From IMG/VR virus record IMGVR_UViG_3300012351_000007, positions 1 through 64,000 of that record: a stretch of DNA of 64,000 nt; one strand, given 5' to 3'. The DNA is from a virus. Shown piece by piece: positions 1 to 64,000 of this stretch. Numbering within the stretch: position 1 is the first letter of the stretch; each line of letters opens with the position of its first letter. The notes beneath the pieces are model-generated. The model was not told where the DNA came from. It did not search any database and saw only the letters and a program-made list of their open reading frames with translations. Made by a program: the position numbers and the translations under genes.

Positions 1-70
1 GGATCGCGGTGCGGAGAGCTTCCGCGACCTGCGCATACGGCGGCAGCGGGTCGTCCGGATTGACGGTCAC
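1..70 (-). CDS. GntR-family regulator, N-terminal fragment (cut by window edge)
   Basis: Read on the minus strand from a GTG at position 70, the first residues are VTVNPDDPLPPYAQVAEALR. This resembles the start of GntR winged-helix regulators, where a short extended segment with a Pro-Pro-Tyr core leads into helix 1. The rest lies outside the window. No clear Shine-Dalgarno precedes the GTG, so the true start may be slightly upstream. It diverges from the small HTH gene to its right across a long inverted repeat, so it may control that gene and the conjugation operon, as GntR-type Kor repressors do in actinomycete mobile elements. The identification rests on only 23 residues. Confidence 0.55.
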   Translation of the reverse strand, partial: MTVNPDDPLPPYAQVAEALRTAI

Positions 71-126
71 GTCGATAAGCGTAAGGGGCTCTAGGTGACC
101 TAGGTAAGCCGCCGCGCCTGCCCTCC

Positions 127-155
127 TTGACCATCCCTAGACATCTGTGCATACT
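127..155 (+). promoter_or_regulatory. Predicted promoter of the conjugation operon
   Basis: TTGACC (127-132) and CATACT (150-155) are separated by 17 bp, a good fit to a housekeeping-type -35/-10 pair reading rightward. Transcription would begin near 162. That is downstream of the ATG at 158, so translation of the first gene probably starts later. Confidence 0.5.
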
Positions 156-169
156 AGATGTCTAGGGAT
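133..169. promoter_or_regulatory. 14-bp perfect inverted repeat (operator)
   Basis: ATCCCTAGACATCT at 133-146 is mirrored exactly by AGATGTCTAGGGAT at 156-169, with a 9-nt spacer. The repeat covers the promoter spacer, the -10 box and the expected transcription start, so a bound repressor would block transcription. The flanking GntR-type regulator or the HTH protein encoded just downstream are candidate binders. Confidence 0.65.
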
Positions 170-202
170 TTAGATCTAGATGTGACGGAGGACGAGTTGC
201 GG

Positions 203-598
203 ATGTCAGCCCCAACCCCGCCACCGGTCGGCGAGTTCGAGGCCATCCCCGACCCGTTCGACTGTGTTGCGGCGCTGAACCGGCTGGCGGATGTCATGGG
301 CTGGCGGTTCCCGCGCAGGCACGCCGCCTTGCGCAAGGCGAAGTTGCGCCAGATCCGCGACACGCCGAAACCAGACGGCAGCCGCTACACATTCGCCGAG
401 ATCGGCGAACTGATCGACCTGCACGCCACGCGCGTGTGGCAACTGTTGGCCAAGAACAAGTCGAGGCCCGACGCCGTAGCGCCGGACCTCGCCGAAGAGT
501 GTGCCCCAGCCGTCGTGCTGCCAACGACGCCCGCACGGAGCCGGAAGACCGCGGCGGCTGGGGACTTCCAGACGATACCAGCGGAGGCCACGTCATGA
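203..598 (+). CDS. Small helix-turn-helix protein
   Basis: This is a first-in-operon protein of 131 residues from ATG 203, which has GGAGG 11 nt upstream. An ATG at 158 would add 15 residues, but those codons (including TTA and AGG) are unlike the rest of the gene and overlap the -10 box and operator. Around residues 70-90 the sequence TFAEIGELIDLHATRVWQL looks like a sigma-type or MarR-type recognition helix pair. The tail is Ala/Pro rich. It may be a DNA-binding regulator of the module; no family is firmly recognised. The end overlaps the next gene by ATGA. Confidence 0.55.
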   Translation: MSAPTPPPVGEFEAIPDPFDCVAALNRLADVMGWRFPRRHAALRKAKLRQIRDTPKPDGSRYTFAEIGELIDLHATRVWQLLAKNKSRPDAVAPDLAEECAPAVVLPTTPARSRKTAAAGDFQTIPAEATS

Positions 599-792
599 CG
601 GCCCACGGCGGCGGCATGTACTGCCCGATCCCCGGCCCTGACCTGGACGGGCTGACCGCCCTACTGCGGGCGAAGGCCGACGAGTACCAGCGTCTCGCGG
701 CCGCCTTCGCGGCCCAGAACCCCTCACCGACGGAGCGGCCCGAAGCCCTCCTCCACCCGTCACCCGCCCTGAACGGAGCCCGCCATGCCTGA
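595..792 (+). CDS. Small hypothetical protein
   Basis: A 65-residue protein that begins at an ATG overlapping the previous stop codon (ATGA), which implies translational coupling. Residues 16-42 form a probable amphipathic helix (LDGLTALLRAKADEYQRLA), followed by a Pro-rich tail. No family is recognised. It overlaps the next gene by 8 bp. Confidence 0.5.
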   Translation: MTAHGGGMYCPIPGPDLDGLTALLRAKADEYQRLAAAFAAQNPSPTERPEALLHPSPALNGARHA

Positions 793-1138
793 CCTGAACA
801 CCCTCGACGAGATCCACGCTTGGCGTCCCGCCTGGACCGACGAACTGCACCCCGCCTTCTGCGGCACCGGCGTCGGCTGCGACGGGCACCACCTCTCCGA
901 GGTCGCCGAGGTCCACACCGGAGGTACCGGGCCGTGGCTGAAGGTGCTCGCCGACATGGACCGCACCGGCCGGTGCACGGTGATCCTCGGCTGCGACGAC
1001 GACCGGGGCGTCAACTTCGAGCAGAAGCTGACCATCGGCGCCGCGGTGGCTCTGGCGCATGCCCTGCTCGATGCGGTGCACGTGGCGCGGACCCAAACCC
1101 GGATGGTGCGACGTGACGTGCTGGCGGTGGCCGCGTGA
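785..1138 (+). CDS. Hypothetical protein
   Basis: A 117-residue protein whose ATG is preceded by GGAGCCCGCC and which overlaps the upstream gene by 8 bp. It is soluble by composition, with several Asp/His/Cys positions such as FCGTGVGCDGHH near residue 24. No known domain is recognised. Its place at the head of the secretion-like operon suggests an accessory role in the element. Confidence 0.55.
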   Translation: MPDLNTLDEIHAWRPAWTDELHPAFCGTGVGCDGHHLSEVAEVHTGGTGPWLKVLADMDRTGRCTVILGCDDDRGVNFEQKLTIGAAVALAHALLDAVHVARTQTRMVRRDVLAVAA

Positions 1139-1202
1139 AGCCGCTCCACGCCGCGAGCAGGCGACAGTGCCGCAGCGACGACACCAAGGAGAACGAGCCC
1201 CG

Positions 1203-1550
1203 ATGAGCACCTTCATGCACCTTGCGCACGCTCTGATGGGCGCGACTGCACACCACCCCAGTTGGGTACTGGCCGCTCCCAGCCACGTGCTGGCCGCCGA
1301 TCCGACGCCTGCCGGGCCAGCGCCGACGGCGCATGTCAACCCCAACGGGTTCATGAACTTCCTGATCTCGTGGGTGCTGCCGATCCTGATCGCCCTCGCC
1401 GGCATCTACGCGATCGGCCGCTCGAAGAAGGGCGACATGAACGCCACCCTGACCCAGTTCTCGATCGTGGTGATCGGCGTCGTTTTGATCGCCAGCGCTG
1501 GGGTGTTGTTCTTCGCCGGCCAGTACCTCGTCCACCTCGTCATCAGCTGA
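1203..1550 (+). CDS. VirB2/TrbC-like small membrane protein
   Basis: A 115-residue protein with an AAGGAGAA ribosome site before ATG 1203. An N-terminal hydrophobic Ala-rich region (about 1-33) can act as a signal sequence. It is followed by two membrane spans, roughly 47-66 (FMNFLISWVLPILIALAGIY) and 80-110, separated by a short basic loop (GRSKKGD). This two-helix layout after a signal, placed directly before VirB3-like and VirB4-like genes, matches the pilin-like VirB2/TrbC position of type IV secretion operons. The assignment rests on topology and gene order, not on sequence similarity that I can verify. Confidence 0.5.
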   Translation: MSTFMHLAHALMGATAHHPSWVLAAPSHVLAADPTPAGPAPTAHVNPNGFMNFLISWVLPILIALAGIYAIGRSKKGDMNATLTQFSIVVIGVVLIASAGVLFFAGQYLVHLVIS

Positions 1551-1563
1551 GGCGGTACAGGCG

Positions 1564-1923
1564 ATGAAGTTCCGCGTCGACGACGACATCTACCGGGCCC
1601 GGCTGGTCTACGTGGGGCCGCCTGGCTACACCCTGCCCGTGCAGTTGACCTACGGCCAGTGGGGGTTGTTCGTCGCCCTGGCGACTGTGTGTCTCGGCGG
1701 CGGGCTGGCGGTCACCGGCGGCGACTGGAAGGTCGGCGGGCTCGCGCTCGCCACGGCGATCTTCTGTACGCACTGGGTGTCGCAGCATGTCGACCCGGAC
1801 CGGCCCGCCCGGAAGGTCATCGCCACCGTCCTCACCGACTGGCGCAGGTACACCCCGACCCCACCCGGCGCGCTGCCGCGCCTGTCCGCCACCAACGTCC
1901 GTATCCGGCAGGAGCGACTGTGA
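1564..1923 (+). CDS. PrgI/VirB3-like membrane protein
   Basis: A 119-residue protein with two close membrane spans (about 33-66) and a conserved-looking basic C-terminal part containing DWRRYTPTP. Small two-span proteins of this type (PrgI family, the VirB3 equivalent of Gram-positive transfer systems) are normally encoded directly before the VirB4-like ATPase, as here. The stop overlaps the next start as GTGA, so the two products are translationally coupled. It probably anchors the ATPase to the membrane channel. Confidence 0.6.
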   Translation: MKFRVDDDIYRARLVYVGPPGYTLPVQLTYGQWGLFVALATVCLGGGLAVTGGDWKVGGLALATAIFCTHWVSQHVDPDRPARKVIATVLTDWRRYTPTPPGALPRLSATNVRIRQERL

Positions 1924-4445
1924 TCCTCAACCTCGCCCCGTGGCGGCGTGTCGCGAAGGACCCGGCGCCGGCCGCCGAGCTGGCCTTGACCGAGGTCGTC
2001 GGGCACCTGACGTTCACCGGCGCCACAGTGACCGCCTGGTACCGGCTGCCCGAGCAGGTGTGGGCGTTCCGCGGCGACCCGGACCGGGAGGGCCTGCTGG
2101 CGGCGGTCGCCGCCCAGTTCGCCGGCCTAGTGGGGCACCGGCTGCACCTGCGCCGCACCACCCGCCCGTTCCCGGTCTGCGCCTGGGACGACATGCAGCG
2201 GGCCGCCAACCCGGCCCCGCTGCCGCCCGGGATGCCATGGGAGCGGCACCTGTCCACCGCCGTTGAGCACCTGCTGGCCGGCGGCCACACCCAGGGGCAT
2301 GCCCTGTTGGGGGTGACGTTCGCCCGGCGGCGCATCACCGACACCCTCGGTGGGCTACGGCGCCGCCGCCCGGCGGCCGGCGACACCGAGGTGGCGCGGC
2401 TCACCGAACGGGTGGGCGTCTTCGATGACATGCTCGCCGGCTACGGCCTGGCCGCGGTACCAGCCTCCGCGGAAGAGCTAGCGTGGCTGCTGTACCGGTC
2501 GGTCGGCCTCGGCCTGGACCCGCCGCCGCACGTACCGGGCAGCCTCGACCCGGGTGACATCCTCGCCCTGACCGAGCGGGTCGACCGGTACCGCGACCGC
2601 TACGGCGCCACCACCCGCCTCGTTGACCGGGTCACCGGGCAGGAGTCCCACGTCGCGGTCCTGACCGTGGGCCGCATGGAGGACCAGGAGATTCCGCAAC
2701 TGCACGACCCGTGGTTGCACCTGGCCGACCAGTTGCCGTGGCCGGTGGAAACCTCATCGCGGGTGGACGTGCTGGACCCGTCCGCGACCTCGGGCCGCAT
2801 CAACCAGCAGCTGCTGCTGATCCGCTCGCAGCAGCGGGACTGGCGCCAGCACGACCTAGACGTGCCGGAGTCGCTGCACCGCCTCGCCGACCGGGCCCGC
2901 GACGTGAGCGACCAGATTGACACCGGTCGGCCCGTTGACGCGACCCGGGTGCATGGCTGGCACCGGCTGGCCGTCACCGCCCCGACCGAGAAGGAATGCC
3001 TGACCCGGGTTGACGAGACGATCCGCCTGTACGCCCAGCGGGCCCGGATCGACCTGCGCCACCCCAAGCACCAGGACCGCCTCGGCCGCGAGTTCATCCC
3101 CGGTGAGCCGATCGCCAACACCGGCTACCTGCGGCGCATGCCGGTAGGCATGTTCGCCGCCGCGCTGCCGCAGGCCGCCGCGATCGTCGGCGACGGCCAC
3201 GGCGACTACATCGGCCACACCGCCGGCGCCGGCCGCCGGCCGGTCCTGTACGACCCGCACTTCCCGATGCAGGTACGGGAACGGTCCGGGCTGGCCGTGT
3301 TCGTCGCCGAACCCGGCGGTGGCAAGTCCACCCTCATGGGGGCGCTGGGCTACCTGGCGGCCCGCCGGGGGGTGCAGGTCACCCTGCTCGACCCGTCCGG
3401 GCCGCTGGGTCGGCTGGCCGAGATGCCGGAGCTGGCTGGGCACGCCCGCGTGGTCAACCTGGCCGGTGCGCAGACCGGCACCCTCGCCCCGTACGCCCTG
3501 GTGCCCACCCCACGCCGCCGCGACTTCACCGACGGCCCCGACGGGGACGTCGAGTTCGACACGGCGGTGTCCACCGCGCAGGCCGAACGTAGGTCGCTGG
3601 TGCGCGATTTGTGCATGATGCTGCTGCCGCCGCAGACGGTACGGCTGTCCGAGCCGGTGACCGCGCTGCGTAACGCGCTGCGCCAGGTACCGGCCGACGA
3701 GTCCACCGCCCTCGAGGACGTCCTGGACCAGCTCAACATCGACGGCGACGCCGGTGACGTGGACGCGAAGAGCGTGGCCAACCTGCTTGGCGACGCCGCC
3801 GAGCTGCCCCTGGCCCGGCTGTTCTTCGGCCACCCACCGGCGGGCATGCTCACCACCAACGCCGCGTTGACCGTCATCACCATGGCCGGTCTGCGACTGC
3901 CCGACCTGGGCATCGAACGCGAGTACTGGTCCACCGAGGAATCCATCGCGCTGCCGATGCTGCACCTGGCGCACCGGCTCGCGGTGCGCCGCTGCTACGG
4001 CGGCGACATGCACGCCCGCAAACTGGTCGGCCTCGACGAGGCGCATTTCATGAACGACTGGCCGTCGGGGCGGGCGTTCCTGGTGCGGCTGGCCCGGGAC
4101 TCCCGCAAGTGGAACATCGCCGGCCTGGTCGCCTCACAGAACCCGAAGGACATCCTCGGCCTGGATGTGCAGAACCTCGTGTCGACGGTGTTCGTCGGAC
4201 GCATCGCCGAAGACGCCGACATCGCCGCCGAGGCGCTGCGGCTGCTGCGGGTGCCGGTCGGCGCCGGCTACGAGCAGACCCTGGCCACGTTGTCGCAGGT
4301 CGCCGCCGACTCCACCGACCGGCTCGGTTACCGCGAGTTCCTGATGCGTGACGTCGAGGGTCGCGTACAGAAGATCCGCGTCGATGTGTCGTGGGCGCCG
4401 GACCTGCTCGACCGGCTCAACACCACCCCTGGAGGTGCCCGGTGA
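1920..4445 (+). CDS. VirB4-like conjugation ATPase
   Basis: A protein of 841 residues starting at GTG 1920 (GTGA overlap); longer upstream extensions run through the previous gene and are rejected. A Walker A motif lies near residue 464 (AEPGGGKST) and a Walker B motif near 703 (LVGLDEAHF), with the AAA-type ATPase domain in the second half. An N-terminal domain of about 400 residues precedes it, as in VirB4/TraC-type proteins. Near residues 735-750 LVASQNPKDI matches the Q-containing motif of this family. It should power assembly or substrate transport of a type IV secretion-like conjugation apparatus in the inner membrane. Adjacent VirB3-like and VirB6-like genes support this. Confidence 0.85.
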   Translation: MILNLAPWRRVAKDPAPAAELALTEVVGHLTFTGATVTAWYRLPEQVWAFRGDPDREGLLAAVAAQFAGLVGHRLHLRRTTRPFPVCAWDDMQRAANPAPLPPGMPWERHLSTAVEHLLAGGHTQGHALLGVTFARRRITDTLGGLRRRRPAAGDTEVARLTERVGVFDDMLAGYGLAAVPASAEELAWLLYRSVGLGLDPPPHVPGSLDPGDILALTERVDRYRDRYGATTRLVDRVTGQESHVAVLTVGRMEDQEIPQLHDPWLHLADQLPWPVETSSRVDVLDPSATSGRINQQLLLIRSQQRDWRQHDLDVPESLHRLADRARDVSDQIDTGRPVDATRVHGWHRLAVTAPTEKECLTRVDETIRLYAQRARIDLRHPKHQDRLGREFIPGEPIANTGYLRRMPVGMFAAALPQAAAIVGDGHGDYIGHTAGAGRRPVLYDPHFPMQVRERSGLAVFVAEPGGGKSTLMGALGYLAARRGVQVTLLDPSGPLGRLAEMPELAGHARVVNLAGAQTGTLAPYALVPTPRRRDFTDGPDGDVEFDTAVSTAQAERRSLVRDLCMMLLPPQTVRLSEPVTALRNALRQVPADESTALEDVLDQLNIDGDAGDVDAKSVANLLGDAAELPLARLFFGHPPAGMLTTNAALTVITMAGLRLPDLGIEREYWSTEESIALPMLHLAHRLAVRRCYGGDMHARKLVGLDEAHFMNDWPSGRAFLVRLARDSRKWNIAGLVASQNPKDILGLDVQNLVSTVFVGRIAEDADIAAEALRLLRVPVGAGYEQTLATLSQVAADSTDRLGYREFLMRDVEGRVQKIRVDVSWAPDLLDRLNTTPGGAR

Positions 4446-6088
4446 TGATGCGTCGCCTGGTCTTCGCTGCCGCCGCGGTGTGTGTGGCCGCGGTCACCGT
4501 CGTGCTGCCTGGTGCGCAGCCGGCAGCCGCCGCCCCGAGCCAAGATTTGTGCTCGGTGAAGCAGTGGCAGGACCCGTCCCAATTCGACCTCTGTGCGTCC
4601 CGGCTCGGTACCGCCGTCACGCAGCAAACCGAGTGCCTGCAGCCGCCGGTGCCGGACTCCCCAGATGCCGGGATCGCCGGCTGGTTCACCCGCCGCCCCG
4701 ACTCCGACCTGCACTCGGGTGTGTCCGGCCAGTACAGCCACTACGGAGTGGCCGGCTACCAGGTGCAGACCTACGACGTGGGCGGCGCCACCGGGTGCGT
4801 GAGCATGCTGGCGCACCCGGACGCGGTCGGGGAGAACGCGGTCGCGTCGATGGAGTTCACCGCCGCCGCGTCGATCATCGGCGCGGCGAACGGGCTGCGG
4901 GAACGCGCCTACGACCCAGGCAGCATGTGGAACTGGTCGGACGAGTTTGTCACCACCGCCACCCAGGACGGATACAAGTACGTCTTCTCGACCTTCGGTG
5001 TGCTGACTCTGGTCCTCGCCGGCCTGTACCTGATCAGTCGGGCCCGGCGTGGGCGCCTGTCCGACGCGACCCAGGTCGCCGGTTGGGCGATGGTCGTCAT
5101 GGTGGCGGTGACCGCCGTCGCCCAATACCCCCTCGCCGCCGCCCACCTCGCCGACCAGGTGTCGCTGACTGGCCTGTCCGCCATGCACTCGGTGCTCGCG
5201 CCGCAGCCGGTGTCCATCCCCACCGACCAGTGCCCGCTGCCCGGCCCGGACTCGTGCGTCGACCACCGCAGCGTCGCGGTACGCGCCTCGGACACCGTCA
5301 CCCAGGCGGTCCTGTACCGGTCGTGGTTGCGCGCGGAACTGGGGTCGGCAGACTCGCCGACCGCGCAGAAGTACGGGCTGGCCCTGTACGACGCGGCCAC
5401 CCTGTCGTGGGGGCAGGCCGCCGACCTGGCCGCCCACCCCGACCAGCGGACCGAGGTCATCAACCACAAGAAGGTCCGGTGGATGACGATCGCCGCGCAA
5501 ATCAAAACCGAGGACCCAGGCGCTTACGAGCACCTGCAGGGCCTGCGCGGGATCGACCGGATCGGCGACGGATTCGTCGCAGCCCTGTCAGCGGCGATCT
5601 TCGCCGGGTTCGACATGGCCGCCTCGCTGCTGATCCTGCTCGGGTTCATGGTGTTCCGCATCGCCGTCATCGTCCTGCCCGGGCTCGCAACGGTTGGGCT
5701 GCTGCGCCCCGCCTCCGGTGGTGTGCGGCGACTACTCAACATCGTCGTCGGGTCGATCATCAACATCGTCCTGTTCGGCGCCGGTGCTGGTGTGTACCTG
5801 ACCGCCACCAACCTGCTGTTCGCCAGCGACCTGCCCGGCGCGGTGCAGATTTTCGGGGTGCTGCTGGCCGGGGTCGCCGCGTTCATGCTGCTGCGTCCGG
5901 TGCGGCGGCTGCTACACACCGTCGGCCGCCATCACCGCGACGACGACGAGGACCAGCCGCAGGTCAAGGCCTCGGCCGCCATCACCGCGACGACGCTGCC
6001 CGCCGGCCACCAGCCGCTGGCCATCACCGCCGCGCCAGCGCATCCGGCGCGGCCCGAAACCATCGCCGGCGCCGGGAGGCGACTGTGA
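4445..6088 (+). CDS. VirB6/TrbL-like channel protein
   Basis: A 547-residue polytopic protein. ATG 4445 is chosen because GGAGG ends 7 nt upstream; GTG 4442 is an alternative. A signal peptide covers about residues 1-32 and ends near AAAAPSQ. An extracellular Cys-containing domain of about 150 residues follows, then membrane spans near 185-205, 215-240, 385-425, 435-460 and 465-490, and a charged cytoplasmic tail. Size, signal peptide and clustered C-terminal spans fit the TrbL/VirB6 class that forms the membrane channel next to VirB4. The gene is coupled to both neighbours by start/stop overlap. Confidence 0.65.
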   Translation: MMRRLVFAAAAVCVAAVTVVLPGAQPAAAAPSQDLCSVKQWQDPSQFDLCASRLGTAVTQQTECLQPPVPDSPDAGIAGWFTRRPDSDLHSGVSGQYSHYGVAGYQVQTYDVGGATGCVSMLAHPDAVGENAVASMEFTAAASIIGAANGLRERAYDPGSMWNWSDEFVTTATQDGYKYVFSTFGVLTLVLAGLYLISRARRGRLSDATQVAGWAMVVMVAVTAVAQYPLAAAHLADQVSLTGLSAMHSVLAPQPVSIPTDQCPLPGPDSCVDHRSVAVRASDTVTQAVLYRSWLRAELGSADSPTAQKYGLALYDAATLSWGQAADLAAHPDQRTEVINHKKVRWMTIAAQIKTEDPGAYEHLQGLRGIDRIGDGFVAALSAAIFAGFDMAASLLILLGFMVFRIAVIVLPGLATVGLLRPASGGVRRLLNIVVGSIINIVLFGAGAGVYLTATNLLFASDLPGAVQIFGVLLAGVAAFMLLRPVRRLLHTVGRHHRDDDEDQPQVKASAAITATTLPAGHQPLAITAAPAHPARPETIAGAGRRL

Positions 6089-6702
6089 ACACGATCAGCA
6101 CGGTCCTACGCCGGCTCTCCATCCGCCACGTCGCCGTCGCCGCCGCGGTCACGGCCGTCGTGGTGCTGGCCGCCGTTGGTGGGCTGAACCGCCACCACAA
6201 CGCGGCCGGCACCGTACCCCCGGTCACCATGCCCAGCAGTGACGGCTGGACGGCGAGTACCCCATCGCCCACCGACCCGGCGGCGGCGTCGCAAAGCGCC
6301 CCCGCAGACACAGGCGACGACGGGGCACCGGACCCGATAACCAGCCCGAGCCCGACGACCGGGGATGGGCTCCAGGTGGCGCAGGAGGCCACCGTCGAGT
6401 TCCTGGCCCGCTTCCTCAACACCGCGGGGCAGAGCGCCACCCAGTGGCACAAGTCGTGGCAGGACCTGGTCACCCCGCAGTTGGCGCAGCTGCTCGCTGA
6501 CGTCGACATGACCCGGGTACCGGTCGGACGGGTCGGGCAGGTCAAGAGCGTGGCCGCGTTCGGCACCGGGCAGGCCGTGGTCACCACCCCCATCGTCGCC
6601 AACACCGACGTCAACAAGACCGTGGTCACCGTCAAGGTGACCACGGTGTACGCCGGTGACGGCCGGTGGCTGGTGTCGCAGATTGACCAGGTGCAGCCGT
6701 GA
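6085..6702 (+). CDS. NTF2-like (VirB8/TcpC-type) transfer protein
   Basis: A 205-residue protein from GTG 6085 (GTGA overlap). One N-terminal membrane span (about 14-33) is followed by a Ser/Thr/Pro-rich linker and then a soluble domain of about 115 residues. This domain has the alternating helix and sheet pattern of the NTF2-like fold, ending in WLVSQIDQVQP. Anchored NTF2-like proteins (VirB8, TcpC) are standard scaffold parts of conjugation machines. Its place between the VirB6-like gene and the cell-wall hydrolase gene agrees. Confidence 0.6.
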   Translation: MNTISTVLRRLSIRHVAVAAAVTAVVVLAAVGGLNRHHNAAGTVPPVTMPSSDGWTASTPSPTDPAAASQSAPADTGDDGAPDPITSPSPTTGDGLQVAQEATVEFLARFLNTAGQSATQWHKSWQDLVTPQLAQLLADVDMTRVPVGRVGQVKSVAAFGTGQAVVTTPIVANTDVNKTVVTVKVTTVYAGDGRWLVSQIDQVQP

Positions 6703-7799
6703 AAAAGGCGCTGCTCGTCACCCTCGCCGCCGGTGTCCCACTGGTCGTGGTGTGTTGCGGCGGCGCTGCGGCCGTCTCACTGGCGGCCGCGTTCACCGGC
6801 GGCGACCAGCAGGCCACCACCACCGCAGCGCTCACCTGCGGCGGCACCACCGCGCCGCCGGCACCGGTGCCGGTGAAGGCGCCCGGCTGGTCTGCCAAGC
6901 AGACCGGCAACGCGGCCACGATCGTGCGGGTCGGACAGCAGATGGCCGTGCCGCCCCGCGGCTGGGTGATCGCCGTCGCGACCGCCATCCAGGAAGACGA
7001 CCTGAACAACTCGACGGTCGCCAACGACCACGACTCGCTGGGCCTGTTCCAGCAGCGCCCCTCGCAGGGCTGGGGCACCCCGGCGCAGGTGACCGACCCG
7101 GCCTATTCGTCGCGCAAGTTCTACGAGCACCTGCTGGCGGTGCCCGGCTGGGCGCAGATGTCGCTGACCCGGGCCGCGCAGGCGGTGCAACGTTCCGCGT
7201 TCCCCAACGCCTACGCCAAGCACGAGCCGGCCGCTGCCGCACTGGTGAACAAGGTGGCCGGTGGGGCGGCGAACCAGGCCGGTACGCAGGCCGGCCGGTG
7301 CACCCAACCCGGGGAGGTTTCGGCGGGTGGGTGGACTGTGCCGGTGGGTGGGCAGATCGTCTCCGGGTTCCGCACACCCGACCGGCCCACCCACAACGGC
7401 GTCGACCTGGCCGCATCGAAGCACACCGCGATCCATGCGGCGGCCGCCGGGACGGTGATCGTGGCCAAATGCGACCCGGCCACGGAGGCTACCGTCGGCA
7501 CCTGCAACCGGGACGGGTCCAGTTCGGCGAAGGGCTGCGGCTGGTACGTCGACCTTGCCCACGCCGGCGGGATCATCACCCGCTACTGCCACATGATGGT
7601 GGCTCCGCTGGTCAAGGTCGGCGACCAGGTCAGCGCCGGGCAGCCGATCGGCTGGTCCGGGTCGTCGGGCAACTCGTCAGGGCCGCACGTGCACTTCGAG
7701 GTCCACACCAACGGCGACGACCATGCGGCCACCGGTGCCATCGACCCGGTGCCGTTCATGCGCGACCACGGCGCACCTTTGGGAGGAAAGACGACGTGA
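6699..7799 (+). CDS. Secreted lytic transglycosylase-like / M23 peptidase cell-wall hydrolase
   Basis: A 366-residue protein from GTG 6699. The N terminus is a signal or anchor segment (about 1-35). Residues about 65-185 resemble the lysozyme-like domain found in actinobacterial conjugation hydrolases (SLGLFQQRPSQGWG). Residues about 205-355 form an M23 metallopeptidase domain with the zinc-binding motif HNGVDLA near 231 and HVHFEVH near 329, so catalytic residues are present. It should open peptidoglycan locally so that the transfer apparatus can cross the wall, like VirB1. It is coupled to both neighbours by GTGA overlaps. Confidence 0.85.
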   Translation: MKKALLVTLAAGVPLVVVCCGGAAAVSLAAAFTGGDQQATTTAALTCGGTTAPPAPVPVKAPGWSAKQTGNAATIVRVGQQMAVPPRGWVIAVATAIQEDDLNNSTVANDHDSLGLFQQRPSQGWGTPAQVTDPAYSSRKFYEHLLAVPGWAQMSLTRAAQAVQRSAFPNAYAKHEPAAAALVNKVAGGAANQAGTQAGRCTQPGEVSAGGWTVPVGGQIVSGFRTPDRPTHNGVDLAASKHTAIHAAAAGTVIVAKCDPATEATVGTCNRDGSSSAKGCGWYVDLAHAGGIITRYCHMMVAPLVKVGDQVSAGQPIGWSGSSGNSSGPHVHFEVHTNGDDHAATGAIDPVPFMRDHGAPLGGKTT

Positions 7800-8038
7800 A
7801 CGACGGCATGATCACTGTCAGGTCCCGTGACGACGACCGGCGCCGCCGCCGCCGGATCGGGCACGCTGTCGGTCGGTGGGCAGCATGGATGTTGTTCTTC
7901 GCAGTGGAGTGGCTGGCCACCTTCCTGCTTGACGCCGAAGCACTGCGCTTGCTCGCCCGCATTGGCCTCTTGATTGCCATGGTCAGCCTGACGGTCGAGA
8001 AGCTTCCCGCGTGGTTGCAGGAGGCGATCCGGTCGTGA
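7796..8038 (+). CDS. Small membrane protein
   Basis: An 80-residue protein from GTG 7796 (GTGA overlap). A strongly basic N-terminal stretch (DDDRRRRRRIGHA) is followed by two probable membrane spans, about 30-46 and 50-66. No family is recognised. Its position between the wall hydrolase and the DUF2637-like protein suggests a transfer-membrane accessory protein. Confidence 0.55.
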   Translation: MNDGMITVRSRDDDRRRRRRIGHAVGRWAAWMLFFAVEWLATFLLDAEALRLLARIGLLIAMVSLTVEKLPAWLQEAIRS

Positions 8039-9075
8039 GCGCGACTCAGGACACCACCACACCGGGTGCCCCACTCGCTGCAGAGACGCAGCCAGCCACC
8101 TGGACCCGTCGTGTCCCTATGACGCTTGCGCTCGTACTTGTCGCGGGGGTCTGGGTGGCTGGCTGCGTGTGGTCGTTCACGGAGCAGACCTCCTTTGCCC
8201 GGTTCAAGCACTTCCACCTGCCCCAGCTCCTGCCGCTGGTGATCGACGGGCTTGCCGTGTCGATGGCCGCAGTCGCGTACGCGGCCTCGCTGGACGCCCG
8301 TCCCGCGGTGTTCGCCCGCATCGGCACCGCCGCGGCAGTTGCCCTGTCGGCGGCGTCGAACGCCGCATGGGCGTGGGAGCGGTCGTCGGGTGACGACGGC
8401 ACCATCGCGCTGGCGATCGTGGTGCCCGTCCTGGCGAACCTCGCGTTCGAGGTCCTCCTGTCGGAGATCCGCCGGCAGGTGATGCGGCGCCGAGGCATCC
8501 CCGCGCCGGTGAAACTGCCGCTGCCCCGGCTGGCGCAGGCCGTCCTCGCACCATGGGCAACCTTCGTCGAGTGGCGCCGCCTCGTCCTGGAAGTCACGTC
8601 GCTCCGGGACGCGTTCGGCGCCGCCGAGGTGGCGTCGAAGGTCGACCCGGATGCGCCACGGAGCCCGGACCGGGGTCGGTCGGGAGCACGTCGGACCCGG
8701 GGGTCCGTGGCGTCGAAGCGGACCCCCGGGCAGGCCGTCCGTCAGACCCCCCGCCCGAAGGGGGTCCAGACCCCCTTGCGCCAGACCCCCCTCACCGACC
8801 GGACCCCCCCTCCGCCGGACCCCGGTCCGGACCCCCGGACCGGACCGGGGTCCGGGGACACGGCTGACCTCCGTCGCATCACCGCCGAGTTCGGCGACCG
8901 GACCCCCTCGATCAACGAAGTGCAGCGGCTGATCGGCGGCGGGCGAGCTCGGGCGGTCCGCCTCCGCGGCCTCGCCGACAAGGCATGGGCGGACCGCCCG
9001 GCACCGGTCATCAAGCCGGCCGTCGGCCAGCACCACGCCAACGGCACCCCCGTGCCGGACCTCACCACCCCGTGA
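8035..9075 (+). CDS. DUF2637-type membrane protein with C-terminal helix-turn-helix-like region
   Basis: A 346-residue protein from GTG 8035. Four membrane spans lie in the first half (about 22-42, 61-84, 92-112, 121-140). This is the arrangement of DUF2637 proteins, which are common in actinomycete plasmids and integrative elements (spread transfer proteins). Residues about 200-285 are a low-complexity Arg/Thr/Pro linker built on repeated GACCCC DNA. A short C-terminal domain (ITAEFGDRTPSINEVQRLIG) looks like a small DNA-binding helix bundle. The protein may link a DNA site to the membrane during transfer; that is inference. Confidence 0.65.
   Translation: MSATQDTTTPGAPLAAETQPATWTRRVPMTLALVLVAGVWVAGCVWSFTEQTSFARFKHFHLPQLLPLVIDGLAVSMAAVAYAASLDARPAVFARIGTAAAVALSAASNAAWAWERSSGDDGTIALAIVVPVLANLAFEVLLSEIRRQVMRRRGIPAPVKLPLPRLAQAVLAPWATFVEWRRLVLEVTSLRDAFGAAEVASKVDPDAPRSPDRGRSGARRTRGSVASKRTPGQAVRQTPRPKGVQTPLRQTPLTDRTPPPPDPGPDPRTGPGSGDTADLRRITAEFGDRTPSINEVQRLIGGGRARAVRLRGLADKAWADRPAPVIKPAVGQHHANGTPVPDLTTP
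8641..8905. repeat. GACCCC-rich repeat array inside the DUF2637-type gene
   Basis: About a dozen copies of GGACCCC(C) or its complement GGGGTCC occur within about 260 bp, in both orientations, for example near 8701, 8720, 8761, 8768, 8800, 8818, 8829, 8847 and 8899. They encode the R/Q-T-P linker. TraB-type pumps of Streptomyces plasmids recognise arrays of short GACCC-like repeats (clt). Whether this array is such a site is a hypothesis. Confidence 0.4.
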
Positions 9076-9086
9076 AAGGAAAGATC

Positions 9087-9590
9087 ATGCAGTACCCCAG
9101 GTTTGTCCTGAACCTCCGAAACAGGATCAACTCCATGTCCGGGCTCGGGCTGGCGTGGCTCTCACTCATCGCCGCAATCATCGGCGGCTCGGCCGCCTCG
9201 ATCTGCTGGATCGGGGGACTCATCCAGGGCGGCGCCAGCATGCTGCCGTGGCACCTCGGCTGGGCCGCGCCGCTGGTCGTGTCCGTCGTCTTCCTGGTCG
9301 ACGTGTTCTCCGACCTGACCCCCAACCGGAAGGCGGTCTTCGCGGCGTCGGTGTTGCCGTCGCTGTTCCTGCTGGTGCACGGCACCCTCGGCGGTGCCGT
9401 GCACGGGTGGATCGACCACATCAACACGTGGTCGCACCAGAATTTCGGCACCGTCCTCGGCGAGGGGTCCGCGACGGCTGTGGCCACCTTGTGCCTGCTC
9501 GGCGCGTTCATGCTGGCGCAGCGGGCCGCCCCGAAGCTGGAGCAGGGCAGCCGGGGCATGGCCGATGCGGGCGCCGGTAGGCGGATGTGA
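9087..9590 (+). CDS. Polytopic membrane protein
   Basis: A 167-residue protein with an AAAGGAAAG ribosome site before ATG 9087. It has four likely membrane spans, about 19-44, 58-75, 84-103 and 126-142, with short loops. It lies between the DUF2637-type gene and a small coupled gene. No specific family is recognised. In actinomycete elements small membrane proteins near the FtsK-like pump often take part in spreading DNA within mycelium; that role is inferred from context. Confidence 0.6.
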   Translation: MQYPRFVLNLRNRINSMSGLGLAWLSLIAAIIGGSAASICWIGGLIQGGASMLPWHLGWAAPLVVSVVFLVDVFSDLTPNRKAVFAASVLPSLFLLVHGTLGGAVHGWIDHINTWSHQNFGTVLGEGSATAVATLCLLGAFMLAQRAAPKLEQGSRGMADAGAGRRM

Positions 9591-9799
9591 CCGCAGCGAC
9601 CAGCACTGATGAGCGGCGCGGCCGGCGCCGCGCCGCTCACCACCAGGCGCGTGTTGATCGGGCAGCCACCCCGAAGCAGGGGCTGTGGATCGCGTGCGGC
9701 TGGCTGGTGAAGGAGGCGTGGAAGGCCGGCTGCCTGGGGGAGGCCACGCGGGGGGTGTTGGCGATGGCCAACAGGATCCGCCGGGGGGATGCGCCGTGA
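9587..9799 (+). CDS. Small basic protein
   Basis: A 70-residue protein from GTG 9587 (GTGA overlap with the membrane protein gene). It has a basic N terminus (ERRGRRRAAHHQAR) followed by a helical region containing WIACGWLVKEAWKAGC. No family is recognised. Coupling to the preceding gene supports that it is real. Confidence 0.5.
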   Translation: MTAATSTDERRGRRRAAHHQARVDRAATPKQGLWIACGWLVKEAWKAGCLGEATRGVLAMANRIRRGDAP

Positions 9800-9868
9800 C
9801 CGTCACCGTGGGTGTCCCCTCCCCCGGGTGGCGGGGTCCCCAGAATCGGCGGTTTCGGCTTCGGGTCG

Positions 9869-9883
9869 GCGCGTGACACGCGC
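9869..9883. promoter_or_regulatory. GCGCGT-GAC-ACGCGC inverted repeat in the 9800-9940 gap
   Basis: The 141-bp gap between coding regions contains a perfect 6-bp inverted repeat with a 3-bp spacer, followed by GGCTAGCCGC. It is a possible operator for a secondary promoter feeding the FtsK-like gene. No convincing -35/-10 pair was found. Confidence 0.3.
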
Positions 9884-9940
9884 GTGTGAGGCTAGCCGCT
9901 ACCCACAGTCACGTCAAAACGAAACACGGGGAGGGTCGCT

Positions 9941-10168
9941 ATGCCAAGCAAGCCCATCGATGAACGCCGCGTCGAACGGGCAGCCCGCGGCCGAGCCAAC
10001 CGCCACAACTACTTCATGAACGAGATCACCAACGAGACGGATCCTCGGCGGCGGTTGGAACACGCGATCAGGTTCGTGCGGGCGCTCGCCGACGACATGA
10101 CCGCCGAGCAGTTGGACCGTATCGGCGATGAGATGACCGACCTTGCGCAGAAATGGGCCAACACATGA
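9941..10168 (+). CDS. Small hypothetical protein
   Basis: A 75-residue charged helical protein with a GGGGAGGG ribosome site 6 nt before ATG 9941. The region DPRRRLEHAIRFVRALADDM is amphipathic. The stop overlaps the next start (ATGA). No known domain was seen. It probably belongs to the transfer/spread cluster. Confidence 0.55.
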   Translation: MPSKPIDERRVERAARGRANRHNYFMNEITNETDPRRRLEHAIRFVRALADDMTAEQLDRIGDEMTDLAQKWANT

Positions 10169-10554
10169 CCGCCACCGGCAGCATCGTCGCCGAGATTTCC
10201 GAGGCGCCGGGCGACGACAGCCAGACTGAGCGGCCCGGCGTCCGGCGGCGGGCGCGCCGCGCCCTGTCGCAGTGGTGGGTGTGGACGCAGCGGCCACAGT
10301 CGTACCGGGGGGCGTGGGACGAGTCGGCAGTCGACGTCACCCGCCTGCCGGCCGGAAGCCCGTGGTGGCTGCTGAAGGCGTGGCAGGTGTCGAACTGGTT
10401 GGACCGGCCGCTGCTGTTCGCGCTGATGGTCGTGTTCCCTGCCGGCCTGCAGGGGCCGCTGCGATGGGTCGCGGTGCGGCCGACCCGCCGGTGGGGCACC
10501 TACCTGCTGGTTGCCGCCGTCGTGGTGGCGTTGCGCGCCACCGGGGGGCGGTGA
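10165..10554 (+). CDS. Small membrane-associated protein upstream of the FtsK-like pump
   Basis: A 129-residue protein from ATG 10165, chosen for its ATGA overlap with the previous gene (ATG 10153 would add four residues). An Arg-rich segment (about 26-36) is followed by a Trp-rich region and one or two hydrophobic spans near 82-96 and 111-126. The gene ends 6 bp before the FtsK-like start. It may act as a membrane partner of that pump. No family is recognised. Confidence 0.55.
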   Translation: MTATGSIVAEISEAPGDDSQTERPGVRRRARRALSQWWVWTQRPQSYRGAWDESAVDVTRLPAGSPWWLLKAWQVSNWLDRPLLFALMVVFPAGLQGPLRWVAVRPTRRWGTYLLVAAVVVALRATGGR

Positions 10555-10560
10555 GCACCA

Positions 10561-12687
10561 GTGGGGAAGATCCTGCGCACGGTGGTGGTGGCCGCCAACG
10601 AGTACCGCAAGCCCGAGCCGGAGCCGCAGCCAGTCGCTGCTGCCCAGCAGCCAGTCAAACGGCGGATCCCGCCGTGGCTGGTCGCCGCGCACAAGCGGTA
10701 CCGCCGCGAGGTGCTGCCGTGGAAGATCCTCGGCGGCTGCGCCTTCGCGGGCGCGGGTGCGGCCCACTCGCGCATGTCGCCGGTCGGGGTGCTGGCAGCG
10801 GCGGGTGTGGCCTCGGCTGCGGTCTACGTCTACGTCCGGCATCGGCTGACGAAGCAGGCCATCGAGGCGGCCCGGGTCGAGGTGGGCCAGCATGATGGCC
10901 GCCGGGTGCGGCGGATCGAGAAACGCGCCACCCGGGCGGGGGGAGTGGTTGCCGCAGCGGGGGTGTGGGTGACCTTGGTGGCCGCAGTCGCCGGGCACTT
11001 GTGGGCGTCCCGGCTGGTGTGGCTGGCGGGTGTGGTCGCGTGGGCGTTGGCCGCCTACCAGATGGTGTGGCAGCAGGCGGCCGCCGACGACCCGAACGAT
11101 CCGGCCGAGTCCGCCCCCGCGGCGGTGGCACGGGCTGCACCGGTGCAGGCACCGCAGAAACCACCGGCCGCGATCGGCGGCCAGGTTGAGACGCTCACAC
11201 CGGCGCACACGGTGAAACTGCCCACCTTGCCGCCGGCGGCACCTGCGACAGTTGACGCGGCGCAAGCCAGTGGGCAGGTACGGGACACCCTCCAGTCCGT
11301 CCTGGACGCGTTCGAACTCGACGCCGAGGTGGTGTCGTGGGTGCGCGCCCCGCAGGTCACCCGCTTCAACATCGCCCCCGGCCCGAAGGTCCGCGTCGAG
11401 TCGATCACCCGCCTGACGCGGAACTTCGCCCTCAAGGTCGGCCAGGACGTGCGGATCCTCGCGCCGGTGCCCGGCCACCCGTTCATCGGGGTGGAGGTGC
11501 CCAACACCACCCGCGACGTTGTGTCCCTCGCGACCCTGCTGCAAGATGCCCGGCTGGTCACCGACCCACATCCGCTGCTGGTCCCGCTTGGTGTCGACGT
11601 GGAGGCGCAGACCGTGGTCGGCCTGCTGGCCCGCATGCCGCACCTGCTGGTGGCCGGCGCTACCGGTGCGGGTAAGAGCGCCTTCCTCAACTCGCTGCTG
11701 GTGTCGTTGCTGACCCGGGCCGCCCCCACGCAGTTGCGGCTGCTGCTGATCGACCCGAAGCGGGTGGAGTTCACCTCTTATGACGGCATCCCGCACTTGG
11801 TCACCCCTGTCGTCACCAACCCGAAGAAGGCCGCCGACGCCCTCGACTGGGTGGTGCGGGAGATGGACATGCGCTACGACGACCTGGCCGCCGCCGGGGT
11901 GCGACACATCGACGAGTTCAACGCCAAGGTCCGGTCGGGTGCGCACCGGGCGCCGACGGACAGCCGGCGCGTCATCGAGCCCTACCCCTACCTGGTGGTG
12001 GTGGTGGACGAGCTGGCAGACCTGATGATGGTCGCCCCCCGCGATGTGGAGGACTCGGTGGTGCGCATCGCGCAGTTGGCCCGCGCCTGCGGCATCCACC
12101 TGGTCCTGGCCACCCAGCAGCCGATCGTCGACGTCGTCACCGGCCTGATCAAGGCAAATGTGCCGTCGCGTCTGGCGTTCGCCACCGCCTCCCTGTCCGA
12201 CTCGCGGGTCATCCTCGACCAGCCGGGTGCGGAGAAGTTGACCGGCCGCGGCGACGGCCTGTTCCTGCCGATGGGCGCCTCCAAACCGGTCCGGTTCCAA
12301 GGGGCGTGGGTCGACGAGGCGGAGATCGCCGCCGTGGTTGACCACTGGAAGCACCAGATGGCCCCGGAGTACCTGCCCGCAGTGGTCACCGCGACCTCCG
12401 GCACCGCCCCCGGCGGGCGCGGCCACCCGGCGGACGAGGACATCGGCGACGACCTGGACCTACTCCTGCAGGCGGTGGAGTTGGTGGTAACCAGCCAGTT
12501 CGGGTCGACCTCGATGCTGCAGCGCAAGCTGCGGGTCGGCTTCGCCAAGGCCGGGCGGCTGATGGACCTCATGGAGACCCGCGGGGTGGTCGGGCCGAGC
12601 GAGGGTTCCAAGGCCCGCGACGTGCTGGTCAAGCCGGACGAGCTGGAGGACGTGCTGGCCCGTGTTCGCGACAACCGGGACGCGTAG
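10561..12687 (+). CDS. FtsK/SpoIIIE-type DNA translocase
   Basis: A protein of 708 residues from GTG 10561. Membrane spans occur near 62-90 and 125-165. The motor domain has Walker A near 365 ([10 protein letters not shown]) and Walker B near 480 ([13 protein letters not shown]), plus the DPKRVEF and ATQQP motifs of the FtsK/SpoIIIE family. A C-terminal winged-helix gamma domain is present (about 640-700, [19 protein letters not shown]). The full alpha-beta-gamma layout distinguishes it from the shorter TraB pumps of Streptomyces plasmids. It should move double-stranded DNA across the membrane during transfer, possibly from a site bound by the gamma domain. Confidence 0.9.
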
Positions 12688-12723
12688 ACCGCGCGGCCTG
12701 ACGAGATGAAGGGAGGTCCCGAA

Positions 12724-12939
12724 ATGAGCGAGGAACCGCAGTACGAACTGGTGGACCGCGGCGACTGTTGGGCAGCTGTCCGTGACGGCGAGACAGTGTT
12801 CGCCACCTGGGACCGCGGGGCGGACCCGGAGAAGCCCGGCGAATGGGGCCTGCTGGCGCAGATGACCAGGCTCGTGCAGGAGCGGTGGGGCCGTGTGCCG
12901 CAGTGGGTGCCGACCGGGAACGGGTGGGTGGCCCGGTGA
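12724..12939 (+). CDS. Small acidic protein
   Basis: A 71-residue protein with GGGAGG 7 nt before ATG 12724. It has a repeated beta-strand-like pattern (YELVDRGDCWAAVRDGETVF), suggesting a small beta-rich fold. It overlaps the next gene by GTGA. Its function is unknown. Confidence 0.55.
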   Translation: MSEEPQYELVDRGDCWAAVRDGETVFATWDRGADPEKPGEWGLLAQMTRLVQERWGRVPQWVPTGNGWVAR

Positions 12940-13142
12940 GCGCCTATGGCGACCCGGCGGCACTGGCTGTCGCCCAGTTCTGCGCCACTCCGGGCAGTGA
13001 CGCGGACTTCCTCGGGCACTTCAGCGTGTGGCGTGGCGACCCGAATCCGGACCGGCCACAGGTACGCGCCGAGTTTGAGCGGCACATGCAGACCTGCACG
13101 GCCTGCCGGGACTACGAGACGACGGGACGGTTGCCCCGATGA
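12936..13142 (+). CDS. Small Cys-containing protein
   Basis: A 68-residue protein from GTG 12936 (GTGA overlap). Near the C terminus HMQTCTACRDY gives a CxxC pair with a nearby His, and there is one further Cys near residue 16. It resembles anti-sigma-type zinc motifs only loosely. It is coupled to its neighbours on both sides. Its function is unknown. Confidence 0.5.
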   Translation: MSAYGDPAALAVAQFCATPGSDADFLGHFSVWRGDPNPDRPQVRAEFERHMQTCTACRDYETTGRLPR

Positions 13143-13330
13143 GTGAGCGGTTCACACTGACGATCCACCCCGACGACGCCAAGGAGTGGCGACGGATGAC
13201 GGGCCGGGACGAGACGACCGCACCGCCGCTCAAGAGCAGGGCCAGTCTGGAGTTCATGCTCGACTCGGCGCAGCGCAACGGGGTGCGGATCCTCGACTGG
13301 CGCGAGATCGAGGAAGGCGCGGACCGGTGA
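13139..13330 (+). CDS. Small hypothetical protein
   Basis: A 63-residue protein from ATG 13139 (ATGA overlap). It is predicted alpha/beta with a charged N-terminal strand (MSERFTLTIHPDDAKEW). No known domain was seen. The next tiny ORF starts in its stop codon. Confidence 0.5.
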   Translation: MSERFTLTIHPDDAKEWRRMTGRDETTAPPLKSRASLEFMLDSAQRNGVRILDWREIEEGADR

Positions 13331-13389
13331 GCGCCGAGCATGACCAGGATGCCCGCGAGGACTATCCGCAGTTCGAGTACGGGCGCTGA
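13327..13389 (+). CDS. 20-residue coupled mini-ORF
   Basis: GTG 13327 overlaps the preceding stop as GTGA and encodes 20 mostly acidic residues (starts VSAEHDQDARED). The arrangement matches the coupling used throughout this operon. It may be a true small protein or a re-initiation relay to the next gene, whose GTG lies 5 bp after the stop. Confidence 0.3.
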   Translation: MSAEHDQDAREDYPQFEYGR

Positions 13390-13394
13390 GAAGC

Positions 13395-14180
13395 GTGCTC
13401 GGACGAACCCACGCGAGCAGCGGCGCAGCCGCATGGCTGGCCGGGATGGGCGTGCTGCACTGGGCTGGTCATCCGCAGCCGGTTTCGACGGTCGTCGTCG
13501 GCACGGTCCTGTCGGCTGGCGGGGCGCTGCTGCCGGACCTGGACATGTCCGGGAAGGTGACGGCGTGCCGGGGTGGGGCGACCATCGCCCACACGTTCGG
13601 GGTGGTGTCCCTGTTCGCCGCCGAATGCTGCGAGAAGGTGTCGCTGGGCGTGTACGACGCGACCCGGACCCGCTACGACGAGCGCCGCAGCAACGGCCAC
13701 CGGACGCTCACCCATACCCTGCCCTTCACCGCCGCCGCCGGGTTCGGGGTGTTCGAGTTGTGCCGGCAGTTCGGCCGTTGGGCGGTCGTCGCCTGCCTGT
13801 TCGTGGCGTTCGCAACGGCGGTGCGCGGCCTGTTCGACGACTGGGTGGCGAAGGCCGGCTGGCTGCTGACCACGTTCGCCTCCGCGCTCGCGGCCGGACT
13901 GGCGTACTGGTGGCTGCCGACCGGGCGCGCCTCGCCGCTGCTGGCGGTTGCCCTCGGATTCGGCGCGCTGGTGCACCTGGCCGGGGACTCCTGCACCGAG
14001 GAAGGCTGCCCCCTGTTGGCGCCGCTGGTGCGGGTCCGGGGTCGCCGCTGGTACCGCTTCGGCCTGCCGAAGGTGCTGCGGATGCGCACCGGCGGCCGGG
14101 TGGAGGCGTTCTGGGGCTGGCTGTTCACCGCGGCAGGGTTCGCGGGTGCCAGCTGGCTGGTCTTCCTCGGGGTGGGTTAG
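13395..14180 (+). CDS. YdjM-type membrane-bound metal-dependent hydrolase
   Basis: A 261-residue protein from GTG 13395. LLPDLDMSG near 41-49, HRTLTHTLPF near 100 and HLAGDSCTEEG near 195 match the DxD and His motifs of the YdjM/YfhO-like (DUF457) family of membrane-bound metal-dependent hydrolases. Several hydrophobic spans occur (for example about 115-165 and 240-258). Members are frequent in actinomycete plasmids and phages, but their substrate is unknown. It closes the rightward conjugation operon. Confidence 0.65.
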   Translation: MLGRTHASSGAAAWLAGMGVLHWAGHPQPVSTVVVGTVLSAGGALLPDLDMSGKVTACRGGATIAHTFGVVSLFAAECCEKVSLGVYDATRTRYDERRSNGHRTLTHTLPFTAAAGFGVFELCRQFGRWAVVACLFVAFATAVRGLFDDWVAKAGWLLTTFASALAAGLAYWWLPTGRASPLLAVALGFGALVHLAGDSCTEEGCPLLAPLVRVRGRRWYRFGLPKVLRMRTGGRVEAFWGWLFTAAGFAGASWLVFLGVG

Positions 14181-14332
14181 AGACGTGCGGCGGTCGGGGC
14201 TGGTCTACGCCCCCCGGGATCTCCCCGGCCGTCGCACCCGTTCGGGTTAGGCCGTCCGGGTAATTGACCAGGGACGATGCAAGCGCGAAGGTGAGACAAC
14301 TACGGCTCTCGGGGAGGCAGCGGCCGGTGCGG

Positions 14333-14530
14333 CTAGCGCGGACACTTCTTGGCGACGAACACGCCCAGTCCCTGATGGCCCCGAAGAACACCCTGCGCGA
14401 GGAGCCGGTTCACCGCGTCCCGCACGGTGTTTCTGCTGACCCCGTACCGTTCGGCGAGTTCGGCGGTGGACGGCAACTGGTCGCCCGGCTTCAGTTTGCC
14501 GGCGTCGATGCAGTCGCAGACCTCTTGCAT
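14333..14530 (-). CDS. GntR-type winged-helix regulator (start uncertain)
   Basis: The 65 residues from ATG 14530 contain the GntR DNA-binding core (PGDQLPSTAELAERYGVSRN and TVRDAVNRLLAQGVLRG). The same frame continues upstream with NVGIPYYLRI, which is normal GntR N-terminal sequence, so the real start is probably near 14566. No ATG, GTG or TTG is found there, only an ATT. No effector domain follows, so it is a small single-domain repressor like the Kor regulators of Streptomyces plasmids. It reads against the conjugation operon, next to GGGTCCCC repeats that could be its operator. Confidence 0.75.
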   Translation of the reverse strand: MQEVCDCIDAGKLKPGDQLPSTAELAERYGVSRNTVRDAVNRLLAQGVLRGHQGLGVFVAKKCPR

Positions 14531-14593
14531 GATCCGCAGATAGTAAGGAATGCCAACGTTACTGGCCTTGCTGGTAATGTGCCGGTCGGACCT

Positions 14594-14661
14594 GGGTCCC
14601 CTCCCGAGGTGGCTCTTGTGGTGTGCGGCCCGGGTCCCCCCGGTGCGGTCCGCGGGTCCCC
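14594..14661. promoter_or_regulatory. Three GGGTCCCC repeats upstream of the GntR-type gene
   Basis: Identical 8-mers occur at 14594-14601, 14632-14639 and 14654-14661, between the divergent GntR-type gene and the next rightward gene. A further copy lies at 9834-9841. They are candidate operator half-sites or transfer-pump recognition repeats; the complement GGGGACCC recalls the GACCC repeats near 8.7 kb. Confidence 0.4.
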
Positions 14662-14709
14662 CAAGGACCGCACCGGGGCTGGCAACGGCGCCGACCGCAG
14701 GGGGCGGAC

Positions 14710-14910
14710 GTGGATCTCAGCGAGGCAACGCTGGTGTTGTCCGACCACCAGGCCCGGCGCACCCTGTGGCAGCGGATGTCCGGCCAGCCGGGCTTGTGTG
14801 GCTGGTGCCTGGCGCCGTGGCCGTGCCCGCCTGTCGAGGCCGCCCTCGCCGTCGTTGACCTACCCGACGAGCCGCCCAACGGGGAGTGGCACCTCGGGAA
14901 GCACCGATGA
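14710..14910 (+). CDS. Small Cys-containing protein
   Basis: A 66-residue protein from GTG 14710, preceded by a GGGGGCGG purine run. It contains CGWC plus a further Cys (GLCGWCLAPWPCPP), a possible zinc site. Its stop overlaps the next start (ATGA). Small zinc-knuckle proteins of this kind are common in actinophages and plasmids. Its function is unknown. Confidence 0.5.
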   Translation: MDLSEATLVLSDHQARRTLWQRMSGQPGLCGWCLAPWPCPPVEAALAVVDLPDEPPNGEWHLGKHR

Positions 14911-15119
14911 GTGCCCCCGAACCGCCGGCCCGCCCGTGGCGCAGCGAGGCCGAGCGAGCGCACTGGCGCAACCTGTTCCGGCAGCACAACGGCCGCCCGC
15001 GCAGCTACTGCCTGCTGTGCGGCCGGTGGGGGATCTGCGACGTGTGGCTGCAGGCCCGGGTGCATCTCGTCGCCGCCGGGGAGCTGAACGCCGACGGGAC
15101 ACTGCGGGACCCGACGTGA
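14907..15119 (+). CDS. Small zinc-ribbon-like protein
   Basis: A 70-residue protein from ATG 14907 (ATGA overlap). YCLLCGRWGICDVW gives CxxC plus a nearby Cys. The N terminus is Pro/Arg rich. It is coupled to both neighbours. Its function is unknown. Confidence 0.5.
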   Translation: MSAPEPPARPWRSEAERAHWRNLFRQHNGRPRSYCLLCGRWGICDVWLQARVHLVAAGELNADGTLRDPT

Positions 15120-15328
15120 CCCCGGAACAGCGGCGGCAGTGGTGCGCCGGGTCGATTGCCCAACAGCGGGCGATCAGGGATCTGCACTGCGACGACGGGG
15201 ACGGCCGCTGCGGCTTCTGCGTGCGGGTGGGACTGCTGTACCACCAGTCGCCTGCGCGGTTCCCGTGCGGCCCGTGGCAGGCGGCGCGGGAGATGATCCG
15301 CTTCTTGGGCGGCGACCCGGACCGCTGA
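15116..15328 (+). CDS. Small Cys-rich protein
   Basis: A 70-residue protein from GTG 15116 (GTGA overlap). Cys residues occur near 10, 25, 32, 35 and 50 (CDDGDGRCGFC), consistent with a small metal-binding fold. It is the last gene before the strong hairpin that ends the rightward module. Its function is unknown. Confidence 0.5.
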   Translation: MTPEQRRQWCAGSIAQQRAIRDLHCDDGDGRCGFCVRVGLLYHQSPARFPCGPWQAAREMIRFLGGDPDR

Positions 15329-15339
15329 GACAGCGAAAG

Positions 15340-15378
15340 GCCGCCGTCCCACCCGCGCAAGGCGGGCAGGACGGCGGC
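15340..15378. terminator. Hairpin between converging modules
   Basis: GCCGCCGTCC (15340-15349) pairs with GGACGGCGGC (15369-15378). A nested CCCGC/GCGGG stem lies inside, at 15352-15356 and 15362-15366. The structure sits 12 bp after the last rightward gene and before the last leftward phage gene, so it can serve both transcripts. A second small hairpin (GACCA...TGGTC) followed by GGGGGTTTT lies just right of it. Confidence 0.7.
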
Positions 15379-15431
15379 TATGGCAACGGGGGACCACCCC
15401 GGTTGGTCGGGGGTTTTGTCGGCGGGTCCGG

Positions 15432-15515
15432 CTAGTCTGGGCGGTTACCGAACCCTGCCGCAATGGCGGGCAGGGCGTAGGCGAGTAGGGCGAGGACGGC
15501 GACCCAGGTCGGCAC
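15432..15515 (-). CDS. 27-residue hydrophobic peptide
   Basis: GTG 15515 is preceded by GGAAGG at 6-7 nt spacing. The peptide starts MPTWVAVLALLAYALPAIA and ends in GNRPD, forming a single membrane span. It is the last gene of the leftward phage operon, beside the holin-like gene, so a lysis-related role is plausible but unproven. Confidence 0.4.
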   Translation of the reverse strand: MPTWVAVLALLAYALPAIAAGFGNRPD

Positions 15516-15517
15516 GG

Positions 15518-15781
15518 CTACCTTCCGCTAGCGGTGTTGAGCAGGGTCCACGTGGTGGCCCTGTTCGCCGCTGCCGTGGTGACGGCCCTGGCCGTGCCGT
15601 TGAGCGGCCAGACGGGGTTCGCGGCGGTTGACGGGATCGGCTGGGTGAGCCTCGGGCAGGAGATGTTGTGGTTGCCGAACGGCACCCCGCACTGCGGGCA
15701 CCAGCCCCACCAGGCGGTGCCGTTCCACGCGGCCACCGGGTTGCCCTCGGGCGGCTCAGCCGCGCCGGTCAGCGTCCGCAT
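15518..15781 (-). CDS. Small protein with a zinc-ribbon-like motif
   Basis: An 87-residue protein from ATG 15781. CPQCGVPFGNHNISC near residues 28-42 gives a CxxC pair plus a third Cys. The C terminus is Thr/Ala rich. The start overlaps the upstream gene by 26 bp in another frame. Its function is unknown; it belongs to the lysis end of the phage late operon. Confidence 0.45.
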   Translation of the reverse strand: MRTLTGAAEPPEGNPVAAWNGTAWWGWCPQCGVPFGNHNISCPRLTQPIPSTAANPVWPLNGTARAVTTAAANRATTWTLLNTASGR

Positions 15782-15983
15782 CGGATGCCCCCTCCGTCGG
15801 GTCTGCGGTCAGAAAGACGGGGGTGAAGTCGAAGGCGCAGGCAGCCCTGCGGAGCACTGCTTCGTCGTCCCAGTCGCCGCGCCAGGGCAGGCGCAGCAGG
15901 TATCCGACGGCTGCCGCAGTTTCCCAGCAGGCGGCCCGCGCATGTTTGCGGGCGTGGCCGAGGTGATACCGGACCATCTTCAC
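15756..15983 (-). CDS. Small hypothetical phage protein
   Basis: A 75-residue protein from GTG 15983, whose GTGA overlaps the stop of the holin-like gene. It begins VKMVRYHLGHARKHARAACW, basic and helical, and ends acidic (SDADADRRG). No known domain was seen. Coupling to the holin-like gene suggests a lysis-cassette or accessory role. Confidence 0.5.
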   Translation of the reverse strand: MKMVRYHLGHARKHARAACWETAAAVGYLLRLPWRGDWDDEAVLRRAACAFDFTPVFLTADPTEGASDADADRRG

Positions 15984-16336
15984 TCGGCCGCTACCCCACC
16001 CGGCTTGATGGTGGACACGGCGGGCGCGTACCGGATGAACACGGCGGCGAGGATGGCCAGCACGATCTCGGTGCCGGTGGTGGCACCCCAGCCGCTGACG
16101 ATGAGGGTGGCGACGGCGTTGAGGGCACTGAGGATCCCGGCGATCACCGACTTGGACCACGGCCACTCCGGTACGACCGGGACGATGTAGACGAGCACGG
16201 CGGTTGTCGCGGCGATAGCGATCTGCACCACGCCGAGGCGCGTGATGTGGCCGTTGACGGTGGCCGCCTGGATGGCGGTCAGGACAGCGGCGACGATCGC
16301 GACGATGGTCTTCCCGTACTTCTCCCAACGACTCAT
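15980..16336 (-). CDS. Holin-like membrane protein
   Basis: A 118-residue protein with three or four membrane spans (about 8-25, 34-52, 60-80, 88-103), a basic start (MSRWEKYGK) and a short polar tail. This fits phage holins, which form membrane lesions that release the endolysin. The ribosome site (CTGGGAG) and the ATG lie inside a 49-bp sequence that is repeated at 54.8 kb and borders the TnpB element. The insertion may thus have changed its leader. An amidase endolysin is encoded 3 kb away on the same strand. Confidence 0.55.
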   Translation of the reverse strand: MSRWEKYGKTIVAIVAAVLTAIQAATVNGHITRLGVVQIAIAATTAVLVYIVPVVPEWPWSKSVIAGILSALNAVATLIVSGWGATTGTEIVLAILAAVFIRYAPAVSTIKPGGVAAE

Positions 16337-16380
16337 CGGTCATCTCCCAGGAGACCCCCGGCTTTAGCCGTGGGGAGGAA
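16332..16380 (+). repeat. 49-bp hairpin sequence repeated at 54812-54860
   Basis: It matches the copy at 54.8 kb at 48 of 49 positions, in the same orientation. It contains the stem CCCCCGGCTTTAGCCGTGGGG, typical of IS605-type right ends, but stops at GAGGAA without the usual GTCAA. It overlaps the leader and start codon of the holin-like gene. Confidence 0.7.
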
Positions 16381-16428
16381 TGGGTGTTCGGCTTCAGCAG
16401 CGACGTACGGTCCTGCTAAACTTGTGTC

Positions 16429-17706
16429 GTGAGGACGGCGTACAAGTGTCGGGCGTACCCGACCCCCGAGCAGGCGGCGGTGTTGAGCCGCACGTTCGGG
16501 TGTGTGCGCCTCGTCTGGAATCGCACCCTGGCGTGGCGGCACGCCCGCTGGTACAGCGAGAAGCTGTCGACCAACGTCCCAGCGGCCAACGCCTACCTGA
16601 CCGAGTTGAAAGCCGACCCGGACCTTGCGTTCCTGCGCGAGGTGTCGTCTGTGCCGTTGCAGCAGGTGACCCGCATCCAGCAGAAGGCGTACACCAACTT
16701 CTTCACCGGCCGCGCCCGCTACCCCCGGTTCAAGTCCCGCACGGGACGGCAGTCCGCCGAGTACACCCGGTCCGGGTTCCGGTGGCGCGACGGCCGGCTG
16801 TGGCTGGCGAAGCTCGACGCCCCGCTGGCGATCGTCTGGTCGTGGCCCGAGGTGGACCCGACCAGCATCGACCCGTCCACGGTCACCGTGTCCCGCGACC
16901 TGGACGGCCGCTGGTACGTGAGCCTGGCCGCCGACGTGGACGACCCCGACCCACTGCCGGCCACCAGCCGCACTGTCGGTGTGGACCTCGGCATCACCGA
17001 CTTCGCCGTCACCTCCGACGGTGAGCGCATCGCCAACCCCCGGCACCTCGAACGCCGGGCACGGAACCTCGCCCGCTATCAACGCCGCGTGGCCCGCTGT
17101 AAGAAGGGCTCCGCGAACCGGGGCAAGGCCAAGGCGAAGGTCGCCCGCGCTCACCGGAAGGTCCGCCACGCTCGGCAGGACTTCCTGCACCGAGCCAGCA
17201 CCAACCTGGTCCGCCGGGCCGACACGATCGTGGTCGAAGACCTCAACATCGCAGGCATGGTCCGGCGGCCGAAACTGGTTCCCAACGGTGACGGCACCTA
17301 CGCGCGAAACGGGGCCGCCGCGAAAGCCGGGCTGAACAAGTCCATCCACGATGTCGGCTGGGGCGAGTTCTGCCGGCAGTTGGCGTACAAGGCTGAACGC
17401 GCCGGCCGCACCGTGGTCGTGATCGACCGGTGGTTCCCGTCGAGCAAGACCTGCTCGACGTGCGGGTACCTGCTCGCCAAGCTCTCCCTTTCGACCAGGG
17501 CATGGACATGTCCAGGTTGCCGCACCCGGCACGACCGGGACCTCAACGCGGCGAAGAACATCGTGGCGGCAGGTCTTGCCGTGGTCAGGGAGAAAGACCC
17601 TGGCTATGCCTGTGGAGGTGACGTAAGACCTGTGCGGGCAACCGCCAGGCGGACGCCGGTGAAGCAGGAAACCCAACCTGTGAAGGTTGGAATCCCCCGC
17701 CTTTAG
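16429..17706 (+). CDS. tnpB: TnpB, RNA-guided nuclease of the IS200/IS605 group
   Basis: A protein of 425 residues from GTG 16429, apparently leaderless behind a CTAAAC-type -10 region. TnpB proteins are compact RuvC-fold nucleases guided by an RNA from the element's right end; they cut donor sites and so help the element persist. All key residues are visible: Asp186 (GVDLGITDF), Glu270 (IVVEDLNIAG), a four-Cys zinc finger (Cys342, 345, 361, 364) and Asp371 (HDRDLNAAKN). The N-terminal AYKCRAYPTPEQAAVL is also typical. The length is normal, so it is probably active. It runs opposite to the surrounding phage genes. Confidence 0.92.
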   Translation: MRTAYKCRAYPTPEQAAVLSRTFGCVRLVWNRTLAWRHARWYSEKLSTNVPAANAYLTELKADPDLAFLREVSSVPLQQVTRIQQKAYTNFFTGRARYPRFKSRTGRQSAEYTRSGFRWRDGRLWLAKLDAPLAIVWSWPEVDPTSIDPSTVTVSRDLDGRWYVSLAADVDDPDPLPATSRTVGVDLGITDFAVTSDGERIANPRHLERRARNLARYQRRVARCKKGSANRGKAKAKVARAHRKVRHARQDFLHRASTNLVRRADTIVVEDLNIAGMVRRPKLVPNGDGTYARNGAAAKAGLNKSIHDVGWGEFCRQLAYKAERAGRTVVVIDRWFPSSKTCSTCGYLLAKLSLSTRAWTCPGCRTRHDRDLNAAKNIVAAGLAVVREKDPGYACGGDVRPVRATARRTPVKQETQPVKVGIPRL

Positions 17707-17744
17707 GCGTGGGGAGGAAGTCAAGTCCGTCTCCGTCTCCCGAA
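17590..17744 (+). ncRNA. Predicted guide RNA (omega RNA) of the TnpB element
   Basis: In this group the guide RNA overlaps the end of tnpB, includes the right-end hairpin and continues about 20 nt into the flank as guide. Here the conserved block (GACGTAAGACCTG, CAGGAAACCCA, GGAATCCCCCGCC, GGAGGAAGTCAA) is also preserved in the decayed copy at 45 kb. The guide would begin GTCCGTCTCCGTCTCC. The 5' limit is a guess. Confidence 0.5.
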
Positions 17745-18059
17745 CCCGATCACAGCGCCGCCTGCCAGGAGAAGCAACGCGCCGAGGGCGGACAGCCAAC
17801 GGACCGGGTGTCCGGGTCCGGTGACGGGCAGCGTGGCAGGAGATCTGGCAAGCGGGGTGAAGGTGAGGCTGGGCGTGGGCGTTCCGCTCGGTGCCGCCGA
17901 GGGCAGCGCGGACAGGCTCGGCGACGGTGCGGACGAGGCGGATGGGTGCGCCGACGGTGATCGGCTGGGGCCGTACCCGCCGCCAGCGAAGGCGGGCGAG
18001 GCCCAAGCGGCGGCCAGAACGGCACCGAGGATAAGGGGAGCGAACCGCGCCGTGCTCAT
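17721..18059 (-). CDS. Small secreted LPxTG-type surface protein
   Basis: A 112-residue protein from ATG 18059 (TGATG overlap with the upstream gene). A signal peptide covers about 1-25 (ending ASPAFA). A Ser/Pro/Ala-rich stalk runs from 31 to 76. LPVTG lies at 77-81, followed by a hydrophobic stretch (about 88-107) and the basic tail GRRRRT. These are the standard parts of a sortase substrate that becomes linked to the cell wall. Its place in a prophage lysis region suggests a lysogenic-conversion product or a phage-receptor mask; this is inference. The stop codon uses bases of the TnpB element end, so a few native C-terminal residues could be missing. Confidence 0.75.
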   Translation of the reverse strand: MSTARFAPLILGAVLAAAWASPAFAGGGYGPSRSPSAHPSASSAPSPSLSALPSAAPSGTPTPSLTFTPLARSPATLPVTGPGHPVRWLSALGALLLLAGGAVIGFGRRRRT

Positions 18060-18361
18060 CAGACCCGCTCCGGCCAGTGCCACGTGCCGCCGACCCGCGC
18101 CTCGTCGTAGTACTTGCAGCCACCGGCCGCGAGCGAGTGCAGGAAGATGCCCGTCGGATTGAGCACGGCCAGGCCGACCCGTTCGCCGCCGAGACTGTTC
18201 GGCACGCCGAGCTCGACCTCGGTGACGACCGCCGCACGGCACTCCGACTTGAACTCGCCACCCGGGGTTCCGAACGAGACGTAGTGGACGATGCGGCCGA
18301 CGCTGGGCTGCTGGTCTGGCAAAGCGGTCCTCCAGTCGAACGGCCGTACGATGCGGGTCAT
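18059..18361 (-). CDS. Conserved actinophage-type hypothetical protein (intact paralogue)
   Basis: A 100-residue beta-rich protein with HYVSFGTPGGEF, CRAAVVTEVELG and ending WHWPERV. A near-identical relative exists at 44.9-45.55 kb but is split by a TnpB remnant; this is the unbroken copy. ATG 18361 or a start near the LPDQQPSVGR segment is possible. The function is unknown. The fold pattern suggests a small beta-barrel. It sits upstream of and overlaps the LPxTG-type gene. Confidence 0.7.
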   Translation of the reverse strand: MTRIVRPFDWRTALPDQQPSVGRIVHYVSFGTPGGEFKSECRAAVVTEVELGVPNSLGGERVGLAVLNPTGIFLHSLAAGGCKYYDEARVGGTWHWPERV

Positions 18362-18478
18362 GGGCGGGCAGTTGAGCGGACGGCATCAGCCGCGCCGAGG
18401 TGATCCGCCGGATCGTAGCCGCCAGCCTGGAATCGGTGTAGTTACCGTGCGCGTCCACAGGTACGTCAAGGACGGCGG

Positions 18479-18928
18479 CTAGCCGGTGTCGGGTTCGTCG
18501 GGCAGGTCCACCCCTGCCTTGCGTAGGTCCGCCCGCAGAGTCCCGTGGTGCTCGGCCATCGTCTGCTTGCTGCGGCCAACCTCCCGGTGCAGGGTCTGCA
18601 CCTGATCCTCCAGGGTCCAGACCCGTGAGCGCAGCCCGCCGGACACCGACTGCTCCTGGGTCAACTGTGCGGCCATGGCCGCCATCGCCCGCTGGGTTCG
18701 CTCCACCTGCCGCTCCAGGTCGGCGACGATCTTCTCGTAGGACTGGCGTGCCCGCTCGTACGCCTCGGCCTCGATGACGTGCCGGGCGGCTGTCGAGTCC
18801 CGTTCGGCCTGCTGCGCCTTCGCGGTCCGGGCGTCCCGTTGGGCGTGCCTTGACCCGCCGTAGGCCACGGCCGCGACGACCACCGACGCGAACGCGGTGA
18901 TCAGCGCCGGAAGCCACGGGCCGGTCAA
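18479..18928 (-). CDS. Membrane-anchored coiled-coil protein
   Basis: A 149-residue protein from TTG 18928, which overlaps the preceding stop as TTGA. An N-terminal membrane span (about 5-24) is followed by a long charged helical region (about 30-135) with coiled-coil character (QVERTQRAMAAMAAQLTQEQ). Proteins of this form in phage lysis cassettes may be spanins or regulators of lysis. Actinophages often encode such single-span coiled-coil proteins next to holins. The function is inferred only from context. Confidence 0.55.
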   Translation of the reverse strand: MTGPWLPALITAFASVVVAAVAYGGSRHAQRDARTAKAQQAERDSTAARHVIEAEAYERARQSYEKIVADLERQVERTQRAMAAMAAQLTQEQSVSGGLRSRVWTLEDQVQTLHREVGRSKQTMAEHHGTLRADLRKAGVDLPDEPDTG

Positions 18929-19347
18929 CGCCGGTTCTCCTGCCACCCGGAGATCAGCAACACGACCCCGGCGAACGCGCCGAAGATCGCGGCGCTTTGC
19001 CAGCCGCGGTTGAACGCGGGCAGGTGTTCCCGCCAGCCGACCAGGTAGCAGCACGCCCACGCCGTCTTGATGACTGCGGCACCGACGAACGCGGCCGTCT
19101 GCACCCGGTCAGCGAGCGCCCCGACGAGGCACAGTAGGCCGGTCAGCACCCACCAGATGGCCCACCAGCGGATCGGCGCCAAATCCATCATCGGCCCGTA
19201 GATGGTGCGCGGCTTCAACCCGAGCGGCAGCGGCTGGGTCAGCCCGTAGCCGAGGACGAGATCAAGCAGGGCGAGGAAGACGAGGAACGCGCCGCGGCGG
19301 CCGACGAACCGCCCGACCCGCCGGGTCAGGAGGGTCGCGCGGCGCAT
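18925..19347 (-). CDS. Polytopic membrane protein of the lysis region
   Basis: A 140-residue protein with four probable membrane spans (about 18-38, 56-78, 84-104, 115-133) after a basic N terminus (MRRATLLTRRVGRFVGRR). It lies directly after the amidase gene in transcription order. Many actinophages carry such a protein beside the endolysin, where it acts as a holin or holin partner. It is therefore a second holin candidate here. Confidence 0.6.
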   Translation of the reverse strand: MRRATLLTRRVGRFVGRRGAFLVFLALLDLVLGYGLTQPLPLGLKPRTIYGPMMDLAPIRWWAIWWVLTGLLCLVGALADRVQTAAFVGAAVIKTAWACCYLVGWREHLPAFNRGWQSAAIFGAFAGVVLLISGWQENRR

Positions 19348-19350
19348 ACC

Positions 19351-20244
19351 TTAAGCCCCGTGCAGCACGTCGCGGACCGCCGCCTCGATCGCGGGTGCGT
19401 CGGCGTCGGACAGGGCGGGATGGGACGCGACGACCGCCGCGGCCAGTTGCGTCATCTGCGTGTCGGACAGTGCCACGGCGGCAACGGTGGGGACGCCGCC
19501 GGCGCTGGACACCACGATCGGGCCGAGCGCGTCGAGGGTGCCAGGGTTGATCTCAACGGAGGTGGCGTTGCCGCCGGTCTGGGCGATGAACCACTTGGCG
19601 TTGGCGGTGTGGGCCGGGTCGGGGCTCGGCCAGCGGAAGATCCCGTTGCCGATCCAGTCGACGTTCGATCCTCGCTCATGCGCCATGATGATCATGCGGT
19701 CGCCTCCTTTGGCTGGTGCCGGTACGGGGCTGGTGATCTGCCGCGCCCGCGTGACGACGGTTGACCGGGCGGCGATGATCGGCGTCCCCGGGCAGTCGAA
19801 GTGACCACCCCAGGCTTGCCCGCCCATCGCGTGGTACCCGAGGCCGCCTTCCGCGTCGGATGTGGCGTACGGGTTGTTGGACACCGCCAGCGGCACGCCT
19901 TCGTCGCGGTGCGCCCGGGCGAGTACCTGCGCGCAGGACTCCACCTGGTCGGCGGTCAGGTGGTCCCCGGCGTGGCCTTCGATCTCGATCGACCACCAGT
20001 GGGAGTTGCCGGCCGCCTCACACCACGCCCGGTCGGCGGTGTCGACCATCTGCCGCAGTCGGCCGCTCCTCGGCGCCAGGAAATGCGACGAGACTTGGCT
20101 GGCCGGGTTGCGCTGCCACGCCTCCGTGCCCGCCTCGGTGCCCTCCTGGATGTGCAGGACGACACCGTGGGCATCACCCATGCCGTGGGCTACCCGGTTG
20201 GCGGTGGGGCCGATCCAGTCGGCAATGTCGCGGTAGATGGCCAC
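19351..20244 (-). CDS. Endolysin: N-acetylmuramoyl-L-alanine amidase (Amidase_2/PGRP type)
   Basis: A 297-residue protein. The first 165 residues are an Amidase_2 domain with zinc-ligand candidates His31 (VVLHIQEG) and His148 (GGHFDCPG), and a supporting Ser/Trp-rich strand (HWWSIEIEGH). The rest is a linker and a C-terminal part with a strand-rich module (about 180-245) and a helical end, probably for wall binding. It cleaves the bond between muramic acid and L-Ala to lyse the host. Adjacent holin candidates complete a lysis cassette. The ATG start is unambiguous. Confidence 0.88.
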   Translation of the reverse strand: MAIYRDIADWIGPTANRVAHGMGDAHGVVLHIQEGTEAGTEAWQRNPASQVSSHFLAPRSGRLRQMVDTADRAWCEAAGNSHWWSIEIEGHAGDHLTADQVESCAQVLARAHRDEGVPLAVSNNPYATSDAEGGLGYHAMGGQAWGGHFDCPGTPIIAARSTVVTRARQITSPVPAPAKGGDRMIIMAHERGSNVDWIGNGIFRWPSPDPAHTANAKWFIAQTGGNATSVEINPGTLDALGPIVVSSAGGVPTVAAVALSDTQMTQLAAAVVASHPALSDADAPAIEAAVRDVLHGA

Positions 20245-20253
20245 GCTGCCCCC

Positions 20254-20607
20254 TCACGTCGCCTCGCGCCGTTCCAGTTCGGCGACGCGGGCGCGTAGCT
20301 GTTGGTTCTCAAACACCGTCCGCTTGATGCCTTCCTGCGCCTGGGCCCAAAGCGCCCGTTGCGCATCCAGGTACTCGGACAGCGCCTCGACCTGTTCTTC
20401 GGCCTGGCAACTCGGCGCCGAGTGACCAATCTTTCCCAGCGCCCGGTGCAATGCCCCGGCGGTGACAAGGTAGGTGCCGACCCACCCGGGCTCGTCGGGG
20501 ATGTCGCCGTACGGGGTGGCGTGGGCGTCGATGTCGAGGATGTGCTGCCGCAGCGCGTCCCGCTCGGCGGTGAGCCGCTGGATCGTCTCGTCTGGCGACT
20601 CGTCCAT
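20254..20607 (-). CDS. Coiled-coil phage protein
   Basis: A 117-residue acidic protein. Both ends are heptad-like (QRLTAERDALRQHI near 9-22; LRARVAELERRE near 103-114), with a Gly/Pro-containing middle (GDIPDEPGWVGTYLVTAG). It lies between the tail-tip gene and the endolysin gene. No family is recognised. Confidence 0.6.
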   Translation of the reverse strand: MDESPDETIQRLTAERDALRQHILDIDAHATPYGDIPDEPGWVGTYLVTAGALHRALGKIGHSAPSCQAEEQVEALSEYLDAQRALWAQAQEGIKRTVFENQQLRARVAELERREAT

Positions 20608-20616
20608 GCTCGCCCC

Positions 20617-21783
20617 TCACGCCGTTTCCAGCACCCGTAGCCGCCGGTCGAGGTCGCGCAGGTAGGCGTTCTGGTCCCGCTTGCCGGCCGGCAACTGCAC
20701 CTTCCCGGTACTCGCAGCCAACGCGAGGGAGACCTTCTCCTGCGGGGCGGGGGTGACCGTCCAGCCGGTGATGCGCCGGATCACATCCAGCCCGGGTTGC
20801 CCGTTGCCGCCCGCCGGATGGTAGGGGGAGGTGGCGCGCAGCCGGACGGGGCAGCCCAACGGGAAGTCCCCGAAGTGCGGGTCCGCATCGCCACGCAGCA
20901 CGATCGACGGCACCACGTAGTCCGTCAGCTTCGCCGCGGCCACGGTCTGGGTGCGGGACGTGAGCCGGCCCAGGTCCGTCTCGTCCTTCGCGGACCACTC
21001 GTCCTCGAAGAGGAGGTATCCAGCCGCCAACTGGCCGGCGGTGTCCACCGACTCGTACAGCAGCGGCGCACCGCCCGAATCCGCCCCGACCCCGGTGAGC
21101 GCGTTTGGGGAGTCGCCGCCGTCCTCCCCGTACTCGTAGGAGATGACGTTGCCCGGGTATTCGCAGACGATCGGGTCGAGGGCGGTGTTCAGGCCCGGGG
21201 TGGCCAGGACCAGGCTCGGGGTGAAGACGGATCCTGCGCGTGCCCAGGTGACGGTGTACTCGAACCCGGGGCTGATCTCGGTCAACCGATTGATGGCGTC
21301 CAACGCCTTCGTTCGGTCCTTGCCCAAATACGTGACGGTCGTGGTGTACCCGGCCGTGTTCGAGGTGACCGCGAGGCGGATGTTCCCGCCGGACACCGCC
21401 TGCAACTGGGTGATGATGGCCCGCACGACGGCGAACACGTCCTGCCCGGTCTGCGTGAGGTCCGACTTGATCCTGCGCCGCGCTAGGTACCCTTCCAGGG
21501 TTTCCGCGCCGACCTCAGCGGTGTCCCCTGTGCCGGTCGGGCGGCGCTTCATCACGAGCCCGCCCCACACGTACTGGTCGTCGCGCTGCACCACCAGCAA
21601 CGTCCGCTTGACCTGCGTCACGCCGGCCCAGTTGATGGCCGGGTCGATCGCCGACAGGGCCAGGGTGCCGGTCAACGTGCCGGTGCCGTTGACCTGCTGA
21701 CTGAACGACGAGACGGCCAGCGGCAACTCGTCCGAGATGACGCCGGTCAGGGCATCTGCGAACCAGTAGCGGTAGACAGCCAT
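20617..21783 (-). CDS. Tail-tip (hub) protein
   Basis: A 388-residue protein of the Gp37-like class found after the distal tail gene in actinophages. It has an N-terminal beta-rich domain, a central region with repeated turns and a short coiled C terminus (YLRDLDRRLRVLE). Order within the operon (tape measure, distal tail, minor tail, hub) supports a baseplate hub role in cell-surface contact and DNA ejection. The sequence assignment to the Gp37-like class is from memory and moderately sure. Confidence 0.65.
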   Translation of the reverse strand: MAVYRYWFADALTGVISDELPLAVSSFSQQVNGTGTLTGTLALSAIDPAINWAGVTQVKRTLLVVQRDDQYVWGGLVMKRRPTGTGDTAEVGAETLEGYLARRRIKSDLTQTGQDVFAVVRAIITQLQAVSGGNIRLAVTSNTAGYTTTVTYLGKDRTKALDAINRLTEISPGFEYTVTWARAGSVFTPSLVLATPGLNTALDPIVCEYPGNVISYEYGEDGGDSPNALTGVGADSGGAPLLYESVDTAGQLAAGYLLFEDEWSAKDETDLGRLTSRTQTVAAAKLTDYVVPSIVLRGDADPHFGDFPLGCPVRLRATSPYHPAGGNGQPGLDVIRRITGWTVTPAPQEKVSLALAASTGKVQLPAGKRDQNAYLRDLDRRLRVLETA

Positions 21784-22113
21784 CTATAGGTACGTGACAT
21801 GCGAGTCGGACCACTCGCCCGGCTGGTAGGTCACCAGCTGCGGCTGATTCGACGGCGACGCCGGCCTGCCGTACACGTAGGGCCGCTGAACCGCAACCAC
21901 CCCACCGACGGGAACGGTCACCCTCTCACCGAACGGCGGGTTGAGCTGCTGCCACGAGACGGTCTGCCCGGTCGGATCCCACGTCGGCCGGGTGTTCCAG
22001 CCCGTCGTGTCCATCGACGAGAACACGCCGTCGACATCGGCTTGGGTGGTGGTGGCGTCAACGGCCAACTTCGCCCACCGCGTCGGCTGGTACTGAAACT
22101 CCGCAACAGCCAC
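21784..22113 (-). CDS. Minor tail protein
   Basis: A 109-residue protein with aromatic-rich beta segments (FQYQPTRWAKLA, WNTRPTWDPTG). It stops 1 bp before the hub gene and is probably coupled to it. No known domain is recognised. A tail-tip component is inferred from position. Confidence 0.5.
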   Translation of the reverse strand: MAVAEFQYQPTRWAKLAVDATTTQADVDGVFSSMDTTGWNTRPTWDPTGQTVSWQQLNPPFGERVTVPVGGVVAVQRPYVYGRPASPSNQPQLVTYQPGEWSDSHVTYL

Positions 22114-22134
22114 TGCGAGCCCCCCTCTTCGGTG

Positions 22135-23244
22135 TCAGGCAACTTGGCGGATGGTCAGCGTGGAGCCGCGCAGCGCCCACGAGGTGCCGCCCGCAACCCC
22201 CTGCGCCGCCTGCAGCTTGAACGTCCCGGCGGTGCCGGCGGTTGAGACGACACCGGCGAAACGGGCCTGGGAGAAGTTGGACGGCCCGCTGCCGTAGGCG
22301 CCGAGGCCGACCGTCGCCGCCCCGCCCTGCTGCCAGTTGTTGTAGACCGCCCCGGAGGCGTAGGCGAGCCCGTACTCGCCTACGTCGTTGCGGGAGCCGG
22401 TCGGGGCAACTACCTGGGTGGCGAGACCTGCTGCGCTTGTGGCCAACACGCCCAGGTTGATCTCAAAGAGGTACTGGGAGTTGGCGTCCACGCCCGCGGA
22501 TAGGCCGGTCACGTCCCCTGGAGTGGTGGTGGTGAATCCCACGTCGGCGGCGACGGTCAGGGTGTGCGGGTTGCGCATCCACTTGTTGAGGCTGCCGGTG
22601 CGGAACGTGTACGCCAGGGCGGTGTCGAGTTCCCAGCCGGGTTGGCCGTCCATCATCGACGACGGCCGAGCGGTGCTGACGAAGGGGAGCACCCCGCCGA
22701 GGGAGGCGCAGAAGGTCCGCTTGTCGGTGATGGTTCCCCCACCACCACCGCCGATGTTCGTCACCGTAGCCGGTACCGAAATTTGGGCAATGGTGAAGTA
22801 CGACGCGTCGGTTGGCAGGGCCGGGGTTCCGGAACCGGCGGTGCCGGTGATGACGACCACGTTCCCGTCGCGCTGCCCCGACGTGTCCACGTTGGCGTCG
22901 CGGATCCGCACCACGATCAGGTCGGTGCGGGACAGGGTGGCGTGGGCCGCGGAGATGGTCAGGTTGGTCAGGGTGTCCAGCGCCCACGTGTAGGCGCCCT
23001 GCGTGGAGGAGATCGAACCCTGAGCAACGAAGACGCCCGTGTTGACCTTCACGGTCATGTTGGGGCTACTTTGCGCCTGCACCAACAGGTCAGTGCCGCT
23101 TCCCGACAGCCGCACCCCGGAGTAGACGCCGAGGGACGCGCCGGCCCCCGCGAAGTGCGGCAGGACCGTCGCCAACCGCAACTCCTGCCCGGAGTACGAC
23201 GGCAAGCCGGCCGCGTTATCTATCGCCCAAGGGTCAACGGCCAC
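22135..23244 (-). CDS. Minor tail / receptor-contact protein
   Basis: A 369-residue beta-rich protein. The N-terminal half, with FVAQGSISSTQGAY, LTISAAHATLSRTDL and ITGTAGSGTPALP, is a pattern typical of actinophage minor tail proteins that build the tip or fibre. The C-terminal third, also Ser/Gly/Val rich, probably forms a jelly-roll-like tip. It would contact the host surface. A Gly run (NIGGGGGGT) near residue 165 separates the two halves. Confidence 0.65.
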   Translation of the reverse strand: MAVDPWAIDNAAGLPSYSGQELRLATVLPHFAGAGASLGVYSGVRLSGSGTDLLVQAQSSPNMTVKVNTGVFVAQGSISSTQGAYTWALDTLTNLTISAAHATLSRTDLIVVRIRDANVDTSGQRDGNVVVITGTAGSGTPALPTDASYFTIAQISVPATVTNIGGGGGGTITDKRTFCASLGGVLPFVSTARPSSMMDGQPGWELDTALAYTFRTGSLNKWMRNPHTLTVAADVGFTTTTPGDVTGLSAGVDANSQYLFEINLGVLATSAAGLATQVVAPTGSRNDVGEYGLAYASGAVYNNWQQGGAATVGLGAYGSGPSNFSQARFAGVVSTAGTAGTFKLQAAQGVAGGTSWALRGSTLTIRQVA

Positions 23245-23301
23245 GGGCCCTCCTCGGTGCTCGAAACGTCAAGGAGGGCTCAGACGGTCAGGGCTAGGGA
23301 G

Positions 23302-24192
23302 CTACAGCCACGCTGACCGGTAGCGGATCACCGCCGCTCCGGCACCACCGCCGGCCGTGTAGGCGATGTCGTTGCCGCCTGGGGCCAACTCCCACCACGC
23401 CGCCGTTGAGGTCAGGGTGTTGGCTCGCGAAGCGGTGCCGTTGAGTAGCACCGTCCGGCGGTCGAAGTCGATGGCCAGGTAGTCACCCGACGCGATGGTG
23501 ATCGTGAACGAGAGCGTTTTCATGGCCGTCACGTTGGCGATCTGCGGATCGACCAGAGGGCCGTTCAGGTACGCGATCGGCCGGGTGGCGACGGTGCCGG
23601 CGTTAGTCAGCGTCGCCGAGCTCGTCGACAGCCCAGATGTGGACAGGGTGAACGGCGCCGTCAACGGCACCTGCACCCCACCCGTGGCCCCGGTCGGCGG
23701 AAACAGGGTGACCACCGTCTCGGTGTCGGCGTAGCGGCGCGGATCCGGGCACTTGAGCTGGATCTGCCAGTCGAACGCCACCTCGGAAAGTCCGGACACC
23801 TTCGTCGCCGCGTTCAGGCGCACGCCCGCGCGGCGTGTTGGTCGGCCCGGCTCCGTTACCTGCAGGGTGTACAGATGGGCGGGGTCGTAGCAGATCGACG
23901 ACACGATGTCCCGGGCGAGTAGTGCTGTGGTCTGGTCGAGGGCAATCGCGGACCCGGCGATGGTTATCATGCGGGTGCCCAGCCAGGTCGGCCCGTCGAA
24001 CTGGCCGTGGTCCTGCGGTCGGTCCTGCCCGGTGAGTCGCACATCCGGGGAGCCGTTCCAGCCGTCGAGGGTGGACGCCCACCATTCGGTTCCCTGGCCG
24101 TCAACTGCGGGTACCGTCCAGTTGTCCAGGGTGATGTAGTACGGGGTGAGAGTGGCGTAGGAGACGGGCCGGTAAACGATCGGCAGGGTCAT
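23302..24192 (-). CDS. Distal tail (Dit-like) protein
   Basis: A 296-residue protein encoded immediately after the tape measure gene in transcription order. A beta-rich N-terminal domain with WWASTLDGWNGSPDVRLTG and a C-terminal galectin-like domain ending in AVIRYRSAWL match the general layout of siphophage distal tail proteins, which form the hub ring at the end of the tube. The assignment rests mainly on order and length. Confidence 0.6.
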   Translation of the reverse strand: MTLPIVYRPVSYATLTPYYITLDNWTVPAVDGQGTEWWASTLDGWNGSPDVRLTGQDRPQDHGQFDGPTWLGTRMITIAGSAIALDQTTALLARDIVSSICYDPAHLYTLQVTEPGRPTRRAGVRLNAATKVSGLSEVAFDWQIQLKCPDPRRYADTETVVTLFPPTGATGGVQVPLTAPFTLSTSGLSTSSATLTNAGTVATRPIAYLNGPLVDPQIANVTAMKTLSFTITIASGDYLAIDFDRRTVLLNGTASRANTLTSTAAWWELAPGGNDIAYTAGGGAGAAVIRYRSAWL

Positions 24193-24208
24193 CGCTCACC
24201 CTCCGCCG

Positions 24209-27200
24209 CTAGTGGAACTGCCACGCCATCTCGTGACTGACCGCCGCCGCTATCTCCGCTGGGCTGTGATCGGGCTGCGGGTAGACGGGGATGGTGATGT
24301 TCGGCCCGTCCGACCCGATCCGGCGGACCTGCTCGTCGGTGAGCACGAACTCGTTGCGGCCGGTGTCGTTGCGGGCGATCGTCAACCCGGGCGGCAGGAT
24401 GCCGCCCCCGTCGAAGTGGCCGACGTGGGCGAACGAGGAGACGGAGGTGACACCCCGACCGACAACGAACCCGTCACCGCCCCTGGACTCGAACGGCAGG
24501 CCCGCGAACACGCCCGCGGTGTGGCCCACCGAGCTGCCGCCCGGACCACGCTCGCCCGGGTTGGTCCAGCCAGCGGTGAAGATGCCGCCGAAGCCGCGCA
24601 GCGGGAAGTAGGGTGCCTCGTTCATGGTGGAGAACTGGTGTACGTACGGGGATTGACCATGCGCCAACCGCCATACAGCTGAGGTCGCACCGCTGCAGTC
24701 GTAGCCTCTTGGCCCCGCACTGGCCCAGATGTACGGCTTACCCGCCTGCGCCCGGATCCATGCCTGGATCCCGGCGATGTTGCCCGAGATGGGTCCGGTG
24801 AACGCTGGCCCGTAGAACACGGCCGCCCGCAGTTCGTCGGGGGTCGGCTTCCATAGGTTGGCAATGTTCACCGGGAACGGCCAAACGACAGGGCCGCCGC
24901 GCGCGAACGCGAGACCGCCGGACCCGTCGCCCGGGTAGCGGGTCTGCGGCGGCTTCAACATCCCGGCAAGCACCGCGTTGCGCAAGGCGGTGACCGCCGA
25001 ATGCCCACCGGCCGCCTTCACCTCATCGGCGGTCCAGATGTGTTCGTCCAACGACAGCCGGTACCGCACGCCGGGGATCGGCCCGAGCGCCGGGATCGAA
25101 TCGGAGGTGGTGGTGCCGGACCCGTAGACGGGTCCGCCTGTGGCGTGCCCGCCGACATCGGCCCGCCCGCCTGCGGTCGGGTTCTGCTCCCGCCAGATCC
25201 TCGTGGCGGTGGGCACGTCGACACCTTGCCGTAGCGAGATCTGGGCGATCTCCAGGTTCTTCAACTGGTCCAGGGCACCCTGCACACCGGACACCTGAAC
25301 CTGGGTTGACACGTCGGTGGGTACCCGGCCGTAGGTGTCGATTAGGTGGTTGACCTGACCGGAGTCCAGGCCCAACTGCTTGGCCTGCTCCTTGATCGTC
25401 CTGATCTGGTTGTCGTGTTTGGCGGTGGCCTCTTCCACGGCGGTGCCGTTGCGGACCTGCGCGAAGTACTCGTCGTCGGCGGCCTTGAGTAGGTTCTTCA
25501 CCGCGTCGTAGTTGTCCCGCGCCGACTGAGTGTTCAGGCCGATGTCGTGGGAGCCCTGCTGGACGGACTGGCTTAGCCGGTCCTGGGCGGCCTTGAAATC
25601 CTCAGCGGCTTGGTCGGCGGAACGCATCGCACCGAACAGGGCGTCGTCGGCCTGCTTGAGCGCGTCGGCCTTTTGCGCGGCTGTCGATGTCCGGTCGGCG
25701 AGCACGTTGAGGGCGTTACCGAGGGCCGCCTGCGCGGCGGTCTGCTTGTACGCCGAGTCGGCCGCCTTGTCCTGCTGCCCGGCGAGGATGGCCTCCACCT
25801 GGGCGTTGTCGTTGATCTGGCCGTAGGTGCTTTTCAACGCGTCGCGTAGTTGCCGTTCCCGGTTGAGCTGCTTGAGGCCAGCGTCGGACAGCGAGAAGTT
25901 GGAGAACTGCTCCTCGTCCTTCTTGATTTTCGCGTCGAGGGCGGCGGTCACCTCGTCCTGGGCGCCCTTCTCGCCCTTGAGTGCCCGCACCAGCGCGTCG
26001 CTGGTGATGCCGTAGTCGCCGGCCAGCCGGACTGCCCGGGAGAAGTCCTCATTCCCCTCGACGATTGACTTCACGGTGTCCTTGTTGGCGCCGCCGGCCG
26101 CATTGAGGGCGGTGTGCAGCGCGACCATGGCCCGGGTGAGTTCCTCGGTGCGTGCCCGCTGCGCGGCGAGGGCGGAACTGACGGCGGTGAACGCGATGAA
26201 CGCGCCCGCCACGGCCAACCCGATGACGCCTCCGGTGCCGAGCCCCGACGCGAGTTGACTCAGCGCCCCACCGGCGCCCTGCGCCCCGCCCTTGATGCCT
26301 GCCAGGGCGGTGCCGAACGTGCCGAACGAACCGGAGGTGCCGGCCATCGCCGTACCGGCACCGGCGACCGACGCGTTGTAGATCCGCTGGGCGGCGGCCC
26401 AGATGGGCAGGAGGGTGACCTGGGCCGCTTGGATGGCCTGCCACGCCTTCATGGCCACCACAACACCGGAGATTGTCCCGACGAGGACGGTCAGCACCGG
26501 GATCGGCAGGACGTTGATGACATCGGCGAGCAGCCGGATCGTGGTGATGACGACCCCGCCGACCGGCTGCGCGGCCTCGGCGATTCGCCCGACGGCCACC
26601 ACCAGTTGGCCGAGGACGGCTATCACGATGGGGGTTTCGGTGCGGATGTAGCCGAGCAGGTTCTGGAAGCCGGTGTTGTGTTCCAGGCTGGTGCCCCAGT
26701 AGGCGAACCGTTCCGATAGGTACAGCAGGCCCTGGCCGAAGTTCTGCCCGATGGGTAGGACCGCCCGGACCAGCCCGGAAACCCCGACAGCGGCGTTGGC
26801 GGCGGCAGGCGCGAATATGATCAGCGCCGTGTTGGCCTCCCCCGCCATGAAGTGGAAGAACGACTGCCAGTAGGGGGCGGCGAGTGCCCTTCCCGCCTCG
26901 GCGGCAAGGTTGCCCATGGTGCGGGAAAGGGTGCCGACATCGCCGATGATCTGGGGCATGACCGGCAGCAGCGCCGAAATGCCGGTCTGCAACCCGGGCA
27001 GGAACCCGGCCTGCGCGGCGGCGGTCAGGTCCAGCCACACCGGCTTCAGCGAGTACAGGAAGGTGGCGAACGCCTGACCCTCCGGGGACAGAGCGGCCAT
27101 CTTCTGCCGCAGCGTGTCCATCGCCGACGACCCGGCGGTGCCGGCGGCGACGGTGGCCTGCTGCAGCGACCGTTGCGCCGACACCACACCCTGCGACGCC

Positions 27201-28561
27201 TGCGCGATGGCGAAAGCGTTCTGCCGAGCCGTGTTGCCTTCGGCGATGCGGGCATCCGACAGCGCCTGGGTGGCCTTACGCACCTGATCCTGCGACTGGG
27301 TGACCCGATCCTGGGCGGCCACCACCTGCTGGGAGCCGTTGACGCCCTGGCGCTGCGCGGTGGCCAGATCCTGCTGGGCCCGCTGCTGCCGGATACCCAG
27401 GTCGGTGATCTGCTGCTTGGCCTGGTCGTACTGGAGTTGCGCTTCCTGCCGGGCCAGCTGCGACGACGCCGGGTTCGCCCGGACCGCCTGCAGGTTCAGT
27501 TCGGCCTTCGTCAGGTCGATCTGCGCCTGCCGCTGCGACAGGGTCCCGTCGGCGACCTGGGTGGCGAGGTCTTCCATCGCCCGGCGGGCCGACTCCCGGG
27601 CCCGGGTCAGGTCCTGCTCGGCGAGCAACGCGGCATGTTCGGCCTGGGTCAGGGACTGCTGCGCGGTGGTGACCGCCTCCGCAGCGCGACGCTGCGAGTC
27701 GGCGGCGTTGGCGCGGGTGTTGGCCAGGGACCGTTCAGCGGATGCGACCGCATCCTGCGCGGAGGCGACCTGCACCTGCCGGGACGCCAGTTGCACGGCG
27801 TCCTTGGCGGCGGCCTGGTCGGCGGTACCCATCGCCTTGACCGCATCGCCGATGCCGTGGGTGGCGAGCAGCACCACACCGAGGCCGGCGACGGCGCCCA
27901 ACGCCCCGGCACCGATCCCGGCCACGGCGGCGGCGCAGGCGGCGGCGACGGGGATGATGCCCGGCCCGAGGGCCAGCCCGGCGGCGAGGAGCGCACCCAT
28001 GCCGCCCGACGAGCGGTCCGCCGCGCCCTTCACCGACTCGACTTCGGCGGCAGCCGAAGCGGCGTTGGTGTCGATGTGGACGTTCGGGTTCAGTCGCCCG
28101 ATCTCGTGGACCTTCTCGATGAACAGGTCCAGTTCGGCGGTGGCTCGGGCGGTGTCGGCGGTTATCTGCGCCGAGGATGTGCCGGTGGACAGGCGGTCCA
28201 GTTCGGTCCGCAGTCCGGCGAGTTTGCGGTCCGCCTCGGACGTGTCGGCGCCGATCTTCGCGTTGGGTAGCGACTTGAGGGCGGCCTCGACGCGGCGGCG
28301 GAACGTGTCGGCGAAGGATCCGCCGGCCTGCTCCCCCGCCCTAGCGGCTTTGCCGGTGGCGTCGCGGGCGCCCTTGGCCACCCCGTCGCCGACTCCGGAT
28401 GCGATCCGGTCGGCCATCGCCTTGGCGATGATGGCACCGAGGTCGCTGCCGACCTTCGCGGCCTGCCCGGAGGTCTGCGCCTGGAATTTCGCGAAGAAGC
28501 CCTCACTTGAGGGCAATACATCGACGTATACCGATCCGGTGGAGGCGCCTTCGCTGGGCAT
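24209..28561 (-). CDS. Tape measure protein with C-terminal NlpC/P60-like domain
   Basis: A 1450-residue protein, the longest in the window. It has long Ala/Gln-rich coiled-coil segments (about 255-470), a hydrophobic stretch (about 660-700 and 750-800) and a C-terminal region of about 95 residues (about 1265-1360). That region has a catalytic-type Cys near 1289 (GYDCSGATSAVW) and His in GHTAGV, as in NlpC/P60 wall peptidases. It sets tail length and probably opens peptidoglycan and membrane during DNA entry. It follows the frameshifted chaperone genes, as in all long-tailed phages. Confidence 0.93.
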   Translation of the reverse strand: MPSEGASTGSVYVDVLPSSEGFFAKFQAQTSGQAAKVGSDLGAIIAKAMADRIASGVGDGVAKGARDATGKAARAGEQAGGSFADTFRRRVEAALKSLPNAKIGADTSEADRKLAGLRTELDRLSTGTSSAQITADTARATAELDLFIEKVHEIGRLNPNVHIDTNAASAAAEVESVKGAADRSSGGMGALLAAGLALGPGIIPVAAACAAAVAGIGAGALGAVAGLGVVLLATHGIGDAVKAMGTADQAAAKDAVQLASRQVQVASAQDAVASAERSLANTRANAADSQRRAAEAVTTAQQSLTQAEHAALLAEQDLTRARESARRAMEDLATQVADGTLSQRQAQIDLTKAELNLQAVRANPASSQLARQEAQLQYDQAKQQITDLGIRQQRAQQDLATAQRQGVNGSQQVVAAQDRVTQSQDQVRKATQALSDARIAEGNTARQNAFAIAQASQGVVSAQRSLQQATVAAGTAGSSAMDTLRQKMAALSPEGQAFATFLYSLKPVWLDLTAAAQAGFLPGLQTGISALLPVMPQIIGDVGTLSRTMGNLAAEAGRALAAPYWQSFFHFMAGEANTALIIFAPAAANAAVGVSGLVRAVLPIGQNFGQGLLYLSERFAYWGTSLEHNTGFQNLLGYIRTETPIVIAVLGQLVVAVGRIAEAAQPVGGVVITTIRLLADVINVLPIPVLTVLVGTISGVVVAMKAWQAIQAAQVTLLPIWAAAQRIYNASVAGAGTAMAGTSGSFGTFGTALAGIKGGAQGAGGALSQLASGLGTGGVIGLAVAGAFIAFTAVSSALAAQRARTEELTRAMVALHTALNAAGGANKDTVKSIVEGNEDFSRAVRLAGDYGITSDALVRALKGEKGAQDEVTAALDAKIKKDEEQFSNFSLSDAGLKQLNRERQLRDALKSTYGQINDNAQVEAILAGQQDKAADSAYKQTAAQAALGNALNVLADRTSTAAQKADALKQADDALFGAMRSADQAAEDFKAAQDRLSQSVQQGSHDIGLNTQSARDNYDAVKNLLKAADDEYFAQVRNGTAVEEATAKHDNQIRTIKEQAKQLGLDSGQVNHLIDTYGRVPTDVSTQVQVSGVQGALDQLKNLEIAQISLRQGVDVPTATRIWREQNPTAGGRADVGGHATGGPVYGSGTTTSDSIPALGPIPGVRYRLSLDEHIWTADEVKAAGGHSAVTALRNAVLAGMLKPPQTRYPGDGSGGLAFARGGPVVWPFPVNIANLWKPTPDELRAAVFYGPAFTGPISGNIAGIQAWIRAQAGKPYIWASAGPRGYDCSGATSAVWRLAHGQSPYVHQFSTMNEAPYFPLRGFGGIFTAGWTNPGERGPGGSSVGHTAGVFAGLPFESRGGDGFVVGRGVTSVSSFAHVGHFDGGGILPPGLTIARNDTGRNEFVLTDEQVRRIGSDGPNITIPVYPQPDHSPAEIAAAVSHEMAWQFH

Positions 28562-28564
28562 GAC

Positions 28565-29050
28565 TCACCCCGCCTCGGTGCCGTCCCCCAACGAGTAGCC
28601 GTGCAGTTCGGCGTGCTCGCGGCGGATTCGCGCCAGATAGGCGTGACCCTCCGGGGACAGCGCCCGCCGTCGCCGAGCCGGCAGGCCCGGCCGCGGCCAC
28701 GGCGCCGGTGGGTCCTTCAGTCGCATCCCCGACGCGACCACACCCAGCAGGTCGATGACCCGGGCAAGCAGCAGATCCGAATGCGACCAGCGGCCGTGCC
28801 CCTCCTGTGGCAGCCGGGCAATCTTCGCCAACTGCTCGTCGGGGATCTCGTCACGCTGCGCCGTCTTCGTCGCCGACTCACCCGGCAGGGCGTAGTCGAT
28901 GAGCACCTTCAACCGCCGATACGTCAGCCGCGCCGCGCCGCCGCCGGGGCGCCACAGGTCCCGCAGGTCGATGCCGCAGTAGCGTTGCAAGTCCGCTTCG
29001 ACTTCGGCCACGTGGCTGGCGAGGACCGCCGTGACCGCGGCTATTCCCCC
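28565..29050 (-). CDS. Tail assembly chaperone, frameshifted C-terminal part
   Basis: This is the second chaperone reading frame, expressed as a fusion to the upstream frame by a -1 shift at 29044-29050. After the shift the sequence runs GIAAVTAVLASHVAEVEADL, then the conserved-looking YRRLKVLIDYALPGES. The whole fusion covers 28565-29415. Such G/GT-type fusion proteins escort the tape measure protein during tail assembly. The stop lies 4 bp before the tape measure start. A stand-alone start within the frame is possible but less likely. Confidence 0.85.
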   Translation of the reverse strand, partial: GGIAAVTAVLASHVAEVEADLQRYCGIDLRDLWRPGGGAARLTYRRLKVLIDYALPGESATKTAQRDEIPDEQLAKIARLPQEGHGRWSHSDLLLARVIDLLGVVASGMRLKDPPAPWPRPGLPARRRRALSPEGHAYLARIRREHAELHGYSLGDGTEAG

Positions 29051-29415
29051 AGCGACTGCCCGACGGTGTTGGCCCAGGCGGTGAAGAACGCCCGCTGCTC
29101 CTTCAGGGTCGGGTTCAACTGCATCCACCGCATCGCATCAGCCGGCGACAGAGTCTGCTGCGCCCACGTCAGGTCGTCCTCGCGGTTGATGGCATGCCGG
29201 GCAATCGAGGTCCACTCCTCAACGGGCGGTACCCGCATGTCGTGAAAGCCGAGCCGGGTCGTGAGAGTGACCAGGATGGCCCCGTTCTCGTCGACCAGCC
29301 GTTCGGCGCGGGTCTCTGCCTCGGCCGCGTCCAGCGGGGTGACCGCCGCCGCGTTGCGCTTGGATGCCAGGTCGGCTGGTGGCTGCTCGGCGCGCGCCCT
29401 GCGTGGTGCTGCCAT
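29041..29415 (-). CDS. Tail assembly chaperone, short (0-frame) product
   Basis: A 124-residue protein starting at ATG 29415 (TGATG overlap with the tail tube gene). It is helical, with WTSIARHAINREDDLTWAQQ. It ends NTVGQSLGE with the frameshift heptamer overlapping the last codons. Its position between tail tube and tape measure is diagnostic for the first tail chaperone (G-type). Confidence 0.85.
   Translation of the reverse strand: MAAPRRARAEQPPADLASKRNAAAVTPLDAAEAETRAERLVDENGAILVTLTTRLGFHDMRVPPVEEWTSIARHAINREDDLTWAQQTLSPADAMRWMQLNPTLKEQRAFFTAWANTVGQSLGE
29044..29050 (-). other. Programmed -1 frameshift site GGGGGAA
   Basis: On the minus strand CTG GGG GAA TAG ends the first chaperone. 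Slipping back one base on GGGGGAA gives GGG GGA ATA GCC and enters the long second frame exactly where similarity to a second chaperone begins. The position just before the 0-frame stop is normal for phage tail chaperones. Confidence 0.85.
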
Positions 29416-29993
29416 CAGCCCAGCGCCGGAACGATGTCGTATGCCTGCACCGCGACACCGCTGGAGTTCGGGTAGGCGGTGAACGTGACCCCGTACATGG
29501 CGGCGTCGGTGGTGGCGTACTTGATGTCCTTGCGGTCGGTGACCTCAAGTTGCGGGCAGTAGATTCGGTGGTGTGTGGTGCCGTCGATGATGTCGAACAC
29601 CCCGGCCACCAACTGGCGGGTGTAGATGCCGAAGGTGTAGGAGAACGCGCCGGTACCCACGCCAGCGGTGAGGGTGTTGAACGCGATGCCGTAATACAGC
29701 TCCATAACGCGGAGATTCTTTTCGAGGAAGGTAATGTCGAACGTCACCGACGCATCGGTGATGATCTTCCGCTGGATCTGCAGCGACCCGTACGCCTTCA
29801 CGTCCTTGCTCGACGTGTTCAGCTTCTCGGTGAGTCCGTCCTCCGAGACAAGGCCAGCGTTCTTCCATGCGGCCGCGAGCGCTGTCGTCGCGTCGGTAGG
29901 CGCGGTGGAGCCGGTGATGCCGAACCACGACAGTCCAGTGCCGTCGGCACCAGCGCCACTAGTGCCGACAAGAATGTTCCTGTTGTCTCCCAC
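29415..29993 (-). CDS. Major tail tube protein
   Basis: A 192-residue protein from GTG 29993. The beta-rich sequence, with ASVTFDITFLEKNLRVMELY and FGIYTRQLVAG, and its position directly before the chaperones identify the tube subunit that polymerises around the tape measure. The length is normal for siphophages. Just upstream lies a weak GC-rich hairpin followed by TTTTTC (about 30021-30034) and a 24-residue ORF. Confidence 0.82.
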   Translation of the reverse strand: MGDNRNILVGTSGAGADGTGLSWFGITGSTAPTDATTALAAAWKNAGLVSEDGLTEKLNTSSKDVKAYGSLQIQRKIITDASVTFDITFLEKNLRVMELYYGIAFNTLTAGVGTGAFSYTFGIYTRQLVAGVFDIIDGTTHHRIYCPQLEVTDRKDIKYATTDAAMYGVTFTAYPNSSGVAVQAYDIVPALG

Positions 29994-30074
29994 GGCCCTT
30001 TAGTCCTTTCTCGGGCATGAAAAAGGCCCCGGCCGTGGCGGCTCAGGGCAGATGGCTCGGGTGGGTGGTGTCGG

Positions 30075-30149
30075 TTAGCCGATGCCGAGGGCGGCGTTAA
30101 CGGCGGCGCAGACGTGCACAGCGACGTTGAGTACCAGGTTCAGCAGCAT
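30075..30149 (-). CDS. 24-residue hydrophobic peptide
   Basis: ATG 30149 has GGAAGGA at 6-nt spacing. The product MLLNLVLNVAVHVCAAVNAA plus four residues is hydrophobic enough for one membrane span. It fills the 182-bp gap between the tail tube gene and the next gene. It may be a genuine micro-protein; conservation was not testable here. Confidence 0.4.
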   Translation of the reverse strand: MLLNLVLNVAVHVCAAVNAALGIG

Positions 30150-30175
30150 GGGGTTCCTTCCGGTTCGGTTGGTTG

Positions 30176-30433
30176 TTACTCGGCAGCGGGCACTTCCACG
30201 GCGCCCGCGTCGTCGGGCAGCGGCACATCCACGTAGCGCACCGCGGCGGCCGGCTCGTCGAGTTCCCGGGTGGCCTCCCAGTCGGCGCGTTCCTCGTCCG
30301 TGGGCTGCCGGGCTTCCCCGGTGCCGAGCATCACCCGGCCCAGCTCGTCGGGCACCTCCTCCAGATTCCCGATGCGGGTCAGGTCGGGGCCGAGTTTCGC
30401 GGCGTCCGGGACGTAGACGATGTGGACGAGCAT
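30176..30433 (-). CDS. Small acidic phage protein
   Basis: An 85-residue protein. The N-terminal part MLVHIVYVPDAAKLGPDLTR is strand and loop. The rest is acidic and Glu/Pro/Ala rich. Its position between the neck genes and the tail tube gene suggests a minor structural or assembly protein. No family is recognised. Confidence 0.55.
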   Translation of the reverse strand: MLVHIVYVPDAAKLGPDLTRIGNLEEVPDELGRVMLGTGEARQPTDEERADWEATRELDEPAAAVRYVDVPLPDDAGAVEVPAAE

Positions 30434-30461
30434 TCGCCCGGACTCCTTCGCTTCGGTGGGG

Positions 30462-30779
30462 TTAGATCTTCATGCTGTCGATGGCACGGCCAAGGATGCG
30501 GCGCCTGACGATGTACCGTGTGCCTCTTTCAAGGGCCAGGGGATATGGAAATCCGGTCTGCGGATTCCTGGCCGTGTTCGCCAGCCTCGCCCGCGCCTTC
30601 CCATCGACCACGCCGCCCGTGACAACCCAGGAGGCTTTCATCCGGCCGGTGTCCACCGGGGTGATCGCCTCGGCCCGTTCCTTGCCCTTCTCGGCGACCT
30701 TCCGCAGCGCCTCGACCAACCACGGCGCGCGGAGCATCTCGGCTATCCCGGCGGGGGACTCTTGGTAGGAGACGGCCAT
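30462..30779 (-). CDS. HK97 gp10-like head-tail joining protein
   Basis: A 105-residue protein from ATG 30779. ITPVDTGRMKASWVV near residue 39 is the hallmark segment of the HK97 gp10 family (TPVDTGxLxxS). It is followed by a short strand-rich end. Proteins of this family sit at the neck or tail terminator. It overlaps the preceding small gene by 37 bp, and GTG/ATG alternatives upstream are less likely. Confidence 0.8.
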   Translation of the reverse strand: MAVSYQESPAGIAEMLRAPWLVEALRKVAEKGKERAEAITPVDTGRMKASWVVTGGVVDGKARARLANTARNPQTGFPYPLALERGTRYIVRRRILGRAIDSMKI

Positions 30780-30928
30780 ACCGCTGATCCCTCCTCCCAC
30801 AGCAATCCGGCGCAGTCGGCGACGAAGCAGTCGTGCTTGTTGGTGCTGCGGTGTGGCCGTTCACCTTCGGTGAGTGCGTGCCATGCGACCCAGACATCGG
30901 CCGCGGCAAGACGCTGTTCGGCCTCCAC
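30743..30928 (-). CDS. Small Cys/His-containing phage protein
   Basis: A 61-residue protein from GTG 30928, with a GAGGGGG purine run upstream. HRSTNKHDCFVADCAGLLW contains His and Cys pairs that could bind metal. It overlaps the gp10-like gene. Similar small proteins occur in actinophage neck regions, but the role is unknown. Confidence 0.45.
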   Translation of the reverse strand: MEAEQRLAAADVWVAWHALTEGERPHRSTNKHDCFVADCAGLLWEEGSAVWPSPTKSPPPG

Positions 30929-30937
30929 CGCGCCCCC

Positions 30938-31345
30938 TCAAAGGTTGAGGTTGTGGGCGTGCAAGCTGATCCGGTAGGCGGCGGTGGCCCGGCGCAGCTG
31001 CGAGTTGTCCCACGGGGCGATGCTCGGCGCCGAGATGGTCTGCACCCTCGACACGGTGACCGACCCCAACGTCACATCGGCGAACGTGGTCGCCGGCAGG
31101 GTCACCCGCAGCGCCTTGCGTACCTGCTCCGCGAGGGTCTTCGCCGCGGCCCGGGACACGTGGAACACGTCCACATCGACGTTGGCCTGATCCAAGGTGA
31201 TCGTGTCGTCGGCGCCGCCGAAACGTTCCACGGCGATCGTCGGCAGTACAAACTCCAGGTTGTACGGCAGTTCCGGGATCACGCTGTCGACGTGGAGGGT
31301 GGTTTTCAGCCAGCCGCACAGCAGGGTTTCGACATCCCGGTACAC
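30938..31345 (-). CDS. Tail terminator-like protein
   Basis: A 135-residue protein from GTG 31345. It has an alpha/beta pattern with MYRDVETLLCGWLKTTL at the start and a central VDVDVFHVSRAAAKTLAEQV, as in the short tail-completion proteins of siphophages. Its position between a head-completion gene and the gp10-like gene is consistent. The assignment is by pattern and order. Confidence 0.6.
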   Translation of the reverse strand: MYRDVETLLCGWLKTTLHVDSVIPELPYNLEFVLPTIAVERFGGADDTITLDQANVDVDVFHVSRAAAKTLAEQVRKALRVTLPATTFADVTLGSVTVSRVQTISAPSIAPWDNSQLRRATAAYRISLHAHNLNL

Positions 31346-31354
31346 CCGACCCCC

Positions 31355-31798
31355 TCAGACGCCGGTCGGCGAAATGTCCTTACACACCAGGTCCCGCTGC
31401 CAGATGAGGGTTCCGGCGAGCACATCCACCACCCGCAGCACCCGGGTTGTCAGCGACGGGTCGGCCGCGCACACGGTGAGCACCAGTTCGTCGTTGATCC
31501 GGACGCCGGTCTGTTCGGCCGGGATCGCGATGTAGTAGCGGTGCAGCGGCGTCTGGCTGGGGGAGACGGTCAGCTCCTCCTCATGCCGTCGGTCCCGTGG
31601 GGTTTGCTGCGCCCGGCACGGCCCGGTGTAGACGGTTACCGCAGGCGGGTAGACGGTGCGGCCCAACGTGTTGTCCCACACGCCCGGGCCGGCGGGCCGG
31701 GTGATGGTGCACTGGTCGAGCATCTGCTGCTCGGCCGTGAGGCGATGATGTGACGCCCACCCGCTGCCGATCACCTGCGTGTTGGGTAGCGGAGACAT
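31355..31798 (-). CDS. Head completion (neck) protein
   Basis: A 147-residue protein from ATG 31798 (TGATG overlap). QCTITRPAGPGVWDNTLGRT and a C-terminal RINDELVLTVCAADPSL match the beta-barrel neck proteins (DUF6093-like) of actinophages. It follows the connector-like gene and precedes the tail terminator-like gene. A head-to-tail stopper role is inferred. Confidence 0.65.
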   Translation of the reverse strand: MSPLPNTQVIGSGWASHHRLTAEQQMLDQCTITRPAGPGVWDNTLGRTVYPPAVTVYTGPCRAQQTPRDRRHEEELTVSPSQTPLHRYYIAIPAEQTGVRINDELVLTVCAADPSLTTRVLRVVDVLAGTLIWQRDLVCKDISPTGV

Positions 31799-32445
31799 CA
31801 GGGCGCGACACCCAGTTCGCCGAACTCGGCCTCGATCCAGGAGTTCGGGTTGTAGTCCACGATGTCGAAGGCGAACAGGCTCCCGGCGGCGTCCCGGTCG
31901 GCGGCCTGGTCCCGCAGTGCCTGGGCCCGTGCCCGGAGTTCGGCGGCGACCTTCGCCCCGTCGGTTGCCAGATCCTGGGTCTTGATGACCTTGCTGACGA
32001 GCACCTCGGACGAGGCGATGGTGTCCAGGGCCTGCGCGGCGGCCAGCCGCACATTGCCCTGCTCGATGGTGAGGAACGCGCCGATCTGCCCGTCGGTTAA
32101 CAGCGGTGCCGTGTCGGACAGGTCGGTGGACAGCAGCCGCACCTGCCCGACGGGTGTGGTCGGGTCGGTGGTGATCGGCGGGCCGGGCAGCGGGTTCGCG
32201 GCGACGTACACCTGCTGCGGCTCGGCACCCGCCCCGGTGCCTGAGACGGTCCACAGGTACACCCACCAGCCGGCCTGGTTGAGGATGACACTGACCCCGG
32301 TCCAGGTGTGGCCGCCGTCGGCGGTGGTCGTGGCCGGGTGGGTGGTAGTGCCGTCGGGGGCCAGCACAGCGAGGGTTGCTGCGGTGGTGCCGTCGTAGGG
32401 GGTGACCGTCAACTGCGGGATGTCCACATCACCTATGCCGAGCAC
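31798..32445 (-). CDS. Head-tail connector-like protein
   Basis: A 215-residue protein. The N-terminal part is an Ig-like beta domain (LTVTPYDGTTAATLAVLAPD). The C-terminal 110 residues are helical with QVRLLSTDLSDTAPLLTDGQ and LAAAQALDTIASSEVLVSKV, the signature of gp6-like connector proteins. A fusion of a beta domain to the connector is common in actinophages. Confidence 0.7.
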   Translation of the reverse strand: MLGIGDVDIPQLTVTPYDGTTAATLAVLAPDGTTTHPATTTADGGHTWTGVSVILNQAGWWVYLWTVSGTGAGAEPQQVYVAANPLPGPPITTDPTTPVGQVRLLSTDLSDTAPLLTDGQIGAFLTIEQGNVRLAAAQALDTIASSEVLVSKVIKTQDLATDGAKVAAELRARAQALRDQAADRDAAGSLFAFDIVDYNPNSWIEAEFGELGVAP

Positions 32446-32457
32446 GGCCGCCCCCTG

Positions 32458-33636
32458 TCACGGTGAGAGGCGGCTGGCCGCGGCGAGTTCGGGCGGCGAA
32501 CGCAGGGCGGTCAGGGTCGGCCGGGTGTCCGTGGCGGTGAGGGTGGAGTTCGGGCGGTCGGTGGCGGTCAGGACCAATGCGGGCGGCCCGACCGCCCCGG
32601 CGCGAACTGTCGCTTCGTAAGCGGCGCCGAGGGCTTGCGCGGCCTGAACAGCCGCCAGGACCGTGAGAGACGGCGCGCTGGCGGTACCCAGCCCGGTTGC
32701 CGTGGGTGCGGCGGTGGTGGCCGCCACGGCGGGCTGCCCGGCTGTTCCCGCGCCGGTCGCCGAGCCGGCCTGCGTGGTCACCGTGGCCGATGCTGTGCCG
32801 GCAGCGGCGGGCCCGGTGGCGGCGGCCGTGTAGGCGACAACGGACACCCCGGGGGCGTTGGCGCTACCGGTGCCCGAGGCGGGCTGCGCCGAGGCGACTG
32901 TTTCGCTGCTCGACGAGCCGGTGACGTTGTAGGCGGCCCCGGTCCCGGTGCCCGCCTGCGGGTAGACGACGATCGTAGCCGCAGGGCCTGGTGCGGTGCC
33001 TGTCGAGTCGGCCGGGGCGGCGGACGGTGCCACTGCGGCGGATGTCCCGAGTGCACTGCCGGTGCCGGGCGCGACACCCGCAACTGGGGCGAGGGTGGCT
33101 GCGGGGGGGAACGCCGACCCGGTGCCGGTCGCCGACGCGGCGGGGGTCACCTGCGGGCTAGCGTTCGGGGCGGCGCCAACACCCGTAGCTGCGGTCGGGT
33201 TGGAGACGACCTGCGCTGACGCCGCGGCGCTCCCCGTACCGGACACCGCCGGGGCTGCCGGGGCCACCGTCGGGGCCACGTTGAACGCGGCACCCGTACC
33301 ACTGGACGCGCCCGCGTTGGGGGTGACAACTGCTGTTGCCGACGCGGACCCGACACCCGAGGCGTTCCCGACATTGGGGGAGACTGCGGCGGACGGGTTG
33401 TTCGCCGCACCCGTCCCGGTCGCCGCGACGGCGTAGGCGGTCACCAACGCGCCCGGGTTGGGCGCCGAGCCGGTCCCGGAGGCTACGGCAGCGTTCGGGG
33501 TGACCTGCGCGGCGACGGCGTTGGCTGTGCCCGTTCCGGTGGCGGTGGTCGCGTTCGCTGTTGTTGATGCGGCACCCGCCGAGGCGGGGAGGATGACGAT
33601 CGCCGAGACGGGCTGGGCGCGGCCGATGCGGGCCAC
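32458..33636 (-). CDS. Protein of about 16 tandem Ala/Gly/Thr-rich repeats
   Basis: A 392-residue protein. Most of it is an imperfect repeat of about 19-20 residues with the core (A/S)(T/S/P)GTG(S/A)A followed by a Pro/Val segment (for example ATGTGSAFPPAATLAPVAGV). About 16 units run from residue about 30 to 345. The last 50 residues differ (LVLTATDRPNSTLTATDTRP), a motif seen in actinophage structural genes. The regular spacing suggests a beta-solenoid or extended fibre on the head or neck. Composition is extreme (Ala, Thr, Gly, Val, Pro). Length may vary between relatives by unit gain or loss. Confidence 0.65.
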   Translation of the reverse strand: MARIGRAQPVSAIVILPASAGAASTTANATTATGTGTANAVAAQVTPNAAVASGTGSAPNPGALVTAYAVAATGTGAANNPSAAVSPNVGNASGVGSASATAVVTPNAGASSGTGAAFNVAPTVAPAAPAVSGTGSAAASAQVVSNPTAATGVGAAPNASPQVTPAASATGTGSAFPPAATLAPVAGVAPGTGSALGTSAAVAPSAAPADSTGTAPGPAATIVVYPQAGTGTGAAYNVTGSSSSETVASAQPASGTGSANAPGVSVVAYTAAATGPAAAGTASATVTTQAGSATGAGTAGQPAVAATTAAPTATGLGTASAPSLTVLAAVQAAQALGAAYEATVRAGAVGPPALVLTATDRPNSTLTATDTRPTLTALRSPPELAAASRLSP

Positions 33637-33645
33637 CGGCGCCCC

Positions 33646-34413
33646 CTACCAGTTCGCGGCGCGGGTCACCGCCGCCGTCGGAACCACAACCGGCAGGACT
33701 GGCCCCGCCGCTGCGGCAACCTTGACTTCCACCGCGACCGCCGCGACATTGAACAGCGCCCCACCGCCGGACCGCAGATCAGCCCAGTCGACGGTGGTCG
33801 ATGTCGATCCGGTGCGGACTTCGCTTTCCAGGCCGCCCCAGTCGGTGTTCGTCAGGTCGTCGACCTCGGTCCACGTGCCAGCAGTACCGGGAGTGGCGCC
33901 GGCCGCGGACTTGTCCATACCGGCGACGGCGAACACTTCGTTCGTGGACGCCGGGGCGGCGGACAAGGTGATGCTGAACGGCGACGGTGGACCGGAGAAG
34001 CCGCCGTTCTGTGAGCCGGTGGCCGTCGCCCCGGTCGGCGCCCCAGTGTTGTATCCGGTGTAGGCGACGACGGACACGGCGTACTCGCCGATGGCGCGGC
34101 CACCGGTGCCGATCGTCAGCGTCATCGACGCCCCGGTGCCGACGGCGGCCGTGAAAATCTTCGTAGCGGTGGGGTACGAGGTCGGCGAGACCGACACGCC
34201 CGGGCCGCCGGTGTAGGTCCAGCCGCCGCCGCTGACCGTTATCGCGCTGAGTGGGTCGGTGGTGGTGCCGTTGTTCTCGATGATCGACACACCGACGACG
34301 AGCAGCGAGTTGTCCGGCGGCGTGAACGCGTTGGTGACGAAGTTGCCGGTGCCGAAGTTGCCGGTGGGGGTTGGGCTGATCTGTCCGAGCAGGCTGGTGC
34401 GGGACAGCGCCAC
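33646..34413 (-). CDS. Beta-rich decoration or appendage protein
   Basis: A 255-residue protein from GTG 34413. The Gly/Thr/Ser/Val-rich strands (LLVVGVSIIENNGTTTDPLS, YAVSVVAYTGYNTG) resemble the jelly-roll or lectin-like modules in phage appendages. It is located just upstream of the repeat protein gene. It may form an accessory fibre or head decoration. No enzymatic motif was seen. Confidence 0.55.
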   Translation of the reverse strand: MALSRTSLLGQISPTPTGNFGTGNFVTNAFTPPDNSLLVVGVSIIENNGTTTDPLSAITVSGGGWTYTGGPGVSVSPTSYPTATKIFTAAVGTGASMTLTIGTGGRAIGEYAVSVVAYTGYNTGAPTGATATGSQNGGFSGPPSPFSITLSAAPASTNEVFAVAGMDKSAAGATPGTAGTWTEVDDLTNTDWGGLESEVRTGSTSTTVDWADLRSGGGALFNVAAVAVEVKVAAAAGPVLPVVVPTAAVTRAANW

Positions 34414-34434
34414 GGCCTACCCCCCGGGGTCCGG

Positions 34435-34611
34435 TCAGGCGGGGGCGGGGACGATGGTGATGAGGATGTCGGTGACAGCGCCCTCCGTGGACACCTCCAC
34501 CTGCACGTCCTCCACCGTGTACGTGTTGCCCGCCCCGTCCCTGACGACCAGCGGGGTTTCCCGGCGGGCGGTGTTCGTGGCGTCAGTTAGATCGCCGAAC
34601 GTGTAGGACAT
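34435..34611 (-). CDS. Small phage protein
   Basis: A 58-residue protein from ATG 34611, starting MSYTFGDLTD. It has a compact strand pattern (TPLVVRDGAGNTYTVEDVQV) ending in TIVPAPA. Codon use matches the neighbours. It fits exactly between two structural genes. The function is unknown; it may be a small virion component. Confidence 0.5.
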   Translation of the reverse strand: MSYTFGDLTDATNTARRETPLVVRDGAGNTYTVEDVQVEVSTEGAVTDILITIVPAPA

Positions 34612-34615
34612 CAGG

Positions 34616-35068
34616 TCAGCACCTTTCGCACTTCATCACGGCGCGGGCGTTCGCCGCCGCGCCCCCGGTCAGCCGCAACGCGAAGCCGGTCGACACCGCA
34701 CAGTCGTAGCTGTCACCCAACGGCACGTCGTAGACGAGGGTGCCGCCGGAGGTGAACTCCCATTCCTCAAGCACGGTCAGCACCGTTGGCTCGGCGGTCC
34801 AGTTGCGGGCGGCGGTGAACCCGACGGTGACGCTCCGGCCGTACACCTGCTGCATGGTGACGCTGGTCGAGTTCGTGCCGGGCGCGTTGGTGGCGAACGT
34901 GGCCGCGCACAGTTCCACCAGCAGAGTCGTTGCCGTGTCGATGCCGACCCGCACCGCAATCAGGTCGCCGCCGAACGTGGACGGGGCCAGTACCCCGAGA
35001 ACGGACTTGGCGGTCGTGGTGATTCCAACCGCAGCACCCGTGGTCGCGGTGTACCCGGCCTTCGCCAC
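34616..35068 (-). CDS. Structural protein of the head/appendage cluster
   Basis: A 150-residue protein. GTG 35068 lies just after GGGAGGT; a TTG four codons upstream is the alternative. The beta-rich sequence (VLGVLAPSTFGGDLIAVRVG, YDVPLGDSYDCAVSTGFALR) resembles the neighbouring 155-residue protein in style. The two may be paralogous decoration proteins. No motif-based function. Confidence 0.5.
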   Translation of the reverse strand: MAKAGYTATTGAAVGITTTAKSVLGVLAPSTFGGDLIAVRVGIDTATTLLVELCAATFATNAPGTNSTSVTMQQVYGRSVTVGFTAARNWTAEPTVLTVLEEWEFTSGGTLVYDVPLGDSYDCAVSTGFALRLTGGAAANARAVMKCERC

Positions 35069-35134
35069 GGCACCTCCCAACCTTGCGCGGTGGTTCGGGT
35101 GGGGGGGCGAACGGTCACAGCGAGAGGCCTTGCG

Positions 35135-35602
35135 TTACAGCGAAATCGACAGCACGCCCGACGCGGAATAGGCGACCGTAAATGTGCCTGCCGTTACGGA
35201 GTTGGTGCCTCCAAGTGATAGGAAGCAGATTCCTTGATCGGAAACAGGGGTTGTGAGAGTGGTGTCATGGATCAGGCACCCGTACACCGAGGCGAGCGTG
35301 GTCGTAGAGTTCGCGCTGACCGTGTTCGCCGCAGTCAGCTTCACCGTCGCCGAGGTGCCGGCGTCGATGACCACCGACCCGAGCGCCCGGCCAGCTGCGG
35401 GCCAGCCGGAGGCGTCGGCCACGCCACCCGATGCCCACACGCCAGCGCCGTAGGCCGAGTTCGCCGAGGTCGCGTCGCCGGTCGGCGTGATCGAGTTGTC
35501 AAAGAGCGAGTTCTTGAGCGTGTCCGAGTCGAGGTCGAACGCGGCGACGTTGCCGAACATGTCAGCGATCAGGGCGCGGAAGATCTTGGATGACCAGGCC
35601 AC
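35135..35602 (-). CDS. Structural protein of the head/appendage cluster
   Basis: A 155-residue protein from GTG 35602. It starts AWSSKIFRALIADMFGN and continues as a Ser/Thr/Gly/Val-rich beta protein with an FTVAYSASGVLSISL end. This layout is common among actinophage minor capsid or tail accessory proteins. A role in the virion is inferred from position between capsid and neck genes. Confidence 0.55.
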   Translation of the reverse strand: MAWSSKIFRALIADMFGNVAAFDLDSDTLKNSLFDNSITPTGDATSANSAYGAGVWASGGVADASGWPAAGRALGSVVIDAGTSATVKLTAANTVSANSTTTLASVYGCLIHDTTLTTPVSDQGICFLSLGGTNSVTAGTFTVAYSASGVLSISL

Positions 35603-35605
35603 CGG

Positions 35606-35893
35606 TTACGCCCCCGTCCCACTCTGCTCGTCGTACCGGGCCTTGACCGCCTCGTGCGCCTGCGTCGCCGCTTCGGCCTCGGCCTCGTGCGCGGGCAGGG
35701 AGTCCTCGGCGCCGCGCAGGTGCTCCCGCAGGCGCTCGATCTTCCCCTTCAGGGCGTCCACCGCATCGGCAGCCCGGGACGCTTCGGTGGCATGCCGGCG
35801 TACCGTCTCCGCGTCCACCACGTCCGGCAGCGGCCCGGGTTCGGCTGTAGCCACGGCATCGTGCGCCGAACCGGCGCCGTCAGGTGTGGTCAA
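35606..35893 (-). CDS. Coiled-coil phage protein
   Basis: A 95-residue protein from TTG 35893, whose TTGA overlaps the upstream stop. After an acidic start, residues 30-85 form a clear coiled coil (VDALKGKIERLREHLRGAED). A small scaffold or assembly factor is possible. No family is recognised. Confidence 0.55.
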   Translation of the reverse strand: MTTPDGAGSAHDAVATAEPGPLPDVVDAETVRRHATEASRAADAVDALKGKIERLREHLRGAEDSLPAHEAEAEAATQAHEAVKARYDEQSGTGA

Positions 35894-36210
35894 AGGAAGT
35901 CCCCCAAGCGTGCTTGTGCGGTCGGCGGGTAGACGGTGCAGTCCTCACCTTCGTCGCGCGTCGTATAGACGGCCATCACGGGCACCCCGCGGTTGTCGGT
36001 CTGCACCAGTTCCCCCGCCACGTAGTCCTCCCGTTCCACCGCGGTCACCTTGCAGCGGGTGCCGGCGGGGACCAGCGGGACCGACAGGCCGTGCATCCCG
36101 GGGCAGTTGTGCATCGGGATCCCCGACGACTGCCCGCGAGTGACGTGGGTGTGGTCGCATGCCCCGCACTCCCAGCGGCGTTCCGGGGCGAGCAGCACTG
36201 GGCGGCTCAA
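35890..36210 (-). CDS. Zinc-binding hypothetical phage protein
   Basis: A 106-residue protein. TTG 36210 overlaps the upstream stop (TTGA); GTG 36198 is an alternative start. WECGACDHTHVT and HNCPGMHG give a CxxC...C/H set typical of a small zinc fold. A beta-rich C-terminal part contains DYVAGELVQTDNRGVPVMAV. The overlap pattern recurs in this operon. The function is unknown. Confidence 0.55.
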   Translation of the reverse strand: MSRPVLLAPERRWECGACDHTHVTRGQSSGIPMHNCPGMHGLSVPLVPAGTRCKVTAVEREDYVAGELVQTDNRGVPVMAVYTTRDEGEDCTVYPPTAQARLGDFL

Positions 36211-36758
36211 CCGAGCGCCACCCAGATCGATGCGGCAGCGGCGGTCATCGCCCCGACGGTGCCGGGGGCGGTGGTGGTCAGGCCGGTGTCGGCGGTGGCG
36301 AAGCGCAGGTTCGGCGCGGACAGGCCAGCGTTGACCAGCCCCGCCGCCAGGGATGTGCCGCACGCCAGGGTGGGCAGGGCGACCCCGTTGGCCCACAGCC
36401 CGACGAAGCAGTACCCGGCCGGCAGCGCCTGCGGGGTGACCGCGGCGGCTTTCAGCCCGGCGGTCGCCCACGCCGCCGACTGGTCGGCGGAGGTGGCCAG
36501 CAACACCCGGGACGCGTCGAACAGCGCCAGCCGGGACTGGCCGGACGTGAGCGTCGTCCCGCCGGTGGTGACATACACCGACACGGTGGAGACGGTCGCG
36601 GCGGCAGCGAGTTTCAGCCGGGCCACGTACATCAGCCCGTTGGTGAGGATCGGCGTCGCCACCGACGCGGACAGCGGATCCGTGGTCCACGCCGCATAGC
36701 CGTGGTCGGCGGCCGACGCCGGCAGCGGTATAGCGACGGTGGACCCGGAGCGGCCCAT
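36207..36758 (-). CDS. Structural protein, beta-rich
   Basis: A 183-residue protein from ATG 36758 (TGATG overlap). ARLKLAAAATVSTVSVYVTT and SRLALFDASRVLLATSADQS suggest a jelly-roll or Ig-like domain like those of actinophage fibres and decorations. It follows another small structural gene in the head cluster. No catalytic motif. Confidence 0.55.
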   Translation of the reverse strand: MGRSGSTVAIPLPASAADHGYAAWTTDPLSASVATPILTNGLMYVARLKLAAAATVSTVSVYVTTGGTTLTSGQSRLALFDASRVLLATSADQSAAWATAGLKAAAVTPQALPAGYCFVGLWANGVALPTLACGTSLAAGLVNAGLSAPNLRFATADTGLTTTAPGTVGAMTAAAASIWVALG

Positions 36759-37234
36759 CAGGGTCCGGTCCGCACGATGCCGGCGACGGTCCCGGACACC
36801 ACCTGGGCGTAGATGCCGTTGCTGGTCTTGATGCCGCCGTCGCCGTAGAACTCCCGCGCCGACTCGTTGGCCGCCAGGGTGATCTCCTCCACGACCGTGC
36901 CGGACGCTGCGGATGCGTTGTCCCACAGCCGCACCACCGCAGCCGCCCCGGCGGTTTCCCGCACCGCGAAGCCGCGGTAGTCCTTCGCCGTCGCGGCGAT
37001 CACCGCAGAGACGGTGAAATCGACGCTGACGGTGGAGGCGGCGGGTTCGGCCACTGACGCGGTGGAGGCGAGGGTGGCGGTACCGTCACCGTTGTCGGTG
37101 GCCTTCAGCAGGTTCCCGGACCCGTCGACCAGTACGACTGCGGCCACCTGCGGGGTTACGGTGCCGCCGGGTGGGGTGACCGCGGCGAGGCCGGCCAGGA
37201 GTTGGGTCGACACGATGCGGGTGTTGACGCCCAC
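36758..37234 (-). CDS. Structural protein of the head cluster
   Basis: A 158-residue protein. It starts MGVNTRIVSTQLLAGLAAV. The Val/Ala/Thr-rich body ends EFYGDGGIKTSNGIYAQVVS. The last part resembles short beta-stranded ends of virion proteins. It lies directly after the capsid-side genes. The function is unknown. Confidence 0.5.
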   Translation of the reverse strand: MGVNTRIVSTQLLAGLAAVTPPGGTVTPQVAAVVLVDGSGNLLKATDNGDGTATLASTASVAEPAASTVSVDFTVSAVIAATAKDYRGFAVRETAGAAAVVRLWDNASAASGTVVEEITLAANESAREFYGDGGIKTSNGIYAQVVSGTVAGIVRTGP

Positions 37235-37237
37235 GTC

Positions 37238-37441
37238 TCAGCCGCCTTTCCTGGCCTGCCTGCGTCCCTGCTGTGGTCGTGCCGCCGGGGGCTGCTCGGG
37301 TTCGCGCAGGTGCACCTGGCCCGACCCCCGGTCCGCCTCCGGGGCGGGTTCCGGGAGCCGGGCCACGACCTGTGCCAGCAGGTCGTTGGTGCGTTGCGCC
37401 TGGGTGAGGATGGCGTCGAGGAACTCGTCCCCGGAGGTCAT
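37238..37441 (-). CDS. Small helical phage protein
   Basis: A 67-residue protein from ATG 37441. A helix (DEFLDAILTQAQRTNDLLAQ) is followed by a Pro/Gln/Arg-rich basic tail (PQQGRRQARKGG). Such a form could bind nucleic acid or capsid interior. It is encoded just after the major capsid gene. No family is recognised. Confidence 0.5.
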   Translation of the reverse strand: MTSGDEFLDAILTQAQRTNDLLAQVVARLPEPAPEADRGSGQVHLREPEQPPAARPQQGRRQARKGG

Positions 37442-37472
37442 CCGCTGGGGCCTATCGGACGGATCGGGCAAA

Positions 37473-38660
37473 CTAACCACCTGTGGACGCGACGCCCGAC
37501 TTCGGGTCAAATAGGGCACCCCCGAGGACGTGCCTGACCCGGTACCGGATCCCGTCGTTGGAGAAGTCGCCCTCCTCCGGGCCGACGATCCCCCCACCGA
37601 CCCGCATCGCATCCGGGGCCTTCATCCACAGGTCCGGGGTCTCATGCCCGGTCAGGAAGCCGACCTCCATCGCCGGGCGCCCCTCGTTCGGGTTCGCGAA
37701 CAGGTACCACGCGGTATTGCCCTTCGTGGTGTCGATCAGCGGCAGCCACGGGTTGACGACCGGCTTCACCTTGTTCTGCATCCAGTTCGCCACCCGCAGG
37801 GCGTCGTTGCTGGACAGGTTCCCGCCACCCGTAGGCCCGATGATCTCCGTCGCGTTGATGATGTTGTTGGCGACGACCTCCAGCGCCGGCGGAACCACCA
37901 GGGTCACAGCGTTGATGTAGATCGGGCCGCCGTCGGAGTCGACCTGGCTCGCGAGGACAGTGAAGGCCGTCTGCAGACCGGCCACCGACAGCGTCGGGTT
38001 GCCGGTGACGATGTTCTTGTTGCCACTGGAGAAGAACGTCGCGTTGGGTCCGGTACTCGATGCGAACAGGGCGGTGGCGAACTGCTCCTCGGTGCGCCGC
38101 GCCGCCAACGCGAGGGCCTGCGGCAGTTCGGTGAACGCGCCCAGGTCGTCGTTGACGATCGACTCCCACGAGATGTCGATCTCGGCGCCGTACTTGTCCA
38201 CCGAGTACTCGTACTTGCCGTCGGCCACCGGGCGGGCGGTGTACGGGGCGAGTTCCTTCACCTTGGCCAGCAGCGCCTTGCCGCCGTCCAGGGTGAACCG
38301 GCGCACCAGGCGGAAGTCCCGGACCCGCCCCCGCTTCGCCCAGGCGTCCCACTGGATCGGCATCGTCGCGTACGCGGCGAGCAGCTGCCGGTCAATGACG
38401 TCGGCGAACAGGTAGGAGAAGTCGGAGCGGGTCAACGCCTCCTGGAAGTCCAGGGCGGCCCGGCGGGAGCCGGACATGACCGACTCGTACATCCGCATGA
38501 CCTCCGACAGGCCCCGCTGGTAGGCGGGGTCCTGCCGGCGCTGAACGCGCCGGCCTTCCCCGGCGAAGATGCGTTCGGTGGCAGCGTCGTCGGTGCCGCC
38601 CTCGAACGTGGCCAGCCGGTTCAGGCCGGTACCGATGCCGGGCAGGGTTGCAGTCGTCAT
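37473..38660 (-). CDS. Major capsid protein
   Basis: A 395-residue protein of the HK97-fold type found in actinophages. Recognisable segments are FADVIDRQLLAAYATMPIQW, GAEIDISWESIVNDDLGAF and, near the end, FFSSGNKNIVTGNP with WYLFANPNEGRPAMEVGFLT. It is placed directly after the decoration protein and protease/scaffold genes in transcription order, which is standard. There is no separate scaffold gene, so the protease fusion probably provides that role. Confidence 0.9.
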   Translation of the reverse strand: MTTATLPGIGTGLNRLATFEGGTDDAATERIFAGEGRRVQRRQDPAYQRGLSEVMRMYESVMSGSRRAALDFQEALTRSDFSYLFADVIDRQLLAAYATMPIQWDAWAKRGRVRDFRLVRRFTLDGGKALLAKVKELAPYTARPVADGKYEYSVDKYGAEIDISWESIVNDDLGAFTELPQALALAARRTEEQFATALFASSTGPNATFFSSGNKNIVTGNPTLSVAGLQTAFTVLASQVDSDGGPIYINAVTLVVPPALEVVANNIINATEIIGPTGGGNLSSNDALRVANWMQNKVKPVVNPWLPLIDTTKGNTAWYLFANPNEGRPAMEVGFLTGHETPDLWMKAPDAMRVGGGIVGPEEGDFSNDGIRYRVRHVLGGALFDPKSGVASTGG

Positions 38661-38661
38661 G

Positions 38662-39018
38662 TCAGAACCCCACCTGGACTCGGATCGTGGCCGTTGCGGC
38701 GGAAGTGACAGCGGCGCGGGCGTAGCCGAACCGGACCCCGCCGGTGGCCTTCTTCGACAGTTTCGGGGTGTCGCCGGTCTGGTAGTAGATGATGTCGCCG
38801 TCGGCGACAGCCGAGTTACCGGCCGAGTCGATACCCTTCACCGACAGGTTGAAGTCGCCGTCCAACGCGACGGTGGTGTTGCCGGCGGCGTCCTCGGTGG
38901 TCAACGCCACCCCGGGGCACTGCCCGTTGATGACCGGATCCCCCGAGTTGGGGGTGGCCGGGTCGGAGCAGGCGAAGGAACGCGTCTTGGTCCACTTGAC
39001 GACCATGTTGGCTGACAT
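38662..39018 (-). CDS. Capsid decoration (cement) protein
   Basis: A 118-residue beta-rich protein beginning MSANMVVKWTKTRSFACS. It includes FNLSVKGIDSAGNSAVADGD and RFGYARAAVTSAATATIRVQ, matching DUF2190-like decoration proteins. Located between protease/scaffold and capsid genes. It probably stabilises the expanded head. The start overlaps the stop of the upstream gene. Confidence 0.75.
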   Translation of the reverse strand: MSANMVVKWTKTRSFACSDPATPNSGDPVINGQCPGVALTTEDAAGNTTVALDGDFNLSVKGIDSAGNSAVADGDIIYYQTGDTPKLSKKATGGVRFGYARAAVTSAATATIRVQVGF

Positions 39019-40916
39019 CAGCGACGACCTCCCGCCGCGACGAGCGCCGCATCGCTGCTCATCCCAAGACGTTTGAACGACTCGGCGAGGCTGGTCTCGA
39101 ACTGCTTCGTCGCGTCCGGGCCAGCGGTGCCGGCGCCCAGGCCGGCGCCCACTCCGGTTACCCGGCCGTCCCCGGCGGCCTCCCGCAGCGACGCCACGTA
39201 GGTTTCCTCCGCCTTCGCCGCCTCGGCGACCGCGGTGCGGAACGTCGCCTCGTCGAGGCGCAGCACCTTCACCGCCGCCCCGTCGCGCAACTCGTCGGCC
39301 TCCGCGAGCGGCACATCCCGCACCGCCGCGGCCAACACCCGGTCCCGGGCGGCCAACGGAAGGTTGGACTCGGAAAGGATGCTCGACGCGATCGGCCGGG
39401 CCGCCTCCACGGCGGTCAGCCGGGCCAGCGACTGGCGCATCTCCTGCGCCTCCCGCACAGCGGTGTCGCGTTCCTGCTCGGCCTTCACGCGAGCCTGCTC
39501 GGCTTCGGTGACAGCGGCCGGCACCACGGCGGTGGCCTCGGTTGCCCCCGCCGCACCCGGCGCCGGGCCGGTGTTGGTTCCAGACACGCTGGACTCCTTC
39601 TCGGGTGGGTTGGGTTCGGCCGGCGGGGCGCCGCCCGTGACATCAGTGAGGGGAGGGGGTTCGGTCATCGGCTCGTCGGCCTCGACAAGTCCGGCACCGG
39701 TACAGGCCGGCACAGCGGCCTCGCCCATGCCAGCCATCCGCAGCAGCGACGGCGGCGGGTCTTCTTTCAACTGGGACCGGTACAGGCCGACCAGTTTGCG
39801 GGCGGCGGCCTTCTTCGCATCCGCAGACGCGTTCACCCCGCCCCGGCCACCGGCCAGCGCCGACGCAGCTGCGTGCACCCCGTTGCGGTTGACGGTGCCG
39901 TCGGGCTGCTTGACGGGTAGCTTGTAGCGGTCTTTCGAATCCGGGGAGCCCTGCCCGGTGTCGAGCAGGCATGCCCGCCGGTACTGCTCCGGGGTGTAAT
40001 CCGAGGCCGAGAATTGCGACCACGGGGTGTCGCTGACCTCACTCAGCGACAGAGCGGCCTCGGACACGGCCGTGCCGTCCTCGGGCGGGCCATCGTAGAG
40101 ATCCCTGGTGAAGAGCTGACCTGCATCTTTCTCGACCCGGGCCGTCCACGCCTGCAAGGCGTCGCCGACCGCGTTGGACAGGGTGATCCGCTCATCGCGG
40201 GTCAACTGGCCGTTGCCGTACATCTGGTCCGCGATGTCGGTCAGCGCGCTGTGCAGTTGGGCTTCGATCCAGGCGCCGATGTTGCGCGCCTCCCGGATCT
40301 GCACCCCACCCTCGCGGGCCGCCTCCACCAGGGAGACGAGCTTCCCGCCGGCGCCGGCCTTCGTCACGAAATCCACGGAGTAACCGCGGTCGATGGACTC
40401 GATGACGATCCCCGACCGGTCGCCGACCTTCCCGACCGTGCCGGACCCGTCGCCGCGCACCGACAGGCCGACCGCATCGGCCAGCGCCTCCACCAACGGC
40501 ACGGCGTGGGGGAAGACTTCGATGTCGGCGTACAGGCCATCACCCTCGTAGACGGGGGTGGACACGACGCGGCCGGCGAGGTCGCGGACGGACCGCTCTG
40601 GCCGGTCCGCAGACTCGGCGATCGACGGGTGATCCAGAAAGACCTGCGTGGTCCCCGCGGGCCAGGCCGTAGGGCCATCCCGCTCGAGCACCTTCGCTGG
40701 CCAGTAACCCGACGTCCCCCACCGGTCCCCTTCGATCAGCCGCGCCCGGTACCGTCGCCCACCGGCCGGCGTGAGGCTGCCCATGGTGGCCTCGGCGATG
40801 GCAACCCGCTCGACGGTGGCCGCCGACTCGCGCAGTTGCACCGGAACCGGGAACGCCTTGCCGGGGGGCACCACGGCACCCCAGCCGGGGCGGCGCAGCT
40901 TACGGCGGTTCGACAC
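39018..40916 (-). CDS. Prohead protease fused to scaffold-like C terminus
   Basis: A 632-residue protein. The N-terminal 200 residues have the His (VFLDHPS) and Ser (VGLSVRGDGSG) positions of Mu I-type/HK97-like prohead proteases. A middle segment with SDYTPEQYRRACLLDTGQGS and KKAAARKLVGLYRSQLKEDP is frequent in actinophage capsid maturation proteins. The C-terminal 250 residues are Ala/Glu-rich helices (QARVKAEQERDTAVREAQEM) like scaffolds. It directs head assembly and then cleaves scaffold. Transcription reaches it past a hairpin at 40942-40971. Confidence 0.8.
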   Translation of the reverse strand: MSNRRKLRRPGWGAVVPPGKAFPVPVQLRESAATVERVAIAEATMGSLTPAGGRRYRARLIEGDRWGTSGYWPAKVLERDGPTAWPAGTTQVFLDHPSIAESADRPERSVRDLAGRVVSTPVYEGDGLYADIEVFPHAVPLVEALADAVGLSVRGDGSGTVGKVGDRSGIVIESIDRGYSVDFVTKAGAGGKLVSLVEAAREGGVQIREARNIGAWIEAQLHSALTDIADQMYGNGQLTRDERITLSNAVGDALQAWTARVEKDAGQLFTRDLYDGPPEDGTAVSEAALSLSEVSDTPWSQFSASDYTPEQYRRACLLDTGQGSPDSKDRYKLPVKQPDGTVNRNGVHAAASALAGGRGGVNASADAKKAAARKLVGLYRSQLKEDPPPSLLRMAGMGEAAVPACTGAGLVEADEPMTEPPPLTDVTGGAPPAEPNPPEKESSVSGTNTGPAPGAAGATEATAVVPAAVTEAEQARVKAEQERDTAVREAQEMRQSLARLTAVEAARPIASSILSESNLPLAARDRVLAAAVRDVPLAEADELRDGAAVKVLRLDEATFRTAVAEAAKAEETYVASLREAAGDGRVTGVGAGLGAGTAGPDATKQFETSLAESFKRLGMSSDAALVAAGGRR

Positions 40917-40941
40917 GACAGCGGCTCCCTCGGACGTGAAA

Positions 40942-40971
40942 GAGCCCCGACACGGGCTTGTGTCGGGGCTC
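40942..40971 (-). terminator. Hairpin between the Endo VII-type gene and the prohead protease gene
   Basis: GAGCCCCGACA (40942-40952) pairs with TGTCGGGGCTC (40961-40971) across an 8-nt loop. On the minus strand it is followed by TTTCAC. It lies 14 bp after the nuclease gene, in the middle of the late operon, so it may reduce read-through or mark an inserted nuclease gene with its own terminator. Confidence 0.65.
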
Positions 40972-40984
40972 AGGTGGGTGACCG

Positions 40985-41797
40985 CTAGGCGGCTAGATCG
41001 GGGGTCAGAAGAGCAGGGCCTGATGAGTCAGCGCAGGGCGAGCGCCCTTGCTGCTGTTGCAGTGCCTGCACGCTGGGACGATCGGCCTTCCGGCGCAGAT
41101 AGTCGACAGCGGCGAGTAGCCGCTCAGGACTGTCCGCGAACATCCCGATCCCAACATTGCATTGAGGACATAGGAGTCCTCGGACCTGTCCACCAGCATG
41201 GCAGTGGTCGACTACAAGGTAGGCTTCGGTGCTTCCGCAGGCTTCGCAGCCGTTTGCCTCGTCGAGCATCTTCCTGAACTCCGGCACAGAAAGGCCGTAC
41301 GTCCAGGCGCGGCGGGCGATGCCCTTGCACCTCATCGAGCAGTACATGGACCCCAGCGTGAACTCTTCACCTAAAGGGGCATCGCACATTACGCACGAGA
41401 GGATGCGGCCAGGGACGCCCATCCGAGATCTGCGACGACAGAGGCCGTCGCAGAAGATCTGCTTCCGACGCACGGCCACGCCGCAATGATGGCAGGAGCC
41501 GCTGGGTTTCCGAACCATCGTTACCGTTGGGCTTCCGTGCCTGTAGTTGCGCATGTAATGGCGTTCGCACCACGGACCCTTGGTCGAACGCTTGAACCTG
41601 TCACATCCGGCTATCTCGCACTGCCCAGCGGCTAGGAGCCGATCTCTGCGCCGCTCAGTTATTTCGGCCCGCTTGCACTGCACGGAACAGTGGACCGGCG
41701 GCCTGCCCTGCGTCTTCCGCGCGAACTCACTACCGCAGCGGCGGCAAGTCCCTCGCCTCGGTGCGGTAGGCGTAAGCTTCCGCATGTTCGACTCCAA
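40985..41797 (-). CDS. Endonuclease VII-type HNH nuclease with zinc knuckles
   Basis: A 270-residue protein. Several CxxC motifs precede a C-terminal nuclease domain (about 175-235) with VVDHCHAGGQVRGLLCPQCN and a following helix, the recombination endonuclease VII signature. This family cuts branched DNA (Holliday or replication junctions) or acts as a homing nuclease. It interrupts the usual portal-MuF-protease order and is followed by its own hairpin. Base use in the gene is less GC-rich than its neighbours. Both facts suggest a mobile homing insertion, though a packaging role cannot be excluded. Confidence 0.85.
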   Translation of the reverse strand: MESNMRKLTPTAPRRGTCRRCGSEFARKTQGRPPVHCSVQCKRAEITERRRDRLLAAGQCEIAGCDRFKRSTKGPWCERHYMRNYRHGSPTVTMVRKPSGSCHHCGVAVRRKQIFCDGLCRRRSRMGVPGRILSCVMCDAPLGEEFTLGSMYCSMRCKGIARRAWTYGLSVPEFRKMLDEANGCEACGSTEAYLVVDHCHAGGQVRGLLCPQCNVGIGMFADSPERLLAAVDYLRRKADRPSVQALQQQQGRSPCADSSGPALLTPDLAA

Positions 41798-41916
41798 CTA
41801 GTCGGACCACAGCCCGGGAGCGTCACCAGCGCTCGCCGGGCCCTTACGTGCCCATTATGCCGTACACATGTGCCATCCGACGGCCAACACCCTTGCGGCC
41901 CAACGACTTCTCTCGG

Positions 41917-43005
41917 TCAGGCGGCGAGACGGGAGCGCTGGTTGGCGAGGCGTTGCAGGTCCCGCAGCGGCGTCGGCACGTAGGACGGTCGCCATGCGCT
42001 GGACTCGCGGCGGGTGGCCAGGTCGTCCCACGTGATCCGGCCAGCGCGGAGAAGATCCAATCTGGCCGCGCCGAGGATGCCTACCTGGACCTCTTCGGAC
42101 TGGGCGTCGAACCAGGCACGTGCGTCGGGGAACTGGTCGGGTGGTTCGTCGTCGCCGAGGCCCAGTTCGCGCCACGACTTGAGGGTGGGCACCCGCTGAC
42201 AGCGGCCCTGCTGGTGGTCGATCGGACCGGCCTCGGACAGGGCGTGCTGCGATCCATCCATCGACAGGCATGAGGCACAGACCCGGCTGTCGATCTTTGC
42301 CGACCAGCGCCACCCGGCGAGCACGTCGGCGTTGGCCATGTCCACGTACTGCCCCGCGACACGGTGCGAGTCGAGGATCTCGGTACGCGAGATGATCAAC
42401 GCCCGGGTGAGACCGCCACCCTCGAAGGCGCCCTGTACCCGGTCCACCATCGCCTTCGCCACGGTCTCCGGGTCGTCGCCCAACGCCACCCCGCGGACCA
42501 GTTCCCGGCGCATCGCCTCACCGGCCTGCGCCGACAGGGGGCGGGCGGCCGATTCGATCTGCTGCCCGCAGCGAGCGACCATCACATCCACGGCGCGCGG
42601 CGGGATCTTGCCGGCGACCCGGGCCGCTGCATCGGCGCGCTGCGCGGCGGGTAGTTGGGAGGCGATCAGCCGGGCCTCGCCCTGTACCGTCGCCTCAACA
42701 GCCCTCGCTGCGGCGTCCTTCACCGATGTAGCGGTGCGCAACCCCAACCGGTCCAGCGCATCCGATGCGGCGGCGAGAACCGTCTGCACGCCGGGGATGC
42801 GGGCCAGTTCCCACCGGCCCGGCCAGCGTCCCGCACGTACCGCCGTCACGGCGACCGAAGTTGCGGCAGCGAGCATCGGCGGGGTTAGCAGCGCCCAGGC
42901 GGCCACCCATGCGGCGGTCAGGTCCCGGGTGGTGCCGTCGGCTTCGGTGCCCACGTCGTTGCGTAGTTGCGCCGAGTCCTGAAGCGTGGCGGCGGTGACC
43001 GGCAC
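41917..43005 (-). CDS. MuF-like head morphogenesis protein
   Basis: A 362-residue protein. The conserved region (about 220-275) reads ISRTEILDSHRVAGQYVDMA and WRWSAKIDSRVCASCLSMDG, the Mu gpF/SPP1 gp7 signature. The N-terminal part is Ala-rich and helical. These minor head proteins bind the portal and enter the procapsid. The gene begins one base after the portal gene's stop, so the two are probably coupled. Confidence 0.88.
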   Translation of the reverse strand: MPVTAATLQDSAQLRNDVGTEADGTTRDLTAAWVAAWALLTPPMLAAATSVAVTAVRAGRWPGRWELARIPGVQTVLAAASDALDRLGLRTATSVKDAAARAVEATVQGEARLIASQLPAAQRADAAARVAGKIPPRAVDVMVARCGQQIESAARPLSAQAGEAMRRELVRGVALGDDPETVAKAMVDRVQGAFEGGGLTRALIISRTEILDSHRVAGQYVDMANADVLAGWRWSAKIDSRVCASCLSMDGSQHALSEAGPIDHQQGRCQRVPTLKSWRELGLGDDEPPDQFPDARAWFDAQSEEVQVGILGAARLDLLRAGRITWDDLATRRESSAWRPSYVPTPLRDLQRLANQRSRLAA

Positions 43006-44685
43006 CTACGTGCTCGCTGGCTGGGTCACGGCGCCGTCCGGGTTCCCGTCGGCGGTGGTTCCGTCCCCCGGTGGGGTGTCGGCCCCCGACATTGGCCCTG
43101 TTCCGGCCGTAGCGGGGTCCTGCCCGGTGCGGGCCAGCCCTGCGGCCGTCTGCCCGAGACTGGTAGGCGCGGACGGCCAGATGAAGTTCCCGTCCTCGTC
43201 GACCTGCGCGGCCACCAGCTCATCGGTTCTGGCCACCCCCATCGCCGTCAAAAGCAGCCGCAGGATCTCCTCGGGCCGGACGGTGCCGGTCGAGTCGGCC
43301 TGCACGATCGCCTGCACCAGCGACAGCGGATCCACCGTCGCCAACTCCGGCCAGGTGATGTCGATCGTGTCGGGGGTGTCCCCGTCCAGGATCACCGTTT
43401 CCCGGTCGTTCTCATCCCGCGTGATCCTGCCCTTGAGGGCGCCCTTCGGCGCGCGCACCGACTCGGCGATCACATGGTCGAGGATCGAGCGCAGGAACTC
43501 CGACCACAGGGTTTGGCGTTGCGCCATCTCCAGTTCGGTCGGCTGGTCCAGGGTTTCCGCGGTTGCCCGCGCGCCGGTCTGGCCGGGGTCGGCCAGCAGC
43601 ATCGTCACCGGCACACCCAACGCCGCAGCGACCATCATTGCCAGGGGCCGGCCGGATTCGGCGTCGATGGTGGCACCGGACTTGGGGATGGCCTCCAGTG
43701 ACGCATCGGCCGGCATGATCGCCGTCGCCCCCGACGACAGCGGCAGCCCGGTCGCCGGGTCGATCGACGGCGCAGCGGCTATCTTCGCCCTGGCCTGACC
43801 TGCGGCCTGACCCTTCGCGGTCAACCTCCACGCAAACCGCGACAGCGACTTGACCAGCCTCGCCCAGTCCTCCAGGAACTCCTTGTACGCCTTCGCCCAG
43901 TCGATCGCGGCATACACGTCCGGTACCCCACGGCGCCAGCCCAGCGGCACGTTGACGGCGAGGTGCACGATCGGGGAGTCCCACGCGATGGGGATCCCGC
44001 CGAACGCCGCCGGCCGCTGCGTGGGCCGGTAGCCGACCGCGGGGTAGAACCGTTCCCGCAGCGTCGGGTTCACGGTCCCCGTCTGGTTGTCGAGGGCCAT
44101 CTCGTTCCAGCGGCGGTGGTAGTACCACGGTTCGGTGGCGTCGTCCGGGTTGCAGATCACGTCGGCGATCTCGTCGGCAACCACCGTCCGTGCCTGCACG
44201 GTGCCCGTCAGGGGCTTCGTGAACAGGACCACGAAGATTTCCCCGTCGTGGCCAAGTGCCCGCTCCAACTGCTCCCGCGCGGCCGGACCCGTCACGGCAC
44301 GCCGGTTGCCCCGGTCGTCGAGGAAGGCTTGGATGACCGCGTTGACGTCCTGCTCACCGCTGTTGCGCCCATCGGCGCGGGCGGCGAGCTCGACCCCCTG
44401 GCCATGGACATATGCGACCTTAAGGGACAACCCCCGGCGCACCAATGGGCTCTTCAGGGCGTATATCCGGCATATCGCCCGAAGTTGGCGCAGACCCTCG
44501 GGGCGGAACTCGACCTCGGCCAGCGCTGTGAGTCGCACCCAGCCTGGGTCAAAGAGCTGGCGCTCAAGGTCAACTAGACTTTCCTGGAGCAATTCCACTG
44601 TGGACCGTTCGCGGTCCAGATCCTCCCGCAGTTCCGCCTCGCGCATCTTGCGCTTCGACGGGGCAGCGAGGGCAGGGGTGGACAC
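43006..44685 (-). CDS. Portal protein
   Basis: A 559-residue protein. The N-terminal coiled segment (REAELREDLDRERSTVELLQ) is followed by the clip/stem region with VPDVYAAIDWAKAYKEFLED and SLSRFAWRLTAKGQ, typical of actinophage portals. Further on, GVPVTMLLADPGQTG and SEFLRSILDHVI occur. The dodecameric portal is the DNA gate of the capsid and binds the terminase. Encoded between terminase and MuF-like genes, as expected. Confidence 0.88.
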   Translation of the reverse strand: MSTPALAAPSKRKMREAELREDLDRERSTVELLQESLVDLERQLFDPGWVRLTALAEVEFRPEGLRQLRAICRIYALKSPLVRRGLSLKVAYVHGQGVELAARADGRNSGEQDVNAVIQAFLDDRGNRRAVTGPAAREQLERALGHDGEIFVVLFTKPLTGTVQARTVVADEIADVICNPDDATEPWYYHRRWNEMALDNQTGTVNPTLRERFYPAVGYRPTQRPAAFGGIPIAWDSPIVHLAVNVPLGWRRGVPDVYAAIDWAKAYKEFLEDWARLVKSLSRFAWRLTAKGQAAGQARAKIAAAPSIDPATGLPLSSGATAIMPADASLEAIPKSGATIDAESGRPLAMMVAAALGVPVTMLLADPGQTGARATAETLDQPTELEMAQRQTLWSEFLRSILDHVIAESVRAPKGALKGRITRDENDRETVILDGDTPDTIDITWPELATVDPLSLVQAIVQADSTGTVRPEEILRLLLTAMGVARTDELVAAQVDEDGNFIWPSAPTSLGQTAAGLARTGQDPATAGTGPMSGADTPPGDGTTADGNPDGAVTQPAST

Positions 44686-44700
44686 TCGGCACCCCCAGCG

Positions 44701-44880
44701 TCAGTCGAACAGGTCCGGATCGCAGCGGGTACAGCCACCGAAGGCGCCGAGGGGCTGCGGGCCGCTGTCCATCAGGGCGTACACGTCAACGACGAGGCGG
44801 GCCGACGTGAGGCAGCGGTCGCACCACTCCCGACGCGGCTCACCCGTAGCCGTGTGGATGTAGACCACCTGCTCGGCCAC
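44701..44880 (-). CDS. Small two-CxxC zinc-ribbon protein
   Basis: A 59-residue protein from GTG 44880 (GTG 44886 possible). WCDRCLTSARLV near 19 and GGCTRCDPDLFD at the end give two CxxC pairs, a standard zinc-ribbon pair. It lies between the split gene and the portal gene. The function is unknown. Confidence 0.55.
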   Translation of the reverse strand: MAEQVVYIHTATGEPRREWCDRCLTSARLVVDVYALMDSGPQPLGAFGGCTRCDPDLFD

Positions 44881-44896
44881 GCCCACCCCTTGCCGC

Positions 44897-45554
44897 TCAG
44901 ACCCGCTCCGGCCAGTGCCACGTGCCGCCGTGGAGTTTGGCCTCGCGCCATCCGCAGGAGCATTGACTTCCTCCACCGCCGTGAACGGCGGGGATTCCCT
45001 CCGTGCTGCGCGTGGAACGCACAACGCCCGGGTGGGTTCCTGGTTCATCGCAGTCCGCCCGGGCAAGCCCAGGTCTTACGTCTACTCCGCAGGCGTTTTC
45101 CGTCTCCGCAAGCCCTGCGGCGACGTTTGGTGCGTCGGGCTCCAGCTTGGTTATCGCTGGAGCCCGGCCGGACGGTACCACAGTCAAGGGCACTGCTCGG
45201 GCCTTGGCGGCCCTCCCAGCGCGGGCCTTCACCCCCGCCCTCAAGGGCGGAGCACTGGCCCGCATCCCGGTAGCGCATGGGGTTGCCGTGGATCTCCGGG
45301 TTCAGGCAGTCGGGTGATTCGGGCTCCTCTGCACCCTCGTCGTACCGGCAGCCACCGGCCGCGAGCGAATGCAGGAAGATGCCCGTCGGGTTCAGTACCG
45401 CCAGGACAACGCGCTCGCCGCCGAGACTGCGCGGCACGCCAAGCTCGACCTCGGTCACGATGGCTGCGCGGCACTCTGACCTGAACTCGCCACCCGGGGT
45501 TCCGAACGAGACATAGTGCACGACGCGGCCGACCGACGGCTGCTGGTCAACCAC
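44897..45554 (-). pseudogene. Duplicated phage gene split by a TnpB-element remnant
   Basis: The first part, from GTG 45554, encodes VDQQPSVGRVVHYVSFGTPG and IFLHSLAAGGCRYDEG. The last part ends REAKLHGGTWHWPERV at 44897. These match the intact 100-residue protein at 18059-18361 in both halves. Between them lies about 286 bp of TnpB-related sequence that shifts the frame. The native gene was somewhat longer than its paralogue, with PESPDCLNPEIHGNPMRYRD in the middle. The final 33 bp of both genes are identical. Confidence 0.8.
44963..45248 (-). mobile_element. Decayed TnpB (IS605-type) element with a conserved right end
   Basis: Read on the minus strand, a GC hairpin (CGCCCTTGAGGGCG) opens the left end. 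A C-terminal TnpB remnant follows (NVAAGLAETENACGVDVRPG, compare NIVAAGLAVVREKDPGYACG in the intact copy). Then come GACGTAAGACCTG, CCAGGAACCCA, GGAATCCCCGCCG and the end GGAGGAAGTCAA. The rest of tnpB is deleted. GGAGCA flanks it on both sides (44957-44962, 45249-45254). Confidence 0.75.
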
Positions 45555-45565
45555 AGGCGCTCCGT

Positions 45566-47058
45566 TCAGTACAGGCTGATCAGCGCCTCGTCCTCGGTGT
45601 CTTCCTCTTCGAGGACCCGGTCGTCGAGCAGCAGCGGGTTGAGTAGCAGCCGGTTCAACGCCTGCGACATGGCGTCCACCCGGTCATCGTTCGCCGAGAA
45701 GGGGAAACCTGCGCATTCCTCCACAACCTCGCCGACCCACGGGGCCAGTTCGGGGGCCGGCAAGAACACGTTGCCGGCCTGGACGAACGGCGACACGGCT
45801 GCGGCACGGGCCTTCTTCGACCCGTCCGGCTCGACCGGGATCAGCCCGGCGACGGTGCGCCGCAGGGCGTTGACGACGGCTGGGCCGTTGGCCTTGTCCT
45901 CAACGAGTTTCGCGGCAGCCTGCGGCCAGCGGGCCGAAAGCGTACGGACCTTCAGGCAGGTGGTGACGAAGTCCATCCGGTCGTGCACCTGGTCAAGCAG
46001 GTACGCCTGCACGCCACGGCGGCCCCACACCTGCCCGCACACGAAGTCTGTCCCGGCAGAGTCCTTGAAGGTCATATCCCACGAGGCGATCAGCTCATCG
46101 AAACCGACCGCGATCCGGGTACCCTCGTCGCGTTCCGTCCACTGCGGTGTGTCGTAGTAGCGCCACCACTCGCGTTGGAAGATGTTGCCGGCGACCGGGT
46201 TGGGCTTGCCCTGAAACAGGGCCGTCCACGACTCGGCGCCGACTTCCTTCTTCTTCTTCTCCCAGTCGACGACGGTACGGCCGCGGGTGGACTGCATGTA
46301 CTCGCCGGGCTGCCGGCCCAGCGGGTCCGTCTCGCCCTTCTCGGGGCGGTGGTCGGCCTGGGCCGGGATGTTGATGACCCGCCAATGGTCGGGGCCGTCT
46401 TCCTTCAGCCGCCAGCCGGTCAGGTCGTCATGCGTCCAGCGCGTCTGGATGATCACCACGGCGACACCGGGGCCGAGTCGGGGGATCGCCACATCGGTGT
46501 AGAAGTCCTCGACGGTTTCCCGCCACGCCGGGGATTCGGCCGCCTCACGGTCCTTGTACGGGTCGTCGATGATCAGCAGGTCGACGGGGCGGGACGTGAG
46601 CGAGCCACGGATCCCGACGCAGTACACGCCACCCTGACGGCTGGCGATCTCCCACTCGTTCGCCGCCGCCGAGTCGGGGTTGACCGACAGGCCGAGACGG
46701 TCGCCGTGCAGCATGATGTCGTCGCGGATGAACCGGCCCCACCGGCGGGCGACGGTGTGGGCGTAGGACACGATCGCGATGCGGGTGTCCGGGTTGCGGT
46801 GCAGCACCCACTCCGGGAAACGCCGGGAGGTGCGCTGGCTTTTCCCTCCTGAGGCGCCAGGGAGATCATTAACCGTTCGCAGCGGCCCTCGGCCACGTCA
46901 ATCAGCGCCGCATCGATCAGGCCAAGGGCTGGCGTCTGGACGGTACGCGGGTCGAGCGCCCTGGCAAGGTCACCCGGTGTCGGCCACTGCGACACCCGGG
47001 GGCCAGTCGGCTCGAATAGGCGTGCCGCAGCCTCCCACGCGGACAACGTCCCGGTCAT
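45566..47058 (-). CDS. Large terminase subunit, needs a -1 frameshift at Walker A
   Basis: The gene starts at ATG 47058 (ATGA overlap with the small subunit). The first 73 codons end in MISLAPQEGK, then the frame must slip -1 at GGGAAAA (46840-46846) to continue SQRTSRRFPEW and the long C-terminal part. The full product is 497 residues, normal for the family. The resulting APQEGKS is the Walker A motif, and LLIIDDPYKD supplies Walker B. The nuclease half has Asp in ASWDMTFKDSAGTD and NDDRVDAMSQAL. It packages DNA at the portal. Without the slip the 0 frame stops at 46573. It may be programmed frameshifting, a mutation, or a homopolymer sequencing error. Confidence 0.85.
46840..46846 (-). other. 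Slippery heptamer GGGAAAA inside the terminase Walker A codons
   Basis: The 0 frame reads GAG GGA AAA GCC. Slipping back one base yields GAG GGA AAA AGC CAG, restoring the terminase. G GGA AAA fits the canonical X XXY YYZ pattern in the correct phase. No downstream pseudoknot was identified by eye. Confidence 0.5.
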
Positions 47059-47660
47059 GCCGCCACCGCCCTCAGGTGCCGAGGGACCACCGTCGCAACC
47101 TTCGCCTGCTGCTCCGCAGACAGGCCGAGGTCGTCGAGGATGGCCCGGATCACCGAGGCGAGTAGTTGGCCCTGTTGCTCGGCCAGCCGCACCCGGCGTT
47201 CCTCCACGCCAGCCTGGATGGCCGCCTTGCACACGTCGAGCAGGTGCCGGCGTTCTTTGTAGTACAGGTCCAGCCACACGTTCGGCGCCGCAGCATGGGT
47301 CACGTCAACCCCGACGAACTCCCCGGCGCCCTTGTCGACCTCTTCCGTCTTCCCCCAGACCAGCGCATCACGTTCGATGGCCTGGACCTGCTGGCGTAGC
47401 CACGCCACATGCCCGGCGGTCCACTTCACCTCGTCGAGAAGAGCCTCCGTAGGGGACACATCGACGGGAAGGCCGTAGGTCTGTACCGCCTGCTCCGCCG
47501 CCTCGTCCTGAAGCCGCCGTTCGGCGGCAGCCAGGGCGCGAGGCGAGTTGCCGCCGTGAGACTCGCACACCTGCTGGCCGTGGCGGGGCCACTTGCCGCA
47601 CGGCTGGCCGTTGCGCTTCCTGGCCTTGCACTTCGACCTAGGTCCGATGGGTTCGCTCAT
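47055..47660 (-). CDS. Small terminase subunit
   Basis: A 201-residue protein from ATG 47660 (ATGA overlap). The N terminus has a Cys/His cluster (KCKARKRNGQPCGKWPRHGQ) of the type seen in actinophage small terminases. The middle is helical (EALLDEVKWTAGHVAWLRQQ). The C-terminal part (RAILDDLGLSAEQQAKVATV) ends the protein. It should recognise the packaging site and bring DNA to the large subunit encoded just downstream. Confidence 0.8.
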   Translation of the reverse strand: MSEPIGPRSKCKARKRNGQPCGKWPRHGQQVCESHGGNSPRALAAAERRLQDEAAEQAVQTYGLPVDVSPTEALLDEVKWTAGHVAWLRQQVQAIERDALVWGKTEEVDKGAGEFVGVDVTHAAAPNVWLDLYYKERRHLLDVCKAAIQAGVEERRVRLAEQQGQLLASVIRAILDDLGLSAEQQAKVATVVPRHLRAVAA

Positions 47661-47890
47661 GCCGCTGGGTCCGATGGGTTGACGGAACGGGGAGCGCCGT
47701 CCCGGGCCTCGACGTGCGTCACGTAGGCGTCCCGCCACCTGCGGGCGGCGTCCTGCCACTCGGGGGTCTGCGACTCCCAGCCGCCGTCAACGGAGGTGAT
47801 CAGCCCACAGGCGGTGTCCAGCAGCCACTCGGCGGCAGCGTAGGAAACGGTCACATCCGGGCCGGGTGGCCGTCCCCTGCGACGCGACAT
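47657..47890 (-). CDS. Small protein upstream of the terminase
   Basis: A 77-residue protein from ATG 47890. The basic N terminus (MSRRRGRPPGPDVTV) is followed by a helix with YAAAEWLLDTACGLITSVDG and a C-terminal WQDAARRWRDAYVTHV. It is coupled to the small terminase by ATGA. It may be a packaging accessory or an HNH-replacing protein. No family is recognised. Confidence 0.55.
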   Translation of the reverse strand: MSRRRGRPPGPDVTVSYAAAEWLLDTACGLITSVDGGWESQTPEWQDAARRWRDAYVTHVEARDGAPRSVNPSDPAA

Positions 47891-47897
47891 GGCCCGT

Positions 47898-48023
47898 TCA
47901 GGCCCGGACGGTGATGGCGTAGCCGATGACGGTCGGGTCGTCGTCGGAGCGGGTGATCCGGCCGACATCGACGAACGCCTCGAAGTGCTCGTGGGGGCAG
48001 GCGCGGTCAAGGTCGGCGGTCAC
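47898..48023 (-). CDS. 41-residue protein
   Basis: From GTG 48023, which overlaps the nuclease stop (GTGA). The sequence includes CPHEHFEAFVDVGRITRSDD, a His/Cys-containing strand pattern often seen in actinophage micro-genes. It is coupled on the upstream side. The function is unknown. Confidence 0.45.
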   Translation of the reverse strand: MTADLDRACPHEHFEAFVDVGRITRSDDDPTVIGYAITVRA

Positions 48024-48433
48024 AGCGCGGTCCCTTCCGGTCGTGGCCACGGCGGTACCGGCTTCGGCCCGCTCCCGCTCCACGGTGCCAGCCACTGCTC
48101 GGCGATCAGCCGCGCCACCAGGTCGGTCCCGTCGGGCAGGGTGATCCGGGCGTCGCGGCGCGGGTCGTACTTGTCGGCGTGCAGCACCGTCACCGTCACC
48201 GCAGTCCCGGCAGGGAGTAGGGCTGCGAGGTTGTCGCGGGCCTCCGGACCACCCGGCTGGGCGAGCTCGCGGGCGTTGCAGCCGGCCAGCCGGATCGGTA
48301 CGTCATGCGCCCACAGCGCCACGCCGAGCAGCGGCTTCGTTGCCAGGTCGAGGGAGACGGCCAGGGAGTCGCCGTCGTGGACGTGGGAGACGACGGCGGA
48401 GGTTGGGGCAGACAGGAGGGCGTCGAGCACCAC
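48020..48433 (-). CDS. Thermonuclease-like (SNase-fold) protein
   Basis: A 137-residue protein from GTG 48433 (a second GTG follows directly). The staphylococcal-nuclease fold is visible: VHDGDSLAVSLDL, VPIRLAGCNARELAQPGGPE, then ARDNLAALLPAGTAV and DKYDPRRDARITLPDGTDLV. The Asp and Arg positions of the calcium-dependent active site (DGD, RL, ARE, DPR) are largely kept. The protein lacks a signal peptide, so it acts inside the cell, possibly on host DNA or in phage DNA processing. It diverges from a repressor-type gene. Confidence 0.85.
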   Translation of the reverse strand: MVLDALLSAPTSAVVSHVHDGDSLAVSLDLATKPLLGVALWAHDVPIRLAGCNARELAQPGGPEARDNLAALLPAGTAVTVTVLHADKYDPRRDARITLPDGTDLVARLIAEQWLAPWSGSGPKPVPPWPRPEGTAL

Positions 48434-48471
48434 GCACCCCCGGCTTTCACCCGTCTCGGGTATGGCATTCA

Positions 48472-48504
48472 GCCGGTATCCGGCCGGATAATAGCCGGTA
48501 TCCG
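48472..48504. promoter_or_regulatory. Operator region between the nuclease and the RHH gene
   Basis: GCCGGTATCCG occurs at 48472-48482 and again at 48494-48504, 22 bp apart, about two helical turns. Between them TATCCGGCCGGATA (48477-48490) is a perfect 14-bp palindrome. This repeat plan suits ribbon-helix-helix dimers bound side by side. The RHH gene starts 24 bp to the right. Confidence 0.6.
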
Positions 48505-48527
48505 CACCCTTGGAAGGGACGCCCCTC

Positions 48528-48734
48528 ATGCCCGTCAAGCTCACCGTCAGCCTGTCCGAGCAGGTCGTCGACGCCCTGAAGGAACTCGCCGACGAGCAGG
48601 GGACCTCGGTCACCGAACAGTTGCGGCGGGCCGTGGCGCTGCAGAAGTGGGTCAGCGACACCCGCAGCCAGGGTGGGCGGGTGCTGGTCGAGGATCCGAC
48701 CGGGGGCACCCGGGAGTTGGTGTTCCTCGGCTAG
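48528..48734 (+). CDS. Ribbon-helix-helix DNA-binding protein (likely repressor)
   Basis: A 68-residue protein from ATG 48528, with GGAAGGGA upstream. KLTVSLSEQVVDALKELADE followed by GTSVTEQLRRAVALQKWV fits the RHH/CopG fold: an N-terminal strand and two helices. The C-terminal part is a short strand-rich tail. It is one of very few rightward genes in the phage module and diverges from the nuclease gene over repeated operator-like sites. It is therefore a good candidate for an autoregulated switch protein. Its stop shares CTAG with the opposing protease gene. Confidence 0.75.
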   Translation: MPVKLTVSLSEQVVDALKELADEQGTSVTEQLRRAVALQKWVSDTRSQGGRVLVEDPTGGTRELVFLG

Positions 48735-49459
48735 ACCTTCGGGACCGTCACGTCGGCCTGCTGGGCGCGTAGCGTCTCCCAGTCTGACAGGCGCAGCCGG
48801 AATGATCCACTCACGCCCCACCGGTCCGACCACGAGTTATCCGCAGTCAGGTAGCCCTCCTGGCCGCCGACCCCCGGCTCGTAGCCGCGCACCAGGTACT
48901 CATGCCCACCTCGGATGTCCCCGTCGGGGTGGACGTAGCCGTCCCGGTCGGGATGGTCCATCGATGATGTCCACACGCTGCCGACCAGAACCGGCGACGC
49001 TTGTAGGGCGTGCAGCAGCCCCCAGGTCGTGAACGCCCACCCGTAGGAGGAGATGAGCCCGGTCCGCTTCGCCGCCTTCGCGACCGCGACGCCCGTGCTG
49101 CCGGAATCGACGGACGCCGGATCGCCGGGAAGGTAGTAGCCGGGGATCCGGTCGTACCTCGTGGCCAACTCGTACAGCTTGACCGCCATCGCCTCGTCGT
49201 AGCGGGGCGCGTCGGTGGTGCTCTGGCAGTGCGGGGCGCAGCCAAGCCAGCCCGCCATGGCATTCCCGGTGCAGCTGCCGACCGACCCCTGGTCCAGAAT
49301 CGGCGAGTAGCGGGGCCAGAGGATCGGGCCGGGGACGTAGGCAGGTACGGCCGCCTCGACCGCGAACGCGCGGGAACGGGGGTCGTGTTCGACGTGCCGC
49401 CCCAAGCGACCGGCGCCGGGAAGTTCGTCGGCGTAGATCACCGTTGTGATCGCCACCAC
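48731..49459 (-). CDS. Papain-like (C1-type) cysteine peptidase
   Basis: A 242-residue protein. The catalytic Cys lies in ILDQGSVGSCTGNAMAG (near residue 63), His in GGHEYLVRGYE (near 186) and Asn in LTADNSWSDRWG (near 207). This is the full Cys-His-Asn set of family C1. No signal peptide was seen. Such peptidases occur in some actinophages, but the target is unknown; options are virion maturation, host protein processing or counter-defence. It converges on the RHH gene. Confidence 0.8.
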   Translation of the reverse strand: MVAITTVIYADELPGAGRLGRHVEHDPRSRAFAVEAAVPAYVPGPILWPRYSPILDQGSVGSCTGNAMAGWLGCAPHCQSTTDAPRYDEAMAVKLYELATRYDRIPGYYLPGDPASVDSGSTGVAVAKAAKRTGLISSYGWAFTTWGLLHALQASPVLVGSVWTSSMDHPDRDGYVHPDGDIRGGHEYLVRGYEPGVGGQEGYLTADNSWSDRWGVSGSFRLRLSDWETLRAQQADVTVPKV

Positions 49460-49494
49460 GGAGCCCCCCGATCAGCGGTTCAAGCGAAGGCGGG

Positions 49495-49740
49495 TCAGTG
49501 CTTCCGGTAGCGGTAGAAGAGCTCGTTGGGCAGCGCCTCAAGGCTAAACGCCTCGGCGTCCGGGTCGAGCGTTGCCGGGTGCACCAACTCCCGGGTCTGG
49601 CCGACCGTGAACGTCACCGCGTTGACCGAGTGGTACTTGGCCAGTTCCTCCACGAAGCCCTTCAGCATCGCGTCGGCGTCGTCCGGCCGTCCGTTGTCGT
49701 GGATGCCGCCGCCCTCGATGTGCATCGACCACTGGCCCAT
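49495..49740 (-). CDS. Small hypothetical phage protein
   Basis: An 81-residue protein with an N-terminal MGQWSMHIEGGGIHDNGRPD and a middle MLKGFVEELAKYHSVNAVTF, resembling a small alpha/beta domain. A Shine-Dalgarno is weak. A hairpin (49777-49819) precedes it. No family is recognised. Confidence 0.5.
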   Translation of the reverse strand: MGQWSMHIEGGGIHDNGRPDDADAMLKGFVEELAKYHSVNAVTFTVGQTRELVHPATLDPDAEAFSLEALPNELFYRYRKH

Positions 49741-49776
49741 GCCCGGTCACGTCCTCTCGCGTGCGGTTGGGGATCA

Positions 49777-49819
49777 CCCGCCGGCCGGTCGATGCCCCTC
49801 AACACGGCCGACCGGCGGG
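49777..49819. terminator. GC-rich hairpin
   Basis: CCGGTCG pairs with CGACCGG, extended by CCCG/CGGG with a 4-nt bulge. It lies between two leftward genes, 32 bp after one and before the next. It may attenuate transcription. No T-run follows. Confidence 0.35.
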
Positions 49820-49851
49820 CGACCTCATCCCCCCTGCGGATGCCCTTCGGC

Positions 49852-50181
49852 TCAGACCACCAGCATCGCGGTGACGCTGGTCGTCGCCGAGTAGTTGACG
49901 GTGACCTTGTTCGTCGAGTCGACGAAGTTGCCGAGTTTGCCGAACGCGCGGGACGTGTTCGCCCCGACGGTCACGCCGGTCTGGGCGGCGGCCAAGGTCC
50001 CAGCGGGTGTATGCCCCGGATCGACGATCGTCACCGTGGTCGGCGTCGCGGCCGCAGTCACGATCAGGACCGCGCCGTTGGCGACATCGTTGGCGTTGAT
50101 GGTGTCCCCCGAAGCGACGGCGACGCCCGTGCAGACGGGGCCGGTCGGGTCGCCGGTGACGGCCGTGTACAGGGTGGTCAT
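49852..50181 (-). CDS. Beta-rich small structural-type protein
   Basis: A 109-residue protein from ATG 50181, with GGAGG upstream. MTTLYTAVTGDPTGPVCTGV and repeated Val/Thr strands (ANGAVLIVTAAATPTTVTIV) suggest a small virion decoration protein like those in the late cluster. It lies outside that cluster among early-type genes, which is odd. No known domain. Confidence 0.5.
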   Translation of the reverse strand: MTTLYTAVTGDPTGPVCTGVAVASGDTINANDVANGAVLIVTAAATPTTVTIVDPGHTPAGTLAAAQTGVTVGANTSRAFGKLGNFVDSTNKVTVNYSATTSVTAMLVV

Positions 50182-50268
50182 GGCGAAGGGCCTCCTCGGC
50201 GGTCGGGGGTCGGTGACCGCCAAGGAGGCGGCAGGGGGTCAGGTCAGCGATTGCGGCAGCCACCCGAC

Positions 50269-50493
50269 CTAGAGAGGGTCAGAGGAGTCGGCCTTGCGGC
50301 CACCCAGGGCCGCGACAGCCCCGACGGCATGCTCCAGCACGATCGCGTACAAGGAGACAAAAACCAAAAACGGCACCGAGGAACGCCACGCGGTCATTCC
50401 CGGTATGCACAGTCCGGCCCAGACGACGGCGCCGATGGCATGCACCCAGAACCAGACCCGGGGGCTGGTCAGCGGGTGGCGGACCCGGGGCAT
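50269..50493 (-). CDS. Small membrane protein
   Basis: A 74-residue protein from ATG 50493, with GGGAGGG at 4-5 nt. Two membrane spans (about 12-32 and 38-60) are joined by a short loop (PGMTAWRSSV). The tail is acidic. The function is unknown; superinfection exclusion is one option for prophage membrane proteins of this size. From 50494 to 50721 I see no convincing gene. Confidence 0.5.
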   Translation of the reverse strand: MPRVRHPLTSPRVWFWVHAIGAVVWAGLCIPGMTAWRSSVPFLVFVSLYAIVLEHAVGAVAALGGRKADSSDPL

Positions 50494-50721
50494 CCGCCCT
50501 CCCGGGGGGTTGTGGGTGCGCGGCCGGACGGCGAGGTTCCAGCCGCGCACGTTGGGAGGGTCCGGGCCAGCCAGGGGGGCTCGCGGCGAGCATGGGTACA
50601 AGACGCGAGAACTACGCCAGCCAGCTAGCCCGGACCATCCGGGAGGTGTGAACCGGCGCATTCGATGCCAGCGGGCGCAGAACGGTCCACGCTAGGCAGC
50701 CTTGCTCATCTGGGGTCAGGG

Positions 50722-50970
50722 TCAAGCGACACGCCGGTCCCTCTTGCCCAGTTTTTTCCCGGTTCGGTAGGGCCTCGCCTGAATCCCGGCCAGGAGGTCC
50801 AGGGCGAGCAGGTTGTCGTACAGCGGCCGCCCCGTCGCCCGGTCGTACTCGGCGGCCGGGCAGTAGCGGCGGACCGTGGCTTCGGACACCGCCAGGTCGT
50901 GGTAGCGCAGCAGCGCTTCGGCGTCCATCAGCGCGTAGTTGCGGGCGGGGTCGATCGGCAGCACGATCAT
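50722..50970 (-). CDS. Small helical protein with HTH-like pattern
   Basis: An 82-residue protein. DAEALLRYHDLAVSEATVRR followed by YCPAAEYDRATGRPLYDNLL has the helix-turn-helix spacing of small excisionase or replication-type DNA-binding proteins. A basic C terminus (TGKKLGKRDRRVA) agrees with DNA contact. It could be an excisionase for the integrase 2.4 kb away; unproven. Confidence 0.5.
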   Translation of the reverse strand: MIVLPIDPARNYALMDAEALLRYHDLAVSEATVRRYCPAAEYDRATGRPLYDNLLALDLLAGIQARPYRTGKKLGKRDRRVA

Positions 50971-51009
50971 CTTCCGATCGTGGCACCGACTGGAGCCGGG
51001 CGCAGGCGG

Positions 51010-51180
51010 TCAGGCTGACTTCCAGCCCTTCGGCATGTTCCGCTGCGCGTAGGCGAGCATCCGTCGGATCATCTCCGAGCGGTTCACGTCCTCAGTCGTG
51101 GCGCGCTGGTCGATCCAGTCGATGCCGTCCTGGGCGAGTTTGATGGCAACGAGGGGGCGCCGAGGCCCCGGGCGGGGCAT
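51010..51180 (-). CDS. Ribbon-helix-helix protein
   Basis: A 56-residue protein from ATG 51180. VAIKLAQDGIDWIDQRATTE followed by VNRSEMIRRMLAYAQ is a clear RHH signature (strand, helix, Arg-Ser-Glu-Met helix), ending MPKGWKSA. Such proteins are common actinophage regulators. It overlaps the preceding gene by ATGA and is thus made from the 51.6 kb promoter. Confidence 0.75.
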   Translation of the reverse strand: MPRPGPRRPLVAIKLAQDGIDWIDQRATTEDVNRSEMIRRMLAYAQRNMPKGWKSA

Positions 51181-51437
51181 CAGGTGCCCCGCCCGACCTT
51201 GTCACGAATCCGGCCAGCCACCGACGCGGCGTACTCCCGCACCTGCTCGTCCGCATCAGCGGCGTCATCCACGATCCACTGAGCAAGTTCAGTCATTGGG
51301 CTTGCGCGCCCGACATCGACACCAGCACAGAACGCCTCGCGGATCGCGTACATGACGGCCTTGGAACTCCGGTCGCCCTCACGTACCCATCGGCTGTAGA
51401 TCCGATGCGCCTCAGGACTGAACGGTGCCGCGCTCAT
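51180..51437 (-). CDS. Small hypothetical protein
   Basis: An 85-residue helical protein. APFSPEAHRIYSRWVREGDR is followed by AVMYAIREAFCAGVDVGR, a region that may bind a partner. It is coupled by overlaps to genes on both sides in a three-gene unit with the RHH protein. Function not recognised. Confidence 0.55.
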   Translation of the reverse strand: MSAAPFSPEAHRIYSRWVREGDRSSKAVMYAIREAFCAGVDVGRASPMTELAQWIVDDAADADEQVREYAASVAGRIRDKVGRGT

Positions 51438-51604
51438 CGTGCGGCCCCCTGGCAGTCAGCGCAGTTGGAGGGCCGGGCCGAAGGCCGGATCTTGCCGTGG
51501 ATGAGCGCACCACAGAGCGCGGTGTTGGAGAACGTCGGCACGATGTGAATGGTGCCGGTGTGGACGATCTGAATGTTGTCGGTGGTGGCCCAGGTCTTCG
51601 TCAT
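51434..51604 (-). CDS. Small protein, first gene after a leaderless promoter
   Basis: A 56-residue protein from ATG 51604, starting MTKTWATTDNIQIVHTGTIH. The N-terminal half is strand-rich. Cys occurs in ALCGALIHG and in NCADCQG. It may be a zinc-binding regulator. The ATG is only 7 nt past the -10 box, so translation is probably leaderless. It overlaps the following gene by ATGA. Confidence 0.55.
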   Translation of the reverse strand: MTKTWATTDNIQIVHTGTIHIVPTFSNTALCGALIHGKIRPSARPSNCADCQGAAR

Positions 51605-51611
51605 GTGTATA

Positions 51612-51648
51612 ACACTACACCCGCTAGGCGGATAGTGTCAAACACTAT
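51612..51648 (-). promoter_or_regulatory. Predicted leftward promoter with operator over the -35
   Basis: On the minus strand TTGACA (51641-51636) and TAGTGT (51617-51612) are 18 bp apart and read toward the gene at 51604. ATAGTGTTTGACACTAT (51648-51632) is a 17-bp inverted repeat (7-bp arms) covering the -35 box. An AGTGT half-site recurs at the -10. Together they look like a repressed phage promoter. Confidence 0.6.
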
Positions 51649-51953
51649 GAGACGGCGGGGTCCGGCATCGCCAGCCCCAGCGCGGGCACGCCCAGGATCT
51701 CATCGGCCCGGTACGTCTGCCCGTACAGGACCGTCCCCGGGGCGACGTGCACGTCCAGCAGCCACAAGCCACCGGGAGCCGGCAGGAACGGACCACCCTC
51801 GGGGGCCCGACCCACCACCTCGGCAAGGCAGATCACCGACGGGGAGTCGTCCTCCACCGCCGCAGCGCGACCTACCGCCACCATGACGGCCAGGCCAGGC
51901 TTCAACATGCCCGGGGGAACCCCGAGCCCTTCCCAACGGTCGGTATCTGCCAC
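51645..51953 (-). CDS. Small hypothetical protein
   Basis: A 102-residue protein with a strand-rich core (MLKPGLAVMVAVGRAAAVED, LWLLDVHVAPGTVLYGQTYR). The pattern recalls small beta-barrel proteins of phage early regions. Its stop lies in the operator just upstream of the next promoter. Function unknown. Confidence 0.5.
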   Translation of the reverse strand: MADTDRWEGLGVPPGMLKPGLAVMVAVGRAAAVEDDSPSVICLAEVVGRAPEGGPFLPAPGGLWLLDVHVAPGTVLYGQTYRADEILGVPALGLAMPDPAVS

Positions 51954-52042
51954 GGGATCAGGCTAGCGGGCGGCGGCGGAGAACCAGGGAAGGCGCCGCG
52001 GCGGCCAGCGGACTACGCCGACCGCCGCAGGCTCTACAGTGA

Positions 52043-52171
52043 TCAGATGCGCGTCGCCACGATGTAGACGGACACAGCCACAACGACGATGACGCAGAGT
52101 CGGACGGTCCGGGAGTTGCCAGCCAGCGCGTACCGGATCGTCCGACCCACCTCCCCGAAGAGGGTCTTCAC
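52043..52171 (-). CDS. 42-residue single-span membrane protein
   Basis: GTG 52171 has the strong site GAGGGGAGGTG 6 nt upstream. The product starts MKTLFGEVGRTIRYALAG and continues with one membrane span (about 24-40, CVIVVVAVSVYIV). It is a credible small membrane protein, of unknown role. The 52172-52434 stretch shows no further gene. Confidence 0.5.
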   Translation of the reverse strand: MKTLFGEVGRTIRYALAGNSRTVRLCVIVVVAVSVYIVATRI

Positions 52172-52230
52172 GTTTCACCTCCCCTCACGCTAGATGCGTG
52201 AGGGGCACCCTAACCCCGCCCCGTTCCGTC

Positions 52231-52241
52231 CCCATATGTCC
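52231..52241 (-). promoter_or_regulatory. GGACATATGGG motif upstream of a leftward gene
   Basis: The 11-mer GGACATATGGG (minus strand) also occurs at 57967-57977, there about 20 bp before a leftward gene. Both copies are upstream of minus-strand units and contain palindromic CATATG. It may be a shared promoter or operator element. Confidence 0.3.
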
Positions 52242-52434
52242 CGATCTTCCGGAGCTCGTCGGAGGCCAGCCGACCAACGGGTCGCCGCTGAGCCGCCAGA
52301 ACGGCTCGGGGGTATACCGGGGCACCGTCCGGCGAGGCGGCCGCGGCAGAGGCTCTGGCGTGGATCAAGGCGTCTGACGAGCGGGAATGCGGCCACTCCG
52401 GGAGCCAGGTTCTACCGTCTGACACAATGACCAG

Positions 52435-52704
52435 GTGACGCGCATGTTCTACTTCGGCCTCGGCTGCTTCGTTGCCGGATGGGTTTTGGCTGGCTGGCTG
52501 GAACACAACCACATCGCCATCGGATGGGACGCGCTCATCCTCGTCGCGTCGCTGCTCGTCATGGCTGCGGTTCACGACCGGTTGGTCCGACGTCCGACTC
52601 GTCGCGATCGTGAGCAAACAGGCCAGCGAGAGCATTCGCCGCCAGAGACGCCGCCTGGAAACTGTCACCCATCCAACGCAAACAGATCTCGTCGGTTGAC
52701 CTGA
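52435..52704 (+). CDS. Small membrane protein, rightward
   Basis: An 89-residue protein from GTG 52435. Two hydrophobic spans (about 5-22 and 29-46) include YFGLGCFVAGWVLAGWL and DALILVASLLVMAAV. The last 40 residues are low-quality, basic and antisense to the next gene. The region may end naturally earlier or run on. As a lone rightward membrane gene near the integrase it could be an immunity or exclusion factor. The evidence is weak. Confidence 0.4.
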   Translation: MTRMFYFGLGCFVAGWVLAGWLEHNHIAIGWDALILVASLLVMAAVHDRLVRRPTRRDREQTGQREHSPPETPPGNCHPSNANRSRRLT

Positions 52705-52933
52705 TTAGGATGTCCCGGACGAACCGAGCCTCGGGCGTCGTGACGCCTCCGCAATAGTCAAGCGCGGTATATCCGGGCCGCTCGTGCCCCAGGAGTGCGG
52801 ACACCGCGACCATTTGAATCAGTGTGGCCGCCAGGCGGTTGCCGTCGAGGTCGCAGACAGGTGGACGACCCCCGTTGGGTATTGATCCACCATCGCTGGA
52901 TGCTGTCCGCACCTCGCCAAAGGCTGTTGTCAC
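52559..52933 (-). CDS. Hypothetical phage protein
   Basis: A 124-residue protein from GTG 52933, overlapping the preceding stop (GTGA). LAATLIQMVAVSALLGHERP and RFVRDILIRSTDEICLRWMG suggest a helical domain. It overlaps the rightward membrane gene by 146 bp in antisense. It is coupled to the Endo VII-type gene. Function unknown. Confidence 0.55.
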   Translation of the reverse strand: MTTAFGEVRTASSDGGSIPNGGRPPVCDLDGNRLAATLIQMVAVSALLGHERPGYTALDYCGGVTTPEARFVRDILIRSTDEICLRWMGDSFQAASLAANALAGLFAHDRDESDVGPTGREPQP

Positions 52934-53337
52934 AGTCCGATTCCTCTCATGGGGTTGTCGCGCCACATGTCGTACTCCACCGGGGGCGTCGGCTCAGCCC
53001 ACCCGGTTAGCGGCGACCAGTACCGCGCCACGATCCCGAGAATCACCGCCGGTGAGCGCTCGCGGTACTCCTGGAAGACGCCAGTCCGCCACCGCCACTC
53101 TCGGTTGTTACATGAGCGACACAGCCACCCTCGGATACTGCCCGTCTGGTGGTCGTGGTCAAGGACCTCCAAGGTGTCCGCGCACACTGCACATCGGCCG
53201 GCTTGCCATTCGGCGAGGACGGAGTCTCCCGTGAAGTCGGTGGCGGCTGCGGCTGCGGCACGGACGCCATCGCTGATTGGCCACTCCCAGCATGCCGGAT
53301 GCTCCGGGGCGGGCCGCCAGTAAAATACGTCAGTCAC
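52930..53337 (-). CDS. Endonuclease VII-like HNH nuclease
   Basis: A 135-residue protein from GTG 53337, overlapping the integrase end by 8 bp. CAVCADTLEVLDHDHQTGSI followed by RGWLCRSCNN is the Endo VII/HNH core (CxxC, DHDH, CxxC). Length suits a small phage resolvase or HNH nuclease. It is the second nuclease of this family in the window, much smaller than the late-operon one. It probably acts on branched DNA in replication or recombination. Confidence 0.82.
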   Translation of the reverse strand: MTDVFYWRPAPEHPACWEWPISDGVRAAAAAATDFTGDSVLAEWQAGRCAVCADTLEVLDHDHQTGSIRGWLCRSCNNREWRWRTGVFQEYRERSPAVILGIVARYWSPLTGWAEPTPPVEYDMWRDNPMRGIGL

Positions 53338-54334
53338 GATCCACCCCGGCGGTGGCGGCAGCCACGAGGTAGGACGGGTCGCGGTCGAGGGATGCGCGGG
53401 CACGGTCGTAGCGCTGGGTGGTGCGCGGGTCGGCATGGCCTAGGGCGTACTGCCGCTCCTCCAGCGGCGCGCCGCGTTCCCGGGCGATGGTTGCCCAGGC
53501 ATGCCGGAACGAGTGCGGGGTGATCCTCGCCCAGGAGTTGATGCCAGCCGCTTTCGCCGAGCGGCGCACGAAGGCGGCCACCTGGAAGCGGTTGATCCGT
53601 CGCCCGTCCTCGTCAAGGAACAGCGGACCGGTCGTCCGGTCGCCGACGTATGCGGCCAGCGCGGCGGCCAAATCCGGGGGAACCGCCCGGGTACGGACCT
53701 TCCCGCCTTTCATCTGAAGAGCGGCCGTGCGGTGCCCCGAGTCGTGGCCAAGGTGCTCAACATCGAGGGCGCAGATCTCCGACACCCGGGCGCCGATCTC
53801 GACGAGGAACCCGGCAAGAGCCGCCCCGCAGGCCGGGCCGAGGAAACGGTCCTTCCTCGCCGCTTCCCGCAGCGCGGTTGCTTCGTCGGCGTTCAGCCCG
53901 ATGGTGGTCGTGTGGTCCTTATCCACTCGCGGGCGCCGGACTCGCCCGCACGGGTTCGCGGTGACCTTCCCCGCGTCGAGCAGGTAGCCGTACCACGACG
54001 AGACGACCGACAGGCGCCGCGCAAGACTCGCCGGGGAGAGCGGGCGGCCGGTTCGGGGGTTGGGGAGGTTGGCGAGCATCGCGGCGAACGCATCGACGTG
54101 GGGGCGCCGGGCGGTGAGCGGGTCCAGTGGCGGTTGGCGTTCGGCGCACCAGGCGAGCCACGCGGTGATGTCGCGGCGGTAGGCGCCACGGGTGTCGGCT
54201 GATTCCCGGAATGACAGGAGCCACGCGGCGGTGAGCGACTGGAGGTCATCGCCCTCGACCGCGGCGACCGGGTCAACGATCTCCCCGTGGATGACTGGAG
54301 CTAGCGCGGTTCTCCCGAGATCGAGATCGGTCAT
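53330..54334 (-). CDS. int: Tyrosine recombinase (phage integrase)
   Basis: A 334-residue protein from ATG 54334. The N-terminal SAM-like core-binding domain runs from about 35 to 125. The catalytic domain has Arg in EIGARVSEICAL (near 185), the HxxR box in ITPHSFRHAWATI (near 276) and the Tyr nucleophile in DPRTTQRYDRARAS (near 310), so the set is complete. It should integrate or excise the prophage. It is followed by the coupled Endo VII-type gene. A 20-bp inverted repeat lies 51 bp upstream of its start. No tRNA or att core was found in the window. Confidence 0.92.
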   Translation of the reverse strand: MTDLDLGRTALAPVIHGEIVDPVAAVEGDDLQSLTAAWLLSFRESADTRGAYRRDITAWLAWCAERQPPLDPLTARRPHVDAFAAMLANLPNPRTGRPLSPASLARRLSVVSSWYGYLLDAGKVTANPCGRVRRPRVDKDHTTTIGLNADEATALREAARKDRFLGPACGAALAGFLVEIGARVSEICALDVEHLGHDSGHRTAALQMKGGKVRTRAVPPDLAAALAAYVGDRTTGPLFLDEDGRRINRFQVAAFVRRSAKAAGINSWARITPHSFRHAWATIARERGAPLEERQYALGHADPRTTQRYDRARASLDRDPSYLVAAATAGVDRD

Positions 54335-54384
54335 AGGCCCGAGGGTAGGCGTCGAGTGGCGTCCGTCGATTGTGCCGCGCCGCA

Positions 54385-54404
54385 CACATAAGGGGAATTA
54401 TGTG
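54385..54404. promoter_or_regulatory. CACATAA-6-TTATGTG inverted repeat upstream of the integrase
   Basis: Perfect 7-bp arms at 54385-54391 and 54398-54404 surround GGGGAA. It is AT-rich in a GC-rich setting and lies between the divergent integrase and rightward zinc-protein genes. It may be an operator or an integrase arm site. Confidence 0.45.
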
Positions 54405-54535
54405 AGGCTCGGGGTGGCGGATCGATCACCGTAACCAGCTAGATCGACAGCCGTTCACCGGATCACCCTTGCGTAGGACATCGCCTACCTGTCACCATCG
54501 ATTTCAACGGCCAGCGAAATCCGGGGAGGAGGACC

Positions 54536-54763
54536 ATGGCGATCCGCCTCGTGCGTGGCGTCCTCACCGACGGCGCCGTGGACATCAAGATCTGGAACGC
54601 ACTCGTCGCCGCCGGGGTGTCCGTCGCCGAATGCTCGTGCGGGGAGAGCGCCGACGGGGACCCGATCACCGAAGGGCGGGGGCTGACGTTCGCCGCCGTG
54701 AAGTGCCGGGGCTGTGGGGTAGAGGCGTGCCGGCCCGTCAGCCCGAGGACGGTTGCGGCCTGA
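54536..54763 (+). CDS. Small Cys-rich protein, divergent from the integrase
   Basis: A 75-residue protein from ATG 54536, with a strong GGGGAGGAGGA site. AECSCGESADGD and VKCRGCGVEACRP give five Cys in CxC and CxxC patterns, a probable zinc fold. It begins MAIRLVRGVLTDGAVDIKIW. Divergent placement near the integrase suggests a regulator or accessory of lysogeny. Function unknown. Confidence 0.55.
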   Translation: MAIRLVRGVLTDGAVDIKIWNALVAAGVSVAECSCGESADGDPITEGRGLTFAAVKCRGCGVEACRPVSPRTVAA

Positions 54764-54811
54764 CGACTCCGACCGCGCGGAGGTTGTACAGCCTCAACCT
54801 CTTGTCGTGGG

Positions 54812-54865
54812 CTCATCGGTCAGCTCCCAGGAGACCCCCGGCTTTAGCCGTGGGGAGGAAGTCAA
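54812..54865 (+). mobile_element. Solitary IS605-type right end
   Basis: The 49-bp sequence shared with 16332-16380, followed here by the full end GTCAA (54861-54865). It contains the CCCCCGGCTTTAGCCGTGGGG hairpin. No tnpB remains nearby. Just left is a GAGGTTG/CAACCTC inverted repeat (54780-54801). The stretch 54764-55001 otherwise shows no gene. Confidence 0.65.
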
Positions 54866-55001
54866 AAGTGCACCCACACCCCCTTCCCCCCGCGACTGTG
54901 ATCGGCGTCACAGAGAAAGATTGTCGGTGCGGGCTGATCAGGCGCCTAAGGAGTGGGGTATCCGCACGGCCGTCGTGCCGGGTGCCGCTTCGCCGGGAAG
55001 C

Positions 55002-55202
55002 TCAACGTCCCATCTGTTCGCGAATCTCGTCCCGGATCACCGCGAGCACCCTGAGCGCAGCGTCATCGGCACCCTTGCCGCACCGGCAACCCTCGACGCA
55101 GCAGGTGGGGATCGGGTCGTCCCAGTCGGCGATGTCGTGGACCACGCCAACGTGCGGGCAGGGCGGGTCGTTCGGGCACAGCCACCAGCCGGACTCGCTC
55201 AC
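55002..55202 (-). CDS. Small Cys-rich protein
   Basis: A 66-residue protein from GTG 55202 (GTGA overlap). WLCPNDPPCPHVGVVHD and TCCVEGCRCGKGAD give seven Cys, a probable zinc-binding fold. The C terminus is helical (AALRVLAVIRDEIREQM). Typical of actinophage/plasmid accessory genes. Function unknown. Confidence 0.55.
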   Translation of the reverse strand: MSESGWWLCPNDPPCPHVGVVHDIADWDDPIPTCCVEGCRCGKGADDAALRVLAVIRDEIREQMGR

Positions 55203-55387
55203 GCCGGGCGCCACTCTGCCCATTCGCGAAGCTGGCGCTGCGCCTCGGGGCTGGCCATCACGCCATCCACATAGTGCCGGCGCAGGTGGTCGATGCCCTC
55301 GTCTGGCATCCCGTCGCTTCGTAGGCCCGGCTCGTCGTTCTCGGCGAAGTAGCGCGCCGCGAGTGCCCGCATCTCGTCGTCGCTCAC
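55199..55387 (-). CDS. Small helical protein
   Basis: A 62-residue protein from GTG 55387. DEMRALAARYFAENDEPGLR and EAQRQLREWAEWRPA are helical and charged. It is coupled to the next gene by GTGA. No family is recognised. Confidence 0.5.
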   Translation of the reverse strand: MSDDEMRALAARYFAENDEPGLRSDGMPDEGIDHLRRHYVDGVMASPEAQRQLREWAEWRPA

Positions 55388-55391
55388 CGGC

Positions 55392-56093
55392 TCACCGTAC
55401 CTTCCGGGGTTCCCACGTTCCATTGCCTTCGTCGCCCCCCAGCCGGACCTGCTTCGCCGAGTCGGCCAGATCGCCCCAGGGGATGCGGACCGGCAGTTTG
55501 TCCGCCTCGGTGTGCGCCTTGTCGTAGTCGGCTTCGCTGAGGTACCACAGCCGGCAGCCCTTGCCGTCGTCGCGGAACCGGATGCCCTCGCCGCGCTCGA
55601 AGGTGAACGACCAGCCGATCGCCCTCGGGGCGCCGCCGTAGTCGAGGCGATCGGCGAGACGACGCAGCCGTTCCCCCAGCCAGCGCCTCACGGTTCTGCC
55701 CAGTAGAGCATGCCGACCAAGCAGTGGGTCCCCACCCTCGGCGAGGTGCGCCAGGGCCTTGTCAACGCCCGTGCGGCACGTCGTACAGTCGGGGCGGCCG
55801 TGCATCCCCCGCTCCTCCACGATCGCCGGATCGTCGGTGATCACCCATTCGGCGTGGTGCAGGATCTCCCCCAGGTTGGTCGACAGCTTCTCGCTGACCT
55901 TCCGGAGCAGCCGGCCGAGGACGGCCACGTTCACCGCCGGCGGACCGTCACCCAACTGGACGTAGATCCCGTCCGGGACCGACGCGATGCACGAGTCCCC
56001 ACCGGCGACGGACCGGTGCTCGTTGGTGGTACGGATGGAGTACACCGGCAGGGCTGCGCCGACCTCCAAGACTGCGCCGTCGTCGGGATCCAT
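55392..56093 (-). CDS. Hypothetical protein with a CxxC site
   Basis: A 233-residue protein with AAGGAG before ATG 56093. The middle contains MHGRPDCTTCRTGVDKALAH and a helical segment RRWLGERLRRLADRLDYG. The C-terminal part is alpha/beta (GWSFTFERGEGIRFRDDGKG). It ends 5 bp before the next small gene. No family is recognised. It begins downstream of a strong hairpin. Confidence 0.55.
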   Translation of the reverse strand: MDPDDGAVLEVGAALPVYSIRTTNEHRSVAGGDSCIASVPDGIYVQLGDGPPAVNVAVLGRLLRKVSEKLSTNLGEILHHAEWVITDDPAIVEERGMHGRPDCTTCRTGVDKALAHLAEGGDPLLGRHALLGRTVRRWLGERLRRLADRLDYGGAPRAIGWSFTFERGEGIRFRDDGKGCRLWYLSEADYDKAHTEADKLPVRIPWGDLADSAKQVRLGGDEGNGTWEPRKVR

Positions 56094-56158
56094 GCCGCAC
56101 TCCTTGCGTGGGGGGACAGGAGGTTAACGACCGAAAGCGGCGCAGGAATCGGACGGCC

Positions 56159-56187
56159 GTGGCCCGCGTCGACGGGACGCGGGCCAC
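56159..56187. terminator. Perfect 12-bp hairpin
   Basis: GTGGCCCGCGTC (56159-56170) pairs perfectly with GACGCGGGCCAC (56176-56187) around a 5-nt loop. It lies in the 179-bp gap between leftward units, where it can end the upstream transcript. No T-run follows. Confidence 0.6.
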
Positions 56188-56272
56188 TTGGCCGAGTGCC
56201 AGAAGCCGACTCTTCCTGGCCGGGGTTCCGGCGCTCAAGGGTCAAGTTACCGACGACGGGCACGGCGGTCAG

Positions 56273-56725
56273 TCACCCGTCCGGGGGACGCGGGTCGGTG
56301 GCCACGTCGGGCTCCGGGTCGTCCACGTACGTTCCCTCAGCCATCCGGCGGGTGTCGCACGGCCACGGTTCGCGGCACTCGTTGCAGTAGTCGTCGAACA
56401 TGCCGCCCGGCGCGGACATCCGGGAGTGCCAGTCGGCGATCCGCTCCAAGCGCTCCTGAAGGTCACTGATCAGGGTGATGGCCCGCCAGGTGCGGGCGTC
56501 GAGATCCCGCTCATACCCTTTGCCGTGCGGGATGCCGGCCATGTCGAGGAGGTGGTGGGAGTTGCGGGCCTCCTGGAACACCTCGCCGGTCCACGCGATC
56601 GGGATGCCGCAGATCTGGGCCTCGAAGTCCTCGGCGATGTGCAGCAGCGGATGCGGTTTGGTGCTCAACTCGGCCAGAAGTTGGAAGTTGACCTCGCTCA
56701 CGCCGCCGCCTCCCATGTCTGCCAT
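56273..56725 (-). CDS. Hypothetical protein with a Cys cluster
   Basis: A 150-residue protein from ATG 56725 (TGATG overlap). It has helical regions (LLAELSTKPHPLLHIAEDFE) and a C-terminal YCNECREPWPCDTRR with four Cys. WTGEVFQEARNSHHLLDMAG may be part of a small fold. Function unknown. It belongs to the same leftward unit as the 407-residue zinc-rich protein. Confidence 0.55.
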   Translation of the reverse strand: MADMGGGGVSEVNFQLLAELSTKPHPLLHIAEDFEAQICGIPIAWTGEVFQEARNSHHLLDMAGIPHGKGYERDLDARTWRAITLISDLQERLERIADWHSRMSAPGGMFDDYCNECREPWPCDTRRMAEGTYVDDPEPDVATDPRPPDG

Positions 56726-57948
56726 CACACCACCCACGCCGGAACGTCGACATAGGGCCGCTCAACCTGCGCCGCTGGCCGTGGCGGGCGAGGCAGCGAC
56801 GAACGGCGCAGACGCGGCCGGACCAACTCCTCCTCCGACCAGATCTCCAACTGGGCGGCCCGCAGCGGCAGGAACTGGTTGCGGTGCACATCGGTACGGT
56901 GGCAGCGCCGGCAGTAGATCCTCGACACGGACTCGTCGGCGTCCTTCCACAGGTCCGCCCCGCACGGCGACTCGACTTCCCGGCCCTCGTCGTCGAGCGT
57001 CTTCAGCGTTGCCGGGCAGCGTCCGCAGTACCAGTCGCCCCGGTCCGCCTCGCCGAGCACGGCGCGGGCAGCACCACCCAGGCACCGCAGGCCGTCGATG
57101 AAGCCCCCGATGTCCGGGTGGCGTTCGTCGTCGTCGCAGGCCCGATCAAACCAGACGGCGAGGTAGCCGCAGCCGGTACCCAGCGCGAACCCCTCCAGGG
57201 CCTGCCCGTAGCGGTGGGTGAGGCGCTGCTCCTGCGGGTCGTCGGGACGGTCGGCGGGTTTCGGGGCGGCACCGAGGCCGAGGACCACCCGGCCGCCTTC
57301 CGCCGCCGCCCGCTCGCGGGCCGCCTGCCACTCCCGCAGGGCCGCCTCGTGCCGCTCCCGGGCCGCTCGGATCTCCGGCCACGGGAGAGGCTTGCCCTGC
57401 CCGTCGCGGACGCTCGGGCGCTGCGGCGCCGGCGGCAACTCCGGCACCACACCCGGATGCGCGTCGACCAGCGACGGCCGATGGTGGGCATGCCGCCGAC
57501 GCCACGCCCCCGCCCAGCCGCCCACCCACTCGGGGATGCTCAGGTCCGCCTCCTCCGGGGTCCAGTCAGGGCGGCGGCGCCAGCCCGGCTGGGCCAACCG
57601 TTGGGAGGTTCCCCGCAGCGACAGGGCCGCCAGAGTCGCTGCGGTCCGGGAACCCGGGGAGGATGTGCTGACCTTCTCCCCCGCACCCTGCCCGGGCACC
57701 AGTTCCACATCCAGCCGCCGGTACAGGGACGGCACGTCGGCGATCCACTCCTGGACCCGCTGCCGGCACGTCGCGCACACCCGGTCCGGGACCGGGCGTT
57801 TCCGGCCGCATAGGAGGCAGGTCAGTGGTGGGCCGTCGCCGGCCAGGTTGCCGTACCCGTCGCACCCGTGGCTCCCGCAGCCGCCGTTCATCGTGCAGGC
57901 TGGCCGAAACGCACCCCCCACGTGACACCCACAGTTGCAACCCGGCAT
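56725..57948 (-). CDS. Large zinc-rich hypothetical protein
   Basis: A 407-residue protein from ATG 57948; longer in-frame starts are poor. The N terminus is packed with Cys (MPGCNCGCHVGGAFRPAC). It is followed by zinc ribbons TCLLCGRKRPVPDRVCATC and, near the C terminus, YCGRCPATLKTLDDEGR and YCRRCHRTDVHRN. The centre is helical and rich in charged residues. A nucleic-acid-binding role is likely from the four or more zinc sites, but no family is recognised. The last part ends in a winged-helix-like LRAAQLEIWSEEELVRPRLR. Confidence 0.6.
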   Translation of the reverse strand: MPGCNCGCHVGGAFRPACTMNGGCGSHGCDGYGNLAGDGPPLTCLLCGRKRPVPDRVCATCRQRVQEWIADVPSLYRRLDVELVPGQGAGEKVSTSSPGSRTAATLAALSLRGTSQRLAQPGWRRRPDWTPEEADLSIPEWVGGWAGAWRRRHAHHRPSLVDAHPGVVPELPPAPQRPSVRDGQGKPLPWPEIRAARERHEAALREWQAARERAAAEGGRVVLGLGAAPKPADRPDDPQEQRLTHRYGQALEGFALGTGCGYLAVWFDRACDDDERHPDIGGFIDGLRCLGGAARAVLGEADRGDWYCGRCPATLKTLDDEGREVESPCGADLWKDADESVSRIYCRRCHRTDVHRNQFLPLRAAQLEIWSEEELVRPRLRRSSLPRPPRPAAQVERPYVDVPAWVV

Positions 57949-58005
57949 GTCGTGATCCCCCCGCGTCCCATATGTCCTATGCTGGTCGGCGCTGGAAGCG
58001 GTGAG

Positions 58006-58039
58006 ACGGCCCGGGGGTCGAGGGGTGGCCCCGGGCCGT
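58006..58039. terminator. 11-bp hairpin between leftward units
   Basis: ACGGCCCGGGG (58006-58016) pairs with CCCCGGGCCGT (58029-58039) around a 12-nt loop. It lies 29 bp past the stop of the 185-residue gene and before the 407-residue gene's promoter region. Confidence 0.55.
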
Positions 58040-58067
58040 TGCCGTACCCCGGACGATGGCCTAACGA

Positions 58068-58625
58068 TCAAGCGTCGGATCGGTCGCCGTCCCCGGGCGG
58101 GTCGGCTGCCTCGCCGCTCATGCAGGCGGCGGTGGCGTACGGGTGCTCCTCGATGAGCGCCCCGGCCCGGCGGGCGATCTCCACGTGCTCGTCGCAGGAC
58201 GCAAGCCCAACCAGCCCGTAGTGCGCGCTGTCGGTGACGACGTGCCGGGTGGCCGGTTCACCGCAGGCAGGCTGCCCGTGGCGTTGACTGTAGGCGCAGA
58301 CCGGCCGGGTTTCGTCGGCCTCGGGGCCGACCGTCGCCGGTAGCCGGCGCTTGGTGCTCACGTCCCCCTCCTCGATCGGCTGAGCGGGCAGCCGGATCAC
58401 CACCTGCGAGTGAGTGGCGTACTCGCTGTCTGGTGCGACATCGAACGTGAAGCCCGACGTGGCGACGGCTTGGCGCTGCTCGCTGACCTCGACGCCAGGC
58501 GCGGACAGGATCGCGTCGGCGACACAGCGCGAGCAGGCCAACATCGGTACGTGGCCACAGGGGTCGATTGCGCGAACCAGCTCGGCGAGCCGGGTGCGGG
58601 CGGCGGCGTGGGCGTCGCTGGTCAC
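58068..58625 (-). CDS. Hypothetical protein with Cys/His sites
   Basis: A 185-residue protein. GTG 58625 (GTGA overlap) is preferred over ATG 58628 because GGGAG is better spaced. IDPCGHVPMLACSRCVADAI near the start gives a small zinc site. RPVCAYSQRHGQPACGEPAT and SCDEHVEIARRAGALIEEH give further Cys/His. Probably a DNA-associated phage protein. No family is recognised. Confidence 0.55.
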   Translation of the reverse strand: MTSDAHAAARTRLAELVRAIDPCGHVPMLACSRCVADAILSAPGVEVSEQRQAVATSGFTFDVAPDSEYATHSQVVIRLPAQPIEEGDVSTKRRLPATVGPEADETRPVCAYSQRHGQPACGEPATRHVVTDSAHYGLVGLASCDEHVEIARRAGALIEEHPYATAACMSGEAADPPGDGDRSDA

Positions 58626-59425
58626 CATGACTCCCGGTCGCCGTCATCAGGGGCGGCGGCAAATCGCGTGGGCACGCCGTCTACGTCCTGCCCGCCGGCC
58701 GGCGTGGCGTCGGTGAGCGGGCGGCCACCCCATACCGAGCCAGCACCGATGCCGTACGCCTGCACCCATTCCATCGGCTCTCCGGTGCGGCCACGCATGA
58801 CGATGCGCCACCCGGTGTTGTCCGGTTCCCGGTCGAGCCAGATCGAGTTGTCTCCCGGGTACCGCTCGACGGGACGCAGGCGGCGAACCTCCGGTCCGGG
58901 TTCGTCGGGTAGCGCCCAGGTGCGCGGCACGTCCGGCACGGCCTCGGCCTCCTCGTGGCAACGGCAGATGCAGGCCCGGTCGTCGCAGCCATCCATACCA
59001 TTGAGGCAACAAGGCGACATGTAGCCGCTCATGAATTCGGCGACGTGACGGACTTCCCGTGCAACCGCGTCGGCGGCGATCAGTAGTTCCTGTGGCGTCC
59101 AAGAACACAGGCAGTCGGGCCGGTGGCAGCCGGGCTGGCCTCGCTCGTCGTCTGGCCAGTGCGCCTTCGTCGGGTGAGTGCAGCGCGGGCAGGGCACGTC
59201 GTAGCGGGTCGCGGTGTTGACGGCGACCTTGAACCAGAAGTCGGCCCAGTCCGGTGCGGCGGCCTGCCCGGCGCGGTACGCCGACTCGACAGCGGCGCGG
59301 AAGCCGAGGCGCTTCGACTGCTTCAGGGTGGCGTCGGACAAGAGCGGTCGGTGCGAGAACAGCACCTCGACGTGGGCCTTCGCCGCATCGAGGAACACCT
59401 GCTCGGGGATCTGGTCACTGCTCAT
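58622..59425 (-). CDS. Hypothetical Cys-rich protein
   Basis: A 267-residue protein from ATG 59425. The N-terminal part is helical (LLSDATLKQSKRLGFRAAVE, SAYRAGQAA). CPRCTHPTKAHWPDDERGQP, CHRPDCLC and CLNGMDGCDDRACICRCHEE form multiple zinc-binding sites. The C-terminal half is soluble (DNSIWLDREPDNTGWRIVMR). It might be a replication or regulatory protein of the element. No family is recognised. Confidence 0.55.
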   Translation of the reverse strand: MSSDQIPEQVFLDAAKAHVEVLFSHRPLLSDATLKQSKRLGFRAAVESAYRAGQAAAPDWADFWFKVAVNTATRYDVPCPRCTHPTKAHWPDDERGQPGCHRPDCLCSWTPQELLIAADAVAREVRHVAEFMSGYMSPCCLNGMDGCDDRACICRCHEEAEAVPDVPRTWALPDEPGPEVRRLRPVERYPGDNSIWLDREPDNTGWRIVMRGRTGEPMEWVQAYGIGAGSVWGGRPLTDATPAGGQDVDGVPTRFAAAPDDGDRESW

Positions 59426-59603
59426 CGCTGGCCTCCGTGACGAGCTGGAGTTCCACGAGTTTGCCTGCGACGGGCTGGTTGCTCGTCGGTTGGCTCGCGG
59501 CCCGGTACCCGGCGGCGTAGCCGTTCCGGCAGCCGCGCCCGTAGTCGCTGTCCTGGTCATCTGGGTCGTCACAGATCTCGGCGAGGTGGTCGATGTCACC
59601 CAT
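59415..59603 (-). CDS. Small acidic protein
   Basis: A 62-residue protein from ATG 59603. It starts MGDIDHLAEICDDPDDQDSD and continues with a helical CRNGYAAGYRAASQ segment. It overlaps the preceding gene by 8 bp and the next by 11 bp. Function unknown. Confidence 0.5.
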   Translation of the reverse strand: MGDIDHLAEICDDPDDQDSDYGRGCRNGYAAGYRAASQPTSNQPVAGKLVELQLVTEASDEQ

Positions 59604-59931
59604 GCCCGTTCCTCTCGTCGGCACCCTGCGGCACGGTGGGGAACCACTCGGCGAGGTAGTCGGCCAGGTGGTGCCGGACCGTGGACGACGGGTACTCGGG
59701 GCGCGGCCCGGTCAGCGCCCGGCGCCAACTGGGGAATGCCTCCTCGTCGCGTAGGGCGTCCAGCACCTCGGCCAGCGGCACCCAGCCGGCGGCGCGCATG
59801 AACCGCACCACCTCGACCGCCATGCCGGCACAGTCCTCGGTGTCCACCGGATCGACCACGCTCGGGCACCCGAGGTAGCGGAAGTGTTCGTACAGCGCCA
59901 ACTCGACGCCGGTCAGCGACTCGTCAGCCAT
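59596..59931 (-). CDS. Small helical protein
   Basis: A 111-residue protein from ATG 59931. It contains MADESLTGVELALYEHFRYL, AVEVVRFMRAAGWVPLAEVL and DEEAFPSWRRALTG. The compact helical pattern suggests a small phage regulatory or accessory domain. It is coupled to the large zinc-finger protein gene. No family is recognised. Confidence 0.5.
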   Translation of the reverse strand: MADESLTGVELALYEHFRYLGCPSVVDPVDTEDCAGMAVEVVRFMRAAGWVPLAEVLDALRDEEAFPSWRRALTGPRPEYPSSTVRHHLADYLAEWFPTVPQGADERNGHG

Positions 59932-61351
59932 TGTCGCCTGCCTTTGGGCCGGTGTTTGGGGGAAGTGACACAGCGTCGGCAGCCTCAACGTCGGGGGTAC
60001 GTTCGGCCGACTTGGCGTCACTCGGTGTCGCCGACGGCTGCAACCCGGCGTCCAACTGGACGGTGGCCGCATCCAGGATCTCGTCGAGCGCGTCGGCGTT
60101 CTCGGTGTGGCCGGGTCGGTGATACCACAGGTCGCGCAGCCACCTCAACCGGGTCATCACCTCGGCCAACTCCTCCACACGGGCGAGGGCGCGGTTCAGC
60201 GCAGCGCCCGTGCGGGCCAATTCATCGAGGGCGGTCCGGGTTCCGGCACGCGCGGCCTCCACCTCGGCGGCCGGCACGTACCCCAGCCGGGCCGCCAGCG
60301 CGTCGGTGTCGTCGGCCTGCCCGTCGGGGCCACGCTCGGCCAGCCGCTGCTCAGCACCGGCGAGCATCGCCCGGACCTCGGTGCAGTACCGGTGCTCGGC
60401 GACCACCTGGGCGGCCAACTCCGGGGAGAGCATTGATCCGATCGGGATCTCATGTTCGCCGTGCCGCCGGAACAGGTGAACCGGGGGCTCGGTCGGACGG
60501 AGATGACCGGCAACCCACGGCGCCTCGTCGGGCCGGGGCGCGAACGCATCTGACGTGAACTGTTCTCCGGCGCCCTCGGGTGTGTGCCGGCAGCCTTCGT
60601 CGCCGTACCGGTAGCCGGGGCCACAGTGGCGGCACTGAGCCCGTCCCTCCCGCTTCGGTGCCTCCCGTCCTACCGCCGGGGCGGGTTCGGCTGGCACGCG
60701 AGCGCTCAGGGCGGTCGGTGGGGTGGTGGTTGCGGCGTGATGACCGGCAATCTCGGCCGCGCGCTCGATCAGCAGATATCCGCCGGGCAGCGGTACCGAC
60801 GAGTCCGGTCCAACCGCCAGTTGTGGCCGCGCTCCTGCGATGTCCCAAGCGATCTCTTCGGCGACCTGCCGGCGGTGGGCGGGCAGCACGGCGGCGAGGA
60901 CGGCGTCGGCGATGGCAAACTGGTCCTCGCGTCGAGCAAGCTCACCCGGCGGACGAACCCTGCCGTGGCGGATCGCCTCGGCGGCCAGGGTGCGCAGGTC
61001 CGGGGTGTCGGTCACGTCGCCTCCTGGGGCGGGGACGTGCTTGTGGTCAGGCAGCTTCACCCGTTCGGGGTGGCGCGCCTGCCATTCGGCCATCTCACGG
61101 AAGGCGAGTTCGACCTGAGCCGCCTGCTCGTCGAGTCCATGCCGGACGCATTCGCGGCGGTAGGCGTCGACGATGCCCGGGGCGAGCACGTCCTGGCCCT
61201 TGAGGACGAACACCGGCTTCGGGTCGCCCGGCTCGCGGACCTCGACGTGCCACAAGTCCTGACAACGGATCGGCTCATTGCCGCCGAGGGTCCTGTCGAC
61301 GATCCGGGGTTCCCCGATCGAGCGGCACGACGGGCAGGAACGGGGCTTCAT
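59924..61351 (-). CDS. Large hypothetical protein with zinc motifs and a coiled coil
   Basis: A 475-residue protein from ATG 61351 (ATGA overlap). It starts with CPSCRSIGEPRIVDRTLGGN, a CxxC motif. Another is CRHCGPGYRYGDEGCRHTPE near 240. The C-terminal third is helical and coiled (AEVEAARAGTRTALDELART, ALARVEELAEVMTRLRW). A GTG inside (VTDTPDLRTLAAEAIRHGRV) could start a shorter product. The protein may have arisen by fusion of two small phage proteins. Function unknown. Confidence 0.55.
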   Translation of the reverse strand: MKPRSCPSCRSIGEPRIVDRTLGGNEPIRCQDLWHVEVREPGDPKPVFVLKGQDVLAPGIVDAYRRECVRHGLDEQAAQVELAFREMAEWQARHPERVKLPDHKHVPAPGGDVTDTPDLRTLAAEAIRHGRVRPPGELARREDQFAIADAVLAAVLPAHRRQVAEEIAWDIAGARPQLAVGPDSSVPLPGGYLLIERAAEIAGHHAATTTPPTALSARVPAEPAPAVGREAPKREGRAQCRHCGPGYRYGDEGCRHTPEGAGEQFTSDAFAPRPDEAPWVAGHLRPTEPPVHLFRRHGEHEIPIGSMLSPELAAQVVAEHRYCTEVRAMLAGAEQRLAERGPDGQADDTDALAARLGYVPAAEVEAARAGTRTALDELARTGAALNRALARVEELAEVMTRLRWLRDLWYHRPGHTENADALDEILDAATVQLDAGLQPSATPSDAKSAERTPDVEAADAVSLPPNTGPKAGDNG

Positions 61352-61596
61352 GCGGCACCACCGGAGCGCTCCTGCAGATTGCGGAGGTACTCGCCCGTCG
61401 CGCGACCGGCGTCGAACGCCCACTGCGCGTGCTCGGTGCGTTCCCGCTCCAAGGTGGCACGCAGCCGCTCGACCTCGGCAACCAGCGCCGGAACGTCGGC
61501 GATGACCTCCCATGGGTCGCTGGACACCCAGTCCACGGCGGCGCTGGACTCGATGTACCGAGCCTTGATCGGCGCCAGGTCCAGCGGTTCGGCCAT
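61348..61596 (-). CDS. Small coiled-coil protein
   Basis: An 82-residue protein from ATG 61596 (TGATG overlap). LAPIKARYIESSAAVDWVSS is followed by the coiled coil LVAEVERLRATLERERTEHA. It resembles DUF-type Micromonosporaceae element proteins in which such short helical units recur. It overlaps the next gene by ATGA. Confidence 0.5.
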   Translation of the reverse strand: MAEPLDLAPIKARYIESSAAVDWVSSDPWEVIADVPALVAEVERLRATLERERTEHAQWAFDAGRATGEYLRNLQERSGGAA

Positions 61597-61886
61597 CACT
61601 GCGCCTCCTCGGGAACGGCTGGGATCGCACCCAACGCCCGCAGCACCGGCAACACCCGGGCCACGGCAACAGTCCACTTGCCGCCCGGTCCGGTCAGGGT
61701 GTACCCGGACGCGAGGAAACCGTCGAGATGGACCGACCAGACACCCGCCGGGGTGCTCCACGTCCACGTCGCCTGCCCCATGCCGAGCAGCGGCATGGAG
61801 ACGTGGGTATGCTCGGGTAGGGCCTCGGCGAGGATGCGCGCGAAGGACCTCGGCTCCGTCTCAGCGGTCTTCTCTTCGGTGCTCAT
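61596..61886 (-). CDS. Small hypothetical protein
   Basis: A 96-residue protein from ATG 61886, with GGAGG upstream. An acidic start (MSTEEKTAETEPRSFARILA) is followed by a strand-rich core with ATWTWSTPAGVWSVHLDGFL and a C-terminal helix (VAVARVLPVLRALGAIPA). No family is recognised. Coupled on both sides. Confidence 0.5.
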   Translation of the reverse strand: MSTEEKTAETEPRSFARILAEALPEHTHVSMPLLGMGQATWTWSTPAGVWSVHLDGFLASGYTLTGPGGKWTVAVARVLPVLRALGAIPAVPEEAQ

Positions 61887-62260
61887 CAGGCCCTCCATAC
61901 GGTGACCGGGAACGAGTAGTAGTCGTGCTGTGGGGCATCCCAGCGGATCAGCCAGTCCTCCGGGTCGGCGTGGGGAACCTCCCAGTACACCCACGCCCAA
62001 CGGCGTTCCAACTCGTCGGCGACAACCACGCCCGGTTTCCGCTGCCCGTCGTAGATGTCCTCGAAGCCGCAGTGGCGGGCGGCCTTGTTGAAGGCGGCGA
62101 TCACCCGGCGCGGCTCGTGATGGCCAAGCGCGAGTAGGAACTCCGCGTCGTCACCGACGTAGCACACCTTGACGCTGTAGAAGGTTCCGAAGCCGGGCAG
62201 GTTCTTCGGGTCGCGGTAGTGGCTGCGGGGTAGGTCGAGAGACAGGGTTCCGGTGGTCAT
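61886..62260 (-). CDS. Hypothetical protein
   Basis: A 124-residue alpha/beta protein with AGGAG before ATG 62260. Parts include LPGFGTFYSVKVCYVGDDAE, EFLLALGHHEPRRVIAAFNK and WAWVYWEVPHADPEDWLIRW. The Trp-rich C-terminal half may form a small barrel. Function not recognised. Confidence 0.5.
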   Translation of the reverse strand: MTTGTLSLDLPRSHYRDPKNLPGFGTFYSVKVCYVGDDAEFLLALGHHEPRRVIAAFNKAARHCGFEDIYDGQRKPGVVVADELERRWAWVYWEVPHADPEDWLIRWDAPQHDYYSFPVTVWRA

Positions 62261-62269
62261 GCGGTGCTC

Positions 62270-62326
62270 CTAGCGAGGGGTCGGGAAGGTAACGGTTCGG
62301 GTAGGGATGTGGAATCGGGAGGTCAC
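62270..62326 (-). CDS. 18-residue coupled mini-ORF
   Basis: GTG 62326 overlaps the preceding stop (GTGA) and encodes 18 residues starting VTSRFHIPTRT. The next gene's ribosome site lies just after it. It may be a relay that carries ribosomes between genes and not a functional peptide. Confidence 0.25.
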   Translation of the reverse strand: MTSRFHIPTRTVTFPTPR

Positions 62327-63045
62327 GCCGGCACCTCTGCGACATCGAACTCCGTAGCCATGGCCAGCAGCACCGAGCATGGCGCCGAGAGGATGCGTTC
62401 GTACTGGCCCTGCCACTCGCCCGCCCACGACCCGGCCTGAAGCGAGCAGGCGGAACAGGCCACCGTAAACGAGGCGGTGAGGCACTCCACCTCGTCGCCG
62501 TGGTCGCAGCCACCCTCCGCGCAGTCCTCCGAGACCAGCATTTCCGGCTGGTGCGCGCAGATGTAGCCGAGCAGCTGTGCCCAGCGGGGGCTGTCCGCGT
62601 CGTAGTCCTTCTCCTGTCGCCGCTGGTCGAGGATCACGCGGCAGATGCGCAGGAGCAGCGTCGGATCTGCCCCGAGTCGCCGGTAGGCCGTTTCCTCGGT
62701 GGGGGTTGGCGCGAGCGCCGCCAGTTCCTCGTCGGTGCGGTCCTGGTCGAGTGCCACTACCCAGGCGCAGCGGGGACACACCCGATGTGTGGCCAGGTGC
62801 TCGTTGCCGCGCCGGAACTCGCCCCACTTCCGGGCGACGATCACAGCGAGGCCGCACTCTGCGCCGACGTACGGCCAAGGGGAGTCGTCGCCCGCCTGTC
62901 CGGCCGCTCGGACGGCATGGTCGCGGGGAACCGCATGCAGCCCGCCAAGGTCGCGGGCGATGCCGATGACGTAGGGCACGTCGGGGACTGCGGTGACCGG
63001 GAAAGCGCCCGTCAGGTCCCGGGCCTCGGTGGACGGGTCAGACAT
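62323..63045 (-). CDS. Hypothetical Cys-containing protein
   Basis: A 240-residue protein from ATG 63045. CPRCAWVVALDQDRTDEELA near residue 90 and CAEGGCDHGDEVECLTASFT, SACSLQAGSW near 180-205 give zinc-type sites. A helical middle (LLLRICRVILDQRRQEKDYD) separates them. Two-site proteins of this kind recur along this region. No family is recognised. Confidence 0.55.
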   Translation of the reverse strand: MSDPSTEARDLTGAFPVTAVPDVPYVIGIARDLGGLHAVPRDHAVRAAGQAGDDSPWPYVGAECGLAVIVARKWGEFRRGNEHLATHRVCPRCAWVVALDQDRTDEELAALAPTPTEETAYRRLGADPTLLLRICRVILDQRRQEKDYDADSPRWAQLLGYICAHQPEMLVSEDCAEGGCDHGDEVECLTASFTVACSACSLQAGSWAGEWQGQYERILSAPCSVLLAMATEFDVAEVPA

Positions 63046-63838
63046 CGATGCCGCTCCCGTCCACGGGCGCCTCGGCTGCCTCGTCCGTCTCGCCTGCGCC
63101 GGGCTGGACCTCCACCGCAACCTCGGGCAGGCCGTACTCGCGCGCCCAGTCGTACGTCAGTTCGTGCACCGTGTCGCCAGCCTCCCAGGCCAGCCAGATC
63201 TGCCGGGCGGCGTGATCGGCGGCCTGCGGGTCGGCCTTGGCGAAGGCGCGCAGCACCGACGCCAGTCCCCATTCGGCGACCAGCGCCGCCGAGTTCTGGA
63301 AGTAGATGGCGCGGCCGTCGTCGTCCTCCCGTTTGATGAGTTTCCAGACTTCGGCGCACCGGTGCTGGACTGAGCGGACGAGGCCCCGGGCGATGGCGTC
63401 GGCAGTGGCCTGCGCTTCCGTGTTGGGGTAGGGTGCCGGGCCTTCGCCGGGGACGGCGTCGTCGCGGTCGGGTACCGCAGGCGGGTACTCGGCGGTGCGG
63501 CGGGCTGCGGTGACGGCCTCCTGGTGCTCCGCGACCTGCATCCGGATCGAGTCGACATCGCCGGTCCAGTCGACTGGCGTCGCACCGAGCGCATCGGCGG
63601 TGCGGCGGGCCAGGTCGATGTCGTCGGCGTCCCAGCCCAGCGGGATCGCAAGCCCGCTCGCGGCGTGGGTCAGCGCCCACGAACCGGACAGGCCGCCGTT
63701 GCGCAGCATCGGGGTGACAACCAGCCCCGGGGTTCGGGTCGGCTCGGCAACCACCGCCACCTTGCGCCAGCCGGTGTCCGATGCCTCGTCACGGACGGCG
63801 ACCTCACACGTTGCTGGGTAGTCCTGGTCTTCGGTCAT
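63038..63838 (-). CDS. Hypothetical protein
   Basis: A 266-residue protein from ATG 63838, with AAAGGA upstream. It has an acidic alpha/beta composition with GSWALTHAASGLAIPLGWDA and DALGATPVDWTGDVDSIRMQ in the N-terminal half. A helical C-terminal half includes VQHRCAEVWKLIKREDDDGR. Overlaps the next gene by 8 bp. Function unknown. Confidence 0.5.
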   Translation of the reverse strand: MTEDQDYPATCEVAVRDEASDTGWRKVAVVAEPTRTPGLVVTPMLRNGGLSGSWALTHAASGLAIPLGWDADDIDLARRTADALGATPVDWTGDVDSIRMQVAEHQEAVTAARRTAEYPPAVPDRDDAVPGEGPAPYPNTEAQATADAIARGLVRSVQHRCAEVWKLIKREDDDGRAIYFQNSAALVAEWGLASVLRAFAKADPQAADHAARQIWLAWEAGDTVHELTYDWAREYGLPEVAVEVQPGAGETDEAAEAPVDGSGIDV

Positions 63839-63895
63839 CTCGGGTTCCTTTCGGTGAGGGGTTTGTAGGGCAACGACGGAAAGGGGGGTGGAGGT

Positions 63896-64000
63896 TCAGG
63901 GATCGTCGGGGAGTCCGAGGCGTCTTCGCTCCCGCCGGTCGGCGCGGGCTTGCCACCAGTCCAGGAGGCGGAAGCCGAAGAACGTGTAGGCGATGCCAAG
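63896..64000 (-). CDS. C-terminal fragment of a small basic/aromatic protein (cut by window edge)
   Basis: The last 34 residues, starting LGIAYTFFGFRLLDWWQARA and ending GLPDDP, read in from the right edge to a TGA at 63898-63896. A hydrophobic span may cover YTFFGFRLL. The rest lies outside the window. Confidence 0.45.
   Translation of the reverse strand, partial: LGIAYTFFGFRLLDWWQARADRRERRRLGLPDDP

What the first reader, a model, noticed from the sequence alone, without database searches (positions are those of the whole stretch)
16332..17724. Intact TnpB element inside the phage lysis region, facing against the phage genes
All TnpB catalytic and zinc residues are present and the right end and guide-RNA block look intact, but there is no tnpA. 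The element separates the holin-like gene from the LPxTG-type gene and supplies the latter's stop codon. A TnpB in a prophage could guide cuts against related phages or empty sites and so affect phage competition.
Basis: partly seen in the sequence, partly recalled or inferred. Interest (0 to 1): 0.6.

Follow-up and report, generated by a model that had tools for sequence, protein, structure and literature searches.

The report
TnpB element hidden between phage genes
A soil actinobacterial phage carries an intact TnpB element, a small mobile gene for an RNA-guided DNA cutter, placed backwards exactly where two phage genes meet so that neither protein is predicted to change; its relatives in bacteria use the same harmless kind of landing place far more often than chance.

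Summary
Window 16337-17724 (+) is an intact, tnpA-less IS200/IS605-type TnpB element (E1). TAM is CTCAT (16332-16336), the right end is GTCAA, and the guide starts at 17725 (GTCCGTCTCCGTCTCC). Boundaries are confirmed by a 49-bp scar of the same element in this phage (E3, 54817-54865) and by relatives. TnpB in phages is common, and no phage with E1's empty site was found, so the phage-competition idea is untested.

What is unusual is the landing site. Read on the phage-gene strand, TAM TCAT is ATGA, a stop/start overlap, and the element end TCAA is TTGA. The inferred insertion therefore leaves the LPxTG protein identical and the downstream ATG intact. Across 52 independent insertions of relatives, 40% sit in frame on a stop codon of an antisense gene, against 3% of random TYAY sites (p about 3e-17). 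Three natural empty sites (one phage, two chromosomes) confirm it. Most likely E1 is a selfish element at a harmless seam whose nuclease would re-cut the empty seam; activity is inferred. I found no description of this habit, but the literature search was limited.

The parts
16332..16336 (+). TAM CTCAT; on the minus strand its CAT is the ATG start of the 15980-16336 gene
   Evidence: Shared with scar E3 (CTCAT, 54812-54816); TAM of relatives at the same place is TCAY or TTAC
16337..17724 (+). Element E1, 1388 bp, left end to right end GTCAA
   Evidence: Boundaries by comparison with E3 and relatives
16355..16375 (+). Left-end subterminal hairpin
   Evidence: Sequence; fold; 26 bp 92% identical to the right-end hairpin
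16429..17706 (+). tnpB, 425 aa, RuvC D186/E270/D371 and four zinc cysteines intact
17608..17724 (+). reRNA (guide RNA) scaffold ending in GTCAA
   Evidence: 98.4 bits, E 2.8e-24 with model R1; covariation
17694..17714 (+). Right-end hairpin
17725..17740 (+). Predicted guide GTCCGTCTCCGTCTCC (flanking phage DNA)
   Evidence: Adjacent to the right end; the ~16-nt reRNA guide is flank-derived in ISDra2 (PMC8612924)
17721..18059 (-). LPxTG-type gene (112 aa, LPVTG, membrane segment, Arg tail); its TGA is the element's TCA
15980..16336 (-). Small membrane-type gene called holin-like; ATG kept, upstream GGGAG now supplied by the element
44963..45269 (-). Element E2, 307 bp, tnpB deleted except a C-terminal remnant; left end, reRNA scaffold and GTCAA end kept; inserted in a paralogue of the 18059-18361 gene between terminase and portal; TAM GCTAC 45270-45274
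   Evidence: 101.9 bits, E 3.3e-25 with R1; homologues L107/L108 lack it; 88.7% over 53 nt to the ShiLan element
44947..44962 (-). Predicted guide of E2, TGCTCCTGCGGATGGC
   Evidence: Adjacent to the E2 right end
54817..54865 (+). Scar E3, 49 bp: E1-type left end fused to right-end terminus through the shared GTGGGGAGGAA; TAM CTCAT 54812-54816
   Evidence: also in sister contig G001

Best explanation
E1 is an IS200/IS605-type, tnpB-only element, mobilised in the past by a TnpA supplied from elsewhere. It landed 3' of TCAT, antisense to the phage late genes, at the 4-base ATGA overlap where the LPxTG gene stops and the next gene starts. On the gene strand the cut leaves ...CGG AC|ATGAGT; the element end reads TTGAC, so the upstream gene becomes ...CGG ACT TGA (same protein, same length) and the downstream gene keeps its ATG, with a GGGAG ribosome-site-like sequence from the element. 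TnpB plus its reRNA should then recognise TCAT+GTCCGTCTCC, a site that exists only in an empty copy, cut it, and restore the element by repair from a filled copy. The filled copy has TCAA before the guide and is not a target. Shown: anatomy, boundaries, TAM and the relatives' seam habit. Inferred: the empty site of E1 itself, nuclease activity, and its retention or homing effect.
For: Intact ORF and catalytic residues; reRNA model hit with covariation; boundaries by scar E3; TAM of 23 elements (E1 and relatives) with a clear left end: TCAC 16, TCAT 6, TTAC 1. Reconstructed empty site gives an identical 112-aa LPxTG protein with an ATGA overlap, the same overlap as at 18059. Relatives: 21 of 52 independent sites sit on an in-frame antisense stop versus 62 of 2002 random TYAY sites, p 3e-17; the other two antisense frames are depleted (1 and 1 versus 428 and 141). 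Natural empty sites: Job42/Kenuha5 tape measure ...YVMPGG* with and without the element; G695 and G712 chromosomes at GTGA and ATGA overlaps, ungapped empties in sister species. Cutting of the donor joint as TnpB's role: PMC8612924.
Against: No empty-site relative of E1 itself was found. No tnpA in the record, so present mobility is unproven. No expression or cleavage data; late transcription would run antisense to tnpB and the reRNA.
Confidence: 0.75

Rival explanations
1. The TnpB is a phage weapon: during co-infection it cuts relatives that lack the element, and is kept because it helps the phage.
For: Guide and TAM match the inferred empty site by construction; intact nuclease residues; related elements occur in many mycobacteriophages.
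Against: Nearest relatives are chromosomal elements of Pseudonocardiaceae (about 70-71% DNA identity), not a phage-specific clade; the guide targets only this one seam; no relative with an empty site was found.
Confidence: 0.15
2. E1 is an inert passenger: not expressed or not active in this phage, awaiting decay.
For: No tnpA; E2 and E3 show that such elements decay in this phage; it lies antisense to the late genes.
Against: ORF and guide-RNA block are intact; codon-position differences to relatives are third-position biased, 171 versus 107 and 98.
Confidence: 0.25
3. TldR-like, nuclease-dead RNA-guided repressor domesticated by the phage.
For: TldRs are known from prophages (PMC13418256).
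Against: All three RuvC acidic residues are present; ends and guide-RNA layout are those of a transposon; the guide points at its own insertion flank.
Confidence: 0.02
4. The seam habit is only survivorship: insertion is random among TYAY sites and harmful ones are lost. (This rivals targeting as the cause of the habit, not the identity of E1.)
For: Gene-disrupting antisense frames are depleted, which selection explains.
Against: Stop-codon sites against sites with no coding signal are about 22 to 16 in relatives but 62 to 632 in the null (counts), more than removal of disrupting insertions alone would give.
Confidence: 0.5

Closest known systems
ISDra2 TnpB (Deinococcus radiodurans, IS200/IS605)
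   Same: TnpB fold and RuvC/zinc residues (8bf8, E 2e-60), reRNA from the right end, guide from the 3' flank, TAM on the 5' side
   Different: TAM is TCAT rather than TTGAT; no tnpA in the element; carried by a phage
TnpB elements of cluster F mycobacteriophages (ShiLan, Job42)
   Same: 59% protein identity, same left-end and right-end plan; Job42 also leaves the upstream protein unchanged
   Different: TAM TTTAC; different subfamily, to which E2 rather than E1 is closer
tnpB-only elements of Pseudonocardiaceae chromosomes (Lentzea and relatives)
   Same: Closest relatives: 61-63% protein identity in local alignment (62-66% in the genome search) and about 70% DNA identity; same TCAY TAM and GTCAA end; same stop-codon seam habit
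   Different: In bacterial chromosomes
IStrons
   Same: A mobile element that makes its insertions harmless to host genes (PMC4227781)
   Different: IStrons splice out as a group I intron; here the element ends simply regenerate the stop codon
PATE-like, tnpB-deleted IS605 derivatives
   Same: E2 keeps both ends without tnpB; a PATE-like sequence is reported in Halanaerobium (PMC7290912)
   Different: E2 keeps the whole guide-RNA block and a tnpB C-terminal remnant

Membership tests
IS200/IS605-type TnpB element | TnpB protein with RuvC and zinc motifs intact | tested here: met
IS200/IS605-type TnpB element | Subterminal hairpins at both ends, no target duplication | tested here: met
   Hairpins at 16355-16375 and 17694-17714; exact empty sites of relatives without duplication
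IS200/IS605-type TnpB element | Insertion 3' of a short fixed motif, which is the TAM | tested here: met
   TYAY in all 23 elements where the left end was found; the pattern itself was required in that scan, but E1, E3 and the empty sites confirm it
IS200/IS605-type TnpB element | reRNA scaffold at the right end with guide in the flank | tested here: met
   R1 hit and covariation; expression not tested
IS200/IS605-type TnpB element | Y1 transposase TnpA encoded | tested here: not met
   None in the record; isolated tnpB genes are part of the families (PMC8612924), so this does not exclude membership
IS200/IS605-type TnpB element | RNA-guided, TAM-dependent DNA cleavage | not testable with these tools
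   Needs a bench assay
TldR | RuvC active site lost | tested here: not met
   D186, E270, D371 present
Phage defence or homing endonuclease acting on related phages | Related phages carry the uncut target | tested here: inconclusive
   No phage with this seam found

The most novel reading that the evidence does not exclude
TnpB elements with TYAY TAMs and TCAA right ends are built to land invisibly. On the opposite strand both the target motif (RTRA) and the new end (TTGA) read as a stop codon in the same frame, and TCAY also reads as an ATG or GTG start, so the 4-base gene overlaps of operons act as safe harbours. The guide RNA then patrols that stop/start seam.
Probability: 0.55. Interest if true: 0.6.

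Novelty: new member of a known kind. Interest (0 to 1): 0.42.

Why it matters
As an element it is an ordinary TnpB insertion; such elements are common in phages and actinobacteria. The useful part is the insertion logic: a simple property of the two ends would explain how these elements persist in gene-dense genomes, phage genomes included, with little cost, and it predicts where to look for them and what their guides target. It also shows three insertion histories of such elements in one phage (intact, guide-RNA-only, scar), so decay can be studied in one genome.

Tried and rejected
Empty site of E1: searched by the protein of the downstream gene, LPxTG protein (78), tail and membrane proteins (22, 23, 79), and the exact TAM+guide string (37; four chance matches, 39). 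A prophage with a related head module (G174, portal 57%) lacks the tail and lysis genes.

First boundary guess for E1 (GGTCAT|CTCCC) was dropped after alignment with ShiLan and E3. First boundary guess for E2, with a 6-bp duplication TGCTCC, was dropped because homologue L107 shows GCTAC| as the junction.

A 22-base match of tnpB to 55875-55896 with a second co-linear piece looked like a relic, but protein and frame comparison shows chance similarity. A weak model hit at record position about 77.6 kb is noise. A tblastx survey gave only compositional noise. Gene starts at the left end were tested alone (12 of 23 versus 308 of 1031) and are not decisive, because in-gene frames inflate the null; the right-end test is the informative one. 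No structure prediction was run, since sequence homology settles the fold.

Full report
What is there. The window is part of an 85.7-kb virus record of an actinobacterial tailed phage with an integrase. On the plus strand, 16429-17706 encodes a 425-aa TnpB with all three RuvC acidic residues (D186, E270, D371) and four zinc cysteines. Pfam and the ISDra2 TnpB structure sequence match over nearly its whole length. The record holds no Y1 transposase. A covariance model built from 15 right ends, E1 and E2 among them (17 pairs, 12 with compensatory changes), finds the guide-RNA block at 17608-17724 with 98 bits.

Boundaries. E3 (54817-54865) is a 49-bp scar: the E1 left end, 97.7% over 44 nt, joined through the shared GTGGGGAGGAA to the right-end terminus GTCAA. 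It has other flanks but the same CTCAT before it. E2 (44963-45269, minus) is a 307-bp element with left end, complete guide-RNA block (101.9 bits) and a remnant of the tnpB C terminus, but no tnpB. It interrupts a paralogue of the 18059-18361 gene between terminase and portal; homologues L107/L108 read straight through GCTAC| at the junction. E2 is closer to the mycobacteriophage elements (88.7% over 53 nt). E2 is also in L102, a 27.6-kb contig 99.8% identical to the window over 10 kb, and E3 is in the same contig.

Landing site. With the boundaries known, the empty site reads CCAACGACTCAT|GTCCGTCTCC. On the gene strand this is CGG AGA CGG AC|ATGAGT: the LPxTG gene stops at a TGA that overlaps the next gene's ATG, the same ATGA overlap as between 18059-18361 and the LPxTG gene. 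After insertion the element end gives ACT TGA in place of ACA TGA. The 112-aa protein is identical and the downstream ATG is kept.

A general habit. I asked whether relatives do the same. Right ends of relatives were located with the covariance model, and the antisense frame that ends on the element's TGA was scored for coding character (open frame and GC at codon positions) in the flank. 21 of 52 independent sites pass, against 62 of 2002 TYAY sites in the flanks of the same loci (p 3e-17); the result is stable over four threshold sets. The two other antisense frames, which would mean interrupted genes, pass at only 1 and 1 sites against 428 and 141 in the null. Where the left end could be placed, the TAM was TCAC 16, TCAT 6, TTAC 1 (the scan required TYAY).

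Natural empty sites confirm three cases. In mycobacteriophage Job42 the tape-measure protein ends ...YVMPGG* with the element, and so it does in Kenuha5, which lacks it; GGG TAA became GGT TGA. In chromosome G695 the element sits at a GTGA overlap, and sister species have ungapped empty sites (with TTGA or GTGA); the upstream protein is unchanged. In G712 it sits at an ATGA overlap, and sister species are empty; only the last residue changes, E to D.

Mechanism. IS200/IS605 elements insert 3' of a short motif that is also the TAM of their TnpB, the reRNA ends in about 16 nt of flank, and TnpB is proposed to cut the empty donor joint so that repair restores the element (PMC8612924). For E1 this means a cut at TCAT+GTCCGTCTCC in an empty copy. 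The filled copy has TCAA before the guide and is spared. No good second target exists in the record. This is inference; no expression or cleavage was tested. Whether the seam habit comes from targeting or from loss of harmful insertions is open. Survivorship explains the depletion of interrupted genes, but the ratio of stop sites to sites without coding signal (about 22 to 16, against 62 to 632 in the null) is larger than it alone predicts.

Comparison with what is known. TnpB genes in phages are common (383 of 50,697 phage records match), as are tnpB-only elements in Pseudonocardiaceae (182 of 392 genomes have a DNA match, many of them weak; the family name is inferred from the Lentzea record used as the centre). 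E1 is a member of that known kind. It is not a TldR, since its active site is intact. Phage-competition use remains possible but untested. The nearest conceptual parallel for harmless insertion is the IStron, which splices out (PMC4227781). I found no description of the stop/start-seam property in the open library searched, but subscription papers are mostly missing there, so novelty of that point is not proven.

Limits. The coding test uses composition, not annotation; most relatives come from one bacterial family; the E1 empty site itself is reconstructed; the E-values of the covariance model are rough, and E1 and E2 were among its training sequences, so their scores are partly by construction (E3 was not in it). 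The seam hypothesis was formed on E1 and Job42 and then tested on the other sites; both of these are among the 52, but removing them would not change the result.

Noticed in passing
window 44963-45269 (-): Second element E2: guide-RNA block and both ends of a TnpB element without tnpB, of the mycobacteriophage-like subfamily, with its own predicted guide TGCTCCTGCGGATGGC. Whether E1 TnpB can use this RNA is unknown.
   Followed up: partly
window 54817-54865 (+): 49-bp scar E3 of an E1-type element near the integrase gene, apparently made by deletion between the GTGGGGAGGAA repeats of the two ends.
   Followed up: yes
window 16618-17210 (-): Rfam RF02743 (Saccharopolyspora antisense sRNA 389) matches the strand opposite tnpB with 97.6 bits; probably reflects tnpB homology, but an antisense RNA to tnpB is possible.
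   Followed up: no
window 18059-18361 and 45000-45570 (-): Two 86%-identical paralogous genes (phrog_2293-like), one in the lysis region and one between terminase and portal; the second is interrupted by E2 and loses its conserved C terminus GGTWHWPERV.
   Followed up: partly
L114 (mycobacteriophage ShiLan) 2396: In ShiLan the DNA left of the TnpB element is shorter than in Kimberlium: about 206 bp between TCAC and the TTTAC next to the right flank are missing, as if an element-adjacent deletion had used another TAM-like site.
   Followed up: partly
window 54939-55111: A 173-bp stretch present in the window is absent from the otherwise identical sister contig G001.
   Followed up: no
window 16409-16431: TGCTAAACTTGTGTCGTG just before the tnpB start resembles a -10 box with leaderless start; a similar TAAA(A/C)T stands before the start in several relatives.
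   Followed up: no
window 55875-55896 (-): 22 bases identical to tnpB in an unrelated gene, with a second co-linear 29-base piece at 86%; no protein relation found.
   Followed up: yes
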